From positions 1 to 34,303 of the forward strand of contig JAOTYD010000034.1 in NCBI GenBank assembly GCA_029862005.1: 34,303 nt of DNA. The letters run 5' to 3'. The translations under genes and the position numbers were made by a program. Of the stretch, positions 1 to 34,303 are shown piece after piece (within the stretch, counting starts at the first letter, position 1; each line of letters starts with the position of its first letter). This DNA is from Gammaproteobacteria bacterium. Lineage in GTDB: Bacteria > Pseudomonadota > Gammaproteobacteria > GCA-001735895. The notes below the pieces were generated by a model, which did not search any database, was not told where the DNA came from, and saw only the letters and a list, made by a program, of their open reading frames with translations.

Positions 1-1623
1 CTTCCTTGACCGTGCTCTGAATACCGACCGCACCCCAGTGCTGACCGACCAGTTCCATTAGCGCGGCGGCAACGCCCTGCACCGAGAACTGCAGGTTGAT
101 GACTAGCTTGTCGCCATTGGGCAGCTCGCGGAAACCGTCGCCATCACGATCCTTCAGACCGATCTCATCCAGCAACTTGTTGGCCAGTTTCGGATCATGC
201 TGTGCGTAGTACTGCTTCCATTTATCGTCAACGAACGGGGGTGAATCGGTGAAACCAACATATTGCTTGCCTTCACCCATGCCGAAAAACGCGGCCTCGT
301 TAATTTCGTTACGATTGATCGCGACCGACAATGCCTGGCGGAAGCGCAAATCGGCGAACACCTTGCGCTTCTCCAGGTCCTCGTGGGTCATGTTGATGCC
401 GAGTGTTGTCATCGTGACTTCGGGACGCAGGTGAACGGTGTAGTTGCCCTTCTCCTGGTTTTCCAGCAACAGCGGCGCAGTTGACAACTGTAGCGATTGC
501 GCCTTGAAGTCGGCCTCGGCGTTAACCAGCTTAAGCAAACGTACCTCGTCCTCGTTGACAAAAATCTCGTCCTGCTCGCTGACGTAAGGCAACTGGTTAC
601 CGGCGGTATCGACCTGGAAGAAATACGGGTTTGCCACCAGGTGACGGCCCTCGGTGGACTCCGAAATCAGGATATGTGATTCAAGTGTCGGCATGGTATC
701 GGCCGGCAGGTTGGCCGCCTTGTCGGGGCTGCGCAGCATCGGGGTCGGCGTGTCGGTCCAGTCCGAGTTGCCGTAGTAATTCGACAATACCTCGAGACCG
801 TTTTCGAATCCGGCGGCTTTCGCCATCTTGTCGGCATCAGGATTCAGCTCCGGATCCCACTTACCGAGGAAGTGCTTGGGCTGAAAACCCTGCGCGTAAG
901 AGTTGGCGAAATGCACCAGCAGGCCCGGTTTCGGTGCTGGCAGGTTGAAACGAACGGTTTGCGGATCGATTACGTCGACCGTCATCGGCTTGTCGGCAAC
1001 CAGCACGTAGTTTTTCGGCTTTTCGAATACATTGGGATTCAACGAAAGATTTTCATACCAGTATTCGACATCTTCCGCGGTGAACGGATGGCCGTCGGAC
1101 CACTTGTGACCCTTGCGCAGGAAGAAGGTTAACTGGGTGTAATCATCATTCCATTCCCAGCCCTTGGCGACATTCGGAACGATAGTCTGCAGGTCATCGG
1201 AATAACGCACCAGGTTGACGTGACGAACCGCGAGGAAGTCGGAGGTACCGGCCTCGGTTGCATTCGACAACATGTCAAAGACTCCGCCATATTTACCGAT
1301 GCTGTCATAGGGCGCAACTACCAGCGGCTCTTCCGGGATGCGCTGCTCCAGCGGCGGTAAATCGGGATTACCGCGGATGCGCTTGTTCAATTTTGCAATG
1401 TCGGGATTGGCTTTAAATGACAGCTTGCACTTGGCCAGTGATTCGAACTCGGCAAGGTCATACTGTTGCGGGTATTTTCCCGCGGGGACTCCTTTTGGAT
1501 CGGCTACAGTTGCCGCCGGACAGTCCATGGCAAAAGCCTGGGAACCGAGTCCAAGCTGTAATACCGAGAGCGCAAATCCTGCGCACACGGCCAGCCCTAA
1601 TTTTTTAGAGTTAAAACGTTTCA
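1..1623 (-). CDS. ABC transporter substrate-binding protein, family 5 (partial, C-terminus beyond window)
   Basis: Periplasmic solute receptor that would deliver a peptide-like or similar ligand to an ABC importer. The frame is open from an ATG at 1623 to position 1 (541 codons) without a stop, so the C-terminus lies outside the window. The start is followed by a Sec signal peptide (basic MKRFNSKK, a hydrophobic stretch, then an AFA cleavage motif near residue 32). About 80 residues later come typical SBP_bac_5 features: a DxLxTIVPNVAKGW-like segment, the RKGHKWSDGHPFTAEDV region, and later an LRFRQALSVAINR segment. The N-terminal extension before the domain is common in the longer oligopeptide/microcin-type receptors. 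No permease or ATPase gene is visible downstream because the window ends. The ligand cannot be told from sequence. Confidence 0.9.
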
Positions 1624-1902
1624 TTACTGATGTCCTCAGGATATATTCGGTTGTTGTCATAACGCTACTTTTCTTGTTTTCGTCTGCCGCACATCTTAGA
1701 TCGTGGTGCAGCCGAACTAAGGTATACCGAGTGCGCGCAAGTTGCAAGTAGCGCTCGCGCTATTCTCAGGCCCGTTAAGCACACTCCGCGACACAAAAAA
1801 TAACCAGCCAAAAGCAGAGTTGGCAATCATGACGGCGTTATGTACCAAATCTATGGCACCAGTGCGTTTTATATAACCGATGCCGATTTGTCAATTGCCG
1901 AA

Positions 1903-3117
1903 TTAATGAGCGGTTTGGAGCAACTCTATCCAGTGCACAACGGGTATTTTATTGCTCTGGGCAAGGTGCAACTGACAGCCGATGTTTGCCGTCGCGATCA
2001 CATCGGGCTGATTAACCGACAATGCCCTGATCTTGTTGGTACGCAATTGCTCGGCCATGGTGGGCTGCAGCATCGAGTAAGTCCCTGCCGAGCCGCAGCA
2101 CAGGTGCGCCTCCTCGACCTCGCAGATTTCATAGCCTGCCTTTGCCAGCAAGGCTTCGACCCGGTGGTTGATTCCAAGGCCGTGCTGCATGGTACAGGGC
2201 GTATGAACCGCGACACGTTTTGCGGGCAAAATGCCCGCCTGGAATTGCTCGACTTCGGCTCCGACCAGTTCGATAAGGTCACAATATAGCGAACTGACTG
2301 TTTTGGCTTTATTCGCGTAGTCGGGATCGTTCGCGAGCAGGCGTCCATAATCCTTGACGCTGACCCCACAACCGGTAGCCGTCACTACGACTGCCTCGAC
2401 CCCTGCTTCAATATGCGGCCACCAGCTATCAATCAGCTTTTTAACCTGCCCCATGGCGTATTTGGGCTCCGAGGTATGTAACGCCGCGGCGCCACAGCAC
2501 AGGTTACCCGGCACTTCGATGACCTCTATCTCGAATCGATTGAGCAGATTGCTGGCGCAGGCATTGGTATTCGGCGCCAACGCGGGTTGCACGCAACCTG
2601 CCAGCATCAGTACCTTGCGTGCATGCGCTGTATTGATCCGCTCAACCGGCACCTGCCGCATCGGCACTGACTCTTTCAGGGTGGATGGCAGCATCCATGC
2701 GAACGCCTGTCCCATGCGAATCGACAGCGCGAACAGCCAACCGGAGTTAATGAATCGAACGATACCCCAGCGCCGGGCGCGATCCCACCAGGGGCGTGGC
2801 AGCTCTTGCTCGATCGATTCTTTCCCGATTTCGAGCAGGTGACTGTACTGGACCCCCGACGGACAGGTGGTTTCGCAGGCACGACAGGTCAGGCAGCGAT
2901 CGAGGTGCTTCAGCATTTGTGCGTTGGCGGGCTCACCCTCGAAGAACTGCTTCATCTGGTAAATTCGGCCGCGCGGGCCATCGAGTTCGTCGCCTCGTAT
3001 CTGGTAGGTCGGGCAGGTCGCGTTGCAAAAGCCGCAGTGCACGCACTTGCGCAAAATCGTGTCGATTGCCTCGGCATGAGGACTCTGTTGAATTTTTGGC
3101 GCGAGGTTGGTTTGCAT
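1903..3117 (-). CDS. glcF: glycolate oxidase iron-sulfur subunit GlcF
   Basis: Electron-transfer subunit of membrane-associated glycolate dehydrogenase, which oxidises glycolate to glyoxylate and passes electrons to the quinone pool. The 404-aa length is close to E. coli GlcF. Two ferredoxin-type [4Fe-4S] motifs are visible: C25-x2-C28-x2-C31-x3-C35 and C75-x2-C78-x2-C81-x3-C85. Two CCG-type cysteine-rich domains follow, with NLCCG and HLCCGSAG segments. The gene is last in glcD-glcE-glcF, with only 2 nt between the glcE stop and its ATG, so the subunits are almost certainly co-translated. Confidence 0.93.
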   Translation of the reverse strand: MQTNLAPKIQQSPHAEAIDTILRKCVHCGFCNATCPTYQIRGDELDGPRGRIYQMKQFFEGEPANAQMLKHLDRCLTCRACETTCPSGVQYSHLLEIGKESIEQELPRPWWDRARRWGIVRFINSGWLFALSIRMGQAFAWMLPSTLKESVPMRQVPVERINTAHARKVLMLAGCVQPALAPNTNACASNLLNRFEIEVIEVPGNLCCGAAALHTSEPKYAMGQVKKLIDSWWPHIEAGVEAVVVTATGCGVSVKDYGRLLANDPDYANKAKTVSSLYCDLIELVGAEVEQFQAGILPAKRVAVHTPCTMQHGLGINHRVEALLAKAGYEICEVEEAHLCCGSAGTYSMLQPTMAEQLRTNKIRALSVNQPDVIATANIGCQLHLAQSNKIPVVHWIELLQTAH

Positions 3118-3119
3118 AT

Positions 3120-4187
3120 TTAGAGGCCCGGGTAAATCCTGCCCGGATTAAAGATTCCGGCTGGATCAAAACTGGACTTGAGGTTGCGCTGCAGTTTCAG
3201 CATCGCCGGGGATAGTGGATGGAATACCGGCACGTCGATGCCATGCCCTCGAAATGCACAGACGCTGCCGCTCATACCCCCCGCTTCATTGCGCAACGAT
3301 GAAATATCAACCTCACCTCGTAGCCAGCGCTGTGCACCGCCCCATTCGATTAACTGCGTCGCCTCGCCCAGCCAGTCGAGACTCGCCGGCGGCAACGAAA
3401 TCCGGGTTAACGGTTGCTCTACATCGAAGAAATCCAGGGTTTGCTCTTTCAACTCGCTCCAGCTGAAATCTGCCGCATCTCCACCAAGCTGGCCCACTGC
3501 CTGCTGCACCCCTTGCGCACTACCCGACAAACGCAACAGGCTACGCCCGGCAACCCACGAAGAGGCCGAAATCGGGAAAGGTTGCGAGCCGAGCTCATTA
3601 ATCCACCGGATATGTTGGTCGGCGCTACCATGCTCATAGGCAAGCGTCAATTCAGTTTCATAAATCGGAATGACCCGGATTGAAACCTCCAGGATGACGC
3701 CCAGTGTGCCGAGCGAGCCGACCATCAATCGCGATACATCGAAACCCGCGACGTTCTTGATGACGCGCCCGCCGAAATGATTGATTTCGCCATGACCATC
3801 GAGAATCTTAACGCCGAGCACAAAATCCCGAATACCGCCGGCGAAAGCCCGACGAGGGCCGGCCAGGCCGCTCGCAACCATGCCGCCGATGGTCGCATCC
3901 CGACCATAGCAAGGCGGCTCGAAGCCAAACATTTGCCGGTGCTCGGCCAGCAGCGCCTCGACGTCGCGCAGCTTGCAACCGGCGCGCAGCGTGATGACCA
4001 GCTCGGCGGGATCGTAGTCGATTATCCCGCTATGACCCGAGATGTCGACCGGCAGGGCCTCGAAAGACTCGCCATAGAAGCGTTTACTGCCGCCACCGAT
4101 AATTTCAATTTCGCCGCCGGTAGCGGCGACTGCTACGATTTGGCTCGTGAGTTCCGCTTCGATATCGACATCGGCGATCGAGCTCAT
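3120..4187 (-). CDS. glcE: glycolate oxidase FAD-binding subunit GlcE
   Basis: Second flavoprotein-like subunit of glycolate dehydrogenase, needed with GlcD and GlcF for activity in E. coli. The 355-aa product has a PCMH/FAD_binding_4 fold: an IIGGGSKRFYG loop near residue 30, a GRDATIGGMVASGLAGPRR segment around residue 95, and a GGRVIKNVAGFDVSRL stretch around residue 140. The C-terminus ends with the usual FNPGRIYPGL signature. Its ATG overlaps the glcD stop by one base (TAATG), which indicates translational coupling. Confidence 0.93.
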   Translation of the reverse strand: MSSIADVDIEAELTSQIVAVAATGGEIEIIGGGSKRFYGESFEALPVDISGHSGIIDYDPAELVITLRAGCKLRDVEALLAEHRQMFGFEPPCYGRDATIGGMVASGLAGPRRAFAGGIRDFVLGVKILDGHGEINHFGGRVIKNVAGFDVSRLMVGSLGTLGVILEVSIRVIPIYETELTLAYEHGSADQHIRWINELGSQPFPISASSWVAGRSLLRLSGSAQGVQQAVGQLGGDAADFSWSELKEQTLDFFDVEQPLTRISLPPASLDWLGEATQLIEWGGAQRWLRGEVDISSLRNEAGGMSGSVCAFRGHGIDVPVFHPLSPAMLKLQRNLKSSFDPAGIFNPGRIYPGL

Positions 4188-5650
4188 TAAAAGCGGTCCA
4201 GTTCTGGAAACGGCAGTTTACCCTTGTGTACATGCATTGCGTTGAATTCGGCACAACGTGCCAGCGTCGGAATGGCTTTTCCCGGATTCAGAATCTTGAG
4301 TGGATCGAAACACTCACGAATCGCGTGGAACTGTTCGCGCTCGGTTTCGCTGAACTGCACGCACATCTCACCGAGTTTTTCGACGCCGACTCCGTGTTCT
4401 CCGGTAATCGTGCCGCCATGATGAATACAAAGTTGCAGAATCTTGCTGCCGAGCTCCTCGGTTTTTTCGAGCTCGCCTTCATTATTACCATCGTACAGGA
4501 TAAGCGGGTGCAGGTTGCCATCGCCCGCATGGAAAACGTTGGCCACCGCCAAACCATATTCTTCCGACAGCTGGCGCACCCCCGCCAGAACCGCCGACAG
4601 TGCCTTGCGTGGAATAGTGCCATCGATACAGTAGTAATCCGGGGAGATTCGACCGACAGCCGGAAATGCCGCCTTGCGCCCGGACCAGAACAGCAGGCGC
4701 TCGGCTTCATCCCGGGCGAGACGGGTTTCGGTCGCACCGCCCTGTTTAAGCACGTTTTCGACCAGTTCGATTTGAGACAGCACTTCTTCCTCGGTGCCAT
4801 CGAGCTCGCAAATCAGTATCGCTTCCGCTTCGATCGGATAGCCCGCATGCACAAAGTCTTCCGCGGCCCGAATGGCCGGGTTATCCATCATTTCAATCCC
4901 GGCTGGAATAATGCCTTCGGCGATAATGGCTGCAACGCTATCGCCCGCCTTTTCGACCGAGTCGAATACGCCCATGACGACGCGCGCACAGCGCGGAATG
5001 GGCAACAGCTTGACCGTGACTTCAACCACGATGCCGAGCATACCCTCGGAGCCCACCAGCAACGGCAAAAGGTCATAGCCGTCGACCTGCAGCGAGCGTT
5101 GATCGATTTCGAATATGTCGCCCTCGGCACTGACGACCTTGAGCGCGAGAATATTGTGCAGTGTCAGGCCATATTTCAGACAGTGAACGCCACCCGCATT
5201 TTCGGCGACATTCCCGCCGATGGAACAGGCTATCTGCGACGATGGGTCCGGCGCATAGTAAAGACCCTGTGACTTAACCGCTTCGGAAATCGCCAGGTTC
5301 GGCACCCCGGGCTCAACCACGGCGAGGCGCGATAACGGATCGATCCTGAGTATTCGATTCATTTTGGCCAGGCTGAGCACGACACCTTCGGCATGCGGCA
5401 GCGCACCGCCGGACAAGCTGGTTCCGGCCCCGCGGCTGACCACCGGCAAACGTTGCGCATGGCAAACCCGCATCACCTGCTGAACCTGCTCGATGTTCTC
5501 AGGCAGCAGCACCAGCAGCGGTTGCTGCCGATAGGCGCTTAATCCATCGCATTCATAAGCGTTTAGCGAGGTCGGTTGATCGATCACGTTCTCGAGGGCA
5601 AGAAACTCCCTGAATTTGGTGGCAAGTTTTTCTCGGTGAGTCTGTGACAT
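4187..5650 (-). CDS. glcD: glycolate oxidase subunit GlcD
   Basis: Catalytic FAD-linked oxidase subunit that oxidises glycolate (and probably D-lactate) to the 2-oxo acid. The 487-aa protein has the FAD-binding loop RGAGTSLSGG at residues 73-82, a CSIGGNVAENAGGVHC segment, and the C-terminal FAD-oxidase signatures HAGDGNLHPLI and GEHGVGVEK, with the final LNPGK motif. It is the first gene of the glcDEF operon and diverges from the transaminase gene at 5699 across only 48 bp. No glcC-type regulator or malate synthase gene is seen nearby, unlike in E. coli. Confidence 0.93.
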   Translation of the reverse strand: MSQTHREKLATKFREFLALENVIDQPTSLNAYECDGLSAYRQQPLLVLLPENIEQVQQVMRVCHAQRLPVVSRGAGTSLSGGALPHAEGVVLSLAKMNRILRIDPLSRLAVVEPGVPNLAISEAVKSQGLYYAPDPSSQIACSIGGNVAENAGGVHCLKYGLTLHNILALKVVSAEGDIFEIDQRSLQVDGYDLLPLLVGSEGMLGIVVEVTVKLLPIPRCARVVMGVFDSVEKAGDSVAAIIAEGIIPAGIEMMDNPAIRAAEDFVHAGYPIEAEAILICELDGTEEEVLSQIELVENVLKQGGATETRLARDEAERLLFWSGRKAAFPAVGRISPDYYCIDGTIPRKALSAVLAGVRQLSEEYGLAVANVFHAGDGNLHPLILYDGNNEGELEKTEELGSKILQLCIHHGGTITGEHGVGVEKLGEMCVQFSETEREQFHAIRECFDPLKILNPGKAIPTLARCAEFNAMHVHKGKLPFPELDRF

Positions 5651-5698
5651 GCGAGGTATGCTAGCATTTTGGCTTATTTTTGAAAGGCATTACGACGA

Positions 5699-6553
5699 AT
5701 GACCCGCATTGTTTACCTGAATGGCGATTACTTACCTGCGAACGAGGCCAGGATTTCGATTTTCGATCGCGCGGTCACATTCGCGGATGCGATCTACGAG
5801 GTCGCCGGCGTACTCGACGGCAAACTGATCGATTTTGAACACCACATGCAGCGTTATTTCAACTCGCTGGCGAAGCTTGACATCGAGTCACCGCTTGATC
5901 AGCAGCAAATCCTGGACGCGTTTCGTCAACTGGTCGAACTCAATCAAGTCGACGAGGGCCTGGTCTACATGCAGGTGACCCGCGGCGTCGCCGAACGCGA
6001 CTTCGTCTGGCCCGAAGATATCAAGCCGAACCTGTTCATGTTTACCCAGCCAAAGGCATCCATCGAAAACGAGGCCGCCGAGACCGGGATTAACCTGGCG
6101 AGTACACCCGACATACGCTGGGCACGACGCGATATCAAGTCGGTGAACCTGCTGGCGCAGGTGCTGGCCAAGAAAGCGGCGCATGATGCCGGTGCTTACG
6201 AGGCCCTGATGATCGATACTGACGGCTACGTGACTGAATGTGGCAGCACCAGTTTTTATATCGTCAAGGACGACCTGATCCTGACGCGGCCGCTGAGCAA
6301 CGATATCCTGCCGGGAGTAACGCGTCGTGCCGTGGTCGCGCTGTGCAATACCCACGGGCTCAGACTGGTGGAGAGCAAGTTTACGCTTGACGAGGCAAAA
6401 AATGCCGACGAAGCCCTGATCAGCGGTGCGTCTACTTATGTCTTGCCAGTGGTTAAAATCGACGACCAGGCAATCGGCAACGGCATCCCCGGTGAGTTGA
6501 GTCTTCGCCTGCGCGAAATTTATATCGACTATGCGCGCGCCTCGCTGGTTTGA
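5699..6553 (+). CDS. dat: D-amino-acid transaminase (PLP fold type IV)
   Basis: Class IV aminotransferase that most likely interconverts D-alanine/2-oxoglutarate and pyruvate/D-glutamate. The 284-aa length matches the bacterial D-amino-acid transaminase family. The PLP lysine is K147 in RRDIKSVNLLAQ and the cofactor-contacting glutamate is E180 in TECGSTS, matching K145 and E177 of the Bacillus enzyme. The N-terminal IFDRAVTFADAIYEV segment is typical of DAAT rather than of branched-chain enzymes, though a related branched-chain or 4-amino-4-deoxychorismate role cannot be excluded. It is transcribed alone and away from glcD. Its last 25 bp overlap the end of a kinase remnant on the other strand. 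Confidence 0.88.
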   Translation: MTRIVYLNGDYLPANEARISIFDRAVTFADAIYEVAGVLDGKLIDFEHHMQRYFNSLAKLDIESPLDQQQILDAFRQLVELNQVDEGLVYMQVTRGVAERDFVWPEDIKPNLFMFTQPKASIENEAAETGINLASTPDIRWARRDIKSVNLLAQVLAKKAAHDAGAYEALMIDTDGYVTECGSTSFYIVKDDLILTRPLSNDILPGVTRRAVVALCNTHGLRLVESKFTLDEAKNADEALISGASTYVLPVVKIDDQAIGNGIPGELSLRLREIYIDYARASLV

Positions 6554-6738
6554 AATCGAACCCTGACACTAAGCCCACCCAGGTCAGATTCGCCCATTTC
6601 AATCTGCGCTGCATGAATCTGGGCAATCGACTTGACAATGGAAAGGCCGAGACCAGCGCCTGGCGCATTGGTATCACCGGCGCGATAAAACCGTCCCAGC
6701 ACTTTTTCATGCTCGTTTGAATCGAGGCCGACTAGGGG
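6529..6738 (-). pseudogene. sensor histidine kinase remnant (C-terminal ATPase end only)
   Basis: A short minus-strand frame carries the end of a HATPase_c domain: RFYRAGDTNAPGAGLGLSIV contains the F box and the GxGLGLSIV G2 box, followed by SIAQIHAAQIEMGES and the terminal beta strand LSVRVRF. Everything upstream is missing: the N, G1 and DHp boxes and the sensor part. Homology begins abruptly beside the dehydrogenase gene end at 6740, so the rest appears to have been deleted. It is squeezed between two convergent gene ends and has no start or ribosome binding site of its own. Confidence 0.72.
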
Positions 6739-6739
6739 C

Positions 6740-7768
6740 TTAGCCGGAGGCAGCAAAATTCTCTAGTTTCTCAAGCAGTTCAATGGGGACAGTAACGCCA
6801 TCGGTTTCGACCCGCAACCTGGTCTCGTGACGGCGCGCGCCCGGCAAACGCACACCCGGTTCCTGCGCCAGTGCGGTCAGCATGGTTTCGAGTCGTGTGG
6901 AGTAGGCCTTATCTCCTCCCGGGGCAAATGCACCCGGCGAGATCGCGATAAAAAACTGGCCTACCTTGGGTTCACCGCCGGTGTTGTCCTTGAACACCGG
7001 TGCCTGGAACGAGCAGTGTGGACCACTTAACACGCCCGCGAGCAGATCGACCAGCAGGCCGAGCAACATACCCTTGTAGCCACCGGCGGGTGCCAGCGCA
7101 CCCCCGTTGATCACGGCGGCAGCATCGGTGGTATCGTTGCCATCCTTGTCGTAACCCCAGCCAACCGGGATCGATCGGCCTTCGGCTGCGGCTTTCTTGA
7201 TCGTTACCAGTGCGACCTGGCTGGTGGCCATATCGGCAATGACAGGAACATTGCCATTACGCGGAATCGCAAATGCCATCGGGTTGGTGCCGAAGAACGG
7301 TCGCGCACCGGGGGCCGGGGCCACCGCCGACGGCGAATTCGCGAAGCCGATCCCGATTAAACCGGCGCCCGCCATGCGTTGCACGAACCAGCCCACGACA
7401 CCTGCAGAGTAGGAATCGACGATCGACAGCGCGGCAATTCCCTGGGACCTGGCTAGTGCATAAAAATCGGTTTCACTGTCGACGAAAGCTGCGTGCGCAA
7501 AACCGCTATCGGCGTGCGCGCGCAATGCAGATGGGGTTATCTGCGCATGCGAGGGCTGTGCATCACGATTGATTTTGCCGACCTGCAAATGTCCGCAGTA
7601 TAGCGGTAGGTATCCAAGCCCGACGGTGCGGATGCCATCGCACTCTGCATCCACTACCGATTGCACCGCGATATCCAGCTGCTGCCCGTGGGCGCCGCAG
7701 CCCGCGAGCGCCCGTCGAGCCAGGTCATCAACCTCGGCCAGGGTCAACACTTTACTTTGTTCGGTCAT
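6740..7768 (-). CDS. malate/L-lactate dehydrogenase family oxidoreductase (Ldh_2)
   Basis: NAD(P)-dependent 2-hydroxyacid (or imino acid) oxidoreductase of the Ldh_2 family, which includes malate, sulfolactate and ureidoglycolate dehydrogenases and piperideine-2-carboxylate reductase. The 342-aa protein shows family hallmarks: GLGYLPLYCGHLQ near the N-terminus, PFFGTNPMAFAIP, the ADMATSQVA segment, and GGYKGMLLGLLVDLLAG. The start is placed at 7768 because GGAGG lies 8 nt upstream. A longer frame to 7846 would read through a dispersed repeat. It lies downstream of the HpaI-type aldolase and may reduce or oxidise a product of that lyase. The substrate is unknown. Confidence 0.87.
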   Translation of the reverse strand: MTEQSKVLTLAEVDDLARRALAGCGAHGQQLDIAVQSVVDAECDGIRTVGLGYLPLYCGHLQVGKINRDAQPSHAQITPSALRAHADSGFAHAAFVDSETDFYALARSQGIAALSIVDSYSAGVVGWFVQRMAGAGLIGIGFANSPSAVAPAPGARPFFGTNPMAFAIPRNGNVPVIADMATSQVALVTIKKAAAEGRSIPVGWGYDKDGNDTTDAAAVINGGALAPAGGYKGMLLGLLVDLLAGVLSGPHCSFQAPVFKDNTGGEPKVGQFFIAISPGAFAPGGDKAYSTRLETMLTALAQEPGVRLPGARRHETRLRVETDGVTVPIELLEKLENFAASG

Positions 7769-7784
7769 GTCCTGTTCCTCCATT

Positions 7785-7820
7785 GTCATTCCCGCGTAGG
7801 CGGCGGTCCGGCGGTCCGGA
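7785..7820 (+). repeat. GTCATTCCCGCG-type dispersed palindromic repeat, copy 1
   Basis: The sequence GTCATTCCCGCGTAGGCGGC followed by GGTCCG is the familiar intergenic hairpin type seen in many proteobacteria. It sits directly upstream of the GGAGG of the dehydrogenase gene, in its leader. A sister copy, GTCATCCCCGCGAAAGCGGC followed by GGTCCG, is read on the minus strand at about 16,481-16,524. Confidence 0.6.
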
Positions 7821-7874
7821 ATATTGTCATCGAGACACCCCTGCAAGATCCTGGTACGGGGCAGCGATAATGCT

Positions 7875-8621
7875 TTAAGGCGTTAGTTTCTGTAAAACGT
7901 CCTGCGAACCCTGCGTCACAAAACCCGCATCCACGCCGGCACAAATAAGCCTGTAGCCCTGGTCAATATAGGGTTGAACACTCTCCGCGGTCACGCCGAA
8001 ATAGCCCAGTGCAACGTCATTCTGCTGGCAAACCCGGGTGACTTTATCGATCGCCCTGACGACTTCGGGATGATCGATCTCGCCCATTTTATTCATGCTG
8101 GCAGAGAGATCATAAGGGCCGACGAAGACCGCGTCGATACCGTCGACTTGTGCAATTTCTTCGATATTGTCGACCGCTTCGATGTGTTCAGCCTGGACGA
8201 TCACCGCGAGGTGCTCGTTTGCCGATTCCACGTAACTGGCAAAATCCAGCCCGTATCCCTGGGCGCGCGCCAGCCCGACGCCGCGCCCACCCTGCGGTGG
8301 ATACTTGCACCACTCAACAATGCGCCGGGCCTCATCGGCGCTATTGACCTGCGGCGCGATAATGCCATCGGCACCGATATCGAGAACCTTCTTAATCTCG
8401 CTCTCGGTCCTGGCGGCCACCCTGATAATACCGGCGCTGCGTCCCGCAACCGCCTGCAGCATGCGCTGCCAGTCAAGCGTTGATAACGGGCTGTGCTCAC
8501 CATCCATGAACAGCCAGTCAAATCCACATTTGGTCACCATTTCCGCGATCTCGGGCGCCGGTATCGTCAACATCGTACCGAGTAGTAATTCATTATTTCG
8601 TAGGCGTTGGGTAAAGTTCAT
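7875..8621 (-). CDS. HpcH/HpaI family aldolase (class II, metal-dependent)
   Basis: Cytosolic pyruvate-type aldolase that cleaves a 2-keto-3-deoxy or 4-hydroxy-2-oxo acid to pyruvate and an aldehyde. The 248-aa protein carries the E. coli HpaI active-site set with a small offset: H43 in MDGEHSPL, R67 in GIIRVAA, and metal ligands E145 (VQAEHIEAV) and D171 (VGPYDLSASM). The GGRGVGLARAQGYG loop is also typical. It is followed by the dehydrogenase gene about 106 bp downstream on the same strand. Candidate exact activities include 4-hydroxy-2-oxoheptanedioate or 2-keto-3-deoxy-L-rhamnonate aldolase; the sequence does not decide. Confidence 0.87.
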   Translation of the reverse strand: MNFTQRLRNNELLLGTMLTIPAPEIAEMVTKCGFDWLFMDGEHSPLSTLDWQRMLQAVAGRSAGIIRVAARTESEIKKVLDIGADGIIAPQVNSADEARRIVEWCKYPPQGGRGVGLARAQGYGLDFASYVESANEHLAVIVQAEHIEAVDNIEEIAQVDGIDAVFVGPYDLSASMNKMGEIDHPEVVRAIDKVTRVCQQNDVALGYFGVTAESVQPYIDQGYRLICAGVDAGFVTQGSQDVLQKLTP

Positions 8622-8655
8622 ATTCTGGAATCAGGTCAGTCTGGTATATCCGGGA

Positions 8656-9108
8656 TTAAACACCAATGCTCTTCGCCATCAACGAAGCGCACAGCAGTAT
8701 CCCGCCGATTAGCACTAGTTCCCAGTGGATAGCACTTTTCAGGCGTTTTACGGTCGCGCTCTTCAAATCAGGTACAATACCTTGGCTAAGTTCACTATTC
8801 CAGCGCACATACTGAATCGTCGGGTAGAGCGAAATGAGCGCGGTAACAATGAACAGCCCGAGTTTAATCTGGAAAAACGTGTTGGCGAAATAATAGTCGC
8901 TGCCCTTTTCAAAATAGAACACGCGCAGAAACCCGAACACCAGTAACAGCGTGGCAGCAATCCCGACGACCCGGTCCGCACGCTGTATCCTTCTCGCGGT
9001 CTTGACGCTCAGCGATTCGGTAATCAGCGCAAGTTCAATTACCAGGGCTGCAGCCAGCGCAAAAAATGCCAGGAAGTGACCGAACGCGATGAGCGCGGCC
9101 GCAATCAC
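8656..9108 (-). CDS. small four-TM membrane protein, DUF2214-like
   Basis: Inner-membrane protein of 150 aa with four predicted hydrophobic segments: IAFGHFLAFFALAAALVIEL, VVGIAATLLLVFGFLRVFYF, KLGLFIVTALISLYPTI and WELVLIGGILLCASLMA. The HFLAF start and the FEKGSDYYFANTFFQIK loop resemble the DUF2214 family of unknown function. I place the start at a GTG that overlaps the pdxH stop (TAGTG), because this puts the first helix at the N-terminus and repeats the coupling seen between the two upstream genes. An in-frame ATG at 9135 would add nine hydrophilic residues and overlap pdxH by 28 bp. Function unknown. Confidence 0.75.
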   Translation of the reverse strand: MIAAALIAFGHFLAFFALAAALVIELALITESLSVKTARRIQRADRVVGIAATLLLVFGFLRVFYFEKGSDYYFANTFFQIKLGLFIVTALISLYPTIQYVRWNSELSQGIVPDLKSATVKRLKSAIHWELVLIGGILLCASLMAKSIGV

Positions 9109-9755
9109 TACGGCGAAATCCGATTCATCGCCCAACCGCCCTCGACCGGGGTATAGACGATGCGATCATGGAGGCGATTATCCTGCCCCTGCCAGAATTC
9201 AAAATACTCGGGTACCAGGCGATAGCCAAGCCAGGTCTCCGGGCGCGGCACATCACCGTCGGGATAGGCCGCACGCAGACGCAATACTTCATCCTCCAGG
9301 TGACTGCGACTCTCTACATCTGCCGACTGGTGAGACGCCGCGGCACTAAAGCGACTGCCTTCCGGCCGCATCAGGAAATATTTTTCTGCATCAACGACCG
9401 GCAGCATTTCTACCTTGCCGTGAACGCGTACCTGGCGACTGAAATCGCGCCAGTGAAACAACAGCGCGGCCTGGGGATTCGCTTCGATCTCCTGACCCTT
9501 CTGGCTGCGCGCATCGCTGTACCAGCAGAATCCTTCGTCATCAACGTGCTTGAGCAGGACTATCCGGGCGGATGGTCTGCCACCTGAGTCCGCAGTGGCC
9601 AGCGTCATCGCGGTAGCATCGAGCAGTTCCAGATCACGCGCACGCTGTAACCAGCGCCCGAACTGCACAATTGGATCCGGATCCATGTCCTTCCTGTAGA
9701 TTCCATGCGCTTCGTAATCACGGCGCACATCACTCAGGTCGATTTCGATCGCCAT
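9108..9755 (-). CDS. pdxH: pyridoxamine 5'-phosphate oxidase
   Basis: FMN-dependent enzyme of the vitamin B6 salvage and synthesis route, converting pyridoxine or pyridoxamine 5'-phosphate to pyridoxal 5'-phosphate. The 215-aa length matches E. coli PdxH. Signatures include DPIVQFGRWLQRA, GRPSARIVLLKHVDDEGFCW (the FMN-binding RxVLLK region), SQKGQEI, the RPEGSRFSAAASHQS segment, and the C-terminal EFWQGQDNRLHDRI stretch with terminal RISP. It overlaps the upstream hydrolase by one base (TAATG) and the downstream DUF2214-like gene by TAGTG. Confidence 0.94.
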   Translation of the reverse strand: MAIEIDLSDVRRDYEAHGIYRKDMDPDPIVQFGRWLQRARDLELLDATAMTLATADSGGRPSARIVLLKHVDDEGFCWYSDARSQKGQEIEANPQAALLFHWRDFSRQVRVHGKVEMLPVVDAEKYFLMRPEGSRFSAAASHQSADVESRSHLEDEVLRLRAAYPDGDVPRPETWLGYRLVPEYFEFWQGQDNRLHDRIVYTPVEGGWAMNRISP

Positions 9756-10483
9756 TAAAATACCTTGCTGAACAGGGCCTGCAGTGCTTCCCAGGATTTT
9801 TCGTCGGCAGATTGCTGGTAACCCAGGTCGATACCATATTTTTTTGCGTTTACGTCCGCTTCCGGATTACTGAAACCGTGTTTTGCTTCCGCCAGCAGCA
9901 AGACTTCATAGTCTGCTTTCGCCGCCTCCATTTCCTGTTTAAAGCCCTCCAGGTCTTCCATGGTTACCATCGAATCGGCGGCTCCGTGGCACACGAGGAT
10001 TCGTGGCTTGATGCTGCCGGGCTCGGCGGTGTGAAAAGATCCCAATGCACCGTGGAAACTTGCCACGGCCAATAACGGCAGGCCGATTCGTGCCATGTGC
10101 AGTACCATCGCGCCACCAAAGCAGTAACCGATTGCCGCGGTACGCCCGGGATCAACTCCCGGCTGACTCAGCAATACATCGTAGCCTGCCTTGAGTGCGG
10201 CGGTGCCGGTTTCCATGTCGTTTAGGACCCCGGTCATCAACGCACCAGCCTGATCGGTGTCCTGCGCAACGGCCCCGCCACCATACATGTCGATCGCGAG
10301 CGCGACGTATCCAAGCTCCGCGAGCATGTGCGCACGGCGCACGATGTAATCGTTCAAACCCCACCATTCGTGCACGATGATGATGGCGGGTCGAGCGTCT
10401 GCAATTTCATCGTCATAGGCCAGGTAGCCCTGGTGCAGTGCATCTCCAACCGCGTACTCGATTCGATTCGTTAAAATATTCAT
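9755..10483 (-). CDS. dienelactone hydrolase family protein
   Basis: Alpha/beta hydrolase of the dienelactone hydrolase family, 242 aa, probably cytosolic since no signal peptide is seen. The catalytic triad is readable: nucleophile C121 in GYCFGG, D170 in HGAADSM, and H202 in KHGFSNP. The family glutamate is E39 in VHEWWGLN. The natural substrate is probably an ester or lactone and is not known; many such proteins lie outside chlorocatechol pathways. It is the first gene of the minus-strand group with pdxH and the small membrane protein. Confidence 0.9.
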   Translation of the reverse strand: MNILTNRIEYAVGDALHQGYLAYDDEIADARPAIIIVHEWWGLNDYIVRRAHMLAELGYVALAIDMYGGGAVAQDTDQAGALMTGVLNDMETGTAALKAGYDVLLSQPGVDPGRTAAIGYCFGGAMVLHMARIGLPLLAVASFHGALGSFHTAEPGSIKPRILVCHGAADSMVTMEDLEGFKQEMEAAKADYEVLLLAEAKHGFSNPEADVNAKKYGIDLGYQQSADEKSWEALQALFSKVF

Positions 10484-10567
10484 GGGTCAGGCTCGCTTTG
10501 AATTCAGAAATTGAAATTCTAACGCGTAAAACTATTAACCGGTAGCATTGTGATCTACCATATCGGC

Positions 10568-11212
10568 ATGAATCATCTTGACCACATCGTTATCGCCGCG
10601 ACCACTCTGAAGCAGGGCGTCGACCATGTTAAGTCAGCGCTTGGAGTTGGAATTCCAAAGGGCGGGATTCACCAGACCATGGCGACCCATAATCACTTGA
10701 TGCAGCTAGGCAACGATGCTTATCTTGAAATCATCGCGATCGATCCCGACGCGACTGCTCCGTCCCATCCACGCTGGTTCGGACTCGATTCGACCCGGGT
10801 GCGCGAGGCGATCCGGCAGCAACCGCAACTTTTGACCTGGGTTATGAACACGACCGACTTACAACAGCTGGTTGAAAATGCAGGCTTCGACCTGGGCACG
10901 CCGACCGCTCTGAGTCGAGATAATCTCGAATGGGAAATTGCATTACCCGGCGATGGTCGACTCCTTGCTGACGGCATGCTGCCCTATTGCATTCAATGGC
11001 ATAGCAGCCCGCACCCATCGGAGGATATGGCCGATCTGGATTGCTTACTGCAATCGCTGACGATTTTTCACAACCGCCCCCGCTGGATGGAAGAAAGACT
11101 GGATGCAATCGACGCCAGCCACCTGGTGCATGTCGAAGCCATTCCCGACACTGAAACGCCTTACCTGTCGGCCACCATCGATACGCCCAAGGGTACGATA
11201 ACGCTTACCTAG
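10568..11212 (+). CDS. glyoxalase-like (VOC fold) domain protein
   Basis: A 214-aa protein resembling the Glyoxalase_3 type of the vicinal-oxygen-chelate superfamily. It begins with the typical first strand MNHLDHIVIAATTLKQGVDH, has a GGIHQTMATHNHLMQLGNDAYLEII core with candidate metal ligands (His and Glu), and ends with a second half containing PYCIQWHSSPHP. A GTG at 10550 is also in frame, but the ATG at 10568 gives the normal family N-terminus. It diverges from the hydrolase gene. Reaction and substrate unknown. Confidence 0.8.
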   Translation: MNHLDHIVIAATTLKQGVDHVKSALGVGIPKGGIHQTMATHNHLMQLGNDAYLEIIAIDPDATAPSHPRWFGLDSTRVREAIRQQPQLLTWVMNTTDLQQLVENAGFDLGTPTALSRDNLEWEIALPGDGRLLADGMLPYCIQWHSSPHPSEDMADLDCLLQSLTIFHNRPRWMEERLDAIDASHLVHVEAIPDTETPYLSATIDTPKGTITLT

Positions 11213-11240
11213 TTGCCGAGAACGACAACTAAAATCTGGT

Positions 11241-11308
11241 GAAATTCTTTTCAAAAACCAGACGCTGAGTTCATTTTTTCGAGATTCCGCTAACGACCCA
11301 TTTGAGAC
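11241..11308 (+). repeat. decayed right half of the long palindromic repeat
   Basis: CAGACGCT, then 27 bp, then CGACCC and a terminal GAGAC matches the right half of the repeat copy at 28652, with identical spacing between CAGACGCT and CGACCC. The left half is not recognisable. It occupies the stretch downstream of the glyoxalase-like gene and is the only copy I found outside 17.5-31 kb. The rest of 11213-11369 shows only a GC-rich inverted repeat near 11325 without a T-run. Confidence 0.45.
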
Positions 11309-11369
11309 GCACGACTGATCTGCTCCCCGTCGCGCGCGGGGCACCCTATATTTAAGGGATACGGTCAAA

Positions 11370-11531
11370 TTACCCTGTTAAATGCATCAGATGGTCGCAA
11401 CCGAATAGGTAATGGCAGACAGGTATAACATCATGAAACGTGCAGGATGCAGCGAAAAACAAAACCGCGAAACCCAGTGAGTAAATAATTGCCCTGTAGT
11501 GCTGGTCTATCCAAGTATTGATTGCATACAT
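11370..11531 (-). CDS. putative 53-aa Cys/His-rich single-pass membrane protein
   Basis: A short minus-strand frame begins with ATG at 11531, preceded by GGGAGG with a 9-nt spacer, one of the best ribosome binding sites in the window. The peptide starts MYAINTWIDQHYR, then has one hydrophobic helix (about residues 14-31, AIIYSLGFAVLFFAASC). A short tail carries C39 and C45 and H33, H40, H47 and H50, ending at TAA 11370-11372. It is divergent from the DGC/Met-rich/RND operon that starts 235 bp away. I do not recognise a family. The strong ribosome binding site, clean helix and Cys/His-rich tail support a real gene, but its size makes this uncertain. Confidence 0.55.
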   Translation of the reverse strand: MYAINTWIDQHYRAIIYSLGFAVLFFAASCTFHDVIPVCHYLFGCDHLMHLTG

Positions 11532-11766
11532 GCTTCTTCGCCTCCCACAGCTTTTGGCATCTCTGTTTTTTAAATAATAAAAAAACCGTTTAATTGTCTG
11601 ATTAATATCGCTCCATACTGTTGATGCGAATCAAGACTGATTCCGAATTTAATGATTCTGCCGACGCCTCACCTGTTCTTCTGCCCCGTGATTGATACCG
11701 GTCAACAATTAACCTCAAGTTTTGTGTTGGAATTAAATATATGAATCGAATATGGGGGATTTAGTT

Positions 11767-12255
11767 ATGGTCGCTTCCACACCGGATTTCTCGCTTAAAG
11801 TAGAAGGCATCAAAGGAGCCTGTCCCGCGGGTGAAGCGTATGCAGAACAGAATATCGCGGATCAAAAGATCCCGGTTTTTTCCTGTGAAGGGCCCTGTAT
11901 TCGAGGCGAAATCGCGCGCCTCGCGGCCAATATCGTGGCCCAAAAAGTGCCGTCCTTGGCACGCTGTTGTCACGCGGAAACCTTTCTGGTGCCGTACTCG
12001 TCGATGGCGCGCTGGGCCAAGGGTGCCGAACGCGCCGTTATGATCGATGGTTGTTTTCTCAAGTGCCACGGGCGGGTATTGAAGAATCTGCTCGATGAAG
12101 GGCGAATGATTCATATCGATGCGTTACCGCTATACAAGAAATATACGGACGTTTTCCTGTATACCGACATTCCACAGGCGGAGCGCGAAGCGGTGGCGGC
12201 GGAAGTGGCCGATAAAATCATTACCCTGCTCGAAACCGAGACCGGAATCCATTGA
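11767..12255 (+). CDS. DGC-domain putative zinc-binding protein
   Basis: A 162-aa soluble protein of the DGC family, named for its conserved Asp-Gly-Cys. The motif is D94-G95-C96 followed by C100 (DGCFLKC). Other conserved cysteines are C19, the C40-x3-C44 pair (CEGPC), and C67-C68-H69. The family is described as probably zinc-binding through four cysteines; its biochemical role is unknown. The start is set at 11767 because GGGGGA lies at a suitable distance, rather than the upstream in-frame ATG at 11752. It leads a plus-strand series with a Met/Cys-rich membrane protein and an RND exporter. Confidence 0.82.
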   Translation: MVASTPDFSLKVEGIKGACPAGEAYAEQNIADQKIPVFSCEGPCIRGEIARLAANIVAQKVPSLARCCHAETFLVPYSSMARWAKGAERAVMIDGCFLKCHGRVLKNLLDEGRMIHIDALPLYKKYTDVFLYTDIPQAEREAVAAEVADKIITLLETETGIH

Positions 12256-12399
12256 ACCGGAACAGATGCCGGAGCCTCTGGTGAATCGCCGGCTTTTTAG
12301 CCAGGGAGGTTTCCCCCGAAATAATAACAATCATCGGGCCATTAGCCGTATTTCACCGGACGGACCCCATGAACGAAATTTTAGATGGAGGATGCAAAG

Positions 12400-12786
12400 A
12401 TGAGCGTATCAGAATCGGTAACCGGCCCGATGCCCGAAGGCGGCGGACACGAGGACAAGAAAGAAAAAATCTGTAGCGTGATGCGGGAATGCTGTAGCGG
12501 GATGTCCGCTGCGGAAAAAAAGACCGTTATGCGCGACGTGATGCCGCACATGATGGACACCATGGGTGACAATTCTATGCGTGGCACGATGGGCATGATG
12601 ATGGGCCATTGCATGCGCGCGTTTCGCTGGCTTCCCCTGATTCCGCTTGGATTTGGGATTGTATTTTTCTTGATTGGCTACTTTCTCAGCGCCGAGGCCG
12701 TGCGGATACTGTGGCTGGTGCTCGCGGCGATACCCATAATTTTGGGAACGCTGGCGCTTTTGATCACGAGCGCAATGAGTCGCTGA
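12400..12786 (+). CDS. Met/Cys/His-rich two-TM membrane protein
   Basis: A 128-aa protein starting at an ATG with GGAGG 8 nt upstream. The first 72 residues contain about 15 Met, four Cys (C25, C31, C32, C71) and three His (H17, H50, H70), including the run SMRGTMGMMMGHCM. Two hydrophobic helices follow (about 78-96 and 103-122). Met-rich MxxM/MxM strings with Cys and His are typical of Cu(I) or other soft-metal binding segments; that role here is inference. It lies 7 nt upstream of the RND exporter ATG and is probably co-translated with it. No family recognised. Confidence 0.75.
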   Translation: MSVSESVTGPMPEGGGHEDKKEKICSVMRECCSGMSAAEKKTVMRDVMPHMMDTMGDNSMRGTMGMMMGHCMRAFRWLPLIPLGFGIVFFLIGYFLSAEAVRILWLVLAAIPIILGTLALLITSAMSR

Positions 12787-12793
12787 AAGATTC

Positions 12794-15148
12794 ATGAAGA
12801 ATCTTGAGGCCAACCTCGGGCCCTGGGTTGTTCGAAACCGCTGGTGGATCATCATGGTTACCATTGTGATGGTTGCCGTAATCAGTAGCGGTCTGCGGTT
12901 TCTGAGTTTCAATATGGACAACCGCGTGTTTTTCAGCGAGGACAATCCGCAACTGGTGGCATTGGAGACGCTGGAAAATACCTATGTAAAAACATACAAC
13001 GTGGTGTTCATCGTTGCGCCGGCGAGCGGAAACGTGTTCGAGCGCCGTACGTTGGCCGCGGTGGAAGCGCTGACCGAGGCATCCTGGCAGATACCCTATT
13101 CCAGCCGGGTTGACTCGATTACCAATTATCAACACACCCGGGCGGAAGAAGACGACCTGATCATCGCGGATCTCGTCGAGAACGCCCACGGATTATCCGA
13201 TGAAGCGCTGCAGCAAATCAAGGATATTGCCCTGAGTCGTCCGATGTTGGTCGACCGCCTGGTTTCCCCATCCGGTCACGTGACGGGTATCAATGTCAAC
13301 ATTTTACTGCCGGGTGAATCACAGCAAGAGGTGCCCGAGGTCGCCGGTTTCGTGCGCCAACTCGCCAACGATATAAAGCATAAATACCCGGACATCGACA
13401 TACATATGACCGGCGCATTGATGATCGACAACGGCTTTGGCGAAATCACCGCCGATGACATGTCTAGCCTAGTTCCGATCATGTTTCTGGTGCTGATCGT
13501 CATCACCGGTGTCTCGCTGCGCTCGGTCAGCGGTACTTTCGTCACGCTGCTGGTGATTCTGATGTCGATGCTGACCGGGCTAGGTGCGGCCGGGTGGATC
13601 GGACTGCAGATGAACACCGCCTCGGCAGTTGCGCCGACCATTATCCTGACGTTGGCGATTGCCGACAGCGTCCATATTTTGGTGGCGATGTTTCACAAGA
13701 TGCACGAAGGCAAAAGCAAGGCAGACGCCATCGGGGTCTCGCTACAACAAAACCTGCATCCGGTCTTCCTGACCAGCATCACCACGGTCATCGGGTTCCT
13801 GACAATGAACTTCTCGGATGCCCCACCTTTTCGCGATCTCGGCAACATCGTTGCGATCGGCATTGTGGCCGCCTTTTGCTATTCTGTGTTTTTCCTGCCC
13901 GCCATGATGGCTGTACTGCCGGGGCGCAATAAATCGAAAGCGGCGCCGGGCTGCGAATGCCACTGCGAGTGCTGCTCCTGCCAGGGACTGGCGAATTTCG
14001 TGATTAACCATCGTCGCGCTTTGTTCTGGGGATCGCTGGCCACTATCCTGATACTCGCGGCGGGCGCATCGCGCATCGAACTCAATGACGACATGATCGG
14101 ATATATCGGCGAACAATATCAGATACGGCGGGCCAGCGACTTTATGGAGCAGGAACTTACCGGAGGCGATACGATCGAGTTTTCACTTTCATCCGGCGAG
14201 TCCGACGGCATCAACAGCCCCGAATACCTGGCTACCATCGAGGCTTTCGCCGAGTGGTACCGACAGCAGCCCAAGGTAGTGCACGTGGATGTTTTTACCG
14301 ACATTATGAAACGCCTCAATCAAAACTTGCACGGCGACGATCCGGCCTGGTATCGAATCCCCGAGCGCCGCGACCTGGCGGCGCAATACCTGTTGCTTTA
14401 CGAAATGTCGTTACCCTATGGCCTCGATCTCAATAACCAGATCAATGTCGACAAGTCCGCCACGCGCATGATCGTGTCGATCGAAAATACCACGACTCGC
14501 GAGCAACGCGAGATCGAACGACGCGGCCGTGAATGGCTTGAGGCCAATGCCCCGGAGCATATGGTTACCTATGGTTCTGGGCTGACCATGATGTGGGCCT
14601 ACCTGTCGCAGCGCAACATCAACAGCATGCTGGCGGCATCGTTCGGTGCGCTGGTTCTGATCTCGGTTATTCTGATCTTTGCGTTGCGCAGCGTGAAACA
14701 CGGCTTGATCAGTCTCGCGCCCAACCTGGCGCCGGCGATTATGGCTTTCGGCCTGTGGGGACTACTGGTCGGCCAGGTCGGGTTGGGCCTATCGGTCATT
14801 GTTTCGATGACGCTCGGTATCGTGGTCGACGATACCATCCATTTCCTCAGTAAATATCTGCATGCCCGGCGCGAACTGGGCATGAATGCCGCCTCTGCCG
14901 TGCGCCATTCGTTCAATACCGTCGGCACGGCGATGTGGGTGACCACGGTGGCACTGGTAGCGGGGTTCCTGGTGCTTGTGTTTTCCGGGTTTAAGATGAA
15001 CGCCGATATGGGACTAGTGTCGGCGATTACCATCAGCCTGGCGCTGGCAATGGATTTTCTGTTTTTGCCGACGCTGCTGATCGGAATGGAGGCGTGGAAA
15101 GATCGAAAGGAATATGCGCGGGATATCGTCGCCGGTCGGGGTGTTTGA
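12794..15148 (+). CDS. RND/MMPL-family exporter with cysteine cluster in central loop
   Basis: Inner-membrane transporter of 784 aa in the MMPL/HpnN-like branch of the RND superfamily. It has two repeated halves, each with a large periplasmic loop after TM1/TM7 and a five-helix bundle. The proton-relay type motifs are present: LAIADSVHILVAMFHKM in the first half and GIVVDDTIHFLSKY in the second. The loop between the halves (about residues 375-400) contains C387-E-C-H-C-E-C-C-S-C396, six cysteines and a histidine in ten residues, which I do not recall as a family feature. Upstream neighbours are a DGC-motif protein and a Met/Cys-rich membrane protein. Family members move lipids or hydrophobic molecules; the local context also points to metal. 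Confidence 0.88.
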   Translation: MKNLEANLGPWVVRNRWWIIMVTIVMVAVISSGLRFLSFNMDNRVFFSEDNPQLVALETLENTYVKTYNVVFIVAPASGNVFERRTLAAVEALTEASWQIPYSSRVDSITNYQHTRAEEDDLIIADLVENAHGLSDEALQQIKDIALSRPMLVDRLVSPSGHVTGINVNILLPGESQQEVPEVAGFVRQLANDIKHKYPDIDIHMTGALMIDNGFGEITADDMSSLVPIMFLVLIVITGVSLRSVSGTFVTLLVILMSMLTGLGAAGWIGLQMNTASAVAPTIILTLAIADSVHILVAMFHKMHEGKSKADAIGVSLQQNLHPVFLTSITTVIGFLTMNFSDAPPFRDLGNIVAIGIVAAFCYSVFFLPAMMAVLPGRNKSKAAPGCECHCECCSCQGLANFVINHRRALFWGSLATILILAAGASRIELNDDMIGYIGEQYQIRRASDFMEQELTGGDTIEFSLSSGESDGINSPEYLATIEAFAEWYRQQPKVVHVDVFTDIMKRLNQNLHGDDPAWYRIPERRDLAAQYLLLYEMSLPYGLDLNNQINVDKSATRMIVSIENTTTREQREIERRGREWLEANAPEHMVTYGSGLTMMWAYLSQRNINSMLAASFGALVLISVILIFALRSVKHGLISLAPNLAPAIMAFGLWGLLVGQVGLGLSVIVSMTLGIVVDDTIHFLSKYLHARRELGMNAASAVRHSFNTVGTAMWVTTVALVAGFLVLVFSGFKMNADMGLVSAITISLALAMDFLFLPTLLIGMEAWKDRKEYARDIVAGRGV

Positions 15149-15238
15149 AGTAACATCAAACTCCGGGGACAGTGTACTAACTTAGTTTCCGACTAAAGCG
15201 AAGTTCCTGTGGTGTAAAAGCACCCCTTCTGTCCTGAG

Positions 15239-16441
15239 CTAAAAATATCGGCTCAACTGCAATTGCAAATAATCGTCTTTCTCGATCGCAAAGCTTGTAT
15301 CGCCCGGTTCGGCATTGGTAAAGATCCGCGCTCGCAGTTCAAACACATAGTTTTCCTCAAGCCGTCGATCGGCCTCGATGTTGACGTAAGTCTCGCTGGT
15401 CTCCAGGTCGTAACCCACGCCGGCGAGCACGGCAGTGTCCTGGGTGTCGTTGAGCGCAAGCCGAATGCCAGCGAACAAGTCGTTGTCGGCCAGCGTCACG
15501 GGTTCGCTTTCGTCGCGGCCGTCGTATTGCAGTTCGAGCAGCACACCGACGTCAGCGACCGATTCCGCCACCTGGTAAAAGGTGTATTCGAATCCGCCTA
15601 CCGCGGCGGAGAACGAATCGTTTTGGGTTTCGCGTGCGATGGCTTCCAGTTTCCACAGCCAGGCGTCGCCGGTGTATTGCAGGTCGAGACCGAGTTGATC
15701 GATCTGGTCGTAAAACGGGGTGAGTTCACTGCCGTCTTGATTTGGCAGCAGTCGGGCTTCTCGGCTGGTGCCGCTGAAGGCACTGACGCCAATGTCGACG
15801 CTGCCGACGTAATGGCTGTAGCGCAGCGCTAGGTCGACGTGGTTTTCCTCGTCCGACGATTCGTACTCGGGATTGTCCGTGTCGACCGGCAGCGGCGTGC
15901 GCAGGCGGCCATCTTCACCCGCAAAAGTCCGTTCGCGGAAATAGGGCAGCACATAGACACTGATCAATCCCCAGTCGCGCTGCAGTTCGAGGTCGATCAT
16001 CGACTGGCCGAGCTTGTCTTCGCCATCGATGTCGGCGACGGCGTCGGTCTGGTTGATGATGTCGACTAGGTGTACCGATTCGGTCACGCCCCAAAACACG
16101 GTGTTGATGCCGATGAGCAGTTCGTAGTGTTCCGCCTCTTTCGCCCAGTAGGCCTCGCGCAGGTCTGCGAGCGAGCGCTCATCGTCGGTTTCGTCGTAGC
16201 GCAGGTAGGGGATGATCGATGCGCGCGATTCATCGCCGCGGTATCTTGCTTCAGTGGTGCCGGCGATTGAGAGTTGCGTTGTCGTGTCGTCCTGGTCTGG
16301 CCAGCGGGTGTCTTCGGTGAAGATGCGGGTGGTCAGGTCGATGTTGGATGAGACGTCCCAGGAAGCCCTTCCCGTCTCGGCGATGAGCGCCGGGAGTAGG
16401 AGGGGAATAGTCGCTAGGAACTTGAGGAGCTTGGTGTTCAT
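15239..16441 (-). CDS. outer-membrane beta-barrel protein (putative, exporter-associated)
   Basis: A 400-aa secreted protein with a Sec signal (MNTKLLKF, a Leu/Pro-rich core, then TGRA). The rest alternates charged turns with amphipathic strands such as ATTEARYRGDESRASIIPYL and ends in an aromatic residue in QLQLSRYF, the usual C-terminal signature for Bam insertion. The family is not recognised by name, but similar barrels often sit beside LolA-like periplasmic proteins and RND/MMPL exporters. Here it follows the LolA-like gene on the same strand. It may form the outer-membrane end of a trans-envelope route. It is convergent with the intact RND gene. Confidence 0.78.
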   Translation of the reverse strand: MNTKLLKFLATIPLLLPALIAETGRASWDVSSNIDLTTRIFTEDTRWPDQDDTTTQLSIAGTTEARYRGDESRASIIPYLRYDETDDERSLADLREAYWAKEAEHYELLIGINTVFWGVTESVHLVDIINQTDAVADIDGEDKLGQSMIDLELQRDWGLISVYVLPYFRERTFAGEDGRLRTPLPVDTDNPEYESSDEENHVDLALRYSHYVGSVDIGVSAFSGTSREARLLPNQDGSELTPFYDQIDQLGLDLQYTGDAWLWKLEAIARETQNDSFSAAVGGFEYTFYQVAESVADVGVLLELQYDGRDESEPVTLADNDLFAGIRLALNDTQDTAVLAGVGYDLETSETYVNIEADRRLEENYVFELRARIFTNAEPGDTSFAIEKDDYLQLQLSRYF

Positions 16442-16480
16442 TGGGTTAATTTGCTTTGCTTGCTGTTGGTGTCATATTTT

Positions 16481-16566
16481 GGAGATCCCGATACGTCGGA
16501 CCGCCGCTTTCGCGGGGATGACCCAATAAAACCGCGGGGATAACGTGTTTTCCCTGGGAATGACGT
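16481..16566 (-). repeat. GTCATCCCCGCG-type dispersed repeat, copy 2, with partial second unit
   Basis: Read on the minus strand, GTCATCCCCGCGAAAGCGGC then GGTCCG matches the repeat at 7785. A second partial unit (GTCATTCCCAGGG ... ATCCCCGCGG) lies beside it at about 16,530-16,566. The pair fills the gap between the barrel and LolA-like genes. Confidence 0.55.
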
Positions 16567-16576
16567 TTATTTCGCA

Positions 16577-17380
16577 TTAGCGCAGGCGGCTCAGGCGACC
16601 CTTGACGAAGTCCTTGTCCGAGAGGTCGACGTTGAATGCATAGTCCTGGTAGATCAGGTGGGTCTGTTTGTTGGTCTGCACGTTTTCCATCGACAGCTTG
16701 TGCGCGCGCCAGGCGCCGTTGTCGTACTGGCGGTAGTCGCCGAGCTCGAGCACTTTCAACAGGTCGCCGCGGCGGTCGTAGAACTCGACCTTGCGGAACT
16801 GGAACACGTCCTGGTCGACCCACGCGATCTGCTTGCTGTAACCGGATTTCTCATACCGTGGCAGGCGCTCGAGCACGTCGCACTGGTAGGCGCCACAGGT
16901 CTCGGTGCCGATGTAGCGGTAGTCGAACTTGTTGAGCTCGATTGCGGTGAAATCCTCGAACGCGAACTCGGAGCCGACGAATGGGCCGGACTTGTTGCTG
17001 GATGCGATGCGCTTGACGCGTTTCAGCGCGGGCAGGTACAGCCATTGATCGTCGGGGTCGAGGATCTTGGCGTGCGACAGCAACGCGGTGCCTTCGATGT
17101 CACGCGGCGTGTGAAACAGTACGAGGCTCTTATCGCCGACTTTTTCGTCAGGTTTTTCGAGCGTCGCGATTTCGAGTGTACGCATGGACTCCTGGCCTGC
17201 CCTGTTGCGCAGGATCATCTGCAGCACGACCCGGCTGTTGCCGAAGCCGAGGTCGGTGCGGTCAGAGCGGGCAGCGATCTCGAATCCCTTTTCCTCGGGC
17301 GTGCTAGCCACGGCCGGGCCCGCCATTACGATGAAGAACCCGAGTGCGGTGACGAGGGTGATGAAGGTTTTGAGTTTCAT
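16577..17380 (-). CDS. outer membrane lipoprotein-sorting (LolA-like) periplasmic protein
   Basis: A 267-aa periplasmic protein of the LolA-like type found with RND/MMPL exporters. It begins with a Sec signal peptide (MKLKTFITLVTALGFFIVMA, cleavage near AVA). It then shows the family sequence: a FGNSRVVLQMILRNRAGQES strand, FHTPRDIEGTALLSH, DDQWLYLPALKRVKRIA, GPFVGSEFAFEDF, and a strand-rich C-terminus. The fold offers a hydrophobic groove, so carriage of a lipid or similar ligand across the periplasm is likely. Its ATG is 21 bp past the stop of a truncated RND gene, so the ancestral order was RND, LolA-like, barrel. Confidence 0.85.
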   Translation of the reverse strand: MKLKTFITLVTALGFFIVMAGPAVASTPEEKGFEIAARSDRTDLGFGNSRVVLQMILRNRAGQESMRTLEIATLEKPDEKVGDKSLVLFHTPRDIEGTALLSHAKILDPDDQWLYLPALKRVKRIASSNKSGPFVGSEFAFEDFTAIELNKFDYRYIGTETCGAYQCDVLERLPRYEKSGYSKQIAWVDQDVFQFRKVEFYDRRGDLLKVLELGDYRQYDNGAWRAHKLSMENVQTNKQTHLIYQDYAFNVDLSDKDFVKGRLSRLR

Positions 17381-17401
17381 GATGGTTTCTCGATTTTATG
17401 G

Positions 17402-17560
17402 TTAATAAATGGATGATACCGCCGGTGCGGGCCGCTCGGCCACTGGCATCAGCGCGGTTTCACGCTTACGCTTGCCGAACAACAAAAGTGCTGGCAGTAG
17501 CAGGAAGTCGAGGATCAACGCAAAAACGATGGCGAGCATCGCGGGGATTTTCGCTATAGC
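17402..17560 (-). pseudogene. RND/MMPL exporter remnant (last TM helix and tail)
   Basis: A minus-strand frame ending at TAA 17402-17404 encodes MLAIVFALILDFLLLPALLL followed by a basic FGKRKRE tail. This is the characteristic last helix of RND/MMPL proteins; compare LALAMDFLFLPTLLI at the end of the intact exporter at 15.05 kb. Only about 50 residues remain. Upstream, homology stops where a palindromic repeat copy begins (17562). The stub sits 21 bp before the LolA-like gene and was evidently the first gene of that operon. The tail and spacing argue against chance. Confidence 0.7.
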
Positions 17561-17561
17561 C

Positions 17562-17632
17562 GGGTGTCCGCTTCTGGCCGTTCTAAGCCTCTAATGTTAT
17601 GGTGTTGGGGGTCTGCTCTGGAGTAATTAGTT
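17562..17632 (+). repeat. dispersed palindromic repeat, short type (copy 1)
   Basis: Contains GTGTCCGCTTCTGGCCGTTC followed about 30 bp later by GTCTGCTCTGG. Matches the short-type copies at 21001, 22845 and 27203. It abuts the truncated end of the RND stub. Confidence 0.55.
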
Positions 17633-17735
17633 CTGTAGAAATTATCGGTTAACTGACCGAAGGATAATTAATCCAGCCAAAATATCGACTCCTGCATTAG
17701 GTCTCAAGTTATGATTGCTGTCACGGGGGATATTC

Positions 17736-18992
17736 ATGAAAGCGATCGTATTTACTCAATATGGGCTGCCGAAAGGCCTTGAATTGAAAGAGGTGCCAAA
17801 ACCTGCGCCGAGGGACGATGAGTTACTGATACGCCTTCACACGTCCTTTATCAATTCCTGGGACTGGGAGTTCCTTAACGGAAAGCCGTTTATAAACCGT
17901 CTCTTTTACGGTCTTCTTAAACCAAGGCCAGGCAAGCAGATACTTGGCTCTGACGTTTCAGGAACTGTTGAGGCAATCGGCAAGTTCGTCATCGACCGGG
18001 CCAAGACGATAACGCTACTCCTTCTCATCGGCTTGTTGACAAGTCCGGTTCACGCGCTTGAGGATGAGTCCGGCTTCTGGAGCCTGCAGATTGAAAATGA
18101 TCTCTGGGGCAGCAAGGATGATCGTTTTTACACCAACGGCTGGCAATTTTCCTTTTCATCCCCAAAGTCCCCGCCTGCATACCTCGAAAAGATATCCGAC
18201 TACATTCCGTTCTACACCAAGGGCGAAACCGGATATTACGGCTATGCCCTGGGTCAGAAATTATTCACGCCGGCAAACATCAATACCTCCGAACTGCTCG
18301 TCAATGACCGACCCTACGCCGGTTGGCTCTTCGTCGAGTCTTTTATCGGACATCGTTATTTCGACCGGGGCGATCGAGAAAAAATTAACGGACTTATCCT
18401 TATGCTGGGGATCGTGGGACCGGCTTCACTGGGGGAACAAACACAGCGCGCCGTGCACAGAATGACCAGTAGCGATGATCCCAAGGGATGGGATAACCAA
18501 CTCGAAGACGAACTCGGCCTGAACGCAACCTTTTTGCAGAAATGGCGCTACATTTTAGATTTCGACGAACGGCTACAATCAGAGGTCAGCCTGCATACCG
18601 GGTTGACCCTGGGCAATGTCTACAGCTACGCTTCGCTGGGATTGATGTTGCGCTGGGGCACCTATCTCAAGGATGACATAGGTCCACCCACGATCAGTCC
18701 CGGCTTTCCGGGTCTGCCCGCGTTCAATATCAACCGCCGGGCCAACTGGTATCTGTTTGCAGGACTCGAAGCGCGCGCTGTCGCTCATAATATTTTTCTC
18801 GATGGCAACACCAATGTCGACAGTCATAGTGTTGATAAAGAGGAACTGGTAGGCGACCTGCAAATCGGAGTGGCCATCCATGCCTATGATGCCCGCATCT
18901 CGTTTAGCCAGATGTTTCGCAGCGAGGAATTTGAAGGTCAGCCCGAACGCACCCGGTACGGATTAATCAATTTCACTTTGTTCATCGAGTAA
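17736..18992 (+). CDS. chimeric ORF: alcohol dehydrogenase N-terminus fused to LpxR-like lipid A deacylase
   Basis: One open frame joins two unrelated proteins. Residues 1-83 from the ATG at 17736 are the GroES-like start of a zinc-type alcohol dehydrogenase/quinone reductase (MKAIVFTQYGLPKGLELKEV through ILGSDVSGTVEAIGK). From about 17985 the frame continues as a Sec signal peptide (RAKTITLLLLIGLLTSPVHA) and an LpxR/DUF2219 outer-membrane barrel. Barrel motifs are IENDLWGSKDDRFYTNGW, NDRPYAGWLF, and GPASLGEQTQRAVHRM, with the likely catalytic His, then PKGWDNQ. LpxR removes the 3'-acyloxyacyl chain of lipid A. No ATG, GTG or well-placed TTG remains at the natural LpxR start, so the signal peptide is now internal and the protein is probably mislocalised or expressed only through internal initiation. 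Confidence 0.8.
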   Translation: MKAIVFTQYGLPKGLELKEVPKPAPRDDELLIRLHTSFINSWDWEFLNGKPFINRLFYGLLKPRPGKQILGSDVSGTVEAIGKFVIDRAKTITLLLLIGLLTSPVHALEDESGFWSLQIENDLWGSKDDRFYTNGWQFSFSSPKSPPAYLEKISDYIPFYTKGETGYYGYALGQKLFTPANINTSELLVNDRPYAGWLFVESFIGHRYFDRGDREKINGLILMLGIVGPASLGEQTQRAVHRMTSSDDPKGWDNQLEDELGLNATFLQKWRYILDFDERLQSEVSLHTGLTLGNVYSYASLGLMLRWGTYLKDDIGPPTISPGFPGLPAFNINRRANWYLFAGLEARAVAHNIFLDGNTNVDSHSVDKEELVGDLQIGVAIHAYDARISFSQMFRSEEFEGQPERTRYGLINFTLFIE

Positions 18993-19118
18993 TGAATGAA
19001 CGTTCGTGCCGAAATCGGAAGTTACGGACTAAATCCTGAGTGTCCGCTCCTTTAGTCGGGCGTCACTGTCAATCCCACGTTTTACGGTTGCTATTCCAGG
19101 TTGTCTCCCGTGAAGGTT

Positions 19119-19236
19119 GAGAGTCCGTTGCTGGCCGAAGATTGCCTCCCACCAGGGTATTTTGAGCGTCTCCTTTGGAGGAAACAGACGCTCAGGGTCG
19201 ATATCTCAGCGGCAATATCCGACCCAAAGCAGACCC
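19119..19236 (+). repeat. dispersed palindromic repeat, long type (copy 2)
   Basis: Starts GAGAGTCCGTTGCTGGCCGA, has the internal inverted pair GAGCGTC / GACGCTC, then CCGACCCAAAGCAGACC at the right end. The right terminal GACTCTC has decayed to GACCCCC. A weaker fragment, TGAGTGTCCGCTCC, lies at about 19,037-19,051. The rest of 18993-19389 shows no gene. Confidence 0.75.
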
Positions 19237-19389
19237 CCCAAAAATCTTACTCACACCCATTTAATCCAACCAATTTATTGCTCTACCCGGTTCTTTTACG
19301 TCGATTACGCCTGGATCTTTGCTGCAGTGTAGCCTTGTAAATGCAAGGCCATTGATCCTAGGTCAGCTAGAAGCGAAATCATTAATGCT

Positions 19390-19736
19390 TCATTCGCTAA
19401 TCGTCAGAACTTGTTTCATTCTTGCTTCGAAATGACCTGGAATGTTACAAGCGAACACGACCGTATCGTTCCCCATAAATCGCCACGATAGTCGAGCCGT
19501 CTCGCCAGACGCTAGCGAAACTGTGTTCGGGTCCTGATGATCCATGTCCGGCATCTTTCGCATCATTTCGGCATGCTTCACCTGGTCTACGGCATTGCCG
19601 AAGGAAAACTCATGCTGAATCGCACCATCGTTGGTGACAACAAATTCGATCGTTTCACCGTGCTTCAGAGATTTAAGCTCGGGCTCGAACACGAAGCGCA
19701 TCGTATCAAGCATCGACACCTTTATCAGGCGGTCAA
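19390..19736 (-). pseudogene. cupredoxin (plastocyanin/azurin-like), 5'-truncated
   Basis: A blue-copper fold runs from a first strand IKVSMLDTMRF, through HGETIEFVVTNDGAIQHEF (first His ligand), to VVFACNIPGHFEARM (Cys, His and Met ligands) and ends LTISE. This part is complete at its C-terminus. The signal peptide and start are missing: upstream codons merely read antisense through an aminotransferase fragment, with the junction near 19,730. An ATG at 19836 keeps the frame open, but the extra residues come from the antisense strand, so export is unlikely. Confidence 0.75.
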
Positions 19737-20028
19737 GGATTCGCCAATCATCGGTGAAGTGCGTGGTGTCGGTATGCTCGCGGCGATTGAGTTCGTCGCC
19801 GACCCGGAAAACAGGGTCCGTTTCGACGCGAGCCACAAGGTCGGTGCGAAAATGTCGGCCGCCTGTCTCGCCAATGGCTTAATCGCGCGCGCCATGCCCC
19901 ATGGCGATATCCTCGGGTTTGCACCGCCCCTGATCACGACGCTTGACGAGATCAATGAAATTGCCGGCATCGTTCGCAAATCGGTGTCGACGGTGTGCGA
20001 CGACCTCGTAAAGGCTGGTGTTATCTGA
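19729..20028 (+). pseudogene. class III aminotransferase, C-terminal fragment
   Basis: The plus-strand frame encodes the small-domain end of a fold-type I class III (omega-amino acid type) aminotransferase: IIGEVRGVGMLAAIEFVADP, LANGLIARAMPHGDILGFAP, and a final helix with LDEINEIAGIVRKSV. About 100 residues remain, against roughly 450 in intact enzymes. The PLP lysine and cofactor motifs are absent. The fragment begins at about 19,730, exactly where the opposing cupredoxin also loses its 5' end. Confidence 0.78.
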
Positions 20029-20212
20029 AGCAGGCGCTTTTCCTTTTGCTTCGCCCCCTGCCCAACCATATTGCCAACTTCGATTTGATGCAATACGAAT
20101 GACCGCTATCTGGAAGCGGGCATTCAAGTTTGAATCATGAATGCGTACAAAGTGCATTCCGGCCATTCGAGTTACCATAATTTAGTATTGTCCCTAGAAA
20201 TCCATACCGACT

Positions 20213-20821
20213 TTAATAAACCCCCAATTGCCTCAATACTTTGGCAGTGGGGCTATCTATCCCCTTAGATATAGCATGATCCAACGGCGTTCTGCCCCGG
20301 TCATCGAGGATAGTCGGGTCAGCACCGGCTGAAATCAGGAGTTCCACCGTTTTATGATATCCATGCCGCGCATTCAGATGAAGCGGAGTGTTGCCCTCTT
20401 CGTCCTGGAAATTAGGGTCGGCGGCGTAGGATAAAAGTAGTTTTGCGGCGGCATACTTCGCTTTGTGTAATGGAACAATCCTCTTATTATCGTAAGCGTT
20501 GGCATCGGCGCCATTAATCAGTAACAACTCCACTAATTGCTCCCCTTCGAACAATACGGCCAGGTGCAGAGGCGTTTGTCCTTTCATATTTCTCGCATTA
20601 ACATCCGGGGTGTAACTTAAAAGCAGTTTTGCAGTTGGATATACTGCCTTGTGCAGCGCAGTATTTCCCTGTGAATCACGGGCGTTTATATCCGCACCCG
20701 CTTCAATCATCGCGACTAATCCGTTTGTATCGCCATATTGTGCCAGCGAGTAAATATCTTCAGCACTTGCCGACACGATACAGTTCAGCATGCAAAGCAA
20801 AAGCGTAAAAACTCTAATCAT
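20213..20821 (-). CDS. periplasmic ankyrin-repeat protein
   Basis: A 202-aa protein with a Sec signal peptide (MIRVFTLLLCMLNCIVSASA, then ED) and about five ankyrin repeats with the usual G-x-TPLHxA and LLLxxGADxN features. Full-length units (KGQTPLHLAVLFEGEQLVEL and EGNTPLHLNARHGYHKTVEL) alternate with shortened units lacking several residues of the first helix (LHKAVYPTAKLLLSY and LHKAKYAAAKLLLSY). This suggests duplication of a two-repeat block. Ankyrin repeats bind proteins; the partner is unknown. It stands alone between broken genes and a repeat copy. Confidence 0.85.
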   Translation of the reverse strand: MIRVFTLLLCMLNCIVSASAEDIYSLAQYGDTNGLVAMIEAGADINARDSQGNTALHKAVYPTAKLLLSYTPDVNARNMKGQTPLHLAVLFEGEQLVELLLINGADANAYDNKRIVPLHKAKYAAAKLLLSYAADPNFQDEEGNTPLHLNARHGYHKTVELLISAGADPTILDDRGRTPLDHAISKGIDSPTAKVLRQLGVY

Positions 20822-21000
20822 CTCGCCAAATCTAGGGATATATACAATTATGACATTACGTGGATAACGTCAGTTGGCGCATTATACCTATTTAGTTTGA
20901 TCTGCTACAACGGCTGGTATCGCTGATAATTTGCCGTTACCGGTATTCTCAAATGAATGACTCCAGCTTGACGAAAAAAGGTATTCGCCAGCAATAACGT

Positions 21001-21079
21001 CAGCGTCTGTTCTTGGCCGTTCTCGGAAGCTCGTAATCGCGAAATGAGTGTCTGCTATTCGAAAAACAGATGTTCAAAA
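21001..21079 (+). repeat. dispersed palindromic repeat, short type (copy 3)
   Basis: AGCGTCTGTTCTTGGCCGTT, then GTGTCTGCTATTCGAAAAAC and CAGATGTTCA. It lies in the 358-bp gap between the ankyrin and methyltransferase genes, where I see no gene. Confidence 0.6.
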
Positions 21080-21179
21080 ATCATAGATCAGTTTTGGCTA
21101 ACGACCCTTCGTAGCTATTCAATGTATAAGTTGAGGACTACGAGCCGCAATATTGGGAAGCATCCTAGCGAGCATTTTG

Positions 21180-21848
21180 TTAGGCAGCTTTTTGATATTT
21201 TGTACCTGATGTTATGTATATCAATCCTCCATACATTTCTTCAAAAGTTATATTCTTAAATAAGCGGCTCACGATCTCAGGTGTATCGTTGTCGAAATAT
21301 CTATCAGTTAGACCATAAGGGCTTGATAGCCTGACGAAGATCTTGAACAATAAGGGTGGCCACTTATCAGGCCGCTTTCCATCAACAATGACAAGTTTTC
21401 CATTATGAACAAGAGCGTTAGAAATCTTTTCTAAGACATTTGAACGTTCTTCTAAGTATCCAAATACTCCGATTGATATTAGACCGTCTATGCCATCAGG
21501 AAATTGGAACTTTTCTATATCCCAATGAAGCAATTGAACATTGGGCCAGCCAGCACGTTTCACTCTTTCCTTGGCTACGGATAACATTTTTGAGCTTATG
21601 TCCACACCAAGTAATGTTCCATTTGGCCCAATTTTCTCCATTAGTAGTGGAAAACATAATCCGGTACCACATCCAAGGTCGATTATATAGTCACCTGGTT
21701 TGAGGTCTAAATATGAAACAGCACGTCTGCGATATTCATTTATACGAAGGCCAATTAATGGATAAAATAATTTAACAGCAAAGTCATAGAACCTCGCATT
21801 ATTTTGATATGCTTTTTCAATCTGCTCTTTAGAAATTTGCGTTGCCAT
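21180..21848 (-). CDS. class I SAM-dependent methyltransferase
   Basis: A 222-aa methyltransferase with a Rossmann core resembling the UbiE/phospholipid methyltransferase group. Motif I is D57-L-G-C-G-T-G63, followed by VDISSKMLSVAKERV (motif II region) and a post-motif DGLISIGVFGYLEE. The substrate is unknown; the N-terminal QNNARFYDFAVKLFYPLIG segment is often seen in lipid or quinone methyltransferases. The gene is visibly more AT-rich than the 1-17 kb genes, suggesting transfer. Its stop lies within GCCTAAC, the consensus start of an integron attC site, but a complete attC was not convincing. Confidence 0.85.
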   Translation of the reverse strand: MATQISKEQIEKAYQNNARFYDFAVKLFYPLIGLRINEYRRRAVSYLDLKPGDYIIDLGCGTGLCFPLLMEKIGPNGTLLGVDISSKMLSVAKERVKRAGWPNVQLLHWDIEKFQFPDGIDGLISIGVFGYLEERSNVLEKISNALVHNGKLVIVDGKRPDKWPPLLFKIFVRLSSPYGLTDRYFDNDTPEIVSRLFKNITFEEMYGGLIYITSGTKYQKAA

Positions 21849-21966
21849 TAGCGGTAAACACTGGATAACGACTACTTAACTATGCGCTAGCGGTTAATTC
21901 CAGCTGTGATATAAATCAATTTTATCGAAGTAAAGGGCGTACATTTAGTAATTTCAAGCTAGAGGT

Positions 21967-22080
21967 GAGCGTCCGTTCCTGGCCGAAGGTCGCCGCCTAA
22001 GTTTCCCTTGTGAGCGGCAGCTTTGGGGAAAACAGACGTCCGTAATCAGATTTTCAGGGGCAGAGAAAGACCCAACTGAG
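21967..22080 (+). repeat. dispersed palindromic repeat, long type (copy 4)
   Basis: GAGCGTCCGTTCCTGGCCGA, then GAGCGGCAGCTTTGGGGAAA and CAGACG, ending AAAGACCCAACTGAGAC. It lies in the 351-bp gap upstream of the methyltransferase; no gene is seen there. Confidence 0.7.
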
Positions 22081-22199
22081 ACACTTAGATTAATGCCATA
22101 GAGCGGTCTTCTGCCCAATCAGACAAAAATTTATTAAAAGCCAATTAAACCAAATCCCGTGACGCGAGAGCTTCCAGGTAGATTTCGTTACTGATTTTA

Positions 22200-22700
22200 T
22201 TAGAAAGAGTAGGTGTATCCAATGCTCAATGCACTGGCGTCAAAATTTGAATGATCCTTATACTGAGTGACTTCAATGTTGATATTGCCGAAGTCGAGGC
22301 CAATACCATAGCTGATATCGTCCTCTTCCTCTACAATTGAATCGCCGTTCGATTCTGCTTTTAAATCAATTTCTGTATATCCAACCAGGCCATAGATTGA
22401 AGTCTCGGAACTTAACTCAAAATGGTAGACAGCATACAGACCGGCAATACGGTCAATTGAATAATCGACACCTGACAAGGTATCGTCTTCGAGACCATTA
22501 CCATAACGCAAATCAACCGCGATGGATTCGGTAACATAAACACCTAGACGAACCAATCCATAAGTGGTCTCGATGTCATCTAAGGCTTCAACCTCAAGAG
22601 TTGATTGTCCAAACTGCACACCAATATAGGTGTCACCTGCTTCATCAGCATAGGTGTACGTAGTAAACAGTAGTGCCAGAACAAGGGTAAATTTCTTCAA
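22200..22700 (-). CDS. small outer-membrane beta-barrel (OmpX/porin-like)
   Basis: A 166-aa secreted protein with a clear signal peptide (MKKFTLVLALLFTTYTYA, then DEAG) and alternating strands such as GDTYIGVQFGQSTLEVEAL and SIAVDLRYGNGLEDD. It ends in YTYSF, the C-terminal aromatic signature for outer-membrane insertion. Length and pattern fit an eight-strand barrel of the Ail/OmpX/OmpA-like kind. The loops are strongly acidic (IVEEEDD). Specific function unknown. Confidence 0.82.
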   Translation of the reverse strand: MKKFTLVLALLFTTYTYADEAGDTYIGVQFGQSTLEVEALDDIETTYGLVRLGVYVTESIAVDLRYGNGLEDDTLSGVDYSIDRIAGLYAVYHFELSSETSIYGLVGYTEIDLKAESNGDSIVEEEDDISYGIGLDFGNINIEVTQYKDHSNFDASALSIGYTYSF

Positions 22701-22844
22701 TATCTATCCTTTGTGTTTTTGTTGGTTTACATTTTTTTGAGGCGTGAAAATGGTATAACTAGCCAGGTCATATTCATAGATTTAATTTCGCAAATAAGTT
22801 AAATGACAAGGTTTGGCCGATCCCCGAACCTGAGAAAGCAAGAA

Positions 22845-22905
22845 TGAGCGTCTACTTCTGGCCGCTCTCCGATCCACATGAAACGCTTTTCAATGTCTGC
22901 TATGG
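22845..22905 (+). repeat. dispersed palindromic repeat, short type (copy 5)
   Basis: TGAGCGTCTACTTCTGGCCG then CTCTCCG and, after about 25 bp, AATGTCTGCTATGG. It is the only feature seen in the 324-bp gap 22701-23024, apart from the aldehyde dehydrogenase leader. Confidence 0.5.
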
Positions 22906-23024
22906 ATCTCTGTGCAGAGAGTATTGATAAGGTATAAAATCAACCCGATTCTTCAGATTCTTCTCCAGGTTCATCACGCAATTAACAATATTAGAATACG
23001 AATCCCGCATAAAGAGAAACGATC

Positions 23025-24410
23025 ATGACAACCATCCAATGTATTTCACCGGTCGACGGTAGCGTTTATGTCGAACGTCAAACTGCCAGTTCCGAAGAAA
23101 TTCAGCAAACATTGTCCGCTGCAGTTAACGCTCAGAAAAAATGGAAGAATGCACCAATAGTTGAACGTCAAGCACTGTGTGGCAAGGCCGTCGATGCATT
23201 TGTTGCACACAGAACGGACATTGCCGAAGAAATAACCTGGCAAATGGGTCGGCCCATTTCACAGGCTCCCGGAGAGGTCGGTGGATTTGAAGAACGTGCC
23301 CGATACATGATCGAGATCGCCAAAAGCGCACTAGCCGATGTAAAGCCAGTCGGAAAAGATGGATTTACCCGCTACATCAAACGCGAGCCACTCGGTGTCG
23401 TATTTGTGGTGGCACCGTGGAATTTCCCCTACCTGACATCGGTTAACGCGATAATACCAGCGTTGCTGGCGGGTAATGCCGTGGTGTTGAAGCACTCTGC
23501 ACAGACGCCACTATGTGCGGAGCGATTACAGCAGGCATTTAGTGAGGCTGGTCTGCCACAGGGTGTATTCCAGTATTTACATCTGACTCACGACGACACC
23601 GAGCATGTGATTCAATCGCCAGAAATCAATTTTGTTGCGTTTACCGGTTCTGTTGCTGGGGGAGAAATGGTCGAGCGTGCAGCAGTCGGGCGCTTTATTG
23701 GCGCTGGTCTCGAGTTGGGCGGTAAGGATCCGGCCTATGTACGAAAAGATGCCAACTTACAACACGCGATCGAGACCGTTACCGATGGCGCCATTTTCAA
23801 CTCCGGGCAGTCCTGCTGTGGTATCGAACGGGTTTATGTTGAGGAGTCGATTTACCGGGAATTTGTCGATGGTGTTGTGGATCTGGTCAGTGCTTACAAT
23901 CTGGGTCGCCCCGATGATACAAGTACCAATTTGGGGCCACTGGTAAAAGCGAGCGCTGCCGATTTCGTCCGCGGACAAATCGACGAGGCGGTCGCTGCCG
24001 GCGCAAATGCCCTTGTCGACCCAGCTACCTTTAGCGCGAATGAAGCGGGTACCCCCTATCTAGCGCCACAGGTAATGATCGATGTTGATCACTCGATGCG
24101 GGTAATGACCGAAGAAACCTTTGGTCCCGTGATTCCTATCATGTCGGTCAATGGAGACGAAGAGGCTATCAGCTTAATGAACGACAGTGAATTTGGCTTG
24201 ACGGCAGCAATCTTCACCCAGGATGAAACCGCGGCCATCGAAATCGGTAATCATATTGATACTGGTACCTGGTTTATGAATCGTTGCGATTACCTAGACC
24301 CGGCGCTGGCGTGGACTGGGGTGAAAAATTCTGGCCGGGGATGTACGCTCTCGTCGATAGGATTCGAGCACATGACGCGGCCAAAGTCTTTCCATTTGAA
24401 AAAGGTTTAA
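23025..24410 (+). CDS. NAD(P)-dependent aldehyde dehydrogenase
   Basis: Soluble aldehyde dehydrogenase of 461 aa that oxidises an aldehyde to the acid. Motifs: APWNFP at 130-135, the FTGSV nucleotide loop near 206, catalytic-base E230 in GLELGGKDP, and nucleophile C264 in NSGQSCCGIERVYV, followed by EETFGPV. The double Cys and the N-terminal IQCISPVDGSVY resemble a semialdehyde dehydrogenase clade that I associate from memory with ectoine-utilisation clusters of marine Alphaproteobacteria. That is a weak substrate hint (aspartate or succinate semialdehyde). AAGAGAAACGATC precedes the ATG. It is flanked on both sides by palindromic repeats. Confidence 0.92.
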   Translation: MTTIQCISPVDGSVYVERQTASSEEIQQTLSAAVNAQKKWKNAPIVERQALCGKAVDAFVAHRTDIAEEITWQMGRPISQAPGEVGGFEERARYMIEIAKSALADVKPVGKDGFTRYIKREPLGVVFVVAPWNFPYLTSVNAIIPALLAGNAVVLKHSAQTPLCAERLQQAFSEAGLPQGVFQYLHLTHDDTEHVIQSPEINFVAFTGSVAGGEMVERAAVGRFIGAGLELGGKDPAYVRKDANLQHAIETVTDGAIFNSGQSCCGIERVYVEESIYREFVDGVVDLVSAYNLGRPDDTSTNLGPLVKASAADFVRGQIDEAVAAGANALVDPATFSANEAGTPYLAPQVMIDVDHSMRVMTEETFGPVIPIMSVNGDEEAISLMNDSEFGLTAAIFTQDETAAIEIGNHIDTGTWFMNRCDYLDPALAWTGVKNSGRGCTLSSIGFEHMTRPKSFHLKKV

Positions 24411-24456
24411 AACCCAATAGCAATAGAAAAAGGGGCACATTTATTTTATAAATCCC

Positions 24457-24572
24457 CAGTGTCCGCTTGTGGCCGAAGGTCGCCGCCTGGGTCTCGCTAA
24501 TGAGCGGCAGCTTTGGGGAAAGTAGACGTTCAATCCCAATAATTCAGCGGTGATAACCGACCTATTCTGTTG
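24457..24572 (+). repeat. dispersed palindromic repeat, long type (copy 6)
   Basis: CAGTGTCCGCTTGTGGCCGA, GAGCGGCAGCTTTGGGGAAA, GTAGACGTTCAA, then AGCGGTGATAACCGACC. It closely matches the copy at 21967 in the left half. Confidence 0.75.
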
Positions 24573-24623
24573 AAAAACTCCAGAAGGGCGACCGGACAAT
24601 GAAGTATGACACCGCATCTACAG

Positions 24624-24655
24624 AATGAAGCCACGTTATAATGAAGCCACGTTAT
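24624..24655 (+). repeat. 16-bp perfect tandem duplication
   Basis: AATGAAGCCACGTTAT occurs twice head to tail, upstream of the PagL-like gene. The region between 24572 and 24781 shows no other structure that I can support. Confidence 0.8.
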
Positions 24656-24781
24656 TATTGTTAGAGGAACGTATCGGTAAGGTATATTTCCAACAACGTC
24701 GCGGTATTGAACGTGACTATAAACACAAGATATTTGGCCAAAGCTCCTGAGTTCGTCGTGCTCATCGACGAGCGAACGTTG

Positions 24782-25360
24782 GTGCGATTGACAAGGCTTA
24801 GCACGATAGTTTTGCTGGTGCTATGTAGTGCTTGTGCCAGTCCCGGGGACCGGGGGCTTACACTGTACCACGGGCGTTACACCGACAACGGTCTCGTCGA
24901 TGAGATCCTGATTCTGCAGTCCGTCCACTACGAAGACTCCTGGATTACCGTCGCTGCATATTCGGAAGTTATCTCCAAACCCAGCCCAGATCGACGCTGG
25001 GAGACCGAGGGGCAGGTAGTCAAGCACTCGGGTCAGCAAGACCACTGGGAGTATAACGCACTGTTCTTGCACCGTTGGACACACTACCCCTGGAGCAACC
25101 ACACACGGATCACATCGGCTATAGGGGGCGGGCTTTCCTGGGCCACCGAAGTCCCTAAACTTGAATTGGCGAGTCACACGAACGAGGGTGCAACCCAGTT
25201 GCTTAGCTACTTGCTGCTTGAGTTAACGGTCGGCATCCCAGGGTTCGAAGGCCTCGATCTTGTTGGTCGAATTCATCATCGGTCGGGAGTCTTTGGATTG
25301 TTCGACGGCGTGCATGGCGGATCGAATGTAATTTCGCTTGGCCTGCGTTACGAGTTCTGA
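24782..25360 (+). CDS. PagL-like lipid A 3-O-deacylase (putative)
   Basis: A 192-aa secreted protein starting at GTG 24782, which gives a clean signal peptide (MRLTRLSTIVLLVLCSACA, then SPG). An upstream in-frame TTG at 24707 would bury the signal. The C-terminal part has the acyloxyacyl hydrolase layout: a LSYLLLELTVGIPG strand, then GRIHHRSGVFGLFDGVHGGS with the H-x-S catalytic pair (H166, S168), and a final strand ending GLRYEF. PagL-type enzymes are outer-membrane barrels that remove the 3-O-acyl chain of lipid A. Overall similarity is limited to these motifs, so the activity is inferred. An LpxR-like protein is encoded 6 kb away. Confidence 0.65.
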   Translation: MRLTRLSTIVLLVLCSACASPGDRGLTLYHGRYTDNGLVDEILILQSVHYEDSWITVAAYSEVISKPSPDRRWETEGQVVKHSGQQDHWEYNALFLHRWTHYPWSNHTRITSAIGGGLSWATEVPKLELASHTNEGATQLLSYLLLELTVGIPGFEGLDLVGRIHHRSGVFGLFDGVHGGSNVISLGLRYEF

Positions 25361-25466
25361 GGGTAATAGCTAAAGCCATTAGTTATTGCTTATCGAACTA
25401 TAGCGAGGCCTGTAAGAAATGAGTGTGATTATCAATTAGCATCCCCCTGTTTCATGCAGCTTCGGA

Positions 25467-25640
25467 TCAATCCGAGTCGACGACCATCGGATTCCCGGGA
25501 TCGGCGGCCCACTCCTGAAGCAAGGCGGTGGAGACCGCAACATTGGTAAAACCCAATCGCGTCATAACGAAGGCATAGGCGGAGGACAAGATTCCTCCCC
25601 CCCCTATAGGTAATGATGCGGGCATTACGTGGCCCTGTTG
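25467..25640 (-). pseudogene. rhodanese-like sulfurtransferase fragment with frameshift
   Basis: The minus strand encodes the end of a rhodanese domain: NARIITY, then a glycine run, then ILSSAYAFVMTRLGFTNVAV and LLQEWAADPGNPM. The two parts lie in different frames, separated at a run of eight G (plus-strand C8 near 25,590). The expected catalytic Cys of a YCGGG loop reads Arg or is lost in the shift. Only the C-terminal quarter remains, and it ends a few bases before a palindromic repeat copy. The remainder of 25361-25466 holds nothing recognised. Confidence 0.68.
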
Positions 25641-25662
25641 TAGAATCAATTAGTCCCAGCAT

Positions 25663-25783
25663 GAGAGTCCGTTCATGGCCGAAGATTGCCTCCGGCCAGG
25701 GTTTTATCAGCGTCTGCTATTGAGAAAACAGACGCTCAGCCAGGAATTATGGGCTTCTGCTTCCGACCCCAAAGCAGACTCTC
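25663..25783 (+). repeat. dispersed palindromic repeat, long type (copy 7, best preserved)
   Basis: A 121-bp unit bounded by perfect 7-bp terminal inverted repeats, GAGAGTC (25663-25669) and GACTCTC (25777-25783). An internal perfect 8-bp inverted pair, AGCGTCTG (25709-25716) and CAGACGCT (25729-25736), encloses a 12-nt loop. The left core is CATGGCCGAAGATTGCC and the right core CCGACCCCAAAGCAGAC. No ORF of its own is supported. Confidence 0.82.
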
Positions 25784-26173
25784 ACCCTCGCTTCAATTTA
25801 CTATCTCGGAGACGTTTTGTCCGACTGCATGCGCTTGTTATGTGGCATGTGCTCGTATATCAGCATGGCTGTTTTGGGATCACATTTCGGTGTAAATCAA
25901 CGCTCAAACACGTACCATTAACCAATAAACCCAGGATCATTGCAGACAGGCTGAAAACAGGCGTTAATTCCTCTTATACTTCACGGGCAGGGCGATCATA
26001 TCGTCTCGGTGCATTTGATGAAAACCGCGCTGGTGGTACGTGCAGAAGCGGCACAGCTAGAATCTGCCGATGCGGCAATTCGATTTTCGCTTTTTCCAGC
26101 GTTGTCAGCAACATCCTGGCAACAGGCTAACGTTAATTAATTGTAGTAACAAAACAACGGAGGGATTTCACAA
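25784..26173 (+). other. intergenic stretch without a supported gene
   Basis: About 390 bp between the repeat and the esterase gene. One 40-codon frame (26018-26140) starts at an ATG and encodes KTALVVRAEAAQLESADAAI, but it has no ribosome binding site and no recognised relative. GGAGG at about 26,160 serves the esterase start at 26174. Confidence 0.5.
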
Positions 26174-27145
26174 ATGAATAATTTTCGATTGCTTAAAATT
26201 GGATTTGCTTTTCTGTTCTTGGTTTCGAGCTGGGCGCAGGCCGATAATGGCTTTAGTCGGGTCTATGTATTTGGCGACAGTTTGTCGGACACCGGAAACG
26301 CGGCCTCGGTAGTCGGGGATTTTCCGCCGCCATTTTTTATGAACCGAGTAAGCAATGGCCCGGTCGCGGTAGAAACCCTTGCCACCCGACTCGGTCTCAA
26401 CGCGGAGGCATCCTTACACCTGATTTCTCCGGCTATTGGCAGTAACTACGCGGTAGCGGGCGCCAGTGCCCGTACCAGCGCCGATCTTAATGACCTGGAT
26501 AATCAAATAATTTTTTTCTTGGCTAATCATGCGGCTGGTGCACCAGCTGATGCGCTTTACGTCGTTTTTATCGGCGGAAATGATATTCGAGATGCGCGTG
26601 AAGAAGCGGATTTTACCAAGGCCCGCAATATCGTCAAGGAAGCCGCCGATAAAGTAAAAAATGCCATCGAAACTCTTGCGGGCGCTGGCGCAGAATCTTT
26701 TCTACTGGTCAATGCACCAGATGTGGGGTTAATACCGGAAACCCAGTTAACTTCTACTCTACTCGGCGACCCGAAACTGATCAAGCGCACCAGTCGCCTG
26801 AGCAAGCTTTACCGAAAACGATTGCATCGCATCGCCAACCAATTTGACGATTATGGGAATGAGATCGAGATTGTCGAATTTGACCTGTTCAAATTCCTTA
26901 GAAAGTTGCTACGCAAGGCCGATAAGCTGGGTTTCGCCAATACGACCGATCCCTGCTTCAGTACTTCACTCTATCTGCCTGACTCCTTCTTCCACCCGGA
27001 TTGCAATTTTGACCAGTTCGTTTTCTTCGATGAAATCCATCTTACTGCGCGTGCCCACGCCCTGGCCGGTGAGGCGATGTTTGAAGCGCTGGAAGAGGAT
27101 GGTGACGACGATGACGACGACGATTCAGACAGCGATTCGGAATGA
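26174..27145 (+). CDS. secreted GDSL/SGNH-family esterase or lipase
   Basis: A 323-aa exported hydrolase of the SGNH family (phospholipase/lecithinase-hemolysin-like). A signal peptide (residues 1-23, ending WAQA) is followed by block I V-F-G-D-S36-L-S-D-T-G-N with the nucleophile Ser. Block II is the GSNYAVAGA region, block III G134-G-N-D137, and block V D286-E-I-H289 with the catalytic Asp and His. The C-terminus ends in a run of about 17 mostly Asp/Glu/Ser residues (EEDGDDDDDDDSDSDSE), which is unusual and could bind calcium. GGAGG precedes the ATG. Substrate unknown; ester or phospholipid hydrolysis is expected. Confidence 0.9.
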   Translation: MNNFRLLKIGFAFLFLVSSWAQADNGFSRVYVFGDSLSDTGNAASVVGDFPPPFFMNRVSNGPVAVETLATRLGLNAEASLHLISPAIGSNYAVAGASARTSADLNDLDNQIIFFLANHAAGAPADALYVVFIGGNDIRDAREEADFTKARNIVKEAADKVKNAIETLAGAGAESFLLVNAPDVGLIPETQLTSTLLGDPKLIKRTSRLSKLYRKRLHRIANQFDDYGNEIEIVEFDLFKFLRKLLRKADKLGFANTTDPCFSTSLYLPDSFFHPDCNFDQFVFFDEIHLTARAHALAGEAMFEALEEDGDDDDDDDSDSDSE

Positions 27146-27169
27146 CAGTCAATCAATTGTGCCTATCGG

Positions 27170-27190
27170 AAACCCCGCTTCGGCGGGTTT
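27170..27190 (+). terminator. hairpin after esterase gene, likely intrinsic terminator
   Basis: AAACCCCGC, TTCG loop, GCGGGTTT forms a GC-rich stem with one bulge and a short T-run 25 bp after the esterase stop. Confidence 0.65.
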
Positions 27191-27202
27191 ATGATTCTCA
27201 TT

Positions 27203-27277
27203 GAGGGTCTGCTAATGGCCGTTCTCTGAAGCCCGATAAGCACGTTTCAGCGTCCACTATCAGGAAAACAGGCATAC
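27203..27277 (+). repeat. dispersed palindromic repeat, short type (copy 8)
   Basis: GAGGGTCTGCTAATGGCCGT followed by TCTCTGAAGC, then CAGCGTCCACTATCAGGAAA and ACAGGCA. It follows the terminator of the esterase gene. Confidence 0.6.
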
Positions 27278-27401
27278 GTATTCAATCTCCCAGGTACGGA
27301 AAACAACTCTAAAACCACTGCCGTCTTGAAATTTGCTGTTGAAACAGGTTAGCTGACGGTTATCTAATTAAAAATTCGAATGTATCCGCCTGGTATTGAA
27401 A

Positions 27402-28619
27402 ATGAAAAACTATCTGGACAGGCTGCTGACGGGACCCATACCACGGGAGTGGTCGTTTCCAGCCGAGGAATATCATACTCGCATTACCCGGACTCGCGAG
27501 CTTATGGCGCATCGGGACATCGACGTTTTACTCGTCCATAGCGCCGTGGACTTGTGTTACCTGACTGGGTACCAGACCTTGTGGCCGGATGCTTATGCCT
27601 GTCTCGTATTGCCGCTTAACGATAGTCCATTTATGCAGGTCGGAGAGGTAGAAGCGTCGTGCGCCGTGTTGCATGGTGAAATCGAAGATCTGGTGCTGTT
27701 CGACTGGGTCAGCGCCGAGGCTGTGCCTGGTCAACTAGCTGCCTTGCTTGCCAAGCGCGGTTATGGCAACAGCAGAATCGGTGTGCAGGCCGGACGAATT
27801 GAGATGGGAAACCGCGGTCCGGTCGATGCCCGGCTGTTAGACGCCTTGCGCGACAGCCTTAGAGATGCATCATTTGTCGATGCGACCCTGCTGATGTTCG
27901 AACTGCGCGTCACCAAGTCACCGGCCGAAATCGATCATTTGCGAGAGGCAGCGAGGATCACCACGACGGGTATGCGTGCCGCAATCGATGCCGTCGAACC
28001 CGGTAAGACAGAAAACGATATTGCCGCGTTAGCGGCGCAGGTAATGATTGATGCCGGTTCGGAATTTTTTTCGATCGATCCGATTGTTAACGCTGGTCAC
28101 CGGACGGGCTATTTTCACACCACATTTAAGCGGTTCGAAATCAAGCCTGGGGATGCGATACAACTGGAATTTGGCGGCTGTTTCCATCGATATACCGCGC
28201 CACAGATGCGTACTGTCCTGACCGGAGAACCCGATGCACTGCAGCAGCGAATAATCGATTCTCAAATGGCGGCGTTAGAAGCCTTGTATAGCAATGTACG
28301 CGCGGGGCGCAGTACGCGAGATGTCGCGGCAGAGGTTAACAAAGTAATCGGCTCACTGGAGCAGGAGATTTTTCGCTCCGGCCATTATGGTTATTCGATA
28401 GGTCTAGGGTTCCCACCAACCTGGACCGATGGGCCAGCGTATATTTCGGGTGATAAGGATATGGAGTTAAAAGCTGGAATGACGTTTCATACTCCTTTTT
28501 CGTGGCGCATTCCAAAACAATATGTCATCGGTACCAGCGAAACCATTCTCGTGACCGAGAGTGGTTGCGAGATTTTAACCAGCGACCAGCGCGACGTGCC
28601 AATTAAGAAATCAGTCTGA
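27402..28619 (+). CDS. M24-family (creatinase/prolidase-like) protein
   Basis: A 405-aa cytosolic protein with the two-domain creatinase/Xaa-Pro peptidase layout: an N-terminal domain with DVLLVHSAVDLCYLTGYQTL, and a C-terminal pita-bread fold from about residue 160 (ELRVTKSPAEIDHLREAARI). The metal sites appear degenerate: the usual D-x-G segment reads LEFGGCFHRYTAPQMRT, lacking the canonical Asp pair, while SGHYGYSIGLGFPP and ETILVTESG are kept. This resembles creatinase and ectoine-hydrolase-type members more than true metallopeptidases. The ATG at 27402 is preferred over the upstream TTG at 27396. Substrate unknown. Confidence 0.85.
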   Translation: MKNYLDRLLTGPIPREWSFPAEEYHTRITRTRELMAHRDIDVLLVHSAVDLCYLTGYQTLWPDAYACLVLPLNDSPFMQVGEVEASCAVLHGEIEDLVLFDWVSAEAVPGQLAALLAKRGYGNSRIGVQAGRIEMGNRGPVDARLLDALRDSLRDASFVDATLLMFELRVTKSPAEIDHLREAARITTTGMRAAIDAVEPGKTENDIAALAAQVMIDAGSEFFSIDPIVNAGHRTGYFHTTFKRFEIKPGDAIQLEFGGCFHRYTAPQMRTVLTGEPDALQQRIIDSQMAALEALYSNVRAGRSTRDVAAEVNKVIGSLEQEIFRSGHYGYSIGLGFPPTWTDGPAYISGDKDMELKAGMTFHTPFSWRIPKQYVIGTSETILVTESGCEILTSDQRDVPIKKSV

Positions 28620-28651
28620 AGCCCCGCGGAATGCGTTTTTCTATATTTACC

Positions 28652-28771
28652 CAGTGTCGGCCTTTGGCCGAAGATGGCCGTTGATCAATCCTGCTTGAGC
28701 GACAGCTTTGGAGAAAACAGACGCTCAAATCCTAAAAATCGGCGGCGGCTACCGACCCGAAACAGACTCTC
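28652..28771 (+). repeat. dispersed palindromic repeat, long type (copy 9)
   Basis: CAGTGTCGGCCTTTGGCCGA, GAGCGACAGCTTTGGAGAAA, ACAGACGCTCAA, then GGCTACCGACCCGAAACAGA and CTCTC at the right end. It fills most of the gap before the diguanylate cyclase; the remainder of 28620-28919 shows nothing supported. Confidence 0.78.
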
Positions 28772-28919
28772 ATCAATAACCTGAAAGTATTAATCAAATC
28801 CTTAGTTATCAGCTCAAACTAATCTGTTCGAATAGACTATTATCATCGTACTTGTGACCTTAATATCGGTTCATGAAAACATTTTTCGGTTCTATTGCAA
28901 TAATCTATCACGCAAACGG

Positions 28920-30632
28920 ATGAAGCATATACGGATAATACTGGCCCTGTTGTTAACATGCTCCATAATTGTGGCATCTATGATATGGCACGTTTCTCGG
29001 CTTCAGTCGGAACTGATAAATTCAACCGCTATAAGAACAGCGGAACTCTACTCCGTTGCGCTAACCCAATTTCGCACGCTATACACCTCAGAGGTAGTCG
29101 AGAAAGCCCGTAAACACGGGCTTGAGATTACCCACGATTATGTGTCAGATGACAACGCGATACCGTTACCGGCAACCCTGAGCATGATACTCGGCGAGCA
29201 GATTGGTAAGTTTACTGCGGGAGCAAGTTCGCGATTATATAGTCCGTACCCCTTTCCCTGGAGAAAATACGAAGAAAAACCCTTGCTTGACGAGTTTGAC
29301 AAAAAGGCCTGGGAGTTCCTCTCGGTAAATCCGGATAAACAGTATTATCAATTTTCGCAAGAGGGCGATAAAACAATATTATTCTACGCAACAGCCGACC
29401 TAATGAGGTCTGACTGTGTAGCCTGTCATAATAGTCACCCTGATTCACCTAAAACAGACTGGAAGGTAGGTGATGTCCGCGGTGTACTTGAAGTCAACTT
29501 GCCACTGGACGTTATCACTTCCCAAACCAGTGCCGATTTACGTACAACCATAATCGCATACGTGTCTGTTGGCCTGGGACTTGCGGTCGCAATTGGCATC
29601 ATAATCATCAGGCTATATCGACAATCCGAAGAACTGGAGCAGCGGGTTGCGGAACGGACCGAAGACCTGGAATCCGAAATAGTTCAGCGTCAAAAAATGG
29701 AAGAACGCTTTCGCGTCGGAATCGAAGCCTCTCCGGCAGCGATGATAATGGTCGAAAATACCGGGAGTATTTTACACGCCAATCTCGAAGCAGATAAATT
29801 ATTCGGCTATTCGCCCGGGCAGCTTACTGGCAAGTCGATAGACGCATTGGTACCCGATATGGAGCGGGCGAAACATCCATCCTATCGAGAGAAGTTTCTT
29901 CAAAACCCATCTGCGCGCAGAATGGGCGGTCGCGATTTATACGCGCAGAAAATGAACGGCAATAAATTCCCGGTTGAGGTTGGGCTTACTCCAATCGATA
30001 CCCCCGAGGGAATGTTGGTTCTCTGCGCTGTTGTCGACCTGACCGAAAGAAAAAAATTCGAAGAGACAATACTTGAACAAACGGAACTGCTGAAAAAGGC
30101 AAATGAACGTCTCTATACTGAAGCAACAATCGATAGCTTAACCAACATTGCCAATCGTCGCAGTTTGTATTCCCAGATAGAAACGTTTTTGCAGCTCAGT
30201 CGACGAAATAGTCAACCTGTCTCTATTTTGATGGCGGATATTGATTACTTTAAGCAATATAACGATGACTTTGGGCATCAAGGTGGAGATAGGGCTTTGA
30301 AAATAGTGGCGCAGAAAATTAGTGATGCAAATCGCGATGCCGATTTTGTCGCGCGCTACGGCGGTGAAGAATTTGCAGTTGTATTGCCTGATACTGATCA
30401 GAATGGAGCGCTGGTGGCTGGAGAAAGGCTACGAGAAACTGTCGAAGTGATTTCTGAGCTGGATCGGAAAATTACCATGAGTTTTGGCGCCGCCACGGTA
30501 ATCGTTAATAGAGATGCGCCGTTTATCGTGGAGAATCTGAGAGAAAATCTTATAAAGCAAGCTGACGACGCCCTGTACTTTTCGAAGGAAAAGGGAAGGA
30601 ACTGTGTCACGCATTTCAATGAAATAGCCTAG
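28920..30632 (+). CDS. membrane diguanylate cyclase with heme-type sensor, PAS and GGDEF domains
   Basis: A 570-aa inner-membrane signalling enzyme that makes cyclic di-GMP. The ATG at 28920 gives an N-terminal TM anchor (IILALLLTCSIIVASMIW). A periplasmic DUF3365/Tll0287-like sensor follows, with a c-type heme motif C166-V-A-C169-H170. Next come a second TM (about 211-234), a short coiled linker (EELEQRVAERTEDLESEI), a PAS domain (about 260-380) and a GGDEF domain. The active loop is G481-G-E-E-F485, and a product-inhibition site R472-x-x-D475 lies five residues upstream. Heme suggests sensing of redox state, oxygen or NO. An upstream GTG at 28854 is in frame but would bury the anchor. Confidence 0.9.
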   Translation: MKHIRIILALLLTCSIIVASMIWHVSRLQSELINSTAIRTAELYSVALTQFRTLYTSEVVEKARKHGLEITHDYVSDDNAIPLPATLSMILGEQIGKFTAGASSRLYSPYPFPWRKYEEKPLLDEFDKKAWEFLSVNPDKQYYQFSQEGDKTILFYATADLMRSDCVACHNSHPDSPKTDWKVGDVRGVLEVNLPLDVITSQTSADLRTTIIAYVSVGLGLAVAIGIIIIRLYRQSEELEQRVAERTEDLESEIVQRQKMEERFRVGIEASPAAMIMVENTGSILHANLEADKLFGYSPGQLTGKSIDALVPDMERAKHPSYREKFLQNPSARRMGGRDLYAQKMNGNKFPVEVGLTPIDTPEGMLVLCAVVDLTERKKFEETILEQTELLKKANERLYTEATIDSLTNIANRRSLYSQIETFLQLSRRNSQPVSILMADIDYFKQYNDDFGHQGGDRALKIVAQKISDANRDADFVARYGGEEFAVVLPDTDQNGALVAGERLRETVEVISELDRKITMSFGAATVIVNRDAPFIVENLRENLIKQADDALYFSKEKGRNCVTHFNEIA

Positions 30633-30828
30633 GACTGACTAATCTGTTGAATTTGATCGCGCATATTGATCCCGATCTCGCATCCTTTGTTCACGAGTTG
30701 GGCTAAGGTAGAGGAATCTCCCGGAGATCGAATGTTTGGGTTGTGTTAAGAATGGGGCGTTTACAATTATATTTCGTATCGGTATATCAGTACCAAATTA
30801 CCTCCCGCGGCTATTCTCTCAATTGAAT

Positions 30829-30886
30829 GAGGGTCCGTTGTTGGCCGAAGATTGCCCCACGTCAGGGTTTTATGAGCGTCAGCTTT
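30829..30886 (+). repeat. dispersed palindromic repeat, long type, right half missing (copy 10)
   Basis: GAGGGTCCGTTGTTGGCCGA then AGATTGCC and TATGAGCGTCAGCTTTC match the left half of the long unit. Homology stops at about 30,886 in the middle of the internal hairpin, and AT-rich sequence leading to the resolvase begins. The rest of 30633-30828 shows no gene. Confidence 0.75.
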
Positions 30887-30916
30887 CTATTTAACTTTCT
30901 TAAAATGTAAACTTTA

Positions 30917-30992
30917 TGAGACATATTGATTGACTGTCTCAAACAATGTCTTATAATTAAATTCTCATAGAGTTTAAGAGGTTTAGAGACAT
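30917..30992 (+). promoter_or_regulatory. res-like site and operator upstream of serine resolvase
   Basis: A 25-bp unit has perfect 7-bp arms, TGAGACA (30917-30923) and TGTCTCA (30935-30941). A second, wider pair is ATGTCT (30946-30951) and AGACAT (30987-30992), ending next to the resolvase ATG. All arms share a GAGACA/GACA half-site. Paired inverted sites of this kind upstream of the gene are how Tn3-type resolvases bind for recombination and self-repression. Confidence 0.6.
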
Positions 30993-30993
30993 A

Positions 30994-31542
30994 ATGGCAA
31001 AAGTTGGATACGGAAGAGTTAGCTCCATTGGTCAGAGCTTGGATGTCCAAAAGTCGAAATTGGATGAATTTGGCTGTGACAAGATTTATCTTGATAAGCA
31101 CACCGGCACAACTGCTGATCGACCCAAGTTGAAGGAGGTTCGCAGCTATGTACGCCAAGGGGATAGTTTGATCATCACCAAATTGGACCGATTGGCTCGG
31201 TCTACCTTTCACCTCACTCAGATAGCGGATGAATTAAAACAGAAAGGTGTCGATTTGGTTGTCCTGGATCAGAATATTGATACTTCAACTCCAACTGGCA
31301 AGCTGCTGTTTAACGTGCTTGCATCAATCGCTGAGTTCGAGACTGAAATACGTAAGGAACGGCAGATGGAAGGTATCGCGAAGGCCAAGGAGAAGGGCGT
31401 ACTGTTTGGCCGAAAACCAAAGTTGAACGAAAAGGAAATTCTGCAAATACGAAAGGATCGTAAGAAAGGCGTAAAGATTTCAGACCTCATGTCCAGGTAT
31501 TCGCTGTCAAAGGCAAGTGTCTATCGCTTACTAGCACATTAA
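30994..31542 (+). CDS. serine recombinase (resolvase/invertase family)
   Basis: A 182-aa site-specific recombinase of the small serine resolvase type. The N-terminal catalytic domain starts KVGYGRVSS with nucleophile Ser at residue 10. It continues DSLIITKLDRLARS (the conserved L-D-R-L-x-R) and LLFNVLASIAEFETEIRKER (the long E helix). The C-terminal about 45 residues form a helix-turn-helix (ISDLMSRYSLSKASVYRLL). Size and layout match Tn3-like resolvases and DNA invertases. AAGAGG lies 12 nt upstream of the ATG. It sits next to inverted repeats that look like its own res site and near the left edge of a foreign segment. Confidence 0.92.
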   Translation: MAKVGYGRVSSIGQSLDVQKSKLDEFGCDKIYLDKHTGTTADRPKLKEVRSYVRQGDSLIITKLDRLARSTFHLTQIADELKQKGVDLVVLDQNIDTSTPTGKLLFNVLASIAEFETEIRKERQMEGIAKAKEKGVLFGRKPKLNEKEILQIRKDRKKGVKISDLMSRYSLSKASVYRLLAH

Positions 31543-31550
31543 GTAAAAAG

Positions 31551-31841
31551 CTAGTCCAATTCTCGGCGGACACTAAACGCCTGCGAGCTTGGCCCGGTTG
31601 GTGTCGGTAGCGTCTCCCGCTGGATGAAAACTCGACTAACAGGCTTACCGTCAACCTCAATCAATGGATAAGGTACTGTGAAGTCAGCCAGGTCACCGCA
31701 ATAACTACATCGATGCTGCCACTTATGGATGTAGTTAGTTGTAACTGGTCGTTTGCTAACGAGGCGGTAAACACCCCGTTCACACCTATCACAGATGTAT
31801 TCTATTTTTACGGCAAGGATTTCGCGGCGGATTCGGGGCAT
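31551..31841 (-). CDS. hypothetical zinc-ribbon protein
   Basis: A 96-aa protein with two Cys-x2-Cys knuckles: C17-x2-C20 (ICDRCERG) and C45-x2-C48 (HRCSYCGD). This is the pattern of a small zinc ribbon, typical of phage and plasmid accessory proteins. The gene ends 9 bp after the resolvase stop on the opposite strand. No family recognised. The ATG start has no strong ribosome binding site. Confidence 0.65.
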   Translation of the reverse strand: MPRIRREILAVKIEYICDRCERGVYRLVSKRPVTTNYIHKWQHRCSYCGDLADFTVPYPLIEVDGKPVSRVFIQRETLPTPTGPSSQAFSVRRELD

Positions 31842-32094
31842 TTTCTGATAATAGGGAAGACTAATCAGAGGCTCAATCCCAAGGTCAGAATATATGAGGA
31901 AAGTTAGTGCTGTTTACTGCTCCTTGGTGGGCTAAATATTGTACTTATTATTGTTTTTGCAGTGATGCAACGGATACCGAGTCAAAACATCTAATTTGGC
32001 TCACCACACCACAGTGAGTTATAGCTTCGGCACCCCTCCTGCAGCGGCTCATGGCAACCTTATCGCACTGGCAATTCCGTGTCAGAATAACGAC

Positions 32095-32137
32095 TTATCC
32101 ACAGGATATCCCCGCGGCCTCCACAAAATTATGCACA
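32095..32137 (+). promoter_or_regulatory. two DnaA-box matches
   Basis: TTATCCACA (32095-32103) and TTATGCACA (32129-32137) both fit TTWTNCACA in the same orientation, 34 bp apart. They lie beside an AT-rich inverted repeat. Two boxes can arise by chance, so origin function is not claimed. The rest of 31842-32094 shows no gene. Confidence 0.4.
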
Positions 32138-32179
32138 ATATAATGTACTTGACCTCTCTATAAAACACATTATATTGTG
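32134..32179 (+). promoter_or_regulatory. sigma70-type promoter framed by two inverted operator copies
   Basis: CACAATATAATGT (32134-32146) and its exact reverse complement ACATTATATTGTG (32167-32179) flank a 20-bp spacer. A -35 TTGACC (32149-32154) lies in the spacer, and a -10 TATATT (32171-32176) lies inside the right arm, 16 bp apart. The arms are 33 bp apart, about three helix turns, and each is itself nearly palindromic (ACAxTATAxTGT). A dimeric repressor binding both would block the promoter. It drives the FHA gene downstream. Confidence 0.65.
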
Positions 32180-32316
32180 GTTTAGGCTGATTTTAGCAGT
32201 TGCCGATTACCAAATCGGAGTTTCATCAGTATTTGATCGTCAATTACGACCTGAGGAGGACAAAATTTGCCGACACAAACTTTGAATACTGGGAAACTCG
32301 CAAAGGCCGCTACATA

Positions 32317-32688
32317 ATGAAAGCGAGTACCAAAATACTAGAATACATGGAAGGGCGTGCCTACATAATTGGCAGAGATGGTCAAATCCGCATCGATGAC
32401 CCATCATTAAGTAGGGGTCACGCCGAAATCAAGTTTACCGACGGGAAAATATTGCTTCGTGATTTGGAATCGACCAACGGCACTTACTTGATTATCAAAA
32501 ATAGACTTATCAAAGTCGATCAAACGTATGTAAATCCGAATCAGTGCGTATCGATGGGGTGTGAGAAGTACACGATAAAGGAATTACTTGCATTGGCAGG
32601 CATTTATGTTTCTTACTCGAGAAAAGTTGGCTTAGTAGTCAAATTGGCGTCGCCGGTTCAAAAACCATTACTTAAAATGGCGGGTTAG
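32317..32688 (+). CDS. FHA-domain protein
   Basis: A 123-aa protein, or 162 aa if started at the in-frame TTG 32200, that is mostly a forkhead-associated phosphothreonine-binding domain. Conserved residues are G19-R20, S32-R33-x-H35 (LSRGHAEI), and N54-G55-T56 (ESTNGTYL), with LLRDLES between. The ATG at 32317 has AAAGG upstream at an acceptable distance and starts close to the domain; the longer form adds a region I do not recognise. FHA domains dock phosphorylated partners, but no Ser/Thr kinase is seen in the window. The twin-operator promoter lies upstream. Confidence 0.75.
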   Translation: MKASTKILEYMEGRAYIIGRDGQIRIDDPSLSRGHAEIKFTDGKILLRDLESTNGTYLIIKNRLIKVDQTYVNPNQCVSMGCEKYTIKELLALAGIYVSYSRKVGLVVKLASPVQKPLLKMAG

Positions 32689-32757
32689 AGCCAATTTACT
32701 CCACTTCCCTGCCAACACTGAATGCCCGCAAAACCCTTTAAATTAGGAGCAAATGAA

Positions 32758-33225
32758 ATGTTGAGCCCAGTTACACTCCCCAACGATGTTAAATCGATTG
32801 AATTCAGGCTTGGGGCCTTGCTCAAGGAACTTGCAGTAATCAGTAACCAGACCCCTGAAGTACAAAATTCAATACTCCCCAACGATGTTAAATCGATTGA
32901 ATTCAAGCTTGGGGCCTTGGTCGAGGAACTTGCAGTAATCAGTAACCAGACCTCTGAAGTACAAAATTCAATAGCCAATTTGAAAAATGGCACCCATTTC
33001 ATCAAAAAAACTCTCGCAGAAACAAAATATTCAGTCCAGGTAGTTGATTACCAACTCAAAGAACTGACGGACCCGATTGTTGCGATGCAGGCTAACCTTA
33101 GATCAATATTGAGGATTATTAGATTAGTTAGTATCGCTGTACTGGTCGGAGTGGCATTAGTTGCTGACAGTTACTTTAATTGGATCGAGCAGTTTATGGT
33201 CTTCAGCGGCAAATTTTCTGACTGA
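32758..33225 (+). CDS. coiled-coil membrane protein with internal duplication
   Basis: A 155-aa protein starting at ATG 32758, with AGGAG 8 nt upstream. Residues 7-39 and 40-72 are near-identical 33-residue repeats (PNDVKSIEFRLGALLKELAV versus PNDVKSIEFKLGALVEELAV) with heptad-like hydrophobic spacing. A helical linker follows, then one TM segment (about 119-140, RLVSIAVLVGVALVADSYF). The repeats probably form an extended coiled coil on one side of the membrane. Family not recognised. Its stop is in the same frame as the nuclease sequence that follows. Confidence 0.75.
   Translation: MLSPVTLPNDVKSIEFRLGALLKELAVISNQTPEVQNSILPNDVKSIEFKLGALVEELAVISNQTSEVQNSIANLKNGTHFIKKTLAETKYSVQVVDYQLKELTDPIVAMQANLRSILRIIRLVSIAVLVGVALVADSYFNWIEQFMVFSGKFSD
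32775..32972 (+). repeat. 99-bp tandem duplication inside the coiled-coil gene
   Basis: Two direct copies with period 99 bp (ACTCCCCAACGATGTTAAAT begins each, at 32775 and 32874). They differ at only a handful of positions and keep the reading frame (33 codons). The near identity, including silent sites, indicates a recent event. Confidence 0.85.
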
Positions 33226-33259
33226 CCGGCGAGGCGGCGTTACGGGACTACTACCAAAT

Positions 33260-33738
33260 GTGAAGTATATATTCATCTTCCTCTTCTTGTTCCCGGTATC
33301 GCAGTATCAGATCACCTCAATTGCCCCTGTAAGGTCGTTAAAGTAGCTGATGGCGATACGGTCAATGTACTCGACCGAACAAAAACCCAACATAAAATCC
33401 GTTTAGGTGGTATTGACGCACCCGAGCAGAAACAGGCATTCGGCAGGAAGGCTACTCAGAACCTTGCCAAGTATGTTGCGGGTGAATATATCGAAGTTGA
33501 ATATGACAAGCGTGACCGTTACGGGCGGATCGTTGGCAAGCTGCTTAAAGATGGTCGGGATATATACTTACTACAGGTCAAAGATGGTTTCGCCTGGCAC
33601 TATAAGTTCTACGAGAAGGAGCAATCTGAACTCGACAGGATGCTTTATAGCTCGGCTGAGATTGAAGCCAGGAATAAAACGATAGGGCTATGGTCTGCTC
33701 CTGCTGTACCGCCTTGGGAGTTCAGGAAAAAGAAATAA
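33260..33738 (+). pseudogene. secreted thermonuclease (SNase-like), frameshifted
   Basis: From about 33328 a frame encodes a complete micrococcal-nuclease-like domain: CKVVKVADGDTVNVLD, HKIRLGGIDAPEQKQAFG, the DKRDRYGRIVGKLLKDG active-site strand, and AWHYKFY, to a TAA at 33738. This frame has no usable start codon. A hydrophobic signal peptide (VKYIFIFLFLFPVS) begins at GTG 33260 in another frame. Removing two C from the run at 33324-33327 would join them as IA-CKVVKV. The gene therefore carries a 2-nt insertion (or a 1-nt deletion), is a sequencing error, or needs recoding. Intact SNases of this type are exported, calcium-dependent nucleases. Confidence 0.72.
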
Positions 33739-33742
33739 AAAA

Positions 33743-33760
33743 CCCGCCATCCTTAGCGGG
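33743..33760 (-). terminator. hairpin with T-run on the minus strand
   Basis: CCCGC (33743-33747) pairs with GCGGG (33756-33760), with an 8-nt loop. Read on the minus strand, the stem is followed by TTTTTT, the intrinsic terminator form. It lies just after the nuclease stop; no minus-strand gene is seen to feed it. Confidence 0.55.
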
Positions 33761-33844
33761 CCTACTGCAATAAATCTCGGAGCAGTATTTAATCAGGCTA
33801 CCCAATACCTTTGTATCAAGCAGTGATCTGGTTCACGGACAATA

Positions 33845-33868
33845 AAACCCCGCACAGTAGCGGTGTTT
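33845..33868. terminator. second hairpin, possibly bidirectional terminator
   Basis: AAACCCCGC, ACAGTA loop, GCGGTGTTT pairs at 8 of 9 positions, with short T-rich tails on both strands. Between it and the next gene at 34055 I see no coding sequence. Confidence 0.45.
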
Positions 33869-34054
33869 CATATTACTTATTTGTCGTAAATGCGAGGTAA
33901 TGGCTCGATAGCAGTGTACTTCAGCAGGGATGGAATAAATTGTGCTTTCCTCGCTGGCTTTGCCGGAATAATCACTGCAATCATTGCTGGATATTCGTCT
34001 TCCCACTGATTCCCGGGTTACAATGTTTGCTTCTCGGTTATTGTGGGCAGCACT

Positions 34055-34303
34055 ATGGATGATAATTCTGAACTGGGAATTGCAATTACGGAGGCCAAGG
34101 CAGCTCAGAGAAAACTCGAACATGCCAAAGGCTTCGAGCGTAATCACAACGCGACGATCAACCAACTCGACGAAAGAATTTTCGGTATGTTTGCGATGCT
34201 GGTGCTGGTCATACTAATCAGTGTCTGGGCATTCGATGTTCCACCATTGATTCGATATGCGGTAACCATTGCAGCCGGATCAATTTTTGTGTATTGCAAA
34301 AGC
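34055..34303 (+). CDS. putative two-TM membrane protein with N-terminal coiled coil (partial)
   Basis: An open frame of 83 codons from ATG 34055 runs to the window edge without a stop. The N-terminal 40 residues are polar and helical (ITEAKAAQRKLEHAKGFERN). Two hydrophobic helices follow: FGMFAMLVLVILISVWAF (43-60) and IRYAVTIAAGSIFVYC (66-81). The layout echoes the coiled-coil membrane protein at 32758, but the sequences differ. No family recognised. Other frames overlapping this stretch look like noise. Confidence 0.6.
   Translation, partial: MDDNSELGIAITEAKAAQRKLEHAKGFERNHNATINQLDERIFGMFAMLVLVILISVWAFDVPPLIRYAVTIAAGSIFVYCKS

Follow-up and report, generated by a model that had tools for sequence, protein, structure and literature searches.

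What an MMPL exporter with a dense patch of cysteines does beside a thiol-rich DGC protein is the question raised by positions 11767-15148 of the 34,303-nt stretch of gammaproteobacterial DNA analysed here (the window; its own genome is denoted G000). MMPL exporters are generally viewed as lipid carriers, and arsenic detoxification is credited to ACR3, ArsB, ArsP and ArsM. The site holds three codirectional genes, encoding a DGC protein, a Met-rich two-helix protein and the 784-residue exporter, here called P0003 (Table 1). An earlier note had placed the three adjacent ORFs correctly and had read them as a possible operon for soft-metal handling. The intergenic gaps, 129 nt between the DGC and Met-rich genes and 7 nt between the latter and the exporter, make a single operon likely; in a promoter and terminator scan, sites were no commoner than in shuffles. 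Upstream of the DGC gene, the intergenic stretch 11374-11536 has 85% identity to G006:C132:4145-4307 and is possibly a dispersed repeat.

Table 1. Features of the operon and of the adjoining LolA-OMP region, in window coordinates.
Feature	Position	Strand	Details
DGC-domain protein (PF08859), predicted cytosolic, thiol-rich	11767..12255	+	Pfam 43.1 bits; alternative ATG 11752
Met/Cys-rich small protein, two C-terminal hydrophobic helices	12400..12786	+	alternative ATG 12385
MMPL/HAE3-type RND exporter, 784 aa	12794..15148	+	Pfam MMPL 8.9e-32; NCBIfam HAE3 3.3e-57
CECHCECCSC codons (residues 387-396), cytosolic TM6-TM7 linker	13952..13981	+	
Outer-membrane barrel-type protein, convergent to exporter	15239..16441	-	85% DNA identity to G000:C20
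LolA-like periplasmic protein (PF17131)	16577..17380	-	Pfam 2e-59; 87% DNA identity to G000:C20
Short match to 3' end of C20 MMPL gene, probable exporter remnant	17472..17541	-	80% over 70 bp

The DGC protein and the exporter

The first protein of the operon belongs to the DGC family by its score (the PF08859 cut-off is 27 bits), its DGC motif at residues 99-101 and its conserved cysteines. It has seven cysteines (C24, C45, C49, C72, C73, C101 and C105, numbered from the ATG at 11752) and not eight, as the earlier note had counted. C45, C49, C73, C101 and C105 are kept in 62/62 DGC homologues and C24 in 61 of the 62; C72 is not conserved among them. The protein is modelled as a confident alpha/beta structure (pLDDT 93), for which no solved relatives were found by sequence and no significant ones by fold. 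A flavodoxin or low-molecular-weight phosphatase-like fold gave weak matches only (E 0.04 or worse) and was set aside. Among 95 relatives' genomes the window's own copy was the only DGC homologue, and plasmid searches with the DGC protein and with the Met-rich protein gave zero matches.

P0003 is an MMPL protein (110.8 bits, gathering score 20.5), and its match to the NCBIfam HAE3 model lies under that model's cut-off. The structure model (pTM 0.77) has the architecture of the MmpL/NPC1/HpnN fold, in which a set of TM helices occurs twice and two loops reach into the periplasm, and Foldseek returned MmpL4, MmpL5 and MmpL3 as best matches (E 5e-24 and weaker), with NPC1-type proteins and HpnN also present. 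Fold, topology and a cytosolic TM6-TM7 linker are thus shared with the mycobacterial lipid and siderophore exporters MmpL3, MmpL4 and MmpL5, but the partners of these are MmpS and Acp, whereas the window exporter's family has LolA and OMP partners; to our knowledge, neither a cysteine patch in the linker nor DGC or arsenic neighbours are known for them. The HpnN hopanoid and BstA sterol transporters, which export lipids to the outer membrane, resemble P0003 in sequence and fold, but P0003 falls outside HpnN (NF052374, 49 bits against a cut-off of 1100; TIGR03480, 103.9 bits against 751.85) and scores 23 bits against the BstA cut-off of 1400. Their operons differ from that of the window, and we know of no linker cysteines in them. 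The RND superfamily is also common to P0003 and the CusA/CzcA heavy-metal pumps; these, however, need MFP and OMF partners, none of which occurs in the window, and P0003 scores far under the cut-off of their model (TIGR00914, 29.7 bits against 701.45).

Six of the exporter's seven cysteines lie within residues 387-396 as CECHCECCSC, exactly where the earlier note had reported its C-x-C-H-C-x-C-C-x-C motif; when seven cysteines were placed at random in 784 residues, six fell within 10 residues in 0/200,000 trials. In the model, the patch occupies the stretch between helices 344-374 and 392-405, the cytosolic linker of TM6 and TM7, and disorder is predicted for residues 381-394 by a pLDDT of <50. 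The name "cysteine knot" that it had been given does not fit, as the cysteines are bunched in a C-x-C-x-C-x-C-C-x-C motif within a linker predicted to be disordered and do not make up a disulfide knot. In MmpL5, AcpM contacts the cytosolic face via residues 377-391 among others, including R377, H382, R383, R390 and W391 (PMC11633376). By profile match (9dp6_A) these contact residues map near the P0003 linker, a placement that is approximate.

LolA and outer-membrane partners

The exporter's usual partners, a LolA-like periplasmic protein and an outer-membrane barrel, had been left out of the earlier note. Exporter homologues are present in 25 of the 31 genomes of the genus and on plasmids of Pseudoalteromonas, Photobacterium, Sulfitobacter and Halioglobus, where they are mostly followed downstream by a LolA-like (PF17131) and then an outer-membrane barrel-type gene; the barrel comes after LolA in most complete trios. 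Such partners point to envelope lipid export. In the MMPL-LolA-OMP trios of marine and other proteobacteria the exporter is about 42-56% identical to P0003 and has partners of the same families, but a linker cysteine pair is missing and no DGC, ArsM or ArsR genes were seen nearby.

An exporter, a LolA-like and a barrel gene on one strand are found at loci L095, L100, L190 and L210, described below, but not in the window, where the pair is convergent and stems from a paralogous trio, its nearest kin being a different trio on contig C20 of G000. The short match to the C20 MMPL gene is probably the remnant of an exporter that once lay upstream of the window pair, and the pair appears to be a duplicate that lost its own exporter and now stands beside an exporter without a pair of its own. 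The exporter of G006, 91% identical to P0003, has no LolA or OMP gene downstream either (the upstream half of this gene lies outside the assembly). Farther along the window, the ORF at 17715-18992 has a quinone oxidoreductase-like start, continues as an unrelated outer-membrane-type protein and looks like a gene-fragment fusion.

Linker cysteines and gene neighbourhoods across phyla

When 84,980 species' genomes were searched with the DGC alignment, 68 loci emerged, two of which contain the exporter, in addition to the window and L210. In L095 and L100 (a Nitrospirae bacterium) the DGC, exporter, LolA and OMP genes lie on one strand, and in L100 DGC plus ArsR precede the exporter. The exporter of Candidatus Desulfatibia vada (L136/L190), found among DGC-bearing genomes, is immediately preceded by genes for an ArsR-type regulator and an arsenite methyltransferase (ArsM; 341 bits in L190, NCBIfam cut-off 263). 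The exporter of L199/L210, which came from a phylum-wide scan with the exporter as query and not from a DGC match, is 68% identical to P0003, has a DGC gene just upstream and carries the linker closest to that of the window. The motifs that align with CECHCECCSC are CCSC (L095), CGSC (L100), CAGC (L136/L190) and CDCDCCSC (L199/L210). TGA codons flagged in some exporters as possible selenocysteine in the linker proved to be terminal stops.

Among 94 MMPL homologues, five have at least two linker cysteines and the remaining 89 have none or one. Four of the five adjoin a DGC gene (the window, the Nitrospirae bacterium, a Desulfobacterota-type genome and a small phylum), and the fifth has the ArsR-type regulator and arsenite methyltransferase ahead of it. 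Hence there is an exporter subfamily, in at least three phyla, with a C-x-x-C core in the linker, whose cysteine-bearing copies adjoin either DGC or ArsR and ArsM. The neighbourhood search that the earlier note had proposed, for DGC genes beside MMPL genes with linker cysteines, thus bore out the pairing in other phyla. In a literature search of partial coverage we found no description of DGC combined with a linker-Cys MMPL exporter, and nothing linking DGC with arsenic or MMPL.

The linker cysteine pair is associated with DGC or arsenic linkage at a Fisher p of 4e-7, a value that overstates independence: the five exporters are related, three were taken from genomes that had been selected on their DGC genes, and one linkage, that of L135, was counted although it lies outside the standard 1.5-kb flank. 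Flank matches among the 89 exporters without the pair number two, L138 (ArsR; one linker cysteine) and L188, and the ArsM-like neighbour of the Cys-free linker at L188 was discarded as a weak methyltransferase match (29.7%). The Nitrospirota exporters L191-L193, which at about 60-62% identity are no less similar, have neither the pair nor DGC or arsenic neighbours within 18-19 kb. Tree building on an alignment stripped of its linker columns places the six linked exporters together, with weak support (54/90) in the careful tree; the co-occurrence largely traces to one clade. Since this group spans Gammaproteobacteria, a Desulfobacterota-type genome, Nitrospirae and a small phylum where just 1 of 44 genomes gave a close exporter match, horizontal spread is the likely explanation of its distribution. 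Such transfer could by chance have put an exporter trio beside detoxification genes, the cysteines being drift in a permissive linker: the linker is disordered and the least conserved part of the exporter, and independent cases are few. However, CCSC is retained among exporters 62-68% identical overall, the other 89 linkers carry no more than one cysteine and the pairing recurs across phyla, and we hold chance to be decidedly improbable.

A second alternative is that the linker cysteines anchor a partner protein, either as a structural site for zinc or Fe-S or as a disulfide that switches with redox state, and that the arsenic link reflects general thiol stress. The minimal common motif is a bare C-x-x-C, as commonly seen in zinc ribbons and thiol switches, and DGC is a putative zinc-binding domain according to its Pfam description. 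The number of cysteines, however, runs from 2 to 6 with variable spacing, whereas structural sites do not usually vary in this way, and the neighbours are arsenic-type genes; we consider this reading unlikely.

The Met-rich protein follows a different distribution. A GGAGG Shine-Dalgarno sequence ahead of the ATG at 12400 favours that start; depending on the start chosen, the protein has 15-17 Met, besides 4 Cys and 3 His, and nearly all Met precede the first hydrophobic helix, in line with the earlier description of about 15 Met plus Cys and His before two helices. Its closest relative is encoded at L075 (42% over 62 aa), where a DGC gene lies 345 bp upstream, and at L067, L068, L070 and L122 the DGC genes are likewise followed by genes for short two-helix proteins that bear CPMA-type motifs. 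An L077 protein matching the Met-rich N-terminal half was set aside (E 0.004 over just 28 residues). Outside the window, four loci have an exporter with linker cysteines, and the protein is missing from every one of them, although other small Cys-rich proteins are encoded close by at L095 and L100, and proteins of its type elsewhere adjoin DGC genes without an exporter. As it is missing from exporter loci and present after DGC genes, the Met-rich protein is, on its gene neighbourhoods, best described as a DGC companion outside the exporter module. Co-conservation of the three Cys/Met clusters as a set, which the earlier note had suggested testing, consequently fails at 4/4 of these loci; what holds is the pairing of DGC with the exporter's linker cysteines.

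Within 3 kb of the DGC gene, an ECF sigma factor gene is present at 36 of the 68 loci, an ArsM-like gene at 12, an AhpD-like gene at 12 and an ArsR-type gene at 6, and the same gene types are far fewer in the 3-10 kb flanks; ACR3 is present at two DGC loci. With ArsM, ArsR and ACR3 in the wider DGC neighbourhoods, these can reasonably be viewed in terms of soft-metal(loid) handling, and that part of the soft-metal operon idea survives, but the Met-rich protein has no place in the exporter module. DGC genes and two linked exporters sit amid genes of ars operons (ArsM, ArsR, ACR3), and ars genes lie alongside at L190, L100, L069 and L080 but not in the window, among whose ORFs no ArsM, ArsR, ACR3 or ArsC was identified beside the operon. 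G000 does encode an ACR3 (408 bits), on a separate contig from the window; no ArsM in G000 exceeds the cut-off (best, 79 bits), which makes methylated arsenic an unlikely cargo there; a gated lipid, or a metalloid in some other state, is the better candidate.

In known ars operons efflux is by ArsB, Acr3 or ArsP (PMC5552862), and our literature search, of partial coverage, found no ars operon with a linker-Cys MMPL exporter. The exporter itself might nonetheless take in As(III), methylarsenite, another soft-metal species or a thiol adduct at the linker cysteines and pass it across the inner membrane. ArsM and ArsR immediately upstream of the exporter in L190, and DGC plus ArsR in L100, speak for such direct efflux. 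Its fold and partners are of the lipid-exporter type, however, ACR3 is already present in G000 and most other linked genomes, and G000 has no clear ArsM, which leaves direct efflux improbable.

A possible metalloid-responsive export system

The reading that we tentatively prefer, at somewhat less than an even chance, is that the exporter belongs to a form of the MMPL-LolA-OMP envelope export trio that has become adapted to a thiophilic metalloid, with the As(III) class as the likeliest. The DGC protein would bind the metalloid in the cytosol through its six conserved cysteines, and the linker cysteines would take it from the free pool or from a docked DGC protein, the docking face being the one where AcpM docks on MmpL5. 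Binding could either switch export on or provide the cargo. This may be a protective lipid, or else a lipid or thiol adduct that bears the metalloid, and its way out would lead from the periplasmic domain to the LolA-like carrier and on to the outer-membrane barrel. The window exporter, having no downstream LolA and OMP genes of its own, would borrow the convergent pair or the C20 pair. In its most specific form, a metalloid-gated or metalloid-loaded lipid exporter in which DGC hands an As(III)-like metalloid to the thiolate site of the pump and a metalloid-bearing or protective lipid exits via LolA and a dedicated barrel, the proposal is doubtful.

Taken with the literature searches, of partial coverage, the subfamily suggests a previously undescribed type of exporter, one that has become adapted to toxic metalloids. 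If so, lipid-type exporters that carry a thiolate site only when DGC- or arsenic-linked would join the fields of lipid export and arsenic, and the widespread, uncharacterised DGC family would gain a testable role. They would also hint at how Gram-negative bacteria couple envelope export to metalloid stress or discard metalloid-bearing lipids.

The DGC neighbourhoods hold further features of their own. The ECF sigma factor (36/68 loci, within L067-L134) is strongly associated with DGC genes. A conserved family, about 174 aa long and marked by a PCRFCPAAS motif, matches no Pfam family above cut-off and is encoded beside DGC genes at L109:5921-6442 and nine further loci. For three ArsM-like genes (G678:C47:22607-23278, G337:C152:17672-18334 and G341:C105:4094-4771) an in-frame TGA is reported, which possibly marks selenoproteins or else the ends of the genes.

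Follow-up and report, generated by a model that had tools for sequence, protein, structure and literature searches.

Directional composite repeats as putative exchange sites of an integron-like gene-cassette system in Gammaproteobacteria

Known gene-shuffling systems and their relation to the repeat

Integrons are the textbook route for collecting and reordering single genes in bacteria. Another arrangement is represented by the dif (pdif) modules of Acinetobacter, in which short recombination sites reportedly delimit gene modules that are shuffled, the host Xer proteins being said to serve these sites. Such modules are best known from plasmids, and chromosomal cases are also said to have been described. 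In integrons, attC sites carry AAC and GTT triplets in their R'' and R' boxes (PMC2727003, available part of the text). Mobile elements of the IS1111/IS110 type are site- and orientation-specific, and the known members described in the available part of PMC11187229 target attC or REP sites.

The DNA considered here (the window) is a stretch of 34,303 nucleotides of contig JAOTYD010000034.1, from a gammaproteobacterial assembly (GCA_029862005.1). It holds an array of genes separated by a one-way composite of palindromes of about 122 bp. Judging from sequence comparisons, these repeats are probably the sites of exchange in a chromosomal system of gene cassettes that would be integron-like, with its own site family and a putative recombinase. 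With chromosomal integrons it has in common the single-gene cassettes, the presence of one palindromic site per gene, the fixed polarity of the sites, a cassette order that differs between genomes, and the existence of both empty and filled loci. Unlike in chromosomal integrons, the repeat has no conserved GTT/AAC boxes, the exchange point would be TGGCCG, copies are spread over 31 contigs of a single draft genome, and genes lie on both strands; moreover, 14 copy-bearing genomes have no IntI match, and the IntI of the host adjoins classical attC sites instead. Gene modules shuffled between recombination sites (here putative) are also a feature of the Acinetobacter pdif system, from which the repeat differs in its single polarity and in the length and composite nature of its site. 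Palindromes of the REP/BIME type are likewise composite, lie between genes, and are a target of IS1111-type insertion sequences, but the repeat differs from them in having a fixed polarity, in travelling with genes, in its apparent internal exchange points, and in being clearly found beside only one of 19 Y1 transposase loci. No description of the repeat site or of such an array was found among literature titles and listings.

Structure and distribution of the repeat

A strand-resolved profile gives 159 matches on 31 contigs of the host genome (about 423 kb read of 3.99 Mb), and 28 of 30 congeners also have matches, some with one to three only. These numbers refute a purely local duplication, one of the origins considered in the original prediction. 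The repeat is not a product of chance, since its pattern matches the genome 54 times in forward and 47 times in reverse orientation, compared with 11 and 10 for the reversed pattern. The TGGCCG core, preceded by GTCYGYTNN and followed by AAG, is close to the left end, and two further palindrome centres are located about 48-60 and 88-92 bases past it. Many copies consist of the left half only. Copies with only the right half, as judged by eye, are often the first of their arrays.

The hairpin and the terminal GAGAGTC/GACTCTC described earlier are real as similar arms: for AGCGTCTG/CAGACGCT together with the termini, 69.6% of cells pair, against 28-42% when the arms are slid. The arms do not covary across 47 copies, however, as shuffled copies are 71.0% paired and the observed covariation score is reached in 494 of 500 shuffles. 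With no Rfam match in the window at gathering scores and no arm covariation, the interpretation of the repeat as a structural RNA was dropped.

In a relative belonging to another family (G046), the core of the repeat is itself inverted, GTCCGCTNN-TGGCCG-AAAGCGGAC, with a 6-bp centre; by its sequence, this is the layout of a recombinase core site. Polarity is uniform in all seven contigs of this relative with at least two places, and one place matches on both strands. Beyond these genomes, a copy of the repeat from the window has no match among plasmids or phages, and the genus-type pattern has none in viral contigs; one of the palindromes is found in some other Gammaproteobacteria (9 of 369 genomes) and in 18 viral contig stretches. 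A match to a Sinorhizobium plasmid was discarded, as it has no hairpin of the repeat type and looks coding.

The array in the window

The ten copies of the original prediction are all present on the plus strand, at the positions given or a few bases off, and the strand-resolved profile recovers nine of them. A weak match to the right half only (11248-11314, plus strand; 17.8 bits) is a possible 5' end of the array. The first left half (17556-17626, core at 17575) is followed by a gene for an LpxR-like outer membrane protein (17715-18992, plus strand; PF09982, E 1.4e-93), to which an N-terminal alcohol-dehydrogenase remnant is fused (weak match, PF08240, E 0.00088, below cut-off). Next come a full copy (19116-19240, core at 19132), a class-III aminotransferase tail (19537-20028, match below its cut-off), and a gene for an ankyrin-repeat protein (20213-20821, minus strand). 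The placing of broken genes beside the copies was right in part, since the remnant and the tail can be recognized, both below cut-off; in the other window genes with a Pfam match, most of the profile is covered.

A full but diverged copy (20998-21123, core at 21014) precedes a methyltransferase gene (21180-21848, minus strand), and another full copy (21963-22092, core at 21980) precedes one for an outer-membrane beta-barrel protein (22200-22700, minus strand); the stretch 21971-22848 recurs in G002 (L125) with 84% identity. The tenth copy is a diverged left half (22845-22915, end approximate) whose core at 22859 was read from the sequence. It can be seen there, and among the profiles only an earlier, palindromic one detects it (22850-22905, E 0.0018). 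The array continues on the plus strand with an aldehyde dehydrogenase gene (23025-24410), a full copy (24452-24565, core at 24470), an ORF of 217 aa without Pfam or PHROG match (24707-25360), and a further full copy (25661-25785, core at 25676). Directly after this copy, a motif scan places half of a classical attC in reverse orientation (25819-25846, plus strand), with the motif of the attC sites in the genome's integron. The gene that follows shares the strand of the repeat, which is not so in most attC-bearing intervals. It encodes a GDSL lipase/acylhydrolase (26174-27145), and is followed by a full, diverged copy (27200-27314, core at 27216), an M24 metallopeptidase gene (27396-28619), a full copy (28647-28776, core at 28665), a PAS-GGDEF protein gene (28854-30632), and a left half (30826-30887, core at 30842), the last of the array in the contig, all on the plus strand. 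The stretch 27207-28764 recurs in G002 (L122) with 92% identity.

Polarity and cassette content

Neighbouring copies (at least 25 bits, spaced by less than 3 kb) were compared in stretches of four genomes of one genus, and 222 of 226 are co-oriented; of the 134 copies in G000, one has an ambiguous strand call. The same four genomes provide 276 same-orientation intervals of 250-6000 bp, of which 258 contain an ORF of at least 80 aa, so the placement of the repeat at almost every gene boundary was right in outline. Exactly one ORF of at least 90 aa is found in 186 of these 258, and the gene families are varied, mostly with one gene per interval. Relative to the repeat, 89 genes lie with it and 169 against it.

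In a crude scan, attC motifs follow the repeat in 29 of the 276 intervals. Where a left half is joined to an attC half, the longest ORF opposes the repeat, which is the integron sense, in 18 of 18 cases, compared with 25 of 29 for all attC-flagged intervals. Some units therefore look like captured integron cassettes, and such cassettes appear able to enter the repeat arrays.

These motifs are also compatible with a decayed or unusual integron, where the IntI of the genus would recombine the repeat as a very divergent attC. A full IntI is encoded at C1:3728-4675 (432 bits), 13 of the 31 genomes of the genus have an IntI that exceeds the cut-off, including the copy-rich G000, G002, G018, G023, and G025, and the repeat is palindromic and occurs about once per gene. 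This explanation is nonetheless unlikely: the cassettes adjoining IntI in the host genome have ordinary attC sites, GTT occupies the candidate R' position (-5 to -3) in 78 of 318 sites (130 of 318 have any GTT within 9 bp), and no match to IntI at E<=1e-40 is found in 14 copy-bearing genomes, of which nine are at least 90% complete, though a bin can miss a gene. The mixed gene strands and the lack of arm covariation also speak against it. Comparison of repeat ends gave no attC-like signal, with agreement out of 11 of 4.81 for the copy's own ends, 5.23 for the next copy, 5.02 for the previous one, and 5.06 for random ones. With no conserved GTT box and ordinary attC sites in the genome's own integron, the repeat was rejected as a classical attC, in line with the original prediction that it is not one.

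Cassette order and apparent exchange within the repeat

The 236 cassettes with both cores located include 53 pairs of homologues with 66-97% identity, which are not all independent, as some share members; six of the pairs are within one genome. For none of the 53 is there a homologous pair between the four cassettes that follow one member downstream and the four that follow the other. At one locus, whose flanks are 81-82% identical between G000 and G030, the two genomes have no common cassette and array-to-array matches do not exceed 75 bp. The same locus measures 0.18-0.31 kb and has no repeat match in G006, G014, and G001, so that the proposed comparison of empty and filled sites yields one locus with different arrays in two genomes and empty in three. 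The intergenic DNA of these empty sites is too diverged to read a target-site duplication. Misassembly is unlikely to underlie the arrays, because exact matches between full copies of G000 are short (longest match with a median of 10 nt, and at least 31 nt in 13 of 3570 pairs).

Across 179 full copies, none of the 216-224 pairs of variable columns that span the cuts from 0 to +6 is linked (Z>4), while half are linked across +20 and about 2% across the centres of the B and D palindromes. In G000 alone (81 copies), the linked fraction is 1.3-2.5% at the core, compared with 27% at +20; in the other three genomes (98 copies), it is 0-1% and 37%. Linkage is thus gone at the TGGCCG core and low at two further centres, the pattern that an exchange of units at these points would leave. 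About half of the left block is gene-specific flank, which may make the lack of linkage at the core trivial in part.

Mean profiles of 31 and 18 junctions switch homology between about -4 and +6, and single junctions are less tidy. In gapped alignments of pairs with at least 82% identity, the 32 3' ends divide into 14 that fall between -12 and +14 relative to the core, 7 that lie beyond this range, and 11 that lie before it; of the 20 5' starts, 5 are no more than 14 bases from the core, 4 are at 15-45, 6 at 46-120, 4 past 120, and 1 before -14. A gapless fit of each pair places the best point between -5 and +6 for 6 of 31 and 1 of 18, with intervals that overlap this range for 12 and 3. Conserved stretches can be another cause of alignments ending near the core. 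Spacer bases agree between consecutive sites no more often than expected (26 of 234, against 27), which, like the missing agreement between the ends of neighbouring repeats, counts against the cassette-system reading. Homologous cassettes agree in their spacer more often, in 13 of 31 and 6 of 18 cases compared with about 12%.

The scatter of single junctions, together with the composite palindromes at gene ends, the occurrence of one palindrome in other Gammaproteobacteria and viral contigs, and the presence of Y1 transposase genes in 13 of 14 genomes searched, would fit passive REP- or MITE-like elements, with homologous recombination between copies shuffling the genes. This has little probability in view of the fixed polarity, of the loss of linkage at narrow points, and of exact runs between G000 copies that are short for RecA. 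A clear repeat match was found at only one of 19 Y1 loci scanned (L302, 35 bits; flanks of about 1.5 kb or less), and the Y1 association was dropped for this reason. A simple MITE or REP unit, as originally suggested, leaves both the co-orientation of neighbours and the shuffling unexplained; the other suggestion, a recombination seam that shuffles gene modules, is supported by the fixed polarity, the shuffled homologous cassettes, and the linkage loss at the core.

In the favoured cassette system, a unit would usually consist of one gene and a stretch of repeat, and units would be joined head to tail, for which reason the sites within an array would point one way. Exchange at the TGGCCG core (NNTGGCCG), and seemingly at the other two palindrome centres as well, would add, remove, and rearrange cassettes. 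A putative site-specific recombinase would carry out the exchange, perhaps through circular cassettes.

Candidate recombinases

No recombinase family searched tracks the arrays. A tyrosine recombinase (C31:27652-28293) near one array was dropped, as its stretch looks phage-like by eye, and so was a resolvase in the window (30994-31542), the sole PF00239 match among 10 genomes.

That the host XerC/XerD would act on the core, in the manner of the Acinetobacter dif modules, is improbable, slightly more so than the integron and REP-like readings. Sites of the dif type have a 6-bp centre flanked by arms that bind XerC and XerD. Such an action would agree with the 6-bp centre between inverted arms in G046, and with G030, where full-length frames give just two PF00589 matches, proteins of 315 and 310 aa (Xer by size only). 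However, G015 has no copies and also encodes Xer-size proteins, and the core arms are presumably unlike those of dif.

Movement of cassettes in trans by an IS1111/IS110-type transposase and its guide RNA is the least probable of the alternatives, and very improbable. Insertion sequences with PF01548 matches have entered the core (C26) and the B palindrome (C70) exactly behind GTCYG, and are also found at a similar sequence in G030 (C37), and the orientation and site specificity of such elements (PMC11187229, available part) would suit the arrays. Their ends do not resemble the repeat, though, and PF01548 has no match in G002, G006, and G025 despite 60, 37, and 53 copies among the matches listed. 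Known members, as described in the same part of PMC11187229, use attC or REP sites as landing places.

Implications for gene capture

On a more tentative level, and with somewhat less than even confidence, the arrays may represent a second system of cassette shuffling that does not depend on IntI, with a separate family of one-way composite sites, many chromosomal arrays per genome, uptake of integron cassettes, and a so far unrecognised recombinase. If true, this would be a second gene-capture platform in uncultured bacteria, with dedicated sites in many parts of the chromosome, and a system of this kind is predicted to probably escape attC-based software.

Cassette-like arrays of genes and one-way repeats

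The original prediction placed ten copies of a palindromic repeat in the window, and all ten are present in its sequence, every one on the + strand. The copy at 22845 (+) is a weak match to the earlier profile and is missed by the strand-resolved profile. This second profile started from five copies of the window and was refined iteratively on some 423 kb of host DNA, a sample of 41 stretches, nearly all picked by a pattern-search match. It gives 159 matches at E≤0.01 on 31 contigs, 134 of them reaching at least 25 bits. The window spans contig C34 in full; this is one of 105 contigs in the 3.99 Mb draft assembly of the host (G000), and contig ends cut many of the arrays.

Among neighbours less than 3 kb apart in stretches of four genomes, the same orientation is shared by 90 of 92 in the host, and by 54 of 55, 69 of 70, and 9 of 9 in G030, G002, and G007, all of the same genus. 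The intervals of 250-6000 bp between same-orientation copies have a median length of 1089 bp; 258 of the 276 contain an ORF of 80 aa or longer, and in 186 of these 258 exactly one ORF reaches 90 aa. The longest ORF shares the strand of the repeat in 89 intervals and lies on the opposite one in 169. Gene content is diverse: 99 interval proteins of the host match 187 Pfam families, the commonest being found in four proteins, and the IS110 transposase family in two. Together with the shuffling of cassettes between genomes, these orientation counts and interval contents strongly support the predicted cassette-array layout.

Two further structures are associated with the arrays. On contig C13 of G030 (L110:9203-10668), a one-gene unit with the right half of the repeat first and the left half last is inverted relative to the rest of the array, as though it had entered separately. 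A phage- or satellite-like stretch with a tyrosine integrase (L236:3262-7151) adjoins the 5' end of one array.

Shuffling between genomes

An all-against-all comparison finds 181 segments in common, each 250 bp or longer; among the 90 listed, many correspond to one cassette. The 236 cassettes with both cores located form 53 homologous pairs (homology over more than 250 nt, identity 66-97%), several with a common member; within the next four cassettes on the contigs covered, a second homologous pair lies beside none of the 53. One locus between convergent genes holds arrays in both the host and G030, with flanks 81-82% identical, and all matches shared by the two arrays are of 75 bp or less. 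The same locus spans 0.18-0.31 kb without a repeat match in G006, G014, and G001, and 2.3 kb in G009 and 1.8 kb in G005, with one weak repeat match at most.

Repeat anatomy and probable exchange points

The consensus, GAGnGTCYGCTnnTGGCCGAAGATTGCC...TGAGcGTCTGCTTtcGAGAAAGCAGACGCTCA...ATCAGCGGCGATAACGACCCAAAGCAGACTCTCA, contains three palindrome centres: A (TGGCCG, the core), B (the inner hairpin), and D (CGACCC). Copies consisting of the left half only, stopping at B, are common; others hold the right half only and, judged by eye, are often the first of their array. The outer and inner arms show no covariation in 47 copies, and thus no sign of a palindrome kept as a single folded structure. Clearer relatives are found in G046, from another family, as hairpin strings such as GTCCGCTnnTGGCCGAAAGCGGAC ... 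GTCCGCTAACGACCCAAAGCGGAC, which keep one polarity on all seven contigs with at least two places; one place matches both strands. Site A of G046 is similar in layout to tyrosine recombinase core sites, described as paired 9- to 13-bp inverted sites flanking a 6- to 8-bp centre (PMC2727003).

Homologous cassettes lose their excess identity, on average, at about -4 to +6 of the core (31 downstream and 18 upstream junctions); taken pair by pair, junctions are more loosely positioned, and some end near the B and D centres. The cleanest test of the exchange place is a linkage scan of 179 full copies, in which no variable-column pairs are linked across cuts 0 to +6, about half are linked at +20, and further minima lie at B (+48 to +60) and D (+88 to +92). 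The course is alike in the host alone and in the other three genomes. The core-cut point is weakened because its left block is partly gene-specific flank, a weakness from which the B and D minima are free. Exchange at palindrome centres is supported statistically, with less support from individual junctions.

Candidate enzymes and insertion sequences

None of the four recombinase and transposase families searched, in 8-14 genomes each, tracks the arrays. Tyrosine recombinases (PF00589, 8 genomes) include two full-length proteins of Xer size plus IntI fragments in G030, and proteins of Xer size also occur in the copy-free G015. IS110-type transposases (PF01548) are found in 5 of 10 genomes, and Y1 transposases (PF01797) in 13 of 14, with a clear repeat adjoining one of 19 loci. 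The sole resolvase match (PF00239) in 10 genomes is a small serine recombinase of the resolvase/DNA-invertase type at 30994-31542, directly after the last repeat of the window; with a nearby FHA-domain ORF, it may be part of a separate mobile element.

IS1111-like elements sit exactly at the core or B palindrome on contigs C26 and C70, and at similar sequence on C37 of G030. Their copies (L017:3134-4526, L046:5997-7390, and L112:7165-5769) are inserted exactly after GTCYG of the repeat or of similar sequence, and in the first the transposase frame is split over two ORFs. In this they resemble known IS1111 members, which target attC or REP sites (PMC11187229).

Link to integrons

One contig end (L036:1-4700) carries a chromosomal integron, made up of IntI and a small number of classical attC cassettes. 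In the host genome, IntI at C1:3728-4675 is accompanied by some five cassettes whose attC sites, recognized by eye, are of the ordinary type. A crude scan flags attC motifs directly behind the repeat in 29 of 276 intervals. In 25 of these 29, and in all 18 preceded by a left half only, the longest ORF runs against the repeat, which is the integron sense; the four exceptions include the window motif at 25819. Integron cassettes thus appear to be captured by the arrays. Of the 31 genus genomes, 13 have an IntI match above the cut-off, copy-rich and copy-poor ones alike, and 14 that carry repeat copies have no match at E≤1e-40.

Distribution

The repeat model used for the genome scan matches the host and 28 of 30 other genus genomes, with from one to at least about 60 matches per genome among those listed, one genome having a single weak match. 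Beyond the genus, it weakly matches one of five genomes from the remaining genera of the family and, outside the family, two of 21. Scanning genome contigs with a pattern gave 37 stretches, all recorded as Gammaproteobacteria MAGs. Nine of 369 genomes of the class hold the symmetrical A hairpin: G046 has 20 occurrences and each of the others one or two; the three genus members of that sample have none. In viral contigs, 18 stretches (L361-L378) carry the symmetrical hairpin GTCYGCTnnTGGCCGAAAGCRGAC, once per stretch in 17 by exact match, and the genus-type repeat pattern has no match.

Overall, the array reading is strongly supported. As originally predicted, the repeat is probably not an attC: the genome's IntI adjoins ordinary attC sites instead, and the repeat arrays work like an integron, yet the repeat fails the attC box test. 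They also work like a dif-module system, and a dedicated conservative recombinase would move the cassettes.
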